Made by a program: the position numbers and the translations under genes | Notes under the pieces: model-generated | Seen by the model: only the letters and a program-made list of their open reading frames with translations | What the model was told of the DNA's origin: nothing | Databases searched by the model: none | Shown here: one piece after another, positions 1 to 41,275 of the stretch | Layout: each line of letters starts with the position of its first letter | Numbering within the stretch: position 1 is the stretch's first letter | Source of the DNA: Methylococcales bacterium | GTDB taxonomy: Bacteria; Pseudomonadota; Gammaproteobacteria; Methylococcales; Methylomonadaceae | Direction of reading: 5' to 3' | Length of the DNA: 41,275 nt | Assembly: GCA_028714175.1 (NCBI GenBank) | Contig: JAQTMV010000014.1 | Span: 1 to 41,275 of the forward strand

Positions 1-1
1 T

Positions 2-1018
<1,017 letters not shown>

Positions 1019-1026
1019 ATTGGCCT

Positions 1027-1058
1027 GCGTAAAGACGCGATTTATCGCGTCTTTACGC
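1027..1058. terminator. Bidirectional hairpin between pgm and the ZIP transporter gene
   Basis: A perfect 14-bp inverted repeat (gcgtaaagacgcga and its complement) with a 4-base loop sits between two convergent genes. The stop codon of the minus-strand ZIP gene lies inside the right arm. There is no long T tract, so it may act as a shared transcription end point or an mRNA 3'-end stabiliser. Confidence 0.7.
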
Positions 1059-1883
1059 TAGCGCGATATTATGCGCAATGCCGTGCAATGAACAGATCAA
1101 AAACACCCCTGCCGCAATCAATGCAATTTGCTGTAATGAAGTCTTCATATCGGTTTTTTTATGCAATGACGGTATCAAATCGGCGACTGCAATATAAATA
1201 AAGCTTGAAGCTGCCAAAGCCAGAAAGTACGGCAGGCTGTCATGCAAATCCTCCAGACTGAAATAAGCCAGCACACCGCCCAGAACAGTGGTTAAGCTGG
1301 CGAGTATATTATAAAAAAGCGCTTTTCCTTTGGAATAACCGCTATCCAGTAAAATTGCAAAATCGCCTACTTCCTGCGGGATTTCGTGCGTCGCAACAGC
1401 CAGACTGGTGACTATGCCCAATTGGACATCTGTTAAAAATGCCGCTGCAATTAAAACACCATCGACAAAGTTATGAATACTATCTCCCAGAATAATCAAT
1501 GTGCCCGCCGACTTGGCAACACCGTGCCGGTGACTATGCGCATGATAATCGCTGTGCTCATATCCATCATCGTTGTGCGCTTCACACTCTCCGTAGTGAC
1601 AATGCCGCCAGATCAGCAATTTTTCCAGCATAAAAAAACCGAGTATACCGGCTAAAATTGTCCCCGATAACACCTGGAATTGCCCCGGCTTAACTTCTGC
1701 AAATGCCTCGGGAATCAAGCCCCAAAAGGCAACAGCTAATAATGCGCCAATTGCAAAACTAATCCCATGCGGTAGCACGGTATTTCTATGATGATCCCGC
1801 AGCAATAAAAAAGCTGAAGCGACCATGACGCTTAATACCCCGCCGATGGCTGTAAAAATGATAATTAATATCAATAAATTCAC
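1053..1883 (-). CDS. ZIP family divalent metal transporter
   Basis: A 276-residue inner-membrane protein expected to import Zn2+ or another divalent metal. It has about eight hydrophobic segments, a short His/Asp-rich cytoplasmic loop (HCHYGECEAHNDDG, then HSDYHAHSHRHG) and the two ZIP signature helices: HNFVDGVLIAAAF (helix 4) and HEIPQEVGDFAIL (helix 5), carrying the paired His/Glu metal ligands. The HNFVDG and HEIPQEVGDF forms place it in the GufA/ZIP-like bacterial branch. Its start lies only 4 bases after the pgeF stop, so it is probably the last gene of an rluD-pgeF-zip transcription unit. The metal specificity cannot be read from the sequence. Confidence 0.9.
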   Translation of the reverse strand: MNLLILIIIFTAIGGVLSVMVASAFLLLRDHHRNTVLPHGISFAIGALLAVAFWGLIPEAFAEVKPGQFQVLSGTILAGILGFFMLEKLLIWRHCHYGECEAHNDDGYEHSDYHAHSHRHGVAKSAGTLIILGDSIHNFVDGVLIAAAFLTDVQLGIVTSLAVATHEIPQEVGDFAILLDSGYSKGKALFYNILASLTTVLGGVLAYFSLEDLHDSLPYFLALAASSFIYIAVADLIPSLHKKTDMKTSLQQIALIAAGVFLICSLHGIAHNIALA

Positions 1884-1887
1884 TGCG

Positions 1888-2658
1888 CTATTCTCTCCAT
1901 ATTAATGTAGCCATGCGCCCTGTTTGTGTATCCCTGCGATAAGAATAAAAGCGCTTATGTTCCTTGACCGTACAGTTTGTGCCTCCATAAACTTTAACTA
2001 TGTCCAGGGCGGCCAGCTCAATCCGGGCCAACTGATAAATGTCTGCCAGCCATTTGCCGTTGCTTTGCTTTTTAAATCCACTTGTGAAGGCAGCCGATTT
2101 TTCCAGGAAAGCATCACGCACCTCTACGCCTACTTCAAAACAATCAGGCCCGATTGCAGGCCCTAGCCACGCCAGTAAATCCCTCCTAGCCCCCCTTTTG
2201 CAAAGGGGGGGGGTGGGGGGGATTTGCATTGCCATGACCGTATTGCTGATAATACCCGCCAGCAAACCCCGCCAGCCCGCATGAATTGCCGCCACTTGAC
2301 TGCCGTCCGCCGCACAAAGCAGCAACGGCAAACAATCCGCGGTCATCACCGCACAGACAACGCCTGATTCATCGGTATAACTGGCATCAGCCTGTTGCAA
2401 TGACGCAGTTTTTACCGCCTTAACGGCACGATTGCTGTGTATTTGTTCCAGCCATACGGGTTCAGCGGGTAACTTCAGCATCTCTCTGATAATCTTCCTG
2501 TTTTGTCTGACCCGATCGGCATCATCGCCCACATGACTGGCAGGATTAAGACTGGCGTAAACGCCGCGACTCACGCCGCCACTACGCAAGGTGGTCGCGG
2601 CATGTATATGAGCCGGCGCTGGCCAGTTGGGAACAAGCCAGTGTTTAATCTTGTTCAT
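1888..2658 (-). CDS. pgeF: Peptidoglycan editing factor / multicopper-like PgeF (YfiH), with an in-frame repeat insertion
   Basis: A PgeF/YfiH (laccase-domain, DUF152) family protein of 256 residues; members are reported as purine nucleoside-active enzymes and as cytoplasmic editors of peptidoglycan precursors. The zinc-site motifs are intact: EQIHSNRAV, MTADCLPLLLCA and AIHAGWRGLLAGI, followed by LGPAIGPDCFEVG. It overlaps the end of rluD by 14 bases, the arrangement seen in many gammaproteobacteria. About 16 residues (PPTPPLCKRGARRD, roughly 145-161) are encoded by a GC-rich palindromic repeat and have no counterpart in the usual family sequence, which runs directly from NTVMAM to DLLAWLGPAIGP. 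The insertion keeps frame and falls between motifs, so the enzyme may stay active. Confidence 0.92.
   Translation of the reverse strand: MNKIKHWLVPNWPAPAHIHAATTLRSGGVSRGVYASLNPASHVGDDADRVRQNRKIIREMLKLPAEPVWLEQIHSNRAVKAVKTASLQQADASYTDESGVVCAVMTADCLPLLLCAADGSQVAAIHAGWRGLLAGIISNTVMAMQIPPTPPLCKRGARRDLLAWLGPAIGPDCFEVGVEVRDAFLEKSAAFTSGFKKQSNGKWLADIYQLARIELAALDIVKVYGGTNCTVKEHKRFYSYRRDTQTGRMATLIWRE
2177..2225. repeat. GC-rich palindromic repeat inserted inside pgeF
   Basis: Begins aaatccctcctagcccccc, passes through ttttgcaaa and ends ggtgggggggattt: a near-perfect inverted repeat of C-runs and G-runs around a TTTTGCAAA centre. It resembles the short dispersed palindromes that encode PPLCKRGARGD-like peptides when they land in genes. 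It is the only copy I see in this window. On the minus strand it is read in frame by pgeF. Confidence 0.8.
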
Positions 2659-3589
2659 TATCAGCTAACGCTTCCAATAGACGGGTCATGTCTTCGGGCA
2701 AAGGTTGCTCCCATTCACAATATTCATCGGTAACAGGATGTTGCAAACCCAATTTTGCCGCATGTAATGCCTGTCGCTTAAAGCCGCGTAATTCTTTTTC
2801 CAGACGCTCACTACAATCCGGTGGCATTTGAAAGCGTCCGCCATAAACCTGATCGCCCAGTAGCGGGTAACGAATATGCGCCATATGTACGCGAATTTGA
2901 TGCGTACGCCCCGTTTCCAGCTTAACCTGAACCAGGGTATGTCGAGCAAAACGCTGCACGACGCGGTAATGTGTGACAGCAAACTTGCCTGACTCTTTAA
3001 CCGCATAGCGCTTTCGATCCGTAGGATGCCTGGCTATCGGTTCATCTATCGTGCCCCCGGACGTCATCCGTCCACGGGTAATCGCCAGATATTCCCGGAT
3101 AATTTCCCGATCCTGTAGCTGCTGCGTCAGACTGTTATGAGCCTGCAAGGTTTTTGCAATCATCAACAATCCGCTGGTTTCCTTATCAAGTCTGTGCACA
3201 ATGCCGGCTCTGGGCAATGTCTCCAGGTTTGAATCATGATTTAGCAGGGCATTTAGCAAGGTTCCATGCCAGTTTCCGACTGCCGGATGCACAACCAGAC
3301 CTGCCGGCTTATTGACGATTAACAGGCTGTCATCCTCAAAAATAATATCCAGGGGAATTGCTTCGGCTTCAGACGTCACTACGATTTCAGCTTCGGCATC
3401 CAGTGTTATTACCTCGCCGCCGTCAAGCTTGTCTTTTGGCTTAAGCGTTGAACCATCGACCTGCACACGCCCGGATTTAACCCAGGTTTGCAGTTTACTG
3501 CGCGAATAGTCGGCAAATAGTTCGGCCAGCGCCTGATCCAAACGCATGCCTGCCATTTCTAATGGCACTTCTGCTGTTAATCTTGTCAT
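2645..3589 (-). CDS. rluD: 23S rRNA pseudouridine(1911/1915/1917) synthase
   Basis: Converts uridines in helix 69 of 23S rRNA to pseudouridine. An N-terminal S4 RNA-binding domain (MRLDQALAELFADYSRSKLQTWVKSGRVQVDG) is followed by the catalytic domain with the RluA-family signature GIVHRLDKETSGLLMIAKT, which contains the catalytic Asp, then GRTHQIRVHMAHI and PLLGDQVYGGR. I chose the ATG at 3589 because the protein then begins MTRLTAEV, aligning with known RluD starts, and GAAG precedes it. An ATG at 3613 would add eight residues without a visible ribosome site. It is divergent from bamD and overlaps pgeF. Confidence 0.95.
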   Translation of the reverse strand: MTRLTAEVPLEMAGMRLDQALAELFADYSRSKLQTWVKSGRVQVDGSTLKPKDKLDGGEVITLDAEAEIVVTSEAEAIPLDIIFEDDSLLIVNKPAGLVVHPAVGNWHGTLLNALLNHDSNLETLPRAGIVHRLDKETSGLLMIAKTLQAHNSLTQQLQDREIIREYLAITRGRMTSGGTIDEPIARHPTDRKRYAVKESGKFAVTHYRVVQRFARHTLVQVKLETGRTHQIRVHMAHIRYPLLGDQVYGGRFQMPPDCSERLEKELRGFKRQALHAAKLGLQHPVTDEYCEWEQPLPEDMTRLLEALADNEQD

Positions 3590-3711
3590 AACAAGTTCTT
3601 CTGAATAACCCATTGTTAAGTTATACTCGCAGGATACATTAGTGTAATGACGAATGCTTATTCGCCATTACCGCGAGAAAACCTACAATATTACAACGTG
3701 TCGTTAGTACT

Positions 3712-4557
3712 ATGCGATTAATTTTAATTAAATTTTTATTTATTTGCTGTTTAGGCCTGTCTCTCCAAGGCTGTGGAACACTTAATGAACTCTTCTCCAA
3801 TGATTCCAGCTCATCAGAAGAAGATGAATATGCAGACTGGACTGCCGAAAAATTTAGCACTGAAGCCAAGACGGCGGTGGATGCAGGCAATTATGAAAAG
3901 GCCATCAAACTCTATGAAGCGCTTGAATCGCGTTATCCTTTTGGTGAGGAGTCAGCACAGACACAACTGGATATTGCTTACGCCTATTTCAAAAATAATG
4001 ATCCTGACTCGGCCATTGCTGCTGCAGACCGCTTTATTAAAATGAATCCCCGCAATCCCGCCGTTGATTATGCCTACTATCTAAAAGGCCTGGTTAATTA
4101 CAATCGAGGCATAGGCTTTATAGATCGCTTTCTGCCGACCGATACTTCACAACGGGATCCGGGGACTGCCCGTGATGCCTTGAAGAATTTTGAAGAACTG
4201 ATACGCCGATTCCCGCAAAGCAAATATGTACCCGATGCCCGGCAACGCATAATTGCACTTAAAAACAATCTGGCTATGTATGAGGTCCACGTTGCACGCT
4301 ACTACATGAAACGTAAAGCTTATGTTGCCGCCGTCGGCAGAGCCTCTACTGTCATTGAAAAATATCAGCGCACCACGGCTGTGCCTTTCGCCTTGCAGGT
4401 TTTACAGGAAGCTTACACCAAACTTGAGATGGTGGATCTTGCCCAGGATGCGACCCGGGTTTATCAGCTAAACTATCCTAATGGCCCACCCGTACTCGAA
4501 CACGTTAGCACAACTCTATCCCACAAGGTTTGGGATTTTATTGGCCTGGAGGAATAA
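3712..4557 (+). CDS. bamD: Outer membrane protein assembly factor BamD (ComL), lipoprotein
   Basis: An essential lipoprotein of the BAM complex that helps insert beta-barrel proteins into the outer membrane. The N-terminus has a lipoprotein signal ending in the lipobox LQGC (Cys near residue 22), followed by an acidic serine-rich linker and then TPR-like repeats: AVDAGNYEKAIKLYEALESRYP, AQTQLDIAYAYFKNNDPDSA and YYLKGLVNYNRGIGF. The ALKNFEELIRRFPQSKY and KRKAYVAAVGRASTVIEKYQ segments are typical of BamD. Its length of 281 is slightly above the usual 245-270. The gene is divergent from rluD, a conserved order, and is followed by a clear terminator. Confidence 0.95.
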   Translation: MRLILIKFLFICCLGLSLQGCGTLNELFSNDSSSSEEDEYADWTAEKFSTEAKTAVDAGNYEKAIKLYEALESRYPFGEESAQTQLDIAYAYFKNNDPDSAIAAADRFIKMNPRNPAVDYAYYLKGLVNYNRGIGFIDRFLPTDTSQRDPGTARDALKNFEELIRRFPQSKYVPDARQRIIALKNNLAMYEVHVARYYMKRKAYVAAVGRASTVIEKYQRTTAVPFALQVLQEAYTKLEMVDLAQDATRVYQLNYPNGPPVLEHVSTTLSHKVWDFIGLEE

Positions 4558-4578
4558 TCCCGGGAATAAAGAACAATA

Positions 4579-4614
4579 AAAAAGGCGAGACACCGACAGG
4601 TGGCTCGCCTTTTT
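4579..4614 (+). terminator. Rho-independent terminator after bamD
   Basis: AAAAAGGCGAG pairs with CTCGCCTTTTT around a 14-base loop. The T tract serves the plus strand, and the A tract on the left gives a matching T tract on the minus strand, so it probably also ends the phoU transcript coming from the right. Confidence 0.85.
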
Positions 4615-4628
4615 ATAGTTCAAAACCA

Positions 4629-5345
4629 TTATTCTTTCAGTTTTGATTCCAATTCTGACTGGCTCAAATGCCGTACATCTTCGCCTTTAATCATATAAAT
4701 CAGGTGTTCACAGATATAACAGGCATGATCGCCAATTCTTTCCAGCGCGCGAACCGTCCAGAGCACATCCAGAGTCCTGGTAATATTTCTCGGGTCTTCC
4801 ATCATTCGGGTAATCAACTGCCTGAGAATATTGTCATATTCACGATCAACATTTTCATCCAGTTCAGTAATTGCAGACACGCCCTCAATCGTCATTCTGG
4901 CAAAGGCGTCCAGGGCATCATGCAGCATTCCCTTGACCAGTTCAGCCATATGCTCCAATTCATAATGAGGAAATTTGTTTTGGCTTGGGACCCCGGCCAG
5001 CTTTATTGCCATTTCAGCGACGCGTTCAGCCTTGTCGCCAACTCTTTCAATCTCATGAATGACTTTAATCACCGTAATCAACAGCCTTAAATCAAATGCC
5101 GTAGGTTGCCTCAGCGCCAGAATTTGCGTACATTCCAGATCGATAGCCATTTCCAGTGCGTCAACCTGGTTATCCTGCTTGATAACCAGCTCAGCCATTT
5201 CCATATCTCCTGTCGTATAGGCCTTTATCGCCAGATCTATCTGTTGTTCAACCAGACCGCCCATTGTTAAAACTTTATTGCGTATATCTTCCAGTTCTTT
5301 ATTAAACTGCTCGGATATATGATGCCCTATTTTGCTGTTGTCCAT
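4629..5345 (-). CDS. phoU: Phosphate signalling complex protein PhoU
   Basis: A negative regulator of the Pho response that couples the PstSCAB transporter to the PhoR kinase and limits phosphate uptake. It has two repeats of a three-helix bundle, each with the metal-binding E(R/K)xxD pattern: EIERVGDKAERVAEMA and ALERIGDHACYICEHL. The start at 5345 (MDNSKIGHHISEQFN) aligns with E. coli PhoU and is preceded by AGGAG. The upstream ATG at 5366 would overlap pstB and lacks this spacing. It is the last gene of the pst operon, 13 bases after pstB, and ends before the shared terminator. Confidence 0.96.
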   Translation of the reverse strand: MDNSKIGHHISEQFNKELEDIRNKVLTMGGLVEQQIDLAIKAYTTGDMEMAELVIKQDNQVDALEMAIDLECTQILALRQPTAFDLRLLITVIKVIHEIERVGDKAERVAEMAIKLAGVPSQNKFPHYELEHMAELVKGMLHDALDAFARMTIEGVSAITELDENVDREYDNILRQLITRMMEDPRNITRTLDVLWTVRALERIGDHACYICEHLIYMIKGEDVRHLSQSELESKLKE

Positions 5346-5358
5346 TGTCTGCTCCTGA

Positions 5359-6192
5359 TTATCCATACCTGCCGGTAATATAATCTTCTGTTTGTTTTTT
5401 TTTGGGATTGGTAAATAACTCGCTGGTTGTACCTATTTCAATCAATTCGCCCATATACATAAATGCCGTGTAATCGGAAACGCGTGCGGCCTGCTGCATA
5501 TTGTGCGTGACTATAACTATAGTATATTTTTCCTTAAGTTCATTGATCAGCTCTTCAATTTTTAGCGTTGAAAGGGGATCCAGCGCCGATGCAGGTTCAT
5601 CCAGCAGCAACACTTCAGGTTCTATCGCAATCGCTCTGGCAATAACCAGTCTTTGTTGTTGTCCGCCCGATATACCCAATGCATTGTCATTCAGGCGGTC
5701 TTTCATTTCATCCCACAGTGCTGCGCCACGCAAGGCGTTTTCGACGGTTTCATCCAATATCCGCTTATCATTAACACCCTGAATCCGGAGACCGTAAGCT
5801 ACATTTTCAAAAATGGATTTCGGGAACGGATTTGGCTTCTGAAACACCATGCCGACGCGTCTGCGCAAAGCGGCCACATTAACGGCTTTATCATAAATGT
5901 CTTCATCTTCCAGCAGGATCCTGCCATCAATTCTTGCACTATCAACGAGATCATTCATCCGGTTAATACATCGCAACAACGTTGATTTACCGCAACCACT
6001 GGGGCCAATATAGGCGGTTACCTTGTGCTTCGGCATTTCCATATTTATATCATGTAATGCCTGTTTTTCGCCGTAAAACAGGTTTAAGTTTTCTACCTTG
6101 ATACAGGTTTCATTCTGCTCATCCTGGTTTCCTTTGCCGCGTAAAACAGAACTCATATCAATTGCATGTGTACGTGCTTGTTGTGCTGTCAT
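5359..6192 (-). CDS. pstB: Phosphate ABC transporter ATP-binding protein
   Basis: The ATPase of the high-affinity phosphate importer. Walker [13 protein letters not shown] (near residue 63-74), Q-loop [12 protein letters not shown] signature [14 protein letters not shown], Walker [14 protein letters not shown] and the switch histidine in [10 protein letters not shown] are all intact. The [17 protein letters not shown] segment is characteristic of PstB. An N-terminal extension of about 30 residues precedes the ABC domain, which is common in gammaproteobacterial PstB. It starts 4 bases after pstA ends, so translation is probably coupled. Confidence 0.97.
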
Positions 6193-6196
6193 TTCT

Positions 6197-7852
6197 TTAA
6201 CCTTCCAGTGCCCGGTATTTTTCTCTGAGATTATTTCTTATGACAATTGCAGCCAGATTAAGCACTACAATTACCAGAACCAGTAATAATGCTGTCGCAT
6301 AAACCAAGGGTCTCGCCGCCTCAACATTAGGGCTTTGAAAACCTACATCATAAATATGAAACCCCAAGTGCATAAACTTCCTGTCCAGATGCAAAAACGG
6401 GAAATTGCCATCCAGGGGTAATGTTGGCGCCAGCTTAACTACACCCACCAGCATTAACGGAGCCACTTCTCCCGCAGCTCTTGCTACCGCCAGAATCAAG
6501 CCGGTCATCATCGCCGGACTTGCCATAGGTAATACGGTAAGCCATAAGGTCTCAAGTTTGGTAGCGCCTAACGCCAAACTGCCTTCGCGTATAGAACTGG
6601 GGATACGCGCCAACCCCTCTTCCGTAGATACGATGACAACGGGCAACGTTAACAAGGCCAGCGTAATCGAAGCCCACAACAATCCCGGCGTACCGTAAAC
6701 CGGTGCAGGAGCTGATTCAGGAAAAAACAATTGATCGATGTTACCGCCCAAAATGTAAACAAAAAAGCCCAAGCCAAATACTCCATAAACAACAGAGGGG
6801 ACACCCGCAAGATTGTTAACTGCAACTCTGATCAGCCGCGTAGTAAAACCCTGTTTGGCGTACTCACGCAAATACACTGCCGCAATCACACCAAATGGCG
6901 TAACAATAACCGACATTATCATAACCATCATCACGGTACCGAATATAGCCGGAAAAATGCCGCCTTCGGTATTGGCTTCACGCGGATCATCGCCTAAAAA
7001 TTCAACCAGCTTAGTCCCATAGTGTGCGATTTTATCAAACAGACTCATCGCATTTGGCTGGAAGGCTCTAACCACCTTGGCCAGAGGAATTTCCACCGTA
7101 CTTCCGCTTTCGGTCCTGGCAACCAGACTATCGAGTCTTAGTTTCTGATAGAGCCCAGCTAACTGTGTTTGATATTGCTTGTATTGATCTTCATAACCGG
7201 CCTTTTCTGCAGCAATCTGTCGTTTCGCTGCATCATCCAGGCGATTTTCCAATTCCAGTTTTTTTTGTTTAAGCCTTAAGCGTTCCAAACCATAGTTTAT
7301 CGCGCCAATTTCCTTTTTTTCCAAATGCGCTATTTCCTTAAAAACCGCTAAAGCATCCTTAATCTTTGTCTGAAGGACAGGCCAAGCCTGTTCGCCTGTT
7401 GCAATAGTTTTTCCGCTTTCTTTAACTTCGATCAATTGTCCATAAAAATTACCCCACTCCCGGCGTTCTACAACCATCATATCGGCCGGATCGCTCTGCT
7501 CTTTCACATTACGCTCCTGTAACCAGCGAAAGTCGGCACCCGTCACATCCCGGTTGCCGGTTTTAATCAAAAATTGCACCAGGGTGTCTTCGTCATCGGC
7601 CATTTTAAAGCCGGTCGATTTAGCCATCGCAGCCGGCGTTATGCTGGTGTCAACTTTCTCACCAATAATTATCTGGGGTTGTTTACCTTCCTCCTGATAA
7701 CTGAACCGGGTCACTTGAGAAGGCCAGAAATGACCTGCTCCCCGCACAGTAACCAGGCCCAGCACGCCCACGATCATGATAAGGCTGGCACTGACTGCCG
7801 CCGCATTGAGCCATATCCAGGGAGCTCCACTTTTAAACCATGATTTCATCAT
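6197..7852 (-). CDS. pstA: Phosphate ABC transporter permease PstA, long form
   Basis: A membrane subunit of the phosphate importer. At 551 residues it is nearly twice E. coli PstA. The N-terminus has one membrane segment ([23 protein letters not shown]), then a large probably periplasmic region with a heptad-rich stretch rich in K, E, L and Q (about residues 155-235), then the permease domain from about residue 300. The permease EAA-type loop is [20 protein letters not shown], followed by [20 protein letters not shown]. Such extended PstA proteins are common in Pseudomonas-like and methanotroph genomes. Its ATG overlaps the pstC stop (ATGA), and a second ATG follows at 7849. Confidence 0.95.
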
Positions 7853-10128
7853 AATGAGCTATATTTTTCGCGTAAGCGCTGACGAATAATTTCGGCCAGC
7901 GTATTAAAAACAAACGTAAACATGAACAACACCAGAGCGGCCAGAAACAATACCCGGTAGTGTGTACTGTCCACTTCAGATTCAGGCATTTCCACGGCTA
8001 TATTGGCAGCAAGCGTACGCAGGCCCTGAAAAACGCTTATATCCATCACCGGCGTATTCCCTGTCGCCATTAACACAATCATGGTTTCGCCCACTGCGCG
8101 GCCCAGACCAATCATCACGGCAGAAAAAATCCCCGGACTGGCTGTTAATAACACCACCTCCATCATGGTTTGCCAAGGTGTTGCGCCTAATGCCAGAGAA
8201 CCCACCGTTAAATGCTTGGGTACGCTGAAAATAGCATCTTCAGCAATTGAAAAAATAGTCGGAATCACCGCGAAGCCCATTGCTATACCCACTACCAGCG
8301 CATTGCGTTGATCATAGCCGATGCCCAATTCGGTCTTAAACCAATCGCGTAAGGTGCCGTGAAATAAAAAGCTTTCCAATGGCACGCTCACGGCAAAAGC
8401 AAACCAGCCGCCAAGCAAAATTACCGGTATTAATATAGCGGCTTCCCAGCCATCGGGTATGTTCTGCTGTATAGTTGCCGGTAAATACTGCCAGGCATAG
8501 GCAAACAGCATAACAGCCAACGGCACAATCATCAGCAATGCAAATAGCCCCGCCAAATACTCTTCAATAAACGGCGCCAGCCATAATCCGGCGAGGAAGC
8601 CCAAAACAACCGTAGGCAGCGCTCCCATTAATTCAATGGCTGGTTTAACAATCTGCCGCATTCTTGATGTCATAAAATAGGCGGTATAAATAGCCCCCAT
8701 CAGGGCCAAAGGCATAGCCACCAGCATGGCATAAAAGGCCGCCTTCAGAGTACCAAAAACCAAGGGTGTTAAACTGTATTTGGGCTCAAAGTCGCTATTC
8801 GCCGAGGACGACTGCCAGATATAATCCGGCTTGGGATAACTTTCATACCAAACTTCCCGCCAAAGCGAGCCTAAAGATACCTCCGGGTGCTCATTATCCA
8901 CCTTCCAGAAGTTTATTTTGTCGTCATCAGACTGTACTAACAGGGCATTGGCCCGGGGCGATATTGCCGCGGCTTCCGGGCGTGAATTACTGACACGCTC
9001 TTTAATCATTTCTCTTTCAGAAGTCGAATGATAAATGCCCAGTATGCCGCTGGCATCGAGCGTCATGAAGCCTTTACGCCGTTGTTCCGGATTTATCGAG
9101 ATGACCGCTTTATCCGAAACTTTAAAGACCCTGATTTTTTGCATGGCAAAGCGATTTAACTTGTCCCTAACCTTACTCCACTGGGAGACCAAACCGCTGG
9201 AATCGCCAATCATCAACGAAAGATCACCATTTAAAAATGCGACACTGGTAATCTTGTGTTCTGCCTCAACTATATTTAGTTCCTGGATAAGAACAGGCGC
9301 GCTTTTATCGCTAATATCAAACACTCCCAAGCGCCCGCCATTACCCAGTAGGTAAAGATTATGCTCATCCTTATCTATTAAAATATCGGTAACGTCCGCG
9401 GCAGAATAGTCCAAAACCGAATCCGTACGGGTTATAGAGGCTTCATCAGCGAACAAGGATTTTTCTTTTTCAAAATGGCTTAAGCGAATTTTACCGGCGG
9501 ATTTTGCAACTATTGTACTTGCGTCATCGCCGATTTTAACGGCAATTTTTTCCAAAGCCGCACCCGACTCATCTATCACCAGAGGTTGCTCACCCAATGG
9601 GTACTTTAACGATGGCGTGATCAGGCGAACATTATTGGGATACGTTATTTTGTATTGATGTTTTACGATAACTGCCCGGCCGTCCGATAAGCCGTAAATC
9701 ACGGCACCTTCGTTGATAGGGCTACCCTGGGAAAAGCTCACTATTTGAGTACCTTCGGGTATTTTGATGGCTTCATTTAATATAGTTTTGCCAGTCGCCA
9801 CCGCAAAAAATATAATTTGCCCAGTGTCCGTAAATCGGGCAGCCACTTCATTTTGTTCTTCTATCTCCAGCAGCACTGTTTTACCCAACGCTGATTCCGG
9901 CACATTATATTGACTAACCGATTCAGCTGTTGCCGAGAGAAATAACGGGAAAACCACGTACAGCAAATAAAAGAAAATCAGTACGACAGCTATGATCACA
10001 CCAATACCGCCTGCAATCACACCATAGCGTGCTAATGAATCTTTGATGAGTCGCCAGCGCTGGTAATAGCCGCTGGCTGATTTTTCCATAACTGATGGTA
10101 TTTTATTGATTGGATTTGTTTCAGACAT
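7849..10128 (-). CDS. pstC: Phosphate ABC transporter permease PstC, long form
   Basis: The partner permease of PstA. One N-terminal membrane helix (GVIAGGIGVIIAVVLIFF) is followed by a large soluble domain of about 360 residues with beta-propeller-like strands (for example LSLMIGDSSGLVSQW), then the permease domain with MRQIVKPAIELMGALPTVVLGFLAG and the loop [17 protein letters not shown] chose the ATG at 10128 (MSETNP) because the longer frame, starting at 10239, would run through a minus-strand terminator hairpin at 10182-10212; the 5' bases TCCCCCC offer no clear ribosome site, so the exact start is uncertain. It is the second gene of the pst operon. Confidence 0.92.
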   Translation of the reverse strand: MSETNPINKIPSVMEKSASGYYQRWRLIKDSLARYGVIAGGIGVIIAVVLIFFYLLYVVFPLFLSATAESVSQYNVPESALGKTVLLEIEEQNEVAARFTDTGQIIFFAVATGKTILNEAIKIPEGTQIVSFSQGSPINEGAVIYGLSDGRAVIVKHQYKITYPNNVRLITPSLKYPLGEQPLVIDESGAALEKIAVKIGDDASTIVAKSAGKIRLSHFEKEKSLFADEASITRTDSVLDYSAADVTDILIDKDEHNLYLLGNGGRLGVFDISDKSAPVLIQELNIVEAEHKITSVAFLNGDLSLMIGDSSGLVSQWSKVRDKLNRFAMQKIRVFKVSDKAVISINPEQRRKGFMTLDASGILGIYHSTSEREMIKERVSNSRPEAAAISPRANALLVQSDDDKINFWKVDNEHPEVSLGSLWREVWYESYPKPDYIWQSSSANSDFEPKYSLTPLVFGTLKAAFYAMLVAMPLALMGAIYTAYFMTSRMRQIVKPAIELMGALPTVVLGFLAGLWLAPFIEEYLAGLFALLMIVPLAVMLFAYAWQYLPATIQQNIPDGWEAAILIPVILLGGWFAFAVSVPLESFLFHGTLRDWFKTELGIGYDQRNALVVGIAMGFAVIPTIFSIAEDAIFSVPKHLTVGSLALGATPWQTMMEVVLLTASPGIFSAVMIGLGRAVGETMIVLMATGNTPVMDISVFQGLRTLAANIAVEMPESEVDSTHYRVLFLAALVLFMFTFVFNTLAEIIRQRLREKYSSL

Positions 10129-10175
10129 GGGGGGGATTGTAAGGATGAAATGTGACAATGATATAACAAAAATCA

Positions 10176-10212
10176 AAAAAACGGCCGAGATTCGATAATC
10201 AAATCTCGGCCG
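10176..10212 (-). terminator. Hairpin with T tract between pstS and pstC (attenuator)
   Basis: CGGCCGAGATT and its exact complement form an 11-bp stem with a 9-base loop. Read on the minus strand it is followed by TTTTTTT, a typical intrinsic terminator. It lies downstream of pstS and upstream of pstC, so it should let pstS be made in excess of the permease genes by partial read-through. Confidence 0.8.
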
Positions 10213-10338
10213 CTGTTTTGTCTGCATTAACTTTCGCACATGTAAAGGGACATAAGCAGTTAATCCAGACCAACATCCCTATCTATGCAACCCTGCACAA
10301 CAGCTAAAGCCATTTTTAACAACTATCCCTTATAAAAC

Positions 10339-11328
10339 TTATTTAAGAGTTGTCAGTACTTTTTCAACTACTTTTGCAGGTAATGGAATATAGCCATCTT
10401 TTATTACAACTTGTTGGCCGGCTTTGGATAATACCATTTTCATAAATTCGTTTTCCAAGGGCGCTAACGGCAGATTAGGCTTTTTATTGACATAAATGTA
10501 CAAGTAACGTGTCAACGGATAAGCGCCTTTAATGGCATTTTCAGGTGTTGCTTCAACAAAAGGTTGTCCCGCTTTTTTTGCCAGAGGCACCATTTTTATA
10601 CCCGATGTGCTATAACCCATACCTGAATAGCCAATACCATTCTTTGATGAAGTAACCGATTGCACCACTGAGGCTGAACCCGGCTGCTCGTTCACGTTAC
10701 TTTTGAAATCACCTTTACATAAAGCGTTTTCTTTAAAATAACCGTAAGTGCCGGAAACCGAGTTTCGTCCGTACAACTGAATGCTTTTAGAACCCCAGGC
10801 GGCGACACCTGCTTCACCCCAGGTTTCAATATCAGTTTCGTAACCGCATTTGCGGGTAGACGAAAAAATCGCATCAACCTGCGGAATAGTCAGACCTTTA
10901 ATGGGGTTGTCCTTATTGACCAGCACAGCCAGCGCGTCAATAGCAACGGGGACTGCCGTAGGCTTGTAACCGTATTTATCTTCGAAAGCTTCCAGTTCGT
11001 CATCCTTCATCTCACGGCTCATAGGCCCAAGATTTGATGTACCTTCTGTTAACGCAGGGGGTGCAGTGGAAGAACCCGCTGCCTGAATCTGGATATTAAC
11101 ATTAGGATACTCGCGGTTAAATTCTTCAGCCCAGAGCGTCATCAAATTTGCCAGTGTGTCAGAACCCACACTGGACAAATTGCCAGAAATACCACTGGCT
11201 TTTTGATATTCAGGAATATCTGCATCAACTGTCTGTACCGCACCTGCAGTTCCGCTGACCAATGCCGCAGCAGTAAATCCCATCGCTGCTATCAGTAATT
11301 TTGTCTTAAAAGATAATTTCATCATCAA
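10339..11328 (-). CDS. pstS: Phosphate-binding periplasmic protein PstS
   Basis: Captures phosphate in the periplasm and delivers it to PstC/PstA. A signal peptide ([19 protein letters not shown], cleaved near TAGA) is followed by [19 protein letters not shown], the phosphate-contact loop [11 protein letters not shown], and [27 protein letters not shown] and [13 protein letters not shown] form the second half of the binding site. This is the Pseudomonas/methanotroph PstS type (329 residues) rather than the E. coli type. Three ATG/AAA-rich start codons occur together, and the first or third Met is the likely start. It leads the pst operon behind a Pho box at 11438-11455. Confidence 0.96.
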
Positions 11329-11421
11329 ATCTCAGTTAATTTATTGTGGTTTCAATCCGCACCCAGCCTCATCCGTTGGGTGAAACCAGCCGACGGAAAG
11401 AGGTAGGTTTCAGACTGGGAT

Positions 11422-11455
11422 AGTCTAGGGTATTTTAATGACAAGATTATGACAA
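11422..11455 (-). promoter_or_regulatory. Pho box and -10 element for pstS
   Basis: On the minus strand TTGTCATAATCTTGTCAT matches the PhoB box in 14 of 18 positions, with both TTGTCAT heptamers exact and 11 bases apart. Exactly 10 bases later is TAGACT, a fair -10 box at the spacing PhoB promoters use. This predicts induction of the pst operon by PhoB under phosphate limitation. Confidence 0.85.
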
Positions 11456-11469
11456 CGACATAATCTTGT
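11441..11469. repeat. 11-bp perfect inverted repeat overlapping the pstS Pho box
   Basis: ACAAGATTATG and CATAATCTTGT flank a 7-base spacer. The left arm overlaps the Pho box, so an inverted third PhoB half-site (TTGTC on the other strand) lies upstream. It could bind extra PhoB or another dimeric regulator. Confidence 0.7.
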
Positions 11470-11503
11470 CCATATCCCTGCAATCAACACTGGGGCTGCC
11501 CAG

Positions 11504-12025
11504 TCATTCAACATTCTCTTCAGGTAAGAACTTGGCGCAGGTAATGGACACAAGCTCGGCACAGCCAGCCTCCAGATGAGACCAGTCATCGGGCATTAGC
11601 AACCTGGCCAGAGCCGCCGTAGGAAGCAATTTATCAGTATCAGGCAAGCTGGCAGCGCCAACCAGATGAATAAGCAAATCTTCCAGTTCCGGATTATGGC
11701 CCACCAGTAGAACCCGTCCGGCTTCCATCGGACATTCCGCCAACACCGTTTTCAAGCGCTCAAAACCCTCCTGATACAAACGTTTGTCTTGCTGAATCTC
11801 CAAGCCTTGTGTATCGATAGCCTTATGGACTATTTGCGCGGTTGTAATAGCTCTTATTGCCGGCGAACTGACTGCCCAATCCGGTATCAGTCTCTGTTGC
11901 TGAAGCCACTCCCCGATGCGCCGGGCAGCGCGTTTGCCGCGCTTTTTTAAAGGCCGGTCAAAATCATCCATGCTGATATTACGGTCAGACTTTCCATGCC
12001 TGAGCAACCATAATTCTCTACTCAT
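11504..12025 (-). CDS. sixA: Phosphohistidine phosphatase SixA
   Basis: A small histidine-phosphatase-superfamily enzyme of 173 residues that removes phosphate from phosphohistidine, as E. coli SixA does for ArcB and PtsN-type carriers. The catalytic motif LLRHGKSD lies at the N-terminus, the SSPAIRAITTA arginine motif near residue 58, and the second catalytic His is in LLVGHNPELE. The start ATG at 12025 has GGGG 9 bases upstream. It is divergent from a CHAD gene and lies beside pstS. SixA-like phosphatases are often found next to CHAD and polyphosphate genes, which suggests a role in phosphate homeostasis here; that role is inference. Confidence 0.93.
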   Translation of the reverse strand: MSRELWLLRHGKSDRNISMDDFDRPLKKRGKRAARRIGEWLQQQRLIPDWAVSSPAIRAITTAQIVHKAIDTQGLEIQQDKRLYQEGFERLKTVLAECPMEAGRVLLVGHNPELEDLLIHLVGAASLPDTDKLLPTAALARLLMPDDWSHLEAGCAELVSITCAKFLPEENVE

Positions 12026-12095
12026 TAATATTACCCCTGTGTGTTTTTATACAATAATGCCTGAAAATCAGTTACGATAACGAATGATTGTTACA

Positions 12096-12129
12096 TTGTC
12101 ATTAAATGTTAATACGACATTGTTATTAT
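12096..12129 (+). promoter_or_regulatory. Possible Pho-type promoter for the CHAD gene
   Basis: One exact TTGTCAT half-site is followed by a poor second half (TGTTAAT). A TATTAT -10 box lies exactly 10 bases after the 18-base block. The spacing fits PhoB but the second half-site is weak. Confidence 0.4.
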
Positions 12130-12175
12130 TGAAAGTTTCACGATCATCACAAAAACCTACCACGCTCTGGTCTAT

Positions 12176-13699
12176 ATGTCCTTACAATTTGATTTTCCCG
12201 CGGGTCTAACAACTGAAAGATTTATTGCAAAACTGGGCAATATGGCACGCACACAACTGGTTTCCCGACAGTATTCCCTGAAAACTTATTACGACAGCTT
12301 TGATTGGCGACTTTATACAAAGGGTATCACTTGCGAATTTAACCGCTCAAAAGCAGCATCAACTTTACTTTTAAAAAGCCTCGAAAATGACCTGATCATC
12401 GCAAGCACAGAAATCAAGGAAGTTCCCGCATTCAGCCAACAATTCCAGGCAGAGGAAATACGCAACATCCTGGCTCCCGTTCTGGAAATGCGTGCATTGT
12501 TGCCCGTATGCACTCTCGATTATGAAACTTATCATCTAAACATAATCAACAACGATGAAAAAACCGTAGTTCGCCTGACACTCGAGGAACACGAACTATT
12601 CAATAACCGCGTCACTTTGCAACCCATCAGAGGCTATGACAAGGCCGCTGAACACATTATCGAAATACTGACGGCAAAGCTGGGCTTAATGCCCACAAAT
12701 AAACCATTGCTGCTTACCGCCTTGAAACTGCAGGGCCGAAAACCTAACGATTATTCATCAAAGCTGGCTATCAACCTGGATCCGGATATGCGTGCTGATA
12801 TTGCAGCCAAGTATATCTACAGCCATTTGCTAAAGGCCATTAAAGATAACGAGCAAGGCACGATTGCCGATACCGACAGCGAATTTTTGCATGACTTCAG
12901 AGTCGCAGTCCGCAGAACCCGGGCGGGACTGAGTCAACTTAAGGGCGTATTGCCTGACAACATCACCGCACACTATACCGAATTTTTCTCCTGGCTAGGG
13001 CAAAGCACAGGTTCTACCCGGGATTTGGATGTTTATCTGTTAAACTTTACCGAGTACAAAAACACCCTGCCCGCTTCAATTCGTGCTGACCTCGACCCGT
13101 TACATGATTTTCTTGCCGCCAAACAGCAAAAAGCGCAGAAGGAACTGGCAAAAAAACTGCGCTCCTCCAAATATTTATCGACAATATCCGAATGGGAGCA
13201 ATACCTTAAAGAACAAGCCCCGCTAAAACCGGTTGAGCCCAATGCAAAACTGACCATTAAGCAACTGGCGGATCGAAGAATATGGAAAAGTTATAAGCGG
13301 GTTTTGCGCGAAGGTAGAGCAATTACCGAACAGTCACCCTCTGAAGCATTACATGAATTAAGAAAATCCTGTAAAAAATTGCGCTATCTGATGGAGTTTT
13401 TCCAAAGCCTTTATCCCGAAAACCAAATAAAACACCTGATTAAAAACCTGAAAGGTCTGCAGGAAGTGCTGGGCAGTTTTCAGGACTATGCAGTTCAGGA
13501 AAACAAACTAAAACTGTTCAGTGAAGAAATGCTCAACAACAACATACACGCCAATACCTTATTGGCCATGGGCGTACTAATCCAGAACCTGGATACTCTA
13601 AGATGCAACGCTCGCAATGACTTCTCGTCAAAATTTGCAGCCTTCAAGCAGGAAGAAAACCAGTCTGCGTTTAAATCATTGTTCACCGCAAAAGCCTAA
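12176..13699 (+). CDS. CYTH-like/CHAD domain protein
   Basis: A 507-residue protein with two parts. Residues 1 to about 190 resemble a degenerate CYTH (triphosphate tunnel) domain (SLKTYYDSFDWRLYTKGITCEF). From about residue 210 there is a CHAD helical domain with its conserved basic and histidine patches: FLHDFRVAVRRTRAGLSQLKG, STGSTRDLDVYL and ALHELRKSCKKLRYLMEFF. CHAD domains bind polyphosphate and localise to polyphosphate granules. The EXEXK motif that CYTH triphosphatases need is not visible at the N-terminus, so the first domain may bind rather than cleave. Being next to sixA and the pst operon, and 8 kb from ppk1, fits a polyphosphate function. Confidence 0.9.
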   Translation: MSLQFDFPAGLTTERFIAKLGNMARTQLVSRQYSLKTYYDSFDWRLYTKGITCEFNRSKAASTLLLKSLENDLIIASTEIKEVPAFSQQFQAEEIRNILAPVLEMRALLPVCTLDYETYHLNIINNDEKTVVRLTLEEHELFNNRVTLQPIRGYDKAAEHIIEILTAKLGLMPTNKPLLLTALKLQGRKPNDYSSKLAINLDPDMRADIAAKYIYSHLLKAIKDNEQGTIADTDSEFLHDFRVAVRRTRAGLSQLKGVLPDNITAHYTEFFSWLGQSTGSTRDLDVYLLNFTEYKNTLPASIRADLDPLHDFLAAKQQKAQKELAKKLRSSKYLSTISEWEQYLKEQAPLKPVEPNAKLTIKQLADRRIWKSYKRVLREGRAITEQSPSEALHELRKSCKKLRYLMEFFQSLYPENQIKHLIKNLKGLQEVLGSFQDYAVQENKLKLFSEEMLNNNIHANTLLAMGVLIQNLDTLRCNARNDFSSKFAAFKQEENQSAFKSLFTAKA

Positions 13700-13767
13700 A
13701 CAGCCGTAGGTGGACAACGTTTTTCTACCTGCCTTTTAACGCTTATTCTGATGAGCAAAAAGCCTGA

Positions 13768-13896
13768 CAACGATCTGTTTTAATTAAATCGGCTTTGAAT
13801 TTTACCCACGGCAAACGCCATGAAGCAGCCATTCTACTGGGCTACGGCAGAAATACCCTGGCCCGCAAAATAAAAGTGCTGGAGATTGAGGAATAA
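13768..13896 (+). pseudogene. Remnant of an NtrC-family regulator (Fis-type HTH only)
   Basis: A short open stretch of about 42 codons ends in GKRHEAAILLGYGRNTLARKIKVLEIEE. This is the C-terminal helix-turn-helix of sigma-54-dependent NtrC-type activators (AAxxLGxGRNTLxRKxKxL). No start, receiver or AAA+ domain is present, so it is the surviving tail of a lost regulator gene. It lies between the CHAD gene and the broken EEP gene. Confidence 0.75.
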
Positions 13897-13936
13897 TTGT
13901 CAGCAGTCCCGGGTTTGCAACGCGGTCATTAACATT

Positions 13937-14779
13937 TCAAAACATCTCGAATCTTGCCAGATATCCATAATGATCTGAAACGATTGGATAGAAGTGGTTA
14001 TCAAAGATGAAATCCATGGATTTGATTTGCATCGGGCGACCATTGCGTTTAAAGATATAATCGATTCGTTTGGGCGGATAGTTTTTCCAACCGTCTATTT
14101 AGCCTTGATAGCTGGGTTGGTAAAAACGGTGGGGATGTAATTCGTAAAATTGATCAACATATTCCGCATTGCCTACGATATGGTTATAGGCATGTTCGCC
14201 GGCAGGCGCGTTGAAATCGCCGACGATTAAATCGCCTCTGACGCCGAAATGCAAGCGTGAGTTTATCAGTTTGTGGAGGTTATGGTATTCTTCATAAAAG
14301 CCATGATGCGCCCAACTCAAATGAACATTGGCGATATGCAATAATCCGAACCACGGGACATCGATGCACGACACGGTGATATTTCGAGACATGTAGTTGT
14401 CCTTGCGATGATCTGCAGAAACATAAGTCGAAAAATTGTGCAGCATCGGATAACGGCTCATGATGGCTGTTCCTTCCCGCCATCGATAAAATCCGATATG
14501 ACTCCAATCCTGATGGATATGATACCAAAGCCCCCACTGACGTAATTTATTACAAATTCGAAAAGCCATGTTGGAAGGCGCTTCGCCGTAGGGCGCTGTG
14601 ATCGGGTCGTGCATATATTCCCCAACTTCCTGAAAACAAATGACATCGATCCTTAAATGAGCGATCGCTTCAGCGATAATATTCACCTCGCGCTCATGTT
14701 GATGCATTGTGTCAAAACAACAGTGGCGAGGATGTTGTTGATAAGTATGAAGATTCAGTGTCAGCAGCGAGAGTTTCAT
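13937..14779 (-). pseudogene. Endonuclease/exonuclease/phosphatase family gene with an in-frame nonsense codon
   Basis: From 14779 the frame encodes the EEP fold with LTLNLHTYQ, the metal ligand glutamate in CFQEVGEYM, the HLSWAHHG motif and VGDFNAP. After SYQG the frame meets TAA at 14099-14101, then continues without a shift for 53 codons to TGA at 13937. This tail contains PPKRIDYIF and VSDHYGYLARFE, which carry the catalytic Asp and His of the family. The 226-residue product ending at the TAA would therefore lack two essential active-site residues. The exact frame continuity and the well-kept tail suggest a recent nonsense mutation, a sequencing error or stop read-through. The substrate is unknown; EEP members cleave DNA, phosphoinositides or other phosphodiesters. 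Confidence 0.85.
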
Positions 14780-15058
14780 AGAGCCGGCTTGTTAATCGAA
14801 ACGATCAATGTTTCTGGATTCATTTAGTTTCATAGAGTATTGCAATAAGCTGGTGTTTTACCTGGCAGTTCTATTGATGTGATTCTTATAAAACGGGAAA
14901 CAGCGAAATAACCAAATATACTTCATTGCACATAATTTTTAACCGGGTAACTCATTAAAGGAGAATTCTTACCGCTACTATCCAAGCGGTACAGAACTCT
15001 CCAGGTAGCCGGTTGCGTAAAAACGCGAGCTAAGCGGTTACCTCACTTTCAAATAGAG
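14780..15058. other. Intergenic region between EEP and GDPD genes
   Basis: About 280 bases with no open frame that I trust. It holds imperfect inverted repeats (ggtagccgg...cggttacc near 15003-15044, and gcgtaaaaacgc) that may form an end hairpin for the minus-strand GDPD transcript. No TTGTCAT Pho half-site is seen. Confidence 0.5.
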
Positions 15059-16312
15059 TTATTTCAAGTTCATGCAGTTGGCATAATAGGTTACTGTAGC
15101 AGCCCAGTCAGAGAAGACACCCATAACACCGACGTCTTTCGCAAGTACATCGAGCAACACCATCGTGTCGCCATCGGTTTTAATACCGTCAAGGACTGAT
15201 TGGTAATAATAGGAATTGCTTTTCACATTTTTCAACAGACCAGAACGTTCCAGCGTCCAGGTGATAATTTTCAAGCCGGATGCTTTGATTGCTTTGGCAT
15301 AATCAGAAGGAACAATTTTCTTGTTGGCATCCAGCGTTACCAGAGCCCAGGTAGGAGGCGCTACTATTTGTACACCGTTGGCGACCAATTCAGGCAGTCT
15401 TGCAGTCGCGTCAACCACATCTTCCGGCGTGTTTAAATCTTCTAGAGAAACGGCTTGTTTGCCGAATTCCGGCTCATTGGCGAGCCAGTAAAGTATGTCT
15501 TCAATGTGAAAAGACTGTGGATAGACACGACTAGGGTTGACGCCCGCCTCTTTATATTCATCAATCATCTTTTGCGCATACATTTCTTGTGTAAAGCCGT
15601 TGAATGGCATTGGCACCAGCGCTTCTTTTAATTCAGGTGTCATCGATACGTTCAGTTTTTTAGTCAAAACGATGTATTCTTTATGACTCATCACTATTCC
15701 GTTACCAGCATAAGTATCAGTACGAAAGCTCGGTGTACCACTCATATAGCCAGCAACCGTTTTTGCACTCGTGTTCGCGCCATCCATTTTACCTTTCAAA
15801 GTTTTGAACTCAGCCAAGGTAATGTCGCTGGTGCAACAATTCACATTAGCGTAAGGTGTGGCGCTGGCCAAATCAGGTTGAACTGAACATTTGCCGGTTA
15901 AAGGTGTCTCCATGATGTTAGTCGTCGTATGCAAGTCACATTGTGAGTGGCGGCAAACTAACTCTTTGTCCTTGGTGAAAGTCACATCACACTCAAGGAT
16001 TCCCGCACCCATTATTGCAGCGGCCTGTAAAGATTGCCTGGTTTCTTCGGGAAATTGCAAAGCGGCACCGCGATGGCCGATCGAAAACTTGGTTTTATAG
16101 AAAGGACCTTCTGAACATTGCTGAAGAGCACTTTTTAACTCGCTCTTCTGCATGTCTTCGACCAGGAAAAAGGGTCTTGGACCCAACTGGACTTGTCGCT
16201 CAGAGCGCGAGTGATTTTTAAAGTCGTTGTCTTTTTGGTCGGCGGACACGAGAAGCGGTGACAGTGTGGCCATCACAGCCGCTATAGCAAGCAGGTTTTT
16301 AATCAAGCGCAT
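15059..16312 (-). CDS. Secreted glycerophosphodiester phosphodiesterase
   Basis: Hydrolyses glycerophosphodiesters to glycerol 3-phosphate and an alcohol, recovering phosphate from lipid head groups. The N-terminal signal peptide [24 protein letters not shown] points to export. The GDPD core shows [37 protein letters not shown] and the metal-site E/D pair, with late strands [10 protein letters not shown] and [12 protein letters not shown]. It is longer than UgpQ because of a cysteine-containing insertion (CSVQPDL to NVNCCTSDI). I chose the ATG at 16312, which has GGAG at good spacing; a TTG at 16324 would add four residues. Its substrate type would suit the phosphate-limitation genes around it, but no Pho box is seen upstream. 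Confidence 0.93.
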
Positions 16313-16390
16313 GATAGTCTCCAATGAAGGTTAAGTATATTTTACAGAGTTCAACCGGAATGAACTTTGAACATTACATTGTTTTTATGT

Positions 16391-16564
16391 CTATTTGATG
16401 TCGATTTTGTTAATAATTGATGAAACAAAAATAACAACGGCAATGCCTAGCCGGGTATAAAAATCAGATAAGTCTGCCGTAATGCTGCCGATGACGCGGC
16501 TTGCAATAGGCTGTACAAGAGTTTTATAGTTGTCGACATAGCCTTTATCGGTGAACCAGCCAGA
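16391..16564 (-). pseudogene. Remnant of a membrane protein gene, C-terminal fragment
   Basis: About 57 codons end in TAG at 16391 and read as coherent protein: GWFTDKGYVDNYKTL, then VIGSITADLSDFYTRLG and a terminal hydrophobic helix IAVVIFVSSIINKI. There is no start codon in context, and the left IS66 end lies 75 bases upstream, so it is probably the tail of a gene interrupted or eroded by the element. It may derive from a large membrane protein; I do not recognise the family with confidence. Confidence 0.4.
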
Positions 16565-16638
16565 TTATCGTCGCAGGAGTTGATGGTCGATACCGCTTGA
16601 GCCACAGCTATTGTGCCGCCTTGATGGATTAATACGAC

Positions 16639-18162
16639 GTAACTACTCGCGCCCTATCGAGGCAGCCTTCCCAGCCAGGGCGATTTGAATAGCGATGAGC
16701 GGATTATATCCCCGGTTGGCCATGGTTTGCAGATAGCTGGATATTCGACAATAGGCGTGCGCATAGTCTTCAGCCCGGAAGCAGCCGGAGACCTTTTGTT
16801 TGACTTTGGCCATTCTCAAATCCTGTTCTGCGCGGTTATTGGTAAACGCGACATGCGGATCTTTTGCAAACAGCAATACGGCTGCTTCATGCGTCTTGAG
16901 GCGCTCCCACAGATTGTGGGCATCGGATTTGGCCAGTTTGCCGCGTTTTCCGCTGGGTTTGGGCGGAATCACCGGCAATTCTTTTTCGCCGCGCGTCAGA
17001 ATAGCCCGGTAACGTTTTTGCAAGTTGGCCTGTTCGATTGCCGTCAGTTTCTTGTCCGCGCTATTCAAGACGCTCATGCAGGTAAGCTGCAATAAGCGTT
17101 TCATGTGTCTTGCCCAGCGATAGTCGTGCGCATCCACCATAAATGTCAGTTCGCGCAGCAAATGCGACCCGCACAGACCATGTTTGCAGTCTGAATAGGC
17201 AAAATAGGATGACCAGCAGTCATGGACGATGGCACCGCCGTAACGCGGAATGAGGTTAATCGACTCGATCGTCTCTTTGCCGCGCTTTCGATGTAAAAAC
17301 TTGAGCGTGGCATCGCCGGCTGAATAAACAAGTATCCAATGGTTTTTCTGATCCACCCGCAGCGAGGTTTCATCCACATGAATCGCCGGAGCCCGCAGGA
17401 GTTGTTCTTTGGCTTGAGTTTCCCAGGTTTCCAAGGCCAGATGTAAGCGCAGTACGAATTTCAATAAGGTCGCTTCGGCAATCACCACATCCAACATCGA
17501 TGTCAGTAGCTTCTGCACCCGGTTCAGTGCCACCATCTGGCAAACCAGCAGATTGATGGCAAACGCTTTTAAGCCATCGCCATATTGTAAAGGCCCGTGC
17601 ATATCGGCCGGAAATCGGCCTTTAACGGTAGCTGCGCGGTCGGACATTGTTTGATCTGTGCATCGACGTGCTCAACCACTTTCTCGAACACAATATCAAT
17701 TTTGGTGCGTCTTTCATGGTGAGTACTAGGCACGCCCGTCAAATCATCGCCGCACACATCACAGGTCTGCACGGTGGACAGCATCACGTTTTCCACTGTG
17801 CGCCTGTTTTGAGCCGTTGCCTGGTTGTGCTGTTTTCCTTTGCCGTTACTGCCGGAATGGCCTAACGCCGATTCATCTTTTTCCGTTTGCGACGATGGCT
17901 TACTGGAGTTGGTCGTGTCTTTTTTCGTGGTGCGTTCCAGAAAAATGGCCAGTATCAGCTCAACCACCATGAACAAGCTATTCATGATGGACTGGCTTTC
18001 ACTGCTGATGTTGCCTTCAGCACACAGGCGTTCGAAATCCGCTGTAGGCTCCTTGACATGCCAATAAACAGGACAATAAGCTGGAGTAGCGTCATTTCTA
18101 TTTTGAGCACCCAAAAACCAGTTAAGCTTTTTTTTTGACTTTTTTATGGGGGGAGTAGTTAC
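16639..18162 (-). mobile_element. IS66-type insertion sequence
   Basis: Bounded by terminal inverted repeats GTAACTACTC (16639-16648) and GAGTAGTTAC (18153-18162), 1524 bp overall. It contains one transposase reading frame split by a frameshift, and no tnpA/tnpB accessory genes. The transposase stop codon lies inside the left repeat. I see no matching 8-base target duplication outside the ends, so the element has either decayed or been rearranged. Confidence 0.8.
16643..18114 (-). pseudogene. IS66 family transposase (frameshifted)
   Basis: Two frames together make an IS66 transposase. The 5' frame (18114 to about 17640) has a zinc-binding segment CDVCGDDL and ends in VVEHVDAQIKQCP. The 3' frame (from about 17640 to 16643) resumes at ATVKGRFPADMHGPLQYG. 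The family would be continuous across this point, so a frameshift lies near 17630-17650. The catalytic DDE residues are visible: IHVDETSLRV, AIVHDCWSSYF and NNRAEQDLRMAKVKQ. It is probably inactive unless frameshifting is programmed; the 3' frame alone (334 residues) carries the whole catalytic core. Confidence 0.85.
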
Positions 18163-18243
18163 CAGAATTTCATCATTCTGTCACGCGACTGTTATAGCAT
18201 CAGCATTTGTTTATGAGTTCAAACGTTAACTACAGGGTGCAAT

Positions 18244-18756
18244 ATGCAAATTTTAAGTTTAATGAAACTTGCTGATATTTTTACTGTTGGCAATCTGTGC
18301 TGCGGCATACTTTCAATATTGCTGGCTATTGATGGCCATTATGGTTTAAGTGCATCGCTGCTGTTTTTGGCGGTGATCTTTGATGTGCTGGATGGGAAAA
18401 TTGCCGGCCTGCTACATCAAAAAAATCTTTTCGGCAAACAAATCGATTCCATGTCTGATCTGGTCTCCTTTGGCGTTGCACCCGCATTGTTATATTACTC
18501 AATGAGTTCTCCGGGTGTTTTAGGTATTGCAGTGTCATTATTTTTTATTGCATGCGGTATGCTTCGACTAGCTCGTTATAATATTTCCGAAGGAACCGGT
18601 TTCATGGGTGTACCTATTACGGTGAACGGTGTTTTGTTTCCAATTCTCTTTCTGGTTTTCAGCAGCTTCCCTGAAAGCCTGAAGTATTGGCCGATGATCT
18701 TTTTAATTCAGGGCTTCCTGATGATTTCTACTTTAAAAATATCGCGGATATTCTGA
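18244..18756 (+). CDS. CDP-alcohol phosphatidyltransferase (PssA-like)
   Basis: A 170-residue membrane enzyme that would transfer a phosphatidyl group from CDP-diacylglycerol to an alcohol, probably serine. The family motif is DVLDGKIAGLLHQKNLFGKQIDSMSD, carrying all four metal-binding Asp residues and both Gly residues. The usual Arg after the Ala (DGxxAR) is replaced by Gly. The context VSFGVAPALLYY resembles PssA of the Bacillus/archaeal type rather than E. coli Pss. There are about six hydrophobic helices. It stands alone after the IS66 element and near a glycosyltransferase remnant, hinting that a lipid-modifying locus was broken up here. Confidence 0.85.
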   Translation: MQILSLMKLADIFTVGNLCCGILSILLAIDGHYGLSASLLFLAVIFDVLDGKIAGLLHQKNLFGKQIDSMSDLVSFGVAPALLYYSMSSPGVLGIAVSLFFIACGMLRLARYNISEGTGFMGVPITVNGVLFPILFLVFSSFPESLKYWPMIFLIQGFLMISTLKISRIF

Positions 18757-18885
18757 TCAGCTTCTAAATCTTTGCCATTGAATGAATCCGGTATAAAGAA
18801 AATGGTTTGTTCTGGATATGGATAATCCGTTAGACTAATCCAGCGTATTACTCGCACGCTGGAAAAAATTAAGGTGGTAGGTGAA

Positions 18886-19164
18886 ATGGATAATGATAAT
18901 TTGATAAATCAAGCGCGGAATCTTTATACGGTATTATATGTCGAACAATACGCGCGATCCATAGAAAACAAAACCAGGTTTAACCGTCTTGATCACGCAG
19001 TAATGTGTGCTTATTGTCGTTATCAACGTCGATTGAACCGCTGTGTTTTGTGCTATCAGCATCGGTTATATGACTGTAATCGTGACTTATTGGAAAAAAA
19101 ACAGCGGCGCTGCCCGGCAGCATACATTCACATAGCCCGATGCGATAGCGAGGGAACACATTAG
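18886..19164 (+). CDS. Small hypothetical protein with two CxxC pairs
   Basis: A 92-residue frame preceded by AGGTGG/AGGTGA. It is rich in Arg, Tyr and Cys and has CAYC and CVLC separated by eight residues, a possible zinc ribbon (MCAYCRYQRRLNRCVLC). I do not recognise it. It might be a truncated or decaying gene given the remnants on both sides. The start could also be a GTG 12 bases earlier. Confidence 0.45.
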   Translation: MDNDNLINQARNLYTVLYVEQYARSIENKTRFNRLDHAVMCAYCRYQRRLNRCVLCYQHRLYDCNRDLLEKKQRRCPAAYIHIARCDSEGTH

Positions 19165-19263
19165 ACCAATAGGAGCATACTTCGGAATTATGAAGTAATC
19201 GCTTGAAATACTCCGAAATGTAACACCTTTCATCTTATAAATCTGCTCAATACAGCACGATAA

Positions 19264-19488
19264 AGTTGGCTATGGAATAGCGGGTCACAGTACGCTATTT
19301 TTGTTGGATTTAAGACAGGTGAACCCTTGGCAAAATATATGGCTGCCGCGGCTGTGTTTGTATTTACCGGTTGCACCGGTACCTTTGGCATTGTCATACT
19401 GGATGCTTTAGCCAGTGGCATAGCTGTTGCGGCTTTTCCGGTAACTGGTCCAGTGGATGTGATTACCAGCGATAATTTTTTCTTTTAA
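19264..19488 (+). pseudogene. Remnant of a GT4 family glycosyltransferase
   Basis: About 74 codons between two stops read AIFVGFKTGEPLAKY, AAVFVFTGCTGTFG, IVILDALASGIAVAAFPVTG and PVDVI. This is the donor-binding C-terminal core of GT4 (glycosyltransferase group 1) enzymes, which normally read SADVFVFPSxTDTFGLVxLEALASG. The acceptor domain and the rest are gone. The usual catalytic-loop acidic residues are altered (ILDALASG for LLEALASG), consistent with decay. Confidence 0.75.
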
Positions 19489-19787
19489 GAATTAGTGTTA
19501 CGCCGTCTTTAAATATTGGAACTTTGAATAATCCATCTGATTTGTTTCAATTAAAGGCCTTCATCCGTAAGACGAGAAGAAACAAAAAAATCATGGCTCT
19601 ATACGTAGATAATTATTTTGCCTGCATGCCTCATCTTCATCAAACCTTCACAATTCTTAAGTACACTGGATGTATTTATGAATAGGGGTAACTGTTCAAC
19701 TTATTGTCTTCTCTTTTTTACAATGAGGGATGGCAGGAAGTAAATAGTTACGAATAAATTTGCTTTGTATTACAGACTTGTCAGACG
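19489..19787. other. Intergenic region before the pyruvate-kinase-like gene
   Basis: About 300 AT-rich bases. I see no gene, terminator or Pho half-site pair. The promoter for the downstream plus-strand genes should lie here but I cannot place it. Confidence 0.4.
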
Positions 19788-21665
19788 GTGGCAACTACAA
19801 ATAGATTCAATCAAGACCCTTACGAAGAGGTCCTGAAACAAATTCTTGCAGAGGTCACTGAATTGCGCCAAAAAATTGAAATAAAAGCAAATCAACGCCT
19901 GCAAAAATACCAACGCAACTATCCAGGCGCTTTTACCAAAAGCGCCTGTAATCTTGCTTATTATCTTGCCATGCGGCAATTTGATCTGCGTCATCTACAG
20001 GACCGCCTGGCTCAGGCCGGTTTATCTTCTCTGGGTAGAGCTGAAGCATCGGTCTTGTCGACTTTCGATTCGTTGATAGATGTATTGAAACGAGCAACAG
20101 ACAAATACTATCAACCAGGTAAAAAAAACCCCAGCGACTACGGCTTCAATCGGGGCCAGCAACTGCTGCTGCAGCATACTATCGAATTATTCGGGCCCTT
20201 TCATGAACTCGGTAGTGCACATGTGATGGTAACCTTGCCTACCGAAGCCGCCTGGAATTACACGCTGGTAAATTCATTACTGGGAAAGGGCATGACCTGT
20301 GCTCGTATCAATTGTGCACACGATGATCCGGTTATCTGGCAGGGAATGATAACCAATGTCCGGCGCTCGGAAACCGAAATGGGCCGTTTCTGCCGTATTC
20401 TTATGGATCTTGCCGGGCACAAGATTCGTACCGGTTCCATTGCGCTGGGGCCCTCGATTCATCATATCCGTGTGCAAAAAGATCGCGCCGGTAAGGTCGT
20501 AGCGCCTGGATATCTGATTTTAACAAGCAACTCTGAAAGCCCGTCCGCCGATAGTTCATTATTCAGAGTATCCATCCCAAAGACGCTGCATAAGAAACTT
20601 GCGCCAGGACTTTACTTAGGGTTTATTACCACCCAGAACAAGCAGCGTTACTTGAAAGTAGAGAAAGCGCTTTCCGGCACGGATTGGCTGGTGAGTTGTG
20701 ACAAAACAGCTTACCTTGTTCCAGGTTGTACCTTAACGCTGACAACAGCTCATCAGACAGAAAAACCCAATTCAGCTGATCAATTTACTTTGGGTGGATT
20801 TACCGGCGAGCCTCTGGATATTCGCGTATTTAAAAACCAGCTGCTGTTGTTAACCCCCGGTAATATCGATGGTAAGCCTGCTGAATATGATGAGCAGGTA
20901 CTGATTCATCCGGCTCAAATTGGTTGTACGCTGTCATCGGCCATAGAAAAACTTGAAATAGGTCAACCGGTCTGGATTGATGATGGCAAACTGGGGGCAA
21001 TCGTTGAAGCCGTGACCGGGCAGGGTGCGTTATTGCGCATAACTGAGGCAAAAGCCAGTGGTGTCCGAATACAAAGTGACAAAGGGATCAATTTTCCGGG
21101 AGCCGATTTTAATTTGCCCCCACTCACTCAGAAAGATCTAATTGATTTGGACTTTGTTTGTGCGCATGCCGATTTGGTCGGTTTTTCATTTGCAGAAACG
21201 CTGGCAGGAATGGAGTATTTGATGTCCGAACTGGCAAAACGGAACGCATCAGAACTGCCCATTATTGCTAAAATCGAAACCAATCGTGCGGTAAAAAACC
21301 TTCCTGATATTATATTGGGAACTATCGGCAGACATAACCTCGGTATCATGATTGCCAGAGGTGATTTAGCCGTGGAATTAGGCAGCGTTAGACTTGCCGA
21401 AATCCAGGAAGAACTCCTGTGGTTATGTGAAGCGGCTCATGTCCCTGTCATCTGGGCAACCCAGGTACTTGAATCCATCGCTAAAAAAGGCACACGGTCC
21501 AGACCTGAATTTACCGATGCGGCAATGGCGGTCAGGGCGGAATGCGTCATGCTGAATAAAGGCCCCTATATACTCGATGCTATAGAAGCACTGGTGAACG
21601 TTATGATTCGCATGCGCGAACATCAAAGGAAGAAGTTCTCCCGCTTGAGGGCCTTGCACTGGTAA
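19788..21665 (+). CDS. Pyruvate-kinase-like protein with an N-terminal extension and an expanded B domain
   Basis: A 625-residue protein of the pyruvate kinase superfamily, starting at GTG (the only possible start after the upstream stop). Residues 1 to about 140 are helical and outside the family. The barrel then shows ARINCAHDDP and LMDLAGHKIRTG (about 205-215). About 170 extra residues lie between IRTG and the normal VWIDDG strand (about 393), so the B domain is enlarged. Later motifs are KGINFPGADFNLPPLTQKD, PIIAKIETNRAV (catalytic Lys), MIARGDLAVELG (metal Asp) and VIWATQVLES. The allosteric C-terminal domain is absent. Catalytic residues are mostly kept, so PEP/ATP phosphotransfer is plausible but the true substrate is uncertain. 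It lies 95 bases before ppk1. Confidence 0.85.
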   Translation: MATTNRFNQDPYEEVLKQILAEVTELRQKIEIKANQRLQKYQRNYPGAFTKSACNLAYYLAMRQFDLRHLQDRLAQAGLSSLGRAEASVLSTFDSLIDVLKRATDKYYQPGKKNPSDYGFNRGQQLLLQHTIELFGPFHELGSAHVMVTLPTEAAWNYTLVNSLLGKGMTCARINCAHDDPVIWQGMITNVRRSETEMGRFCRILMDLAGHKIRTGSIALGPSIHHIRVQKDRAGKVVAPGYLILTSNSESPSADSSLFRVSIPKTLHKKLAPGLYLGFITTQNKQRYLKVEKALSGTDWLVSCDKTAYLVPGCTLTLTTAHQTEKPNSADQFTLGGFTGEPLDIRVFKNQLLLLTPGNIDGKPAEYDEQVLIHPAQIGCTLSSAIEKLEIGQPVWIDDGKLGAIVEAVTGQGALLRITEAKASGVRIQSDKGINFPGADFNLPPLTQKDLIDLDFVCAHADLVGFSFAETLAGMEYLMSELAKRNASELPIIAKIETNRAVKNLPDIILGTIGRHNLGIMIARGDLAVELGSVRLAEIQEELLWLCEAAHVPVIWATQVLESIAKKGTRSRPEFTDAAMAVRAECVMLNKGPYILDAIEALVNVMIRMREHQRKKFSRLRALHW

Positions 21666-21760
21666 TCCCCTGTAATCTGCTTGTCGCCGGAGTGAATTGG
21701 GTTTTTAGAATTAACAACGCTTAAAAATTCCATTCAAATAAACGGAAATAACTATCAAAC

Positions 21761-23932
21761 ATGACCATACAAAAAAAACAAACATTAATCGCTGCGCCTG
21801 AATCCCGGCGTTTTGATCTTACAGCACCCGAATGGTATCTCAATCGCGAATTAACCTGGCTGGAATTTAACAAACGGGTTTTATGGGAGGCCGAAGATGA
21901 GCGTACTCCATTATTGGAGCGGGTTAAGTTTATTGCCATTGTCAGCTCCAATCTGGATGAATTTTTTATGAAACGGATAGGTGGACTTAAACAACAGGTC
22001 GGTGCGGGGATCCGCGAATTAAGTATAGACGGGCGCAGTCCGCAGCAACAAATTACCGAATGTTATGCTGTTGTGCGTGAGCTTGAAGCCAAAAAACAAA
22101 GACTATTGATGCAAATTATTGACCTGCTTCTGCAACAGGATATTCGCATTTTACCTTATCTTGAGCTTTCTAAAGATCAGCAACAAACAATGCGTGAACA
22201 CTATATTCAAAACATTTTTCCTCTGGTAACGCCACAGGCGATTGATCCGGCGCATCCTTTCCCCTTTATCTCCAATCTGTCACTGAATTTACTGACCGGT
22301 GTTTGTTGTGCTGAAACCGATGATATGACTCTGGTGCGCATTAAAGTACCGGTCAGTTCCAGCGTGCCACGCTTTATCCAGGTAGGTGGTGGGCAACTTT
22401 ATGTGGCTCTGGGGGATTTGATTGCGAATAATCTTGATTTGCTCTTTCCCGGCATGAAGATAGCGTTCTGCGATCTGTTTCGGGTGACGCGTAATGCTAT
22501 AACTGAACAGGATGAAGAGCAGGCCGATGACCTCTTGCAAATGATCGAATCAGAATTGCGCGAGCGCAAATTTGCTCCGGTCGTTCGTCTCGAAGTTGCC
22601 GCAACGATGGGAAAATTGCAAAGCGGTAGGCTGGCGGCAGAACTGGGACTTAATGAAGAGCAGGATGTTTTTGTAGTTGATCAACGCATGGCAATGACGG
22701 ATCTGTTTCAGATTGCCGGTATTGCCAGACCGGATTTGCTCGATCCGCCTCACCATCCCTGTGATCACCCAAAACTGGCTGGGGTTCCGAATATTTTCCA
22801 CGCGATTCGCGAACAAGGTTCTATTTTGTTGCATCACCCCTATGAATCATTTGTCACCACCGTCGAGCGGTTTGTTAAAGAAGCCAGCCGGGACCCGAAT
22901 GTGCAAGCGATTAAAATGACGCTATATCGCACCTCGGCGGGTACCAAGATAGTTCAGTACCTGATTGATGCAGCGTTAAATGGGAAACAGGTTGCGGTCG
23001 TCGTTGAGTTGAAAGCCCGTTTTGATGAATCAGCCAATATTAAATGGGCACATCGCATGGAGAGCGCCGGCATTCATGTGACTTACGGTGTGGTTGGATT
23101 AAAAACCCACAGCAAAGTGATTTACGTCGTCAGGCAGGATTATAACGGCTTGCGCCGTTATGCGCATATCGGCACGGGTAATTATCATGCCGGAACTGCG
23201 CGGCTTTATACCGATCTGGGCATTCTGACTTGCGATAAAAAAATAGGTGAAGAATTAACCGAATTGTTCAATTATCTGACTACAGGCCTTGTACCCAAAC
23301 GTAACTATCAAAATTTACTCATTGCGCCCAATAAGTTGAAGTCAAAACTCCTGGAAAAAATCGACCGTGAAATCAGTCAGCATACTGCAAATTCGCCCGG
23401 TTTAATCCAGTTTAAAATGAATGCCCTGGAAGATGTAGACATTACTGCAGCACTTTATCGAGCGGCTCAGGCTGGGGTAAAGATTGATCTGATTATTCGT
23501 GATACCTGCCGGTTAAGGCCAGGCATTGCCGGATTATCTGATAACGTGCGCGTTATCAGTATCGTTGGACGTTTTTTAGAACATTCCCGCATATTCTATT
23601 TTCAAAATGGTGGGGAAGAAGAGTACTTTATTGGCTCGGCCGATTGTATGAAACGTAATCTGGAGAGTCGTGTAGAAGTAGTCACCCCGGTGCGAAAACC
23701 CGAACTAAAGGCAGTGTTGCGGCAACTATTAAATGTACAACTGACCAACCAGCGCAGTGTTTGGGAAATGCAGGCTGACGGTCAATATATTCAGCTGCAG
23801 CCTAAAGATAAACAGTTGGGAGTTCAGGAAACGTTGATTAAATTAGCAAATAATCGTTTTGATGAAGCAAAAACCAGCAAATCCCATATAAAAGCTAAAA
23901 AGAAAGCTGGCGTTAACAGAAATACCGACTGA
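21761..23932 (+). CDS. ppk1: Polyphosphate kinase 1
   Basis: Makes polyphosphate from ATP and degrades it in reverse. The 723-residue protein has the four PPK1 domains: an N-terminal helical domain (YLNRELTWLEFNKRVLWEAED), a head domain, and two phospholipase-D-like catalytic domains. The first catalytic His is in YAHIGTGNYHAGTARLYTD (near residue 467), and the second in RFLEHSRIFYFQNGGEEEYF (near residue 605). VQAIKMTLYRTSAGTKIV and the ESRVEVVTPV strand are also typical. It sits between the pyruvate-kinase-like gene and glycogen phosphorylase, all plus-strand. No clear Pho box precedes it in the 95-base gap. Confidence 0.97.
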   Translation: MTIQKKQTLIAAPESRRFDLTAPEWYLNRELTWLEFNKRVLWEAEDERTPLLERVKFIAIVSSNLDEFFMKRIGGLKQQVGAGIRELSIDGRSPQQQITECYAVVRELEAKKQRLLMQIIDLLLQQDIRILPYLELSKDQQQTMREHYIQNIFPLVTPQAIDPAHPFPFISNLSLNLLTGVCCAETDDMTLVRIKVPVSSSVPRFIQVGGGQLYVALGDLIANNLDLLFPGMKIAFCDLFRVTRNAITEQDEEQADDLLQMIESELRERKFAPVVRLEVAATMGKLQSGRLAAELGLNEEQDVFVVDQRMAMTDLFQIAGIARPDLLDPPHHPCDHPKLAGVPNIFHAIREQGSILLHHPYESFVTTVERFVKEASRDPNVQAIKMTLYRTSAGTKIVQYLIDAALNGKQVAVVVELKARFDESANIKWAHRMESAGIHVTYGVVGLKTHSKVIYVVRQDYNGLRRYAHIGTGNYHAGTARLYTDLGILTCDKKIGEELTELFNYLTTGLVPKRNYQNLLIAPNKLKSKLLEKIDREISQHTANSPGLIQFKMNALEDVDITAALYRAAQAGVKIDLIIRDTCRLRPGIAGLSDNVRVISIVGRFLEHSRIFYFQNGGEEEYFIGSADCMKRNLESRVEVVTPVRKPELKAVLRQLLNVQLTNQRSVWEMQADGQYIQLQPKDKQLGVQETLIKLANNRFDEAKTSKSHIKAKKKAGVNRNTD

Positions 23933-23998
23933 AACAATTCGCAGTGTTTACAACGCAAGCCCTTCAAGTAATAAATTAACTATCTTTCAGGATTAGAT

Positions 23999-26509
23999 AT
24001 GCCCACCAACAAATTTGTTATTAGCAAGCCCAAATCATCAATCACTCAAATCTCCGACCAGGGACTGACAAAGGACGATTTTATTGATGATTTCAAACAA
24101 TACTATGTCCATTTGCTGGGCAGGGATGAAAACTGCCGATTGCCTTATTATGCGGGCGAAGCCTTATCGATGGCGATTCGTGACCGCTTGATGGAGCGCT
24201 GGAAGACCACTCACCAAACCTATAAAAACAATGACTGCAGACGGGGTTATTATTTGTCCATGGAGTTTCTTATGGGACGCGCTTTAAGCAATGCCATGCT
24301 AAATCTGGGTGTAACCGATACTGTTACTCAGGCTATGTATGATCTCGGCATTGAAATTGAAGAGTTGATCAGCAGCGAGCAGGATGCAGGACTGGGTAAT
24401 GGCGGCCTGGGTCGTCTCGCAGCTTGCTTTATAGACAGTTGTGCTACCTTGCAACTGCCGGTTATAGGTTATGGTTTACGTTATGAATATGGCATGTTCA
24501 CCCAGACTATTATTAATGGTGAACAGGTTGAAAAACCTGATCATTGGTTACGTCATGGCAACGTCTGGGAAATTGAGCGGCTGGAATATTCGCATGGCAT
24601 TAAATTTGGCGGTCGCACTGAAATTCAAACCGATGAAAATGGCGAGCAACGGTATTGCTGGATAGACACCAGCAATGTTCTGGCTGTGCCTTTTGATACG
24701 CCGATACCCGGCTATCAGAATGGCACTGTTAATTCACTGCGGCTCTGGAAGGCGGTGGCTACCGAAGAGTTTAATCTGGATGAGTTTAATGCCGGCGATT
24801 ATGCAGAAGCAGTCGCGGCAAAAATTGCCGCTGAAAATATCACCATGGTGCTGTATCCCAATGATGCCAATGAAAATGGTAAGGAACTGAGATTACGGCA
24901 ACAATATTTTCTGGCTTCCGCCAGTTTGCAGGATGTTATTGCCCACTGGACAGGCAAGCACGGGAATGATTTCAGCCGCTTTGTTGAAAAACGCTGTTTC
25001 CAGTTAAACGACACCCATCCGAGTATTGCCATTGCCGAACTTATGCGCCTGCTGATGGATATTCAGGGTTTAACCTGGGATGAAGCATGGACCATAACGA
25101 AAAATACAATGGCCTATACTAACCACACCTTATTGCCCGAAGCGCTGGAAAAATGGCCCGTTAAATTGATGCAAGGGTTGTTGCCACGACTCATGGACAT
25201 TATTTTTGAAATTAATGCCCATTTTATGGCTGAAGTTTCCATGCACTGGCCCGGCGATAGCGATCGCTTACGCAGAATGTCCATCATAGAGGAGGGTGAT
25301 GAGCAACAGGTAAGAATGGCCTATCTAGCCATAGTAGGCAGTTTTTCCGTGAACGGGGTTGCCCGGTTGCATTCCCGGTTATTACAACAGGGCTTGTTCA
25401 GTGATTTTTATGCCTTATGGCCGCATAAATTTAACAATAAAACCAATGGCGTAACCCCGCGGCGCTGGTTAGCCGCCTGTAATCCCGAGCTGGCAAGTCT
25501 GATAACAGAAACGATAGGCGACCGGTGGGTCACTGATTTAGCGCAGCTAAAAAAACTGGAACCCTATGCTGAAGATGCTCAATTCAGGCAACGCTGGCAT
25601 GCTATCAAACAGGCAGCAAAACAGCGACTGATTGACTATAAAAAACGCAAACTCGACACGGAACTCCATTTGAGTGCTAATGCCTTGTTTGATGTGCAGA
25701 TTAAACGTATTCATGAATACAAGCGGCAACTGTTAAATGTATTGCATGTTATTCATCTATATAATTGCATTAAAAAAGGTGACACCGATAACTGGGTAGC
25801 AAGATGCGTATTAATCGGCGGCAAAGCGGCTCCCGGATATCGGATGGCAAAAAAAACCATCAAACTGATCAATAATGTTGCCCGGGTTATTAATTCAGAC
25901 GCTGACACTGATAATAAATTAGCCTTGCTGTTTTTGCCGGACTATCGCGTTTCAGCGATGGAAAAAATATGTCCGGGCGCTGACTTATCCGAACAAATAT
26001 CCACTGCCGGCAAGGAAGCTTCGGGTACAGGCAACATGAAACTGATGATGAACGGCGCCATCACTATTGGCACACTGGATGGCGCCAACATAGAAATTCG
26101 TGAAGAAGTGGGGGATGAAAACTTTTTTCTGTTTGGTTTGACGGAAGATCAAATTGCAGCAACGCGCGATCATTATGACCCTGTTGCTATTATCGGCCAG
26201 GACGAAGACTTGCAGCAAGTTATGCATCTTCTGGAGTCAGGTCATTTTAATCAATTTGAACCAGGAATATTTGATGATTTAATCAATTCCATAAAAAGTT
26301 CACATGACCCCTGGATGACAATTGCCGATTTTCGCAGTTATATTGATGCCCAAAAGTGTGTTGAAGATGCCTATCGAGATAAAGATCATTGGACTAAAAT
26401 GAGCATTTTGAATTGTGCGAACAGTGGCAAATTTTCTACCGACAGAACCATTAGCGAATACAATCGGGATATCTGGAAATTAAAACCGCAACCGGTAAAG
26501 CATAAATAA
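23999..26509 (+). CDS. glgP: Glycogen/starch/alpha-glucan phosphorylase
   Basis: Phosphorolyses glycogen to glucose 1-phosphate using pyridoxal phosphate as cofactor. It is 836 residues, the usual family length. It shows LGNGGLGRLAACFIDS, VLAVPFDTPIPGY, NDTHPSIAIAELMR, NGVTPRRWLAACNP and the cofactor-lysine segment EASGTGNMKLMMNGAITI, with DGANIEI after it. It is downstream of ppk1 with a 66-base gap and faces phoD tail to tail. It consumes phosphate and generates sugar phosphate for Pgm, linking carbon reserves to phosphate status. Confidence 0.97.
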   Translation: MPTNKFVISKPKSSITQISDQGLTKDDFIDDFKQYYVHLLGRDENCRLPYYAGEALSMAIRDRLMERWKTTHQTYKNNDCRRGYYLSMEFLMGRALSNAMLNLGVTDTVTQAMYDLGIEIEELISSEQDAGLGNGGLGRLAACFIDSCATLQLPVIGYGLRYEYGMFTQTIINGEQVEKPDHWLRHGNVWEIERLEYSHGIKFGGRTEIQTDENGEQRYCWIDTSNVLAVPFDTPIPGYQNGTVNSLRLWKAVATEEFNLDEFNAGDYAEAVAAKIAAENITMVLYPNDANENGKELRLRQQYFLASASLQDVIAHWTGKHGNDFSRFVEKRCFQLNDTHPSIAIAELMRLLMDIQGLTWDEAWTITKNTMAYTNHTLLPEALEKWPVKLMQGLLPRLMDIIFEINAHFMAEVSMHWPGDSDRLRRMSIIEEGDEQQVRMAYLAIVGSFSVNGVARLHSRLLQQGLFSDFYALWPHKFNNKTNGVTPRRWLAACNPELASLITETIGDRWVTDLAQLKKLEPYAEDAQFRQRWHAIKQAAKQRLIDYKKRKLDTELHLSANALFDVQIKRIHEYKRQLLNVLHVIHLYNCIKKGDTDNWVARCVLIGGKAAPGYRMAKKTIKLINNVARVINSDADTDNKLALLFLPDYRVSAMEKICPGADLSEQISTAGKEASGTGNMKLMMNGAITIGTLDGANIEIREEVGDENFFLFGLTEDQIAATRDHYDPVAIIGQDEDLQQVMHLLESGHFNQFEPGIFDDLINSIKSSHDPWMTIADFRSYIDAQKCVEDAYRDKDHWTKMSILNCANSGKFSTDRTISEYNRDIWKLKPQPVKHK

Positions 26510-26546
26510 TGCCTGTATTGTACCTGTAGTTATAGAGTCGACAGCC

Positions 26547-28148
26547 TTAGGCTATTGAAGAATAAATTTCCTGAGTAAACAGGGTGTCGCCGTCGATGTC
26601 TTTCAATGAGACTGTCATTGTCAGGCTAACGTCGTCAATATCGACTTGACCAAAGAACTGGAGTCCTGACAAGGGTGACAGATTCGGGCTGGGCGATGCT
26701 TTTTGAAATATCAATTGTGGCCCAAAAGTATTATCAAGCTGATGGGGGGCGAAACTGCCGGCATTTAAAGGTCCGGAAACAAACTCCCAGAACGGATCGA
26801 AATTTTTAAACTCGGCTTCGTCTGGGTCATAATAATGCGCGGCGCAGTAATGGACATCGGCGGTAAACCAAACCATATTCGCTATTTCCTCTTGTTTAAC
26901 GAAGGCAAGTAACTCTGCGATTTCAAACTCTCGCCCTAAAACAGGGCCATCCCCGTTAGCAAGGTTTTCAAATCGAGGCCGGTTCTGTTGATCGAAGCCG
27001 TCACCCGACTGTAAACCAATAGGCATATCCGCGGCAATCACTTTCCATACAGCTTTCGAGTTTTTTAAACCGGCTTTCAGCCAATTCAATTGCTCACGTC
27101 CAAAATAGTCAGAATCGGCGTCGGGCTGCTCCTGGCGATTATAATTGTTTGACCCGCGATAGGAGCGCATATCCAGAACAAATAGTTCCAGTAGTGGGCC
27201 ATACCGTAATTTGCGATAAATACGTTGGCTTTCGTTTGCCTGGTAATAACGGATAGGCGCATATTCCAATGCCGCAATCGTCCCTAGTGACACAAGTTCG
27301 GCTATATTTTTTTCAGTATAGCGGGCATCGCCTTCCAACTCTTTCGAGGGTGACCAATTATTGGTGACCTCGTGATCGTCCCATAGCCAGATTGTTGGAA
27401 CTTCCGCATTAAAGCGACGCAAATTATGATCCAGCAAATTATATTTATAGCGACCGCGAAATTCATCCAGAGTCTCGGCAACCTTGGCGACCTCAGGGGT
27501 TACGATGTTGCGCCAGACTTCACCCGTTTCATGAACTATCTGGGACTCCTGAATAGGACAATCGGCATAAATACTGTCGCCGCAATGGATAAAAAAATCG
27601 GGATCGGTTAAACGCATCGTTTCATAGATTCTCATCCCGCCGATATCCGGATTAATTCCCCATCCTTGACCGCAGGTATCTCCTGACCAGAGAAATCGGA
27701 TATTTTTCGCACGGTCCGGAGCTGTACGAAAACGACCGGAACTTGCCTTGCTCAATGCCTTGTGATTATTTAGATCCTGGAATATGACCCGGACAAAAAT
27801 ATCCTGGCCGGGAGGCAATCCGGTCAAATCGATGCGGGCGGTATAGTCGGTATTTTCAAAGGCAAAGGGGCCTTGTATTACTTTTGATTCTTTAAAGTCA
27901 GGATTCAAACTATATTCGACAATCATTCTGCCGGGGCGGTCGGCTCGGCTCCAGACAATAGCCCGATCTGAAAGCACGTCGCCAAATTGAATCCCCTGTG
28001 TCAACTGGGGCAGCTCTGATAGTGCCGTAGTATTCAAAGATGCAGCAATGCTGCTTAACCAGGAGCCTGAAGTAACAGCGCCGGCACTCAATGCGAAACC
28101 TGCAGTCTTGATGAAAGTCCGTCGGGATTTTTGATATTCATTCAACAT
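26547..28148 (-). CDS. phoD: PhoD-type alkaline phosphatase, Tat-exported
   Basis: A phosphodiesterase/phosphomonoesterase that releases phosphate from organic esters outside the cytoplasm. The N-terminus carries a Tat signal SRRTFIKTAGFALSAGAVTSG. PhoD-family metal-site motifs follow: FLWSGDTCGQGWGIN, FFIHCGDSIYADCP, TIWLWDDHEVTNNW and VWFTADVHYCAAHYY. Together these supply the Asp, Asn and His ligands of the Fe/Ca centre. It is 533 residues, with the last 35 forming a beta-rich tail. Upstream is a Pho box (15/18) with a -10 at the expected distance, so it should be a Pho regulon member. It is convergent with glgP. Confidence 0.96.
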   Translation of the reverse strand: MLNEYQKSRRTFIKTAGFALSAGAVTSGSWLSSIAASLNTTALSELPQLTQGIQFGDVLSDRAIVWSRADRPGRMIVEYSLNPDFKESKVIQGPFAFENTDYTARIDLTGLPPGQDIFVRVIFQDLNNHKALSKASSGRFRTAPDRAKNIRFLWSGDTCGQGWGINPDIGGMRIYETMRLTDPDFFIHCGDSIYADCPIQESQIVHETGEVWRNIVTPEVAKVAETLDEFRGRYKYNLLDHNLRRFNAEVPTIWLWDDHEVTNNWSPSKELEGDARYTEKNIAELVSLGTIAALEYAPIRYYQANESQRIYRKLRYGPLLELFVLDMRSYRGSNNYNRQEQPDADSDYFGREQLNWLKAGLKNSKAVWKVIAADMPIGLQSGDGFDQQNRPRFENLANGDGPVLGREFEIAELLAFVKQEEIANMVWFTADVHYCAAHYYDPDEAEFKNFDPFWEFVSGPLNAGSFAPHQLDNTFGPQLIFQKASPSPNLSPLSGLQFFGQVDIDDVSLTMTVSLKDIDGDTLFTQEIYSSIA

Positions 28149-28197
28149 AATAACAGCCTCTGAATCTGCAAATCAGGCTGTATTATTGAGGTACGTT

Positions 28198-28215
28198 ATG
28201 ACAGGTTAATGACGG
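28198..28215 (-). promoter_or_regulatory. Pho box for phoD
   Basis: On the minus strand CCGTCATTAACCTGTCAT matches the PhoB box at 15 of 18 positions. Ten bases further on is AATAAT, a good -10. The start codon follows about 49 bases after the box. Confidence 0.85.
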
Positions 28216-28396
28216 TGTAAATAAAATCGGGAAGAATTTGGAATTGCGCGCAAACCACTACTGAAGTACGTGGCTTGAACGTGGATCATAGAGCCTATCC
28301 AATATAAAGGTCGTGAATTTCCCATTTATTGCATTACTCCAGGTTGAACTCTTCCCGATATTCCGGATCATAAGAAATGTTATGAGCTTCTGCTGT

Positions 28397-28425
28397 TTGA
28401 CAATTGCTAAACAGCATGCTAAATT
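28397..28425 (+). promoter_or_regulatory. Sigma-70 promoter for the 117-residue protein, with an overlapping operator-like palindrome
   Basis: TTGACA, 17 bases, then TAAATT: a strong consensus promoter. A 7-bp inverted repeat, GCTGTTT and AAACAGC (28392-28415, 10-base spacer), overlaps the -35 and the spacer, a natural place for a repressor to bind. Confidence 0.65.
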
Positions 28426-28518
28426 TTTTTTTGGTCCTGGGGATAAAAGCTTTGAAAAGTTTCCACCCCAGATAGTTCAATGTCCGGCTTTTTACCGGAA
28501 AATCCTGGAGTGTTAATT

Positions 28519-28872
28519 ATGAAAGTTATTGCCGACAAAGCAGTTGAAGAAGCGACGGTTGAAAACGTAACAGAACCTGTTAAGAAATCCAAAATCGCGT
28601 TAATTGGAATCAAAAAAGGAGCCACTGCGGCCAGGCAAGCCGTTACTAAAATTGCTTCTGCACCATCGAGATTGTTTGATAGTGGGTTATATGGTGCCTG
28701 TTACGGAATATCCTATGGGGCCGTTTTTACTTCTTTAGCGATCGTAAAAATGTTGCCTGCCAATAGTCTCGTGACGAAAGGTTTCCATGATGGAGCCAAG
28801 GTCGCGCGTAAAGACTTTAAAACTCGTCAGGAAAAGCACTTAGTGACCAAAGACTCAAAAGTGGTCAACTAA
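28519..28872 (+). CDS. Small basic protein with a central hydrophobic segment
   Basis: A 117-residue hypothetical protein. I chose the ATG at 28519, with GGAG 9 bases upstream; an earlier frame start at 28480 lacks a site. The N-terminus is Lys/Ala-rich and helical (KKSKIALIGIKKGATAARQAVTK), the middle holds SGLYGACYGISYGAVFTSLA followed by IVKMLP, a probable membrane or membrane-surface helix, and the C-terminus is charged (KVARKDFKTRQEKHLVTKD). I do not recognise the family. Its shape resembles small granule- or membrane-coating proteins. It is monocistronic, with a strong promoter, and sits between phoD and the GTPase pair. Confidence 0.7.
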   Translation: MKVIADKAVEEATVENVTEPVKKSKIALIGIKKGATAARQAVTKIASAPSRLFDSGLYGACYGISYGAVFTSLAIVKMLPANSLVTKGFHDGAKVARKDFKTRQEKHLVTKDSKVVN

Positions 28873-28906
28873 AACGTTTTAAATTAAAACTCTTTTTTCT
28901 TAAGAG

Positions 28907-30502
28907 TTAGCAGGCGGGGTTGGTCAGCGGACTTTCCCCGCCTTGCACTGCATCTCCAGACAAAGCAACAGACGATTTATCAAAAGTGCTGAAGCCTTTT
29001 TTGGCAATAAATTGCCCGGCTCGCTTGGATTGTTTCCAAAGTCTGCGCCAATGATCTTCCTTATGATATTCCTTAAGACAACGAAGATAACGCACCTGCT
29101 TGGCTTGTTCGAGTTGCTGAAAAATGGCGGGAATCAAGCCTTCCTCAACATTGTATTCAAAGCCCGGATTTAAATTGACCGGCGCAATTTGATCGATATT
29201 TAAGCCCAATTCTTTCGTTAGCGTATCCATCATCAATCTAATTGCCTGGGCTTTTGCCCCGCAAGGATTCATGACATCATAGGGCGGATGCCACTCCCTG
29301 AGCGGACGCAACTGATCGATATGCGTCAATGCCACAACGACGGGCGGCAAACTGTTCTTGCCCTTAGCTGCAAAACAATTCTGAATGGCCTGCAGCATTT
29401 TTTTATCCGGTTCACGCGCGGCATTGGTTGCGGAAATCGCCAGAAGAATAATGTCACTGCGGATAATTTCTTCCGAAGCTTTTGCAAACGAACGTTGGCA
29501 GTCATCGCTTCCATAACCTTCGCAATCCAGTATAATCGCAGTTTCCAATCCCGGGCGTTCCAGCAGATAAGAAGTAATGCCTTCTGTTGTAGGAGTTGCA
29601 TTGGTTTCGGCTTTTTTTGCTCCGAACAGGGCATTGATGAGGCTGGATTTACCGGCATTAGTCTGGCCTACTACCATTATACGGAAGGGTTCCGTGGACA
29701 CTGCCGATTCCCTGTGTTTAATTTTGTCCAGTTCCTGTTGAGATGGTCGTGTCGCTTTGGCGAATATATCATTGTCCAGAACCAGGCTGCCACTGTAAAG
29801 CTCGATCGCGTAATAGCCTATTTTCTTGATATAGGCATCGATAAGCCAGCGCTTGAGGTCATCAGTGGAATGAGCTAACAGGCTATCGGTAGTCAGTATT
29901 TTGAGTTCGCGAATCATTGCCGACACCGGATCCAGTCCGGCCGATACAATACGAAACAGGCGATAGAGCTCACGCCCGCGATTAACTAACTTGTGACCGC
30001 GGGCAATATCGTTCAGCGAGAAAATATGACTGCCCGGTACGTTTTCCGAAAGATTGACGCGTAACTCTTGCGCCAGCATCTCTATGACTTTGAGCAGATA
30101 GGGTATCTTGATTTCCAACAGAGCGTCTTTACGTTGTGGATAATACTGCTCCGCTACAGACTGCATCACTTCAAGCAAAGTCTGCATATAAAATTGCGAA
30201 GAGGCCAAATCCGGATTGCTGTTTCTGCGTAATACGGAAATTTGCTCGATTTGTTTGTAAGCCAGTTTGTTTTGAGTTGTTTTTTCGACCGTTGTCGAAA
30301 TATCAAGCAGTTCCAGTTGCAAATTCAACCGGTTCAAGCGTTGATTAACGAGCCACCACCCCGCGGCTAAGATTGTTGACGCCGCCAGCCATAAAATCAG
30401 CATTTGATGCAGCCATAACCAGTAAGCTCCTGCTGCCAAAGGGATACTGAACGGGGCAATTATGACTGAAAAATGCATGTGCCAGCGGGTTTTCATTTTC
30501 AT
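28907..30502 (-). CDS. Membrane-anchored GTPase
   Basis: A 531-residue protein. Two membrane helices lie near the N-terminus (HFSVIIAPFSIPLAAGAYWLWL and LILWLAASTILAAGWWLV); a long helical region of about 200 residues follows. The G domain starts near residue 275 with G1 VVGQTNAGKSSLINALFGA, G2 region NATPTTEGITSY, G3 ILDCEGYGSDD and G4 ALTHIDQL. The tail is basic. G4 is THID rather than NKxD, as in several Era-like or septin-like GTPases. It overlaps the preceding GTPase gene by 4 bases (ATGA), so the two are translationally coupled and probably act as a pair. Function unknown; membrane remodelling or organisation is a fair guess, not shown. Confidence 0.85.
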   Translation of the reverse strand: MKMKTRWHMHFSVIIAPFSIPLAAGAYWLWLHQMLILWLAASTILAAGWWLVNQRLNRLNLQLELLDISTTVEKTTQNKLAYKQIEQISVLRRNSNPDLASSQFYMQTLLEVMQSVAEQYYPQRKDALLEIKIPYLLKVIEMLAQELRVNLSENVPGSHIFSLNDIARGHKLVNRGRELYRLFRIVSAGLDPVSAMIRELKILTTDSLLAHSTDDLKRWLIDAYIKKIGYYAIELYSGSLVLDNDIFAKATRPSQQELDKIKHRESAVSTEPFRIMVVGQTNAGKSSLINALFGAKKAETNATPTTEGITSYLLERPGLETAIILDCEGYGSDDCQRSFAKASEEIIRSDIILLAISATNAAREPDKKMLQAIQNCFAAKGKNSLPPVVVALTHIDQLRPLREWHPPYDVMNPCGAKAQAIRLMMDTLTKELGLNIDQIAPVNLNPGFEYNVEEGLIPAIFQQLEQAKQVRYLRCLKEYHKEDHWRRLWKQSKRAGQFIAKKGFSTFDKSSVALSGDAVQGGESPLTNPAC

Positions 30503-31695
30503 TGCAACACCTTATGTTGGATCTCACTCACGTAATCCTTCAGGATGGCCCGGCCCAGTTCAAACTGTTCCGCATAAACAGTTCGGAATAATTCACTGGA
30601 TAACTCTTTTCCGCTGCGTAAATTTTGAAAGTAAACCGTTAACGTCTTGCCTAATGCATAAGTTGTTGCTGCGGTCAGCACGGATGATACGGCCAAACCG
30701 TAGACGGGAATCAGTTTGATTAATTCGCGGCGGCCGATATTGGTCAGTAGAGTAAGACCTAGTGCGCTGCTGATTTCGGCCCAACTTTTTCGATCCAGCT
30801 TGTAATTATAAATTGACGCAATCGTCTGAAACATTTTGGCCTGAACCAGAGTTACGACAGGGATATCAACAAAAGGAATAGGAACGGCGCCTGCCGCACC
30901 TGAAATAAGCGCGTAGGCAACGATATGCGGATGCGCCGCTTTACTATATACATCATGCAGTTCCTTGCGTATTTCTTTCATTTCATGAAGCATCAAGGCA
31001 ACACCGTGCGGCAGTGCTGTTTCCAGGCTTCGCCAAAACGCTTCCAAGCCATAATTGACCGGTTGGTAACCATCTTCAGGCAGTGTTAGATCGACCGGGA
31101 CAAAATAAGCATCGATACCCTTAAATAGCGTTCTTTGTTCAAGCAAGGATCGGCGCAGGTTTTCAGGAATAATTTTAGTCCAGTCCTCATCTTCAAACGG
31201 ATAAGGACTAAAGTGTTCGGAGGCGGGGTCGGTATATCCCTCATGCAATGCAGTTTGCACAACAATAACCGGCCAGTCGGGTTTAGCTTTATGAATCGAT
31301 CTGACAGCCTCCATAACGGCGTGTTGGGAATGATCCATGGCTTTCATTACGACGATCAGCAAGTGAGCCTGTTCCCGGAAAGCTTCAATATCGCCATTCG
31401 GTTCATAATCCACTTCGCCCAGTCCCCGCGTATCCAGGAACCGCATAATGCAATCCCGGGAATCAGGAAAATCATAAATGAATGCAGATCTGGTGCAGGA
31501 GTGCATGCCGTTTCCTATCTGGGCGCGGCTGTCTCCGGTCAGAGCCCTGATGATCGATGTTTTTCCCGATTGAGTCTTCCCCAACAGCCAAAAAACCGGA
31601 GTGGGCATAGACGACTTTATGGTTTCAAGGCGTTCATTGATTTCCTCATCATCAAGACGAGGCGTGAAGACGGTCGAGTAAATTTTTTTCCACAT
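30499..31695 (-). CDS. GTPase with a C-terminal DUF697-like membrane domain
   Basis: A 398-residue protein. The G domain is at the N-terminus: G1 LLGKTQSGKTSIIRALTG (about residues 37-54), G3 FLDTRGLGE, and in place of NKxD the segment VVQTALHEGY. The C-terminal half has hydrophobic helices AYALISGAAGAVPIPFVDIP and LIPVYGLAVSSVLTAATTYAL, as in DUF697/YcjF-like domains, with many glycine and alanine residues. The ATG at 31695 has GAGG nine bases upstream; a TTG 18 bases earlier is less likely. It leads a two-gene unit with the membrane-anchored GTPase. Hydrolysis of nucleotide may be altered given the unusual G4. Confidence 0.85.
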   Translation of the reverse strand: MWKKIYSTVFTPRLDDEEINERLETIKSSMPTPVFWLLGKTQSGKTSIIRALTGDSRAQIGNGMHSCTRSAFIYDFPDSRDCIMRFLDTRGLGEVDYEPNGDIEAFREQAHLLIVVMKAMDHSQHAVMEAVRSIHKAKPDWPVIVVQTALHEGYTDPASEHFSPYPFEDEDWTKIIPENLRRSLLEQRTLFKGIDAYFVPVDLTLPEDGYQPVNYGLEAFWRSLETALPHGVALMLHEMKEIRKELHDVYSKAAHPHIVAYALISGAAGAVPIPFVDIPVVTLVQAKMFQTIASIYNYKLDRKSWAEISSALGLTLLTNIGRRELIKLIPVYGLAVSSVLTAATTYALGKTLTVYFQNLRSGKELSSELFRTVYAEQFELGRAILKDYVSEIQHKVLQ

Positions 31696-31831
31696 ATGCA
31701 AAGCCTCAAACAAGGCCGCAAAATTTTTATGATTTCATGGCTTAGGTGCAGAGTTTATTCTTTGCTTTCATCAGTCCGAAGCAAAATCCAGCAATGAATA
31801 AACCCTATCATGTCTTTAATCACTCGATGAT

Positions 31832-31849
31832 AATAAAGAAATATGACAA
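31832..31849 (-). promoter_or_regulatory. Weak Pho-box-like site before the GTPase operon
   Basis: Minus-strand TTGTCATATTTCTTTATT matches the PhoB box in 13 of 18 positions. The first half is essentially perfect and the second half is poor. A GATTAA lies 10 bases downstream. It is suggestive only. Confidence 0.35.
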
Positions 31850-31924
31850 TATCATGACCTGGGGGAATAATTTCGTTGCTTTAAATCAGCTATCTAAGTT
31901 GATACATTTCGAATGGGATTAACA

Positions 31925-32188
31925 TCAACCGATATTTTGGTTAATATTCATAAGAGTTCTTACTTTCTGTTCCAGCTTCGCCCATGAAAGCAATAGTGGT
32001 TTACGTAAAATTTTGACAGTCAGCACATCTTCCTGAAGCAAATAGTGCGCCTCGATTCCGAGACCTTTAATCAACCCTTTTTCAGTATCGCCGGTAAATC
32101 GCAAGCCATGTTTTTCGGCTGTTTGTCTGGCTTTAATAATGAGTTCGTCCGGATGGTCGACGATCTTGACCTTAATAGATTTTTTCAT
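31925..32188 (-). CDS. Small protein resembling the PHA-granule regulatory family
   Basis: An 87-residue protein, MKKSIKVKIVDHPDELIIKA to the end. I chose the ATG at 32188, since the longer frame runs through the promoter region. The pattern of alternating strands, HGLRFTGDTEKGLIKGLGIE then HYLLQEDVLTVKILRKPLLL, resembles Pfam PHA_gran_rgn (polyhydroxyalkanoic acid system protein, PF09650), by eye only. It would be a small cytosolic alpha/beta protein. It is divergent from the DUF5132-like gene, with the Pho box in the shared region. If the assignment is right, it adds a granule-associated function to this cluster. Confidence 0.6.
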   Translation of the reverse strand: MKKSIKVKIVDHPDELIIKARQTAEKHGLRFTGDTEKGLIKGLGIEAHYLLQEDVLTVKILRKPLLLSWAKLEQKVRTLMNINQNIG

Positions 32189-32210
32189 TTCAACTACTTT
32201 TTGATTGAAA

Positions 32211-32244
32211 TTGTCATATAACTGTAACAATGTGATGTTAAAAA
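32211..32244 (+). promoter_or_regulatory. Pho box upstream of the DUF5132-HMA2 pair
   Basis: TTGTCATATAACTGTAAC matches the PhoB box in 16 of 18 positions (mismatches at 1 and 16). TAAAAA at 32239-32244 is a fair -10 at exactly 10 bases. The start of the DUF5132-like gene is 226 bases beyond the box, so a long 5' leader is implied. Confidence 0.75.
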
Positions 32245-32453
32245 ATAATATATAGTGACATGTTGCGATAAATGTAATAAATGCCTCAACCCGATCTTTA
32301 GGTATTGAAGTGCTCAAATCATCCGTTAAGAGCTTTTTACTGAATCGCTACATCGGAGGTGGCGACTTGCGATTTTGATGATAATCAAAAAAATTATTAT
32401 CAAGCAACAACTGAACAGTACGCCCGCTATGCAACTCCTGGGAAAAGCTGAAT

Positions 32454-32768
32454 ATGATTAAAATAAATGATTTTTTTAAGAGCGGCACCCCTTTGGGAAT
32501 CGCCATTGGCGTTGGCGCCACTGTCTTGGCTACAGCAGTTATTCCAGTACTGCCGGCCCTCGCTAAAGCCGCCCGTCCTGCTGCCCGCGCTGCTATCAAA
32601 TCAGGCATATTGCTCGCGGAAAAAGGGCGGGAGTTCATGGCCGAAGCGAGCGAAGAGCTTGAAGACATTCTTGCCGAGGCCAGGTCCGATCTGCTGCGGG
32701 AAAACAGCATGAGTCAGGCAGAATCTTCAGAGCATGCTGAGGCTTCCACTGATCAAGATGACTTATGA
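32454..32768 (+). CDS. DUF5132-like small membrane protein
   Basis: A 104-residue protein with one Gly/Ala-rich hydrophobic helix near the N-terminus (PLGIAIGVGATVLATAVIPV), then an amphipathic basic helix (ALAKAARPAARAAIKSGILL), then an acidic tail rich in Glu and Asp. This is the layout of DUF5132 proteins, which occur next to HMA2-domain proteins and P-type ATPases in many Proteobacteria. Its stop overlaps the next start (ATGA). It is behind a strong Pho box. No function is known for the family; a membrane scaffold or surface protein is a guess. Confidence 0.75.
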   Translation: MIKINDFFKSGTPLGIAIGVGATVLATAVIPVLPALAKAARPAARAAIKSGILLAEKGREFMAEASEELEDILAEARSDLLRENSMSQAESSEHAEASTDQDDL

Positions 32769-33307
32769 CAGGAAACGAAAGTTATCCTTCAGCATACATT
32801 AAACATCAATTGCCGGGTCGCGTAAGGCTGAAGATTCCGCAAAAAAAAGGCGACTTTCGTTACTTTGACCGTATTGCAGAATTATTCTCCGATTGCCCGG
32901 GTATCACCCAACTACAGCTTAACCCACCTGCGGCCAGTATATTGATTTGCCATGAGATAGAGATCCAATTCTTGAATATTGCCGAATTTGCTCAAACAAA
33001 CGGCCTGTTTACGATCATTGAACAACCGGCGGAAGAGGAGACTTTTTCGATTCCCTATCTGCCTATACCAAAACTCACCTCAACAGGCCTCAGTCGAATT
33101 GACGAGTCGCTGACGGATTTCAGCCGAGGGCTGGTTGATGGGCGCTCCCTATTGTTCCTGGCATTAATCGGGCTGGCCGTTCGTCAGATGACCAAGGGCG
33201 CTATTATGGGACCCGCATCCACCTTGCTTTGGTATGCTTTTAGTGTATTGAAAGAAGAAAATGAAAAAACCTTAGATCCGGACAGTCATCCCGACTTTGA
33301 CTCCTAG
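32765..33307 (+). CDS. HMA2-domain membrane protein without CxxC
   Basis: A 180-residue protein. The N-terminal 90 residues resemble a heavy-metal-associated type 2 domain: IKHQLPGRVRLKIPQKKGDF, GITQLQLNPPAASILICHEI. The metal-binding CxxC of classical HMA domains is absent. The C-terminal half has SLLFLALIGLAVRQMTKGAI and STLLWYAFSVL, one or two membrane helices. The neighbouring P-type ATPase begins with the same PGRxRxKxP module, so the two proteins may interact. Translation is coupled to the DUF5132-like gene. It is convergent with the metK-like gene. Confidence 0.75.
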   Translation: MTGNESYPSAYIKHQLPGRVRLKIPQKKGDFRYFDRIAELFSDCPGITQLQLNPPAASILICHEIEIQFLNIAEFAQTNGLFTIIEQPAEEETFSIPYLPIPKLTSTGLSRIDESLTDFSRGLVDGRSLLFLALIGLAVRQMTKGAIMGPASTLLWYAFSVLKEENEKTLDPDSHPDFDS

Positions 33308-33332
33308 TACGTTGCATAGCCATTGATGGCTT

Positions 33333-34523
33333 TTATTCGGCAAGCAATTCGGCCTTGTCAGTCTTTTCCCAAGGCAAAGGTGAACCATTAGCGCCGAAAT
33401 GCCCGTTGACGGGCAATTTCTGATAAAAGATACCGTCATTTTCTTGCGTAAGCTCGCGTAATTTCAAATCCCTGACAATGGCTCCCAGCCGGAAATCAAA
33501 ATGCCTGAGCAGTCGCCTGCGAATCTCATGATCCTCAATTATCCCGGTTCCTTTTGTCGTCAAATAAACACTGACCGGACCGGGAAAACCGATACTATAA
33601 CTCAATTGAACCTCGCATTGTTCGGCGAGGCCTGCTGCCACGATATTTTTGGCGGCATAGCGGGCTGCATAGGCGCCGACTCTGTCGATACGCGAGGGGC
33701 CCTTGCCGCTCAAAGCCGATCCGCAATGCCTGGCAAAACTTCCGTAAGTATCGCTGTCGGTTTTTCGGCCGGTCATGCCTGAGTGGGCAGAAGGCCCGCT
33801 CCGCACATAAGGACCGTTGGGATTAATGGTAATGCGGGTCAAATTGTCCGGCTTGATAGATGCATGTCGAAAAACCGGGTTGATGACATTATGCCGGAGA
33901 TCTTCTTCGATTTGCGCAAAGGCAGGCAGCGAATCGGGATCGTTACAGCCGACGATGAGGGTAATGCTGTCGATCCGGCTTGGCGTATCATTCACAAATT
34001 CAACTCCGACCTGAGAAGTGCAATCCGGAGAAAAATAATCGATACCTGATTGCCGCCTGGTTTTGGATAATTGCCGGGCCAATTGATTAGCCAACGTGAT
34101 AGGAAGCGGCATTAATTCCGGGGTATGCCGGCAAGCGTAACCGAAGACCGTCGTTTGATGGGAGACGGTGATCCGGTCTATTTCTTCATCATCAACGTTT
34201 GAAAAATTGATTTCCCGGGGGGTCTTTGATTGCTCTATCTGACTGGTCACAACGGTGCATTCGGCGGCATTGAAGTTCTTGGGCCGGTAGCCGACGCCTT
34301 TGATGATGGCGCGCGCTATTTCAGGGATATCGACAATCGCTTCGCTGGCAAACCGCGTGGCAAGAAATATTACATTCTTTGATAGCGCACACTCCGCCGT
34401 TATTCTGGACGTGGGGTCTTGCCGGAGGAAGGCGTCGACAATAGCATCGCTGACGGTATCGCAGAGCCGGTCGGGGTGCCCTTCGGTGACGGATTGAGAG
34501 GTAAAAACAAAGTCAGTGATCAT
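33333..34523 (-). CDS. SAM-synthetase (MetK) paralogue with altered active-site acids
   Basis: A 396-residue protein homologous along its whole length to S-adenosylmethionine synthetase. The N-terminal motif SVTEGHPDRLCDTVSDAIVD, the MTGRKTDSDTYG motif and the AYAARYAAKNIVAAGLAE segment are kept. Aligned by eye to E. coli MetK, GAGDQGLMFGYA becomes TVSHQTTVFGYA (D118 to His), the GGPMGDCGLTGRK segment becomes SGPSAHSGMTGRK (D238 to His), and GGGAFSGKD becomes CGSALSGKG (D271 to Gly). All three are acids that bind substrate or metal. It starts inside the ATPase 3' end, with AGGA before the ATG at 34523, an 11-base overlap. It probably does not serve as the housekeeping SAM synthetase. Confidence 0.85.
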   Translation of the reverse strand: MITDFVFTSQSVTEGHPDRLCDTVSDAIVDAFLRQDPTSRITAECALSKNVIFLATRFASEAIVDIPEIARAIIKGVGYRPKNFNAAECTVVTSQIEQSKTPREINFSNVDDEEIDRITVSHQTTVFGYACRHTPELMPLPITLANQLARQLSKTRRQSGIDYFSPDCTSQVGVEFVNDTPSRIDSITLIVGCNDPDSLPAFAQIEEDLRHNVINPVFRHASIKPDNLTRITINPNGPYVRSGPSAHSGMTGRKTDSDTYGSFARHCGSALSGKGPSRIDRVGAYAARYAAKNIVAAGLAEQCEVQLSYSIGFPGPVSVYLTTKGTGIIEDHEIRRRLLRHFDFRLGAIVRDLKLRELTQENDGIFYQKLPVNGHFGANGSPLPWEKTDKAELLAE

Positions 34524-37500
34524 TTTCATTATCCTGATTAAAGGTATTTTTATTGATCCCTTTTATGGCTTCATTGGCAATAAACGGCAATCCTGCGCCG
34601 GCCAGAATGGCAATCATATCGAAAACGCCTAGAGGACTCAGCCTTAGCAGCCTGCGCAATGGCGGCAATGTCACTGCCAGCACCTGCATTAATGCTGACA
34701 AACCGACGGCGGTATCGAGATAGCGATTGACGGGGCGATTCTCCAAATTAAAAATAGAGGTATGCTCCGACCGGGATCGATAGGCATGGAGAAACTGAGC
34801 GATTGTCAGCGACATGAAAGCATTGGTGCTGGCATTGGGTCCGGGGCCGTAGCGCAGAAGGCTGTACCCGTATACTCCTAAAGTTCCGGCCGAAATGATA
34901 CCTGACTCCCGGATCAGTTTAGCATAATCGCTGCGACTCACAATGGCGGCATTCGGATCACGCGGCGGTCGTTTGAGCACATCAACCTCCGGCGGATCCA
35001 TTGCCAAAGCCAGAGCGGGAAAGATATCCGTAATTAAATTGATCCACAATAGCTGCATCGGATTGAGAATTTCGGGCCCGCCCAAAGCGGCACTGACCAG
35101 CATCACTTCGATTTCGCTGAGATTGGTCGACAGCAGAAAGTGCAGGCTTTTACGAATATTGTCATAAATAGCCCGGCCTTCGCGTATCGCAGTCACCATG
35201 GTTTTCAAGTCGTCGTCTTCCAAAATGACATCGGCTACCGAACGCGCTGCATCGGTACCTTTTTCGCCCAGTGTGACGCCGATATTGGCAGCTTTAAGCG
35301 CGGGGCTATCGTTGATTCCGTCACCGGTCATCGCGACAACTTTTCCGCTCCGCTGCAAGGCTTGCACAATCAGCAGCTTGTGCGCCGGACTGACGCGGGA
35401 AAAAATCGTCGTACGACCCACCAACCCCGCGAGGACGGAAGGATCCAGTTTATCCAGATGTCCGGAGTCGATAATTTCCAGCGGCTTACCTTCAGCGCCA
35501 TTCAGGCCCAGCCTTTTCCCAACGGACAAAGCCGTCGAGCTTTGATCGCCGGTAATCATAACCGTTTCAATGCCGGCATCATGGAACTGGGCCATGAGTT
35601 CTGCCATGCCCGGGCGGATCACATCTTCCATGCCGACCAATCCCAGCCAAATGAGTCCTTGCTGTTTATACCCGGTTATCTCCCCGGTGATGCAATAAGC
35701 CACGCCCAGCACGCGCAAAGCATCGGCGCCAAGCCTTTCGTTCCAGGTTAAAATTGCTTTGCGCCGATCCTCGGACAACTCTTCCAGGCGTCCATCGATG
35801 CTGCATCTCCGGCAAAGTGCGAGAACCTCGGAAGGGCTGCCTTTAACGGCGGTAAAAAATTGCCCATCTTCCAAAGTATGAACAGTAACCATATAGGGCC
35901 GATCTTCGGCGCGGTAATCCACTTTTACCGCGGGACGATGCGCTCTTAAAAAATGGACATCTTCGCCGGCATTAATGGCGATCTGGAGCAGTGCGTTCTC
36001 CGTAGGCGATCCTTGCAAGAAGCAGGCGCCCATTTCAGTAGGCATCGATTCATTACAAAGCACCAGCACTTCCATCATGCGCCGCAACGTTTCATCCGTC
36101 CGGTAAAGGTCGACTTTGGCTTCGCGATGATAAAAGCCTCCCTCCTTGACTTTAATGCCGGTTTGCAACGTTTGCAGCGCCACCACACTCATTTGATTTA
36201 ACGTCAGCGTTCCGGTTTTATCAAGACAAATGACCTGTACCGACCCCAGATTTTCAACAGCAGGCAACTGGCGAATCAGCACTTTCCGGCGCTTCATCTC
36301 CTCGATGCCCAGCGCAAGCGTTGTGGTCGCGACTGTCGGCAGTCCTTCCGGAACCGCAGCGACCGCCAGGGAAATAGATGACATCAACATTTCCAGTAAC
36401 GGGCGGCCGCGTAAAAGCCCTACCACGAACACCAGCACGCAGATACCCGAACTGAGCAAGGCCAGCTGCATGCCCATGTCATCGATTTGCATTTGCATCG
36501 GTGTTACCGGCGTTTTTGTTCCCCCCACCAAATCCTGAATTTTGCCGATTTCGGTATGCCGTCCGGTGGCGACGGCTATCGCCCGGCCGTTGCCGCCGGT
36601 CACCGTCGTCCCCATATAAACCATATTTTGCCGATCGCCCAGAGCGGTGTCCTCTTCGCCCAGGTATTGGTGGTTTTTGCTGACCGGAAGACTCTCGCCG
36701 GTTAAAGGCGATTCGTCTATCGTTAAGCGATGGCTGTCCAATAAACGGGCATCAGCCGCAACATAAGAGCCCGGAGCCAGAACCAGGAGGTCGCCAAACG
36801 CTATCTCCGGCATTGAAATTTCCTGCTTTTTCCCGCCTCGGATCACTATTGCTGTTTCGGGAGTCAACTGCCCCAGGGCATTAATGGTTTTTTCCGCCGA
36901 TTTTTCGGTCACGAAACCAATAACCGAATTGATCACAACAACGGTTACTATAACGGCCGTATCTGCGACGCCTCCCGTAGCCAATGAAACAACTGCCGCT
37001 ACGCCGAGCATCGCCACCGGAGCGGAAACAAATTGCCCTAAAAACATTTGCAAAGATGATCGACCGGCATGCTCGGATAATAGGTTTAGCCCGTACTTCG
37101 CCAGCTTTTTAGCCGCAGCCTCTTGAGTCAGGCCCTCTTCGCTTCCCTGGACGAAATTGATGACCTGGGTGCCGGAAAGCATGTGCCAGAGCTGTTGCGG
37201 CTGAGCTTGATAGCCTGTGACTTCAGGTCTCCGCCGCGCTTTTTTAGGTTTTCGCTCTATGACCTTTTTTGGCGGACGATCGATACTTTCGGTATGACGA
37301 ATAATGGAACAGCCCAATTGCGCTTCGAGCAATTGGGCAATACTGGCCGGCATTTCCCGGGAATCACGAGGCGCTATATATTCAACCAGGAGATTACCCG
37401 TTAACGTATTGGCGCGCACGAGTCTGATTTCATCAAGAACCGTTAATCTGGATTCCAGGTCCGCACGCAGGCGATCGTTCCGATACAGACTGGGCACCTT

Positions 37501-37584
37501 AATGCGTGTCCGTCCCGGAACCCTGTCATTAACGATCAGCAGATAATCTTGCGGTTTTTTATCTTGGGTAACGGAGTCCGTCAT
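34513..37584 (-). CDS. P2-type calcium-transporting ATPase with an N-terminal HMA2-like module
   Basis: A 1023-residue pump. Residues 1 to about 100 form the HMA2-like module (VNDRVPGRTRIKVPSLYRND) and a basic linker. Then come the A domain (LTGESLP, near 297), the phosphorylation motif CLDKTGTLT (near 456) and the hinge MTGDGINDSPALKAANIGV (near 755). Calcium ligands of the SERCA family are kept: PEGLP in M4, STNLSEIE in M5 (Asn and Glu), and NLITD in M6 (Asn, Thr, Asp). M8 has Gln in place of the acidic ligand, as in Pmr1-type Ca/Mn pumps, so one ion site is expected. Ca2+ or Mn2+ export or sequestration is the likely role. It lies between caxA and the metK-like gene in one transcription unit. 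Confidence 0.92.
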   Translation of the reverse strand: MTDSVTQDKKPQDYLLIVNDRVPGRTRIKVPSLYRNDRLRADLESRLTVLDEIRLVRANTLTGNLLVEYIAPRDSREMPASIAQLLEAQLGCSIIRHTESIDRPPKKVIERKPKKARRRPEVTGYQAQPQQLWHMLSGTQVINFVQGSEEGLTQEAAAKKLAKYGLNLLSEHAGRSSLQMFLGQFVSAPVAMLGVAAVVSLATGGVADTAVIVTVVVINSVIGFVTEKSAEKTINALGQLTPETAIVIRGGKKQEISMPEIAFGDLLVLAPGSYVAADARLLDSHRLTIDESPLTGESLPVSKNHQYLGEEDTALGDRQNMVYMGTTVTGGNGRAIAVATGRHTEIGKIQDLVGGTKTPVTPMQMQIDDMGMQLALLSSGICVLVFVVGLLRGRPLLEMLMSSISLAVAAVPEGLPTVATTTLALGIEEMKRRKVLIRQLPAVENLGSVQVICLDKTGTLTLNQMSVVALQTLQTGIKVKEGGFYHREAKVDLYRTDETLRRMMEVLVLCNESMPTEMGACFLQGSPTENALLQIAINAGEDVHFLRAHRPAVKVDYRAEDRPYMVTVHTLEDGQFFTAVKGSPSEVLALCRRCSIDGRLEELSEDRRKAILTWNERLGADALRVLGVAYCITGEITGYKQQGLIWLGLVGMEDVIRPGMAELMAQFHDAGIETVMITGDQSSTALSVGKRLGLNGAEGKPLEIIDSGHLDKLDPSVLAGLVGRTTIFSRVSPAHKLLIVQALQRSGKVVAMTGDGINDSPALKAANIGVTLGEKGTDAARSVADVILEDDDLKTMVTAIREGRAIYDNIRKSLHFLLSTNLSEIEVMLVSAALGGPEILNPMQLLWINLITDIFPALALAMDPPEVDVLKRPPRDPNAAIVSRSDYAKLIRESGIISAGTLGVYGYSLLRYGPGPNASTNAFMSLTIAQFLHAYRSRSEHTSIFNLENRPVNRYLDTAVGLSALMQVLAVTLPPLRRLLRLSPLGVFDMIAILAGAGLPFIANEAIKGINKNTFNQDNENDH

Positions 37585-37632
37585 CGTTGTTATTCAATAA
37601 TATACTTTATAAAAACCATCTCATGACTTTAA

Positions 37633-38688
37633 TCAGACGGTTTGTCCGTTGATATACATGAAGTACGAATTTATCACAAGGAGTAATATCAACACCCAGC
37701 TGATCACGCCTACCATTTTCAAAATGCGTTGCTCAGGACGATAAAACAAACCAATGATGGCAAAACCGGTCATGATTAATGATGTTACTACCGAAACCGC
37801 ATGGACAGGCGAGATCTTCGAAAAAATCGGCCCATGTTTGTAGACTATATCTTCGACCGCAAGAATTGCGTTATTCATCAGATTACTTCCGAAAATACCG
37901 CCGATAGCCATATCCAGGGCATGGATTTTAACCGCCGTTACTGCAACGGTCATTTCCGGAACGGTAGTAATAAAAGCAACCAGCAAAGTGCCAACAAAAC
38001 TTTCTTGCCAGTGCATGATCACGGCAATTTGCTTGGCAACCATCGGCAAAAAAATACCTGTGACAATAACGACTGAAGCGGCTGCTATGTAGCGTATGAT
38101 AACGGCGTTCAGCGAAAGGTTCGGAAAGGCATCGGGCTCTTGTTCCGTGTATAACTTGATCTGACGGCTTTCGTAGCTAAAAACCGTATAAACGGCGATC
38201 AAATACAAAACTAATATGACCGGGCTTAGTATCCCGATGTGACCAAACGCAAAAGCTTTCCCGTTCAACGCCATATTCATCCCCAAGCCGTTAAAACCGA
38301 TCATTACAATTCCGAATGAGGCGGAAAGGATATGTCCCTGACTGGCAGAAGTATAAATGGATCCTCCTCGATACAACAAGTCCAGAATCACGATAATGGC
38401 CAAATTAAAAATGCAGGCGCCGAAAATAGCGCCAACCGCAAGATCGGGCGCGTCAGCCAAAGTTACGGCACTGATTCCGCTGGTTAATTCCGGAACGGAA
38501 GTGACTATACCTATCAATAAAAAGCCTATCCAGTTGCCGCCTAATCCGGTTTTATCGGCTATGGCGTCACCATAAACGGTTAATTTGACCCCCGCATAGC
38601 CCACCAGGAAGAAACATGCGAAGAATTGTGACCAAACGTAGATTGGATCGTTGAAGAGTTGCGGCCAAATGGTGATTATATAGTTAAT
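37633..38688 (-). CDS. Calcium/cation antiporter (CaCA family, YrbG/CaxA-like)
   Basis: A membrane exchanger with the two inverted alpha repeats of the CaCA family: IVTSVPELTSGISAVTLADA with GAIFGACIFNL, and AFITTVPEMTVAVTAVKIHA with GGIFGSNLMNN. About ten membrane helices are visible. The only canonical start is a GTG at 38604, which has no ribosome site and cuts into helix 1 (FFACFFLVGYAGVKLTVYGD). The frame is open to a stop at 38701-38703, and directly after it is AAGGAG, followed at ideal spacing by ATT (38688). I therefore propose initiation at ATT or the neighbouring ATC, giving about 352 residues with helix 1 complete. It leads a caxA-ATPase-metK-like unit. Confidence 0.85.
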   Translation of the reverse strand: MNYIITIWPQLFNDPIYVWSQFFACFFLVGYAGVKLTVYGDAIADKTGLGGNWIGFLLIGIVTSVPELTSGISAVTLADAPDLAVGAIFGACIFNLAIIVILDLLYRGGSIYTSASQGHILSASFGIVMIGFNGLGMNMALNGKAFAFGHIGILSPVILVLYLIAVYTVFSYESRQIKLYTEQEPDAFPNLSLNAVIIRYIAAASVVIVTGIFLPMVAKQIAVIMHWQESFVGTLLVAFITTVPEMTVAVTAVKIHALDMAIGGIFGSNLMNNAILAVEDIVYKHGPIFSKISPVHAVSVVTSLIMTGFAIIGLFYRPEQRILKMVGVISWVLILLLVINSYFMYINGQTV

Positions 38689-38696
38689 GATAATGG

Positions 38697-38702
38697 CTCC
38701 TT
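38697..38702 (-). promoter_or_regulatory. Perfect Shine-Dalgarno site before a non-canonical start
   Basis: AAGGAG on the minus strand overlaps the upstream stop TAA of the frame. Downstream in frame are ATT (2 bases), ATC (5) and ATT (8), with no ATG, GTG or TTG until the GTG 93 bases on. Confidence 0.7.
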
Positions 38703-38704
38703 AT

Positions 38705-39026
38705 CTATTAAAAACACCCGGCCGAGCATGAAGAGCGACCGCCATCATCCGGAAAATACGAATCACAGTTGACATAATCCTACTTTGTCGGATCATGCGC
38801 AAGGTTGTCATATCCTTTTTTATTATTTTGTTATCGGGAGATTGAAAGTACAAACAGCCTCGTCTCGGACAAAAACAGATTTAACTCGGCATTGATTTCA
38901 GTGGCTTTCAGTCTCATAGTAGTTCCGCAAGTTTTTATTGCTGAACTATGACTGAAAATACCTCCGAATAGCTACCTGCATTGATTTGTAGGGAGTACCG
39001 TATTTTGTTGCACTTCATTGGACAAT
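38705..39026. other. Intergenic region upstream of caxA
   Basis: About 320 bases without a gene. A direct repeat, GTTGACATAATCC (38768-38780) and GTTGTCATATCC (38804-38815), lies about 75-120 bases before caxA and could be an operator. One TGTCATA half-site is present on the plus strand but no second half. Confidence 0.4.
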
Positions 39027-39062
39027 AAAAAACCCGCTAAGCCTTATGACTTACGGGTTTTT
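39027..39062 (-). terminator. Terminator after tRNA-Cys
   Basis: AAAAAACCCG..TAAG pairs with CTTA..CGGGTTTTT around an 8-base loop; on the minus strand the stem is followed by a T tract. It ends the tRNA-Gly/tRNA-Cys transcript. Confidence 0.8.
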
Positions 39063-39093
39063 GTACTTCGTTGTATCTGTTTGGATGCTCTGA

Positions 39094-39167
39094 TGGAGGC
39101 TGCGGCCGGAATCGAACCGGCGTAGATGGCTTTGCAGGCCACTGCATAACCATTTTGCTACGCAGCC
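39094..39167 (-). tRNA. tRNA-Cys (anticodon GCA), CCA encoded
   Basis: Minus-strand cloverleaf: acceptor GGCTGCG with CGCAGCC, anticodon loop CCTGCAAAG (GCA), T arm GCCGGTTCGATTCCGGC and an encoded 3' TCCA. 74 bases. It follows tRNA-Gly in the same direction. Confidence 0.95.
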
Positions 39168-39180
39168 ATAAAAGCGAAAT

Positions 39181-39209
39181 AAAAAAGCCGCAGTACAACC
39201 GCGGCTTTT
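39181..39209. other. Hairpin between the two tRNA genes
   Basis: AAAAGCCGC and GCGGCTTTT form a 9-bp stem with an 11-base loop between tRNA-Gly and tRNA-Cys. It may be a processing structure or a partial terminator. Confidence 0.6.
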
Positions 39210-39219
39210 GTGAATCTAT

Positions 39220-39294
39220 TGGAGCGGGAAACGAGATTCGAACTCGCGACCCCAACCTTGGCAAGGTTGTGCTCTACCACTGAGCTATTCCCGC
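39220..39294 (-). tRNA. tRNA-Gly (anticodon GCC), CCA encoded
   Basis: Minus-strand cloverleaf: acceptor GCGGGAA with TTCCCGC, D arm TAGCTCAGTGGTAGAGCA, anticodon loop CTTGCCAAG (GCC), T arm CGAGTTCGAATCTCG and encoded CCA. 75 bases. It is upstream of tRNA-Cys. Confidence 0.96.
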
Positions 39295-39349
39295 ACTTGA
39301 AATGATCCAGTTATTGTATATATTATTTAAATGCTGTCAAATTTTATTT

Positions 39350-39850
39350 TTATTGAACATCAATTGCTAAAGCCCACCCTTCATTACCTTTGCATTCGCC
39401 TTCTTCGATTTTGACTTTGGCATAAGCTTTTTGCTTTCCATAAGCATCCGCGAAATCCAGAACAGTAATAGGCGTTCCTTGAGGCATATGCTGGCAAGCT
39501 CCGGTTCTATCTGTCTCTTCGGTATCATCATAAGCCGCTATGGTCCCGGGGGTTGACACCAGACGAACTGTTGCTGCCGGATCATAGGCATTAGCGCTCT
39601 TTAGGACGTAGCGTTGCCCTACAGCGAGATCTTTAAGAACTGGCCCGGTAAGAGTGGGCTTTGAACTGCCGCCACTCATCATCATTATAATTAGCAGAAT
39701 AACTATTCCCCCAATGCCTCCAAAAAACACTTTTGGATTTTTTTCTTTTAAGCTTAACAGAGAAGAAATCAGGTTGCTGATGCTATATTTTGCCGAATCC
39801 ACTGTTTGTTTTTCGCTGTCTTCTTGTTTGGCGTTATCTTCATTACTCAT
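39350..39850 (-). CDS. Membrane-anchored hypothetical protein
   Basis: A 166-residue protein with a GAGG ribosome site before its ATG. About 38 polar residues precede a single membrane helix (VFFGGIGGIVILLIIMMMSG). The rest, of about 100 residues, lies on one side of the membrane (probably outside) and looks beta-rich, like an SH3-like fold: LAVGQRYVLKSANAYDPAAT, PITVLDFADAYGKQKAYAKV, EGWALAIDV, with two Cys that may pair. I do not recognise its family. It lies upstream of the tRNA genes on the same strand and may be on a separate transcript. Confidence 0.8.
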   Translation of the reverse strand: MSNEDNAKQEDSEKQTVDSAKYSISNLISSLLSLKEKNPKVFFGGIGGIVILLIIMMMSGGSSKPTLTGPVLKDLAVGQRYVLKSANAYDPAATVRLVSTPGTIAAYDDTEETDRTGACQHMPQGTPITVLDFADAYGKQKAYAKVKIEEGECKGNEGWALAIDVQ

Positions 39851-39931
39851 TTCTCATCCTCACGATAGTGTAGTTTTATTTATTATTTTGATGAATCGTT
39901 GTTCAATGCATTTTACGACTCGCCGTGCATC

Positions 39932-40002
39932 AAGTAAGTCTCCCTGACTTTATCAGGCTATACCCCCTCATAAGCACCAATATCAATAATGGAGACTTAC
40001 TT
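39932..40002. repeat. 12-bp perfect inverted repeat flanking 47 bases
   Basis: AAGTAAGTCTCC and GGAGACTTACTT are exact complements. The right arm contains the GGAG that would serve the tiny frame at 40004, so folding could hide that site. Alternatively these are the ends of a small decayed mobile piece. Confidence 0.6.
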
Positions 40003-40003
40003 A

Positions 40004-40081
40004 ATGGGTAAACTTACCACGAACAAAAAACTTTTCAAGTGCTTCATGTTTGCTGTTTGCCTTATTGACACTATAACTTGA
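40004..40081 (+). CDS. Tiny open frame, possible signal peptide remnant
   Basis: Twenty-five codons, starting MGKLTTNKKLFKCFMFAVCL, preceded by GGAGA at usable spacing. It looks like a signal peptide start and then stops. It is more likely a truncated gene than a real product. Confidence 0.3.
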   Translation: MGKLTTNKKLFKCFMFAVCLIDTIT

Positions 40082-40084
40082 AGA

Positions 40085-40186
40085 TTAAACGAAGTCGAAG
40101 CCTTTTTTAGCCTGCTTCTGTTTACTATCTGAAGTTTCCCGGTTTTTAAAACAGCAATCATTGGCAATATCTAATATTCGAAAATG
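40085..40186 (-). pseudogene. Possible gene tail
   Basis: An open stretch of about 33 codons ends in DSKQKQAKKGFDFV and reads like a C-terminal protein tail (FRILDIANDCCFKNRETSD). There is no start. Its origin is unknown; it may be a remnant of a transposase. Confidence 0.25.
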
Positions 40187-40274
40187 TTAGCATTACCTAA
40201 TGTTTAGCTTGGAAATCGTCCACTTATTTCTTAAAAAAACAATGGGTTATTAGTAAATAAGGGTAAATATTCGG

Positions 40275-41150
40275 TTAACCTGTCTGTGAAGATTACCGAA
40301 CCAGCCGGTATTTGAAGGCTTTTCCCAAAGGATAAAGCCATACGTCCTTGATAGGGACACACTGCTTGCCGGAGGGGCCAAGCTTACCCTGCCTCGGTTT
40401 GACCGGCATGAAGCCGGTTAGCCGCTCGATAACACGTGCCAATGAACCGGTTTTTTCGGCAAAGGTTTCCAGCAGCAAGGGCCATAATAACGCTTCAAGA
40501 GCTATCGAGGGGAACGGGTTGCTCTGGAACCTCCAGTTTCAAAGGCTGTTTCAATGCGTGACGGCGTGCTGCAGCCATTGTCCAGGGCAAAAAGGGCGTC
40601 AAGTCCGCCGGTGCAAGCCATTTATCCAAAAAAACACCACCGAGGCCGAGCGGGTCAGCCACAGATACCAGCGATAGCCGATCTTGCCCTCGCTTATCCC
40701 GGAAAGAGATCAAAAGCCGCATCGCAGTGGGGCTGGCGTGTTCAGCAAGCGGCAAAAAATACCATTCTTCAAGCACCGGCAGATGGGGCCGAGGGGTGCG
40801 GCCATAGCCTTTGCTTCCCCACGCTTGACCGCGAGGACGCGGAGGTAAGGGATCAACGGCTTGAACCTCAGGTGGCAACGAATTCTTCTCACTCTGTTTC
40901 CCGTAGAGCCGTTGCGTTATATCAGGAATTATTGCTGCAGCTTGCTCCAGCTTGAGTGCAGCCTCCCGCGCAATGGTCCGCTCGTGCTGACGCTGCCAGT
41001 AGCGGCTATTCCACTTAAGCTGAATATACTGCTGTTTGGCCAGATGGACAATTGCTTGTGCGAACGGCGTCTCTTTCGTCCCGGGCGTCAGGCTGATGAG
41101 TTGAACTGCTTGGTGATGGGGTCATGTTTTCCATGATCCGCATTTATAAT
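40275..41150 (-). pseudogene. Degraded IS66-like transposase
   Basis: Several frames on the minus strand give pieces of one transposase. From about 41085 the frame reads HERTIAREAALKLEQAAAII, then QRLYGKQSEKNSLP and RPRGQAWGSKGYGRTPRPHL. This is the coiled coil and (K/R)SEK ... RGxxxGSxGHGRTxRPHLPV linker of IS66-type N-termini. It then continues in shifted frames (KIGYRWYLWLTRSASV) and ends near LLLETFAEKTGSLARVIERL. The catalytic DDE core is missing. A short alternative start ATG lies near 41140. Confidence 0.65.
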
Positions 41151-41219
41151 CCTGAAAAGAGCAGTTAAAACTTGCAAAAAACTGCTAACTGATTGAAATT
41201 ATGTAGCAAGGAGGCGCTT

Positions 41220-41275
41220 ATGCAAGAGATCATGACTCACCCATTGGGTGAAACCCAAACGAAAGCTTTGATACC
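41220..41275 (+). CDS. Start of a gene running out of the window
   Basis: AAGGAGG lies 5 bases before an ATG, and the frame MQEIMTHPLGETQTKALI stays open to the window end. Too short to identify. It is divergent from the degraded transposase. Confidence 0.45.
   Translation, partial: MQEIMTHPLGETQTKALI

Follow-up and report, generated by a model that had tools for sequence, protein, structure and literature searches.

Two adjoining genes in a Methylococcales genome encode different P-loop GTPases with predicted membrane anchors, and they raise the question of whether their products work as one machine and, if so, on what that machine acts. The genes lie on the minus strand of the window, by which we mean the whole 41,275-nucleotide stretch of contig JAQTMV010000014.1 that was analysed; a check of its open reading frames (ORFs) found both intact, and they are referred to here as GTPB and GTPA (B and A). 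An ATGA overlap couples them, as the first-pass annotation had claimed and as the junction, TTGCAATGAAAATG on the minus strand, confirms, with the GTPB stop TGA at 30501-30499 and the GTPA start ATG at 30502-30500. The start of GTPB at 31695, taken over from that annotation, was accepted because relatives start at the same MWKK position, and the TTG start at 31713 given by the ORF tool is probably not the true one. The features of the locus are as follows.

30499..31695, minus strand: GTPB, 398 aa, with an N-terminal P-loop GTPase domain and a C-terminal hydrophobic DUF697 domain.
31558..31581, minus strand: G1 P-loop of GTPB, GKTQSGKT, from the alignment of relatives.
31423..31434, minus strand: G3 of GTPB, DTRG, from the alignment of relatives.
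31240..31257, minus strand: QTALHE at the G4 position of GTPB (residues 147-152), identified by the family signature QTxLHE.
30571..30978, minus strand: DUF697 domain of GTPB, from Pfam and hydropathy, with hydrophobic segments at residues 258-286 and 325-343.
30499..30502, minus strand: ATGA stop/start overlap from GTPB to GTPA, from the junction sequence.
28907..30502, minus strand: GTPA, 531 aa, with an N-terminal hydrophobic hairpin, a helical middle and a C-terminal P-loop GTPase domain.
30329..30496, minus strand: N-terminal hydrophobic hairpin of GTPA (residues 3-58), from hydropathy and the AlphaFold2 model.
29645..29668, minus strand: G1 P-loop of GTPA, GQTNAGKS, from the alignment of relatives.
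29516..29527, minus strand: G3 of GTPA, DCEG, from the alignment of relatives.
29315..29326, minus strand: G4 of GTPA, THID (residues 393-396), followed by the conserved LRPLREWHPPY, from the alignment of relatives.

When 84,980 species genomes were scanned, the best 80 loci came for the most part from Methylococcales and also from Planctomycetota, Desulfobulbus- and Desulfopila-type bacteria, Thiococcus and Beggiatoa. Both genes are present in 74 of these loci, and in 73 of them B immediately precedes A on the same strand; the spacing is -4 nt in 17/74 and between -4 and +14 nt in most others. Purifying selection acts on A and on B, with dN/dS values of 0.09-0.22 in comparisons with six relatives. 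The single exception to the gene order, L055, has a different A upstream of B and no A downstream; at 8232-11197 of that locus, a GTPA 51% identical to that of the window precedes a GTPB 84% identical to the window's, an arrangement that may reflect partner replacement, rearrangement or an assembly error.

In surveys of Gammaproteobacteria (n=274), Pseudomonadota (n=299) and Planctomycetota (n=199), the genomes with B were the same as those with A (7=7, 9=9 and 6=6, respectively; these are simple counts that ignore shared ancestry, and the first two samples overlap partly). No full-length A or B occurred alone in the three surveys, with one partial match on each side. As a B-only genome, G425 was rejected, its DUF697 GTPase having a canonical NKxD motif and matching the profile over DUF697 alone; G529 was rejected as an A-only genome, as it holds merely a partial A-like match. 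Three Planctomycetota genomes (G368, G481 and G538) keep both genes although these are unlinked, being megabases apart or on different contigs, and in G258 one other gene separates A from B. Among plasmid records, A occurs in five Vibrio replicons, all megaplasmids, and B in exactly these five; about 12-13 kb separate the two genes (about 12 kb in the annotated V. parahaemolyticus replicon). Pairwise distances of A and B correlate with r = 0.96, and well-supported conflicts between their trees are few (6/39). The identical genome sets, the retention of both genes when unlinked and the correlated distances together support well, at the level of sequence, the conclusion that A and B depend on each other, and this is the strongest result of the analysis.

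The genome that contains the window encodes a second complete B-A pair (G000:C88:17207-19879, L031), whose B is 45% identical to that of the window. This second pair is of the type found in most Methylococcaceae, and the pair of the window falls in a separate clade with Methylobacter-type relatives. GTPA fragments of about 100-140 aa at G000:C67:1630-1917 and G344:C1:2647716-2648138, the latter with stops, are remnants of further copies.

Methylococcales carry intracytoplasmic membranes. The best 80 genome matches are mostly from this order, and a role of the pair in the formation or upkeep of methanotroph intracytoplasmic membranes would be in line with that, but we regard it as very unlikely. 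A full-length copy is present in about 22/61 near relatives, so the pair is not required for these membranes, and genomes of the Desulfobulbus and Desulfopila types, of Vibrio and of Planctomycetota carry it too. As a general role, this one does not fit the distribution.

Both proteins contain an MMR_HSR1 GTPase domain scoring above the Pfam gathering score (55.2 bits in GTPA and 33.1 bits in GTPB), and GTPB contains DUF697 (PF05128) at 37.3 bits against a gathering score of 27.7. Hydropathy profiles show a strong N-terminal hairpin in A and a hydrophobic stretch within the DUF697 of B, and relatives are alike in this respect. The description of two different membrane-linked GTPases given by the first-pass annotation was therefore upheld, with membrane linkage predicted from hydrophobic regions at opposite ends of the two proteins. 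Pairing of oppositely anchored GTPases as an obligate arrangement is well supported by the co-occurrence of the genes and these predicted anchors. The best PDB sequence matches of A's G domain include Era, Der and HflX, as might be seen if A and B were ribosome-associated housekeeping GTPases encoded side by side by chance. Such a reading is extremely improbable, given the patchy occurrence, the obligate pairing, the predicted membrane anchors and a Der score of 38 bits against a cut-off of >300.

The first-pass annotation had placed THID and QTALHE where NKxD is expected, and called both motifs unusual. In the AlphaFold2 models of A and B, both segments end the beta-strand that precedes G4, and on this ground they occupy the NKxD position, with the exact register of B against NKxD read from strand position rather than from a structural superposition. 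Across 69 sequences, the G1 motif GxxxxGK[ST], the G2 threonine and the G3 motif DxxG are kept in both proteins, and canonical G4 ([NT]KxD), which confers guanine specificity, is absent from both. In the 69 aligned members of the A family the motif is [TSN][HQ]xD, usually with His or Gln; Lys is thus replaced, Asp is kept in 68/69, and a conserved LRPxREWxPPY follows. The 69 aligned members of the B family carry QTxLHE, with the Gln, Leu and His each in 69/69. Histidine occupies the Asp position of G4 in the main B clade, T-x-L-H-D is retained in Planctomycetota B proteins, and the most distant, Vibrio-type B proteins have lost the motif entirely. A reading of these motifs as those of a decayed or pseudo-GTPase was ruled out by their conservation in 69 relatives and by the low dN/dS.

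The nearest known G domain among those tested, for A as well as B, is that of YfjP, a putative GTP-binding protein of E. coli prophage CP4-57 (hhalign probability 97.5 and E 6e-12 for A; probability 95.6 for B). The alignment covers the G domain alone and leaves the C-terminal part of YfjP unmatched. In YfjP, SQSD aligns with the THID of A, which makes the motif of A a subfamily trait: YfjP-like GTPases share with A a homologous G domain with an [ST][QH]xD G4. It follows that only the absent Asp of B, replaced by His, is truly unusual, and the earlier description holds for B and not for A. The non-NKxD G4 lowers the claim to guanine specificity, not that to the fold, since relatives such as YfjP also do without the Lys. 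With its base-specifying Asp kept, A is probably an ordinary GTPase, whereas B of the main clade may bind a nucleotide with a different base or show no base selectivity; YchF is a precedent for a G4 change that goes along with a change of specificity. We infer an altered base specificity for B from its sequence. YfjP also differs from A and B in its length of 287 aa and in the lack of a DUF697 GTPase partner in its locus.

The AlphaFold2 model of GTPB has a mean pLDDT of 79.5, with a good G domain, and that of GTPA a mean of 75.4, its structural matches being G domains alone. Foldseek ranks immunity-related GTPases (IRGs) first for GTPB, followed by LeoA, the Campylobacter dynamin pair (5owv) and mitofusin, a set that makes the membrane shaping or tethering proposed by the first-pass annotation plausible. 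VIA-align matched GTPB to YsxC over 156 residues (Z 15.6, 2.6 A) and to mini-mitofusin over 276 residues (Z 15.1, 8.1 A). Whole-chain structural matches of B have a TM of about 0.36 and large rmsd, so the firm structural match is limited to the G domain of B. As regards the neck and trunk helical bundles with membrane paddle of bacterial dynamin-like proteins, helical regions are predicted in A and B, and whole-chain similarity is weak.

Several known systems were compared with the pair. The IRGs Irga6 and GM4951 give B its best Foldseek match (E 2e-8) and its best PDB sequence match, but they are animal proteins whose whole-chain likeness to B is weak (TM about 0.36), and the IRG fold is not known to include a DUF697-type membrane domain. 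E. coli YcjX-YcjF likewise combines a P-loop protein with a DUF697 membrane protein and has a 4-nt gene overlap. Homology to YcjX (DUF463) was ruled out at <=2.4 bits against A and B, in the P-loop alone, and YcjF matches B weakly in a short DUF697 stretch, leaving the G domain unmatched. Operon pairs account for most bacterial dynamin-like proteins, and that of Campylobacter tethers membranes (PMC6104087). Cj-DLP1/2 of Campylobacter are, like A and B, heterotypic GTPases encoded by adjacent genes, and act on membranes (PMC6104087). A and B are shorter than such dynamin-like pairs, differ from them in their G4 motifs and in being anchored at opposite ends, and lack a full Dynamin_N domain: GTPA matches Dynamin_N at residues 275-310 alone (36/168 positions; 29.6 bits, barely above the cut-off), and GTPB has no Pfam match to it up to E 0.1. 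Neither therefore has the full domain by which bacterial dynamin-like proteins are recognised, and for this reason we do not class A and B as a dynamin-like pair; at best, they would work like one.

The surroundings of the pair differ widely between genomes. In the window, the pair stands between phosphate, polyphosphate-type and glycogen genes and a cation-transport cluster. The former (4629-26509) comprise phosphate-uptake-like genes, a polyphosphate-kinase-like protein (21761-23932, recognised by eye) and a glycogen-phosphorylase-like protein, and are probably where the first-pass annotation found its idea of a link to polyphosphate granules. The latter (32454-38604) comprises genes for a DUF5132 protein, an HMA_2 protein, a methionine adenosyltransferase, a P2-type cation ATPase with an N-terminal HMA_2 domain and a Na/Ca exchanger, with the methionine adenosyltransferase and ATPase genes overlapping by 17 nt; it is present as a block in L053 and L057. 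Two small proteins without a Pfam match, 31925-32317 (minus strand) and 28480-28872 (plus strand), flank the pair and are kept in several close relatives (L051, L053, L054, L058 and L060).

Besides A and B, no neighbour cluster exceeds 8/80 loci, and no phosphate or polyphosphate gene of the window recurs as a neighbour among the best 80. The granule link is not supported: the phosphate, glycogen and cation genes of the window are not neighbours elsewhere, with the sole exception of the cation-transport genes, which are partly common to three close Methylobacter-type relatives (L053, L057 and L058). That partial sharing, together with a P2-type ATPase upstream of B in L108 (31 nt) and L127 (1.6 kb), is what might be expected if the pair were an accessory to the adjoining cation or metal transport genes (DUF5132, HMA_2, P2-type ATPase, Na/Ca exchanger) or to polyphosphate metabolism. 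Most of the 74 loci have no such genes in their flanks, so that context counts against this role for the family as a whole, and we judge it highly unlikely; a polyphosphate or metal context was rejected as an explanation because it is not conserved. The pair is indeed common far from the context of the window, as the first-pass annotation had said would speak against its reading if a known role came with it. No such role was found: the literature searched, which was open-access only, held no earlier account of the pair or its role. The DUF697, YcjX/YcjF and DUF5132 literature assigned it no role, and a search for a ferrosome (fez) link yielded nothing relevant.

The commonest extra neighbour cluster is a Dynamin_N protein, and Dynamin_N, with 5 of the 104 flanking proteins, is the most frequent Pfam family beside the pair. 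In four loci (L110, L119, L121 and L122), B and A are followed by two dynamin-like proteins with a protein of about 300 aa between them; the same two-dynamin cassette lies upstream of the pair in L113 (and L116), and one dynamin-like gene adjoins it in L115, at a contig edge, and L118. The A+B tree places these loci in three separate clades, and they differ in gene order, a further point that makes membrane shaping or tethering plausible. Most of 31 genomes examined have one to a few dynamin-like genes, and one has about ten; with so few per genome, adjacency to the pair by chance is unlikely, on counts that ignore phylogeny. In most loci, the pair adjoins no dynamin gene. The protein of about 300 aa in the cassette has no Pfam match, and loci with the cassette sometimes also lie beside NERD-helicase and WYL-regulator genes.

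Such neighbours bear on an anti-phage or stress defence module, in which the pair, after the manner of Leo-type dynamin or GIMAP-like systems, would sense damage at the membrane and act as an immune GTPase. The dynamin-like, NERD-helicase and WYL-regulator genes near the pair in some loci, the weak matches of A and B to PADLOC LeoA and LeoBC, the patchy distribution, and the location of E. coli YfjP in a prophage near rnlAB and abpAB are all compatible with defence. The Leo-type matches, however, span the G domain alone (A 254-364 and B 24-149, against models of 559-601 positions) and fall short of full length; PADLOC matches look no richer among direct neighbours than >5.5 kb away, in a coarse count over the top 25 families; no B homologue is present in 50,697 phage records; and housekeeping genes flank many loci. 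We consider a defence function unlikely.

The reading we prefer, at a probability of about 0.5, is that GTPB and GTPA are inner-membrane GTPases that act as an obligate heterotypic pair to remodel or tether membranes. Judged from sequence, A and B very probably work as one machine, and by analogy this machine most likely acts on membranes. In the proposed mechanism, two obligate subunits, both Era-like P-loop GTPases, would be anchored from opposite ends: A would insert into the membrane by a transmembrane hairpin at its N terminus, which a helical stalk would connect to the C-terminal G domain, and B by the C-terminal DUF697 domain behind its N-terminal G domain. Their cytosolic G domains would meet in a nucleotide-dependent heterodimer that may bridge, cluster or bend the membrane, as heterotypic dynamin-like pairs do. 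The proposal of tethering or shaping draws on the analogy with dynamin-like pairs (PMC6104087), the predicted anchors and the association with dynamin-like genes, and in some hosts A and B may act together with true dynamin-like proteins. The split G4 chemistry would also allow a division of labour between the partners. A bolder version, quite unlikely in our estimation, is a distinct, uncharacterised membrane-remodelling machine, an obligate heterodimer in which B, owing to its invariant His in place of the base-specifying Asp, would use ATP or would no longer select a base. A would use GTP, and together they would form a two-nucleotide switch at the membrane that works with dynamin-like proteins.

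Mitofusin-like and bacterial dynamin-like tethering rests on paired membrane GTPases, and A and B would add a kind of pair that is anchored from opposite ends, has split G4 chemistry, is present in at least two phyla and is kept even when its genes separate. The pair raises the questions of whether the pairing of unlike partners is a general design among bacterial membrane GTPases, and whether base specificity may be switched in one partner alone of a GTPase family.

Follow-up and report, generated by a model that had tools for sequence, protein, structure and literature searches.

Genes for proteins of the uncharacterised families DUF5132 and HMA_2 stand side by side in a methanotroph-type genome, and the locus raises the question whether they answer to phosphate limitation and what they might do there. 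The window, that is the whole 41,275-nt stretch of Methylomonadaceae DNA that was analyzed, comes from a Methylococcales bacterium whose named relatives by protein are the methanotrophs Methylobacter and Methylovulum. The original prediction had placed a 16/18 Pho box between the DUF5132 gene and a divergent gene and had taken it as a tie to phosphate limitation. The sites under discussion are:

11438–11455, minus strand: Pho box of pstS (gene 10339–11328), 14/18, an exact match to YTGTMAYN4YTGTMAY
28198–28215, minus strand: Pho box upstream of the PhoD gene (26547–28148, PF09423), 15/18
31832–31860, minus strand: two overlapping Pho-like boxes 5′ of the GTPase1 gene, 11 bp apart, 14/18 and 13/18
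32211–32228, plus strand: Pho box TTGTCATATAACTGTAAC, facing DUF5132, 17/18 against the degenerate consensus
32239–32244, plus strand: −10 candidate A, TAAAAA, 10 bases past the box, 4/6 to TATAAT
32251–32256, plus strand: −10 candidate B, TATAGT, 22 bases past the box, 5/6 to TATAAT

Three yardsticks were used to score the box at 32211–32228. Against the degenerate E. coli consensus CTGTCATAWAWCTGTMAY, TTGTCATATAACTGTAAC reaches the top score of the window, ahead of the phoD (15) and pstS (14) boxes. The sequence predicted as a Pho box is thus present, with a count of 17 rather than 16. When the window was simulated 40 times with an order-2 Markov model, a score of 17 was never attained and the mean number of sites scoring at least 16 was 0.05. 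Under the rigid consensus CTGTCATAAATCTGTCAT the order was phoD (15), pstS (14) and TTGTCATATAACTGTAAC (13). The third yardstick was a matrix trained from scratch on 30 pstS promoter regions of Methylomonadaceae (motif YTGTCATAATYYTGTCATATAA); here TTGTCATATAACTGTAAC scored 13.2 bits and came fourth in the window, and the pstS box, itself part of the training set, scored 29.5. The matrix score of TTGTCATATAACTGTAAC was matched by 0.2% of 1000 first-order shuffles of its own 400-bp upstream region. The box had been called the best of the window and better than that of pstS. Since it is first by the degenerate consensus and behind pstS by the other two, this ranking hinges on the model; the box is strong, and its rank varies with the scoring.

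The two half-sites of the box are 11 bp apart, as in the Pho regulon, and the DUF5132 start codon follows at 225 bp. A −10 at the canonical distance had been proposed at candidate A. Its spacing holds up, as 22 of the 27 pstS promoters of the family whose box is clear have a −10-like hexamer 10 bases past it, but candidate B is the better fit to TATAAT. The position of candidate B is also better conserved than that of A (TATAGT in the window, TACATT in G036, TATAGT in G043 and TATATT in G060). A scan of 31700–32800 with Rfam gave just two matches, both below threshold and both to eukaryotic families, so no known riboswitch is apparent in the 5′ leader.

Conservation of the box was followed in related genomes. 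The 22-bp core ATTGTCAYAWAAYTGTAACAAT is kept 5′ of DUF5132 in three other genera (G036, G043 and G060), and the flanking intergenic DNA has diverged. The core is missing 5′ of DUF5132 in G175 and L015; in these two, and in L016 and L021, boxes precede GTPase1 instead. A look for the same box in related genomes had been suggested, and it returned a mixed picture: a DUF5132 box is found in L019, L022, L024 and L104, which are 4 of the 15 other family loci with DUF5132, and not in the remainder. A GTPase1 box is found in L015, L016, L020 and L021 as well. The GTPase1 boxes of the window score 12.6 bits with the matrix, a value attained by 0.5% of shuffles, and six other loci have similar sites that align with them column by column. 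Upstream of the window ATPase, MAT-like and exchanger genes no box of at least 14/18 was detected.

We then asked how often boxes precede the genes that accompany DUF5132 and HMA_2, referred to below as the module. Besides the window, 27 loci were used, chosen by protein and not by box (16 from the family, 224 kb, and 11 from outside, 174 kb), and a module match was a box of at least 15/18 by the degenerate consensus within 350 bp 5′ of a module gene. In the 16 family loci, 7 of 15 matches at this level precede a module gene. The other eight lie at GlgP (2), pstS (1), h18874 (2), GTPase1 (2) and an ORF before DUF47 and a Ca2+ exchanger (1); the two GTPase1 matches, in L015 and L016, fell outside the automated module count because the gene is cut by the contig end. 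Outside the family, 7 of 9 matches precede a module gene, one precedes pstS and one lies at neither. As a control, 200 permuted consensuses gave mean module matches of 0.155 (maximum 2) in the family and 0.015 (maximum 1) outside. The pstS-trained matrix placed 11 of 37 family matches and 5 of 9 outside matches at module genes, compared with means of 0.76 (maximum 3) and 0.14 (maximum 1) for 100 column-permuted matrices. The richest locus, L104, carries four boxes, 5′ of GlgP, of the ORF upstream of DUF47 and the Ca2+ exchanger, of DUF5132 and of the ATPase. With L015 and L016 counted, 12 of the 27 loci, from several families, have a box of at least 15/18 at a module gene. The other 15 have none, L025 and L029 among them even though neighbourhood sequence is present there. 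Immediately before a module gene, three further loci, L115–L117, lack even a box of at least 13/18, and none of the four loci from another class, on stretches of 59–73% GC, has a box of at least 15/18 at a module gene.

Linkage to phosphate uptake genes points the same way. In 5 of the 27 other loci (L015, L022, L024, L086 and L087) the module has pst genes next to it; a rough estimate, which assumes that a 4-Mb genome has two pst operons of 5 kb each, puts the chance expectation at 0.27 loci. PstS in L015 and L024 and PstB in L015 score under the NCBIfam cut-off, yet these families are their best matches. Two further "pstB" matches, in L105 and L106 (E 1e-15 and 1e-18), were discarded as generic ABC ATPases.

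In the window itself, the phosphate-related genes are phoU, pstB, pst permease genes, pstS and the genes for a CHAD-domain protein, GDPD, PPK1, glycogen phosphorylase and PhoD. The assignments of pstS, pstB and the permeases come from sequence and position rather than from a family-library scan. The genome encodes PhoB (TIGR02154, 338.1 bits against a cut-off of 296.2) and, on a different contig from the window, an H+-PPase. Exact matches to YTGTMAYN4YTGTMAY number 9 in the 4.86-Mb genome, 2 of them in the window, compared with 3 for the reversed control pattern. They comprise the sites of pstS and DUF5132, two overlapping sites 5′ of a porin, one 54 bases upstream of a sterol-desaturase-like ORF (a name read from the translation) and four without a nearby downstream start of a convincing gene.

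Several further sites were noted in passing. The overlapping pair at the porin (G000:C118:3839-3867; L067, L068) lies 52–63 bases 5′ of a gene labelled OprO/OprP-like from its translated sequence alone. Directly 5′ of pssA, the CDP-diacylglycerol-serine O-phosphatidyltransferase gene (18244–18756), a pair of overlapping Pho-like boxes at 18167–18195 on the plus strand, spaced 11 bp apart, scores 14/18 and 13/18; the pair may place lipid synthesis under Pho control. The CHAD-domain gene has a weak site about 60 bp upstream (12096–12113, plus strand, 13/18). An IS66-family transposase gene (16643–17647, minus strand) sits between GDPD and pssA in this phosphate-rich region. Glycogen phosphorylase genes beside the module have Pho boxes 5′ in L104 (2553, 17/18) and L022 (10736, 15/18); in the window the gene comes after PPK1. 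The gene for the 96-aa protein h18874, which in the window is downstream of pssA, has a 15/18 box about 110 bp upstream in L026 (13824) and L027 (11686).

Box conservation, module-wide enrichment and pst adjacency carry the regulatory reading beyond one site. The box at 32211–32228 thus appears to be a genuine PhoB-type Pho box, and its pattern of occurrence makes Pho control of the module in many carriers very probable. The proposed tie to phosphate limitation gains from boxes conserved in other genera and families, from PhoB and from adjacent pst genes, although more than half of the other loci lack a box of at least 15/18 at a module gene. A chance match, or a site of another OmpR-family regulator with no phosphate role, would agree with a box that stays under pstS in two of three scoring models and is missing from many orthologous loci; against the 22-bp footprint across four genera, the enrichment and the pst linkage we regard it as very unlikely. 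The box could also chiefly drive the divergent 87-aa gene, whose start codon is just 22 bases away. Both half-sites point to DUF5132, though, and in L092, L104 and L109, where no 87-aa homologue was detected, DUF5132 is faced by boxes at 93–109 bp, which leaves this arrangement highly improbable. Compared with the E. coli-type Pho regulon (PhoB and the Pho box, with pstS and phoA), the window is alike in its two TGTMA half-sites 11 bp apart with an AT-rich gap and in the presence of PhoB and pst-phoU. It differs in the long distance from box to start codon, in having two −10 candidates and in the genes served, for which the open-licence PMC literature searched held no description as Pho targets.

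The module genes of the window and their recurrent neighbours are:

28480–28872, plus strand: 130-aa protein with no family assigned, recurring beside the module (homologues in L022, L024, L026 and L027)
28907–30502, minus strand: GTPase2, dynamin-like/MMR_HSR1 GTPase (PF01926, PF00350), overlapping GTPase1
30499–31713, minus strand: GTPase1, DUF697/EcsC-like GTPase (PF05128, PF01926)
31925–32188, minus strand: divergent 87-aa protein, a conserved neighbour of the module in several genomes
32454–32768, plus strand: DUF5132 protein, 104 aa (PF17195, 35.4 bits, cut-off 25)
32765–33307, plus strand: HMA_2 protein, 180 aa (PF19991, 57.9 bits), overlapping DUF5132 by 4 bases
33333–34529, minus strand: S-adenosylmethionine synthetase (MetK) paralogue (PF00438/02772/02773)
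34513–37584, minus strand: P2A Ca2+-type P-ATPase, 1023 aa, with an N-terminal HMA_2 domain (PF19991 and Cation_ATPase domains)
37633–38604, minus strand: Na+/Ca2+ exchanger family protein, CAX-like (PF01699)

Pfam confirms the DUF5132 and HMA2 names given earlier. The PHA-granule label of the divergent gene found no support: the 87-aa protein has no significant Pfam or NCBIfam family, and none of its 7 homologues matched a PHA-granule Pfam family up to a limit of E = 10. The family assignments of the two GTPases are generic. AlphaFold predicts for the HMA_2 protein a confident HMA-like N-terminal domain followed by helices (overall mean pLDDT 66.5). Foldseek with this model gave no match at E ≤ 0.001; HMA-domain chains appeared at E of about 0.05–0.14 and TM (target) of about 0.6–0.7, which is weak and agrees with Pfam. 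A PDB sequence search with the HMA2 profile gave no match. For the ATPase, the top NCBIfam family was the PMR1-type Ca2+ pump (632.7 bits, under the cut-off of 798.3), the closest solved structure was SPCA1, and the translation retains the P2A motifs PEGLP and NLITD. Ca2+ is the likely substrate by these sequence features.

The DUF5132 and HMA2 genes are part of a patchily distributed gene module. In most loci their neighbours are a MetK-like gene and the gene of a P2A ATPase tagged with HMA2; Methylomonadaceae loci add two GTPase genes and in many cases that of a Ca2+ exchanger, and elsewhere EcsC or a short HMA2 protein is found. In L023 the DUF5132-HMA2 pair stands alone in a 19-kb stretch, and in L089, L092, L093 and L109 a full ATPase is missing from the available stretch, several contigs ending early. 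An HMA2 homologue occurs in only 17 of 237 family genomes and 8 of 29 genera, so the module is not core to phosphate metabolism. In samples of the class and of the phylum, 12 of 369 and 3 of 398 genomes encode DUF5132, with the window's genome counted in both, as do 4 of 385 sampled from the class of G579, which we guess to be Alphaproteobacteria. A variant is seen in L117 (8180–12154), where DUF5132-like and HMA2 genes adjoin those of EcsC and of a P1B-type (heavy-metal) ATPase that carries an HMA2 tag: the accessory proteins are those of the module and the pump is different.

The MetK paralogue was compared residue by residue, with the numbering and the active-site and phosphate-side roles of the E. 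coli enzyme. In the window copy D118 is replaced by H, K165 by T, D238 by H and K269 by R. All 14 module copies compared have H or N at 118, H at 238 and R at 269, and K165 is retained in only some. The phosphate-side residues H14, D16, R244, K245, K265 and D271 are kept, as are the three MetK domains. A second MetK elsewhere in the genome is intact, with D118, D238 and K269 in place. The paralogue exceeds the NCBIfam metK equivalog cut-off (345 bits against 309.4); its annotation as metK is probably a mis-annotation, and it is possibly a new enzyme.

Taken together, the module is likely to couple calcium handling to the supply of phosphate. When phosphate is scarce, PhoB would activate the DUF5132-HMA2 operon through the box, and would turn on the module, of which this operon is one transcription unit and other promoters often have Pho boxes, together with Pst. 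Both PhoB binding and the direction of regulation we infer from the box and its setting. The ATPase and exchanger would then transport Ca2+ over a membrane that would anchor the HMA2 and DUF5132 proteins and be shaped by the GTPase/EcsC proteins, and Ca2+ would enter or leave an acidocalcisome-like intracellular store of phosphate or polyphosphate. An acidocalcisome-like store is preferred because polyphosphate genes lie nearby and the genome encodes an H+-PPase. We give this explanation as a whole, a Pho-controlled module serving a Ca2+/polyphosphate store, an even chance, and the intracellular Ca2+ store by itself remains a tentative proposal. The sequence itself shows the box, its conservation, the gene content of the module, the pst linkage and the lost MetK residues; ion, membrane location and the link to polyphosphate we infer. 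The likeness to acidocalcisomes, the polyphosphate/Ca2+ organelles, extends to the Ca2+-ATPase, the Ca2+ exchanger, the nearby PPK1 and CHAD genes and the H+-PPase; a membrane-bounded, acidic granule of polyphosphate and Ca is a prediction of this reading. HMA2, DUF5132 and MetK-like proteins are not known as parts of acidocalcisomes.

The same regulatory evidence would hold for a Pho-controlled module confined to the plasma membrane, exporting Ca2+ that enters or is freed during phosphate scavenging or the breakdown of Ca-polyphosphate and so protecting the cytosol with no compartment. A P2A ATPase with an exchanger is the usual Ca2+ efflux set, but HMA2, DUF5132, the GTPase/EcsC proteins and the MetK paralogue are then left unaccounted for. 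We hold ordinary efflux, too, as a possibility short of an even chance, about as likely as the acidocalcisome-like store. A metal-phosphate store for another cation (Mn2+, Fe2+ or a lanthanide) would be a functional analogue of ferrosomes. Ferrosome (fez) clusters combine a P-type ATPase, the P1B-type FezB, with accessory membrane proteins and make iron/phosphorus granules, PMR1/SPCA-type pumps carry Mn2+ too, and lanthanides are used by methanotrophs. The module shares the P-type ATPase with accessory membrane proteins, and L117 supplies the P1B-type pairing, the one among the loci examined. In contrast, the window pump keeps both P2A motifs and matches Ca2+ families best, and a Ca2+ exchanger accompanies the pump in several loci; another cation is improbable. 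FezC is described as a DUF4405-like cytochrome (PMC10979944), and no such protein was among the 20 window proteins scanned with Pfam. The gene table of a Bacteroides fragilis PhoB study includes BF4348, a putative calcium-transporting ATPase, and gives it values of −2.42 and +1.68 (PMC3547664), from which no conclusion was drawn.

Beyond the acidocalcisome-like store, a bolder and unlikely proposal is that these bacteria have an organelle or membrane domain that is under phosphate control and is built from a dedicated set of proteins. In it, the HMA2 domain of the Ca2+-ATPase and those of the small membrane proteins would recruit one another, DUF5132 and the GTPase/EcsC proteins would make the membrane, and the MetK paralogue, with phosphate- and Mg-side residues kept and two active-site aspartates lost, would be a repurposed enzyme handling polyphosphate or triphosphate. 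DUF5132-HMA2 would then be a general chassis for various P-type pumps, P2A for Ca2+ here and P1B in L117. Our search of open-licence PMC full text found no description of a DUF5132-HMA2/Ca2+-ATPase/MetK module. The Pho box offers a first regulatory handle on DUF5132 and HMA_2 and, in several families of bacteria, connects both with a Ca2+ pump and with the supply of phosphate. Whether bacteria couple Ca2+ to polyphosphate in this way, and whether dedicated membranes are built for that, can now be tested.
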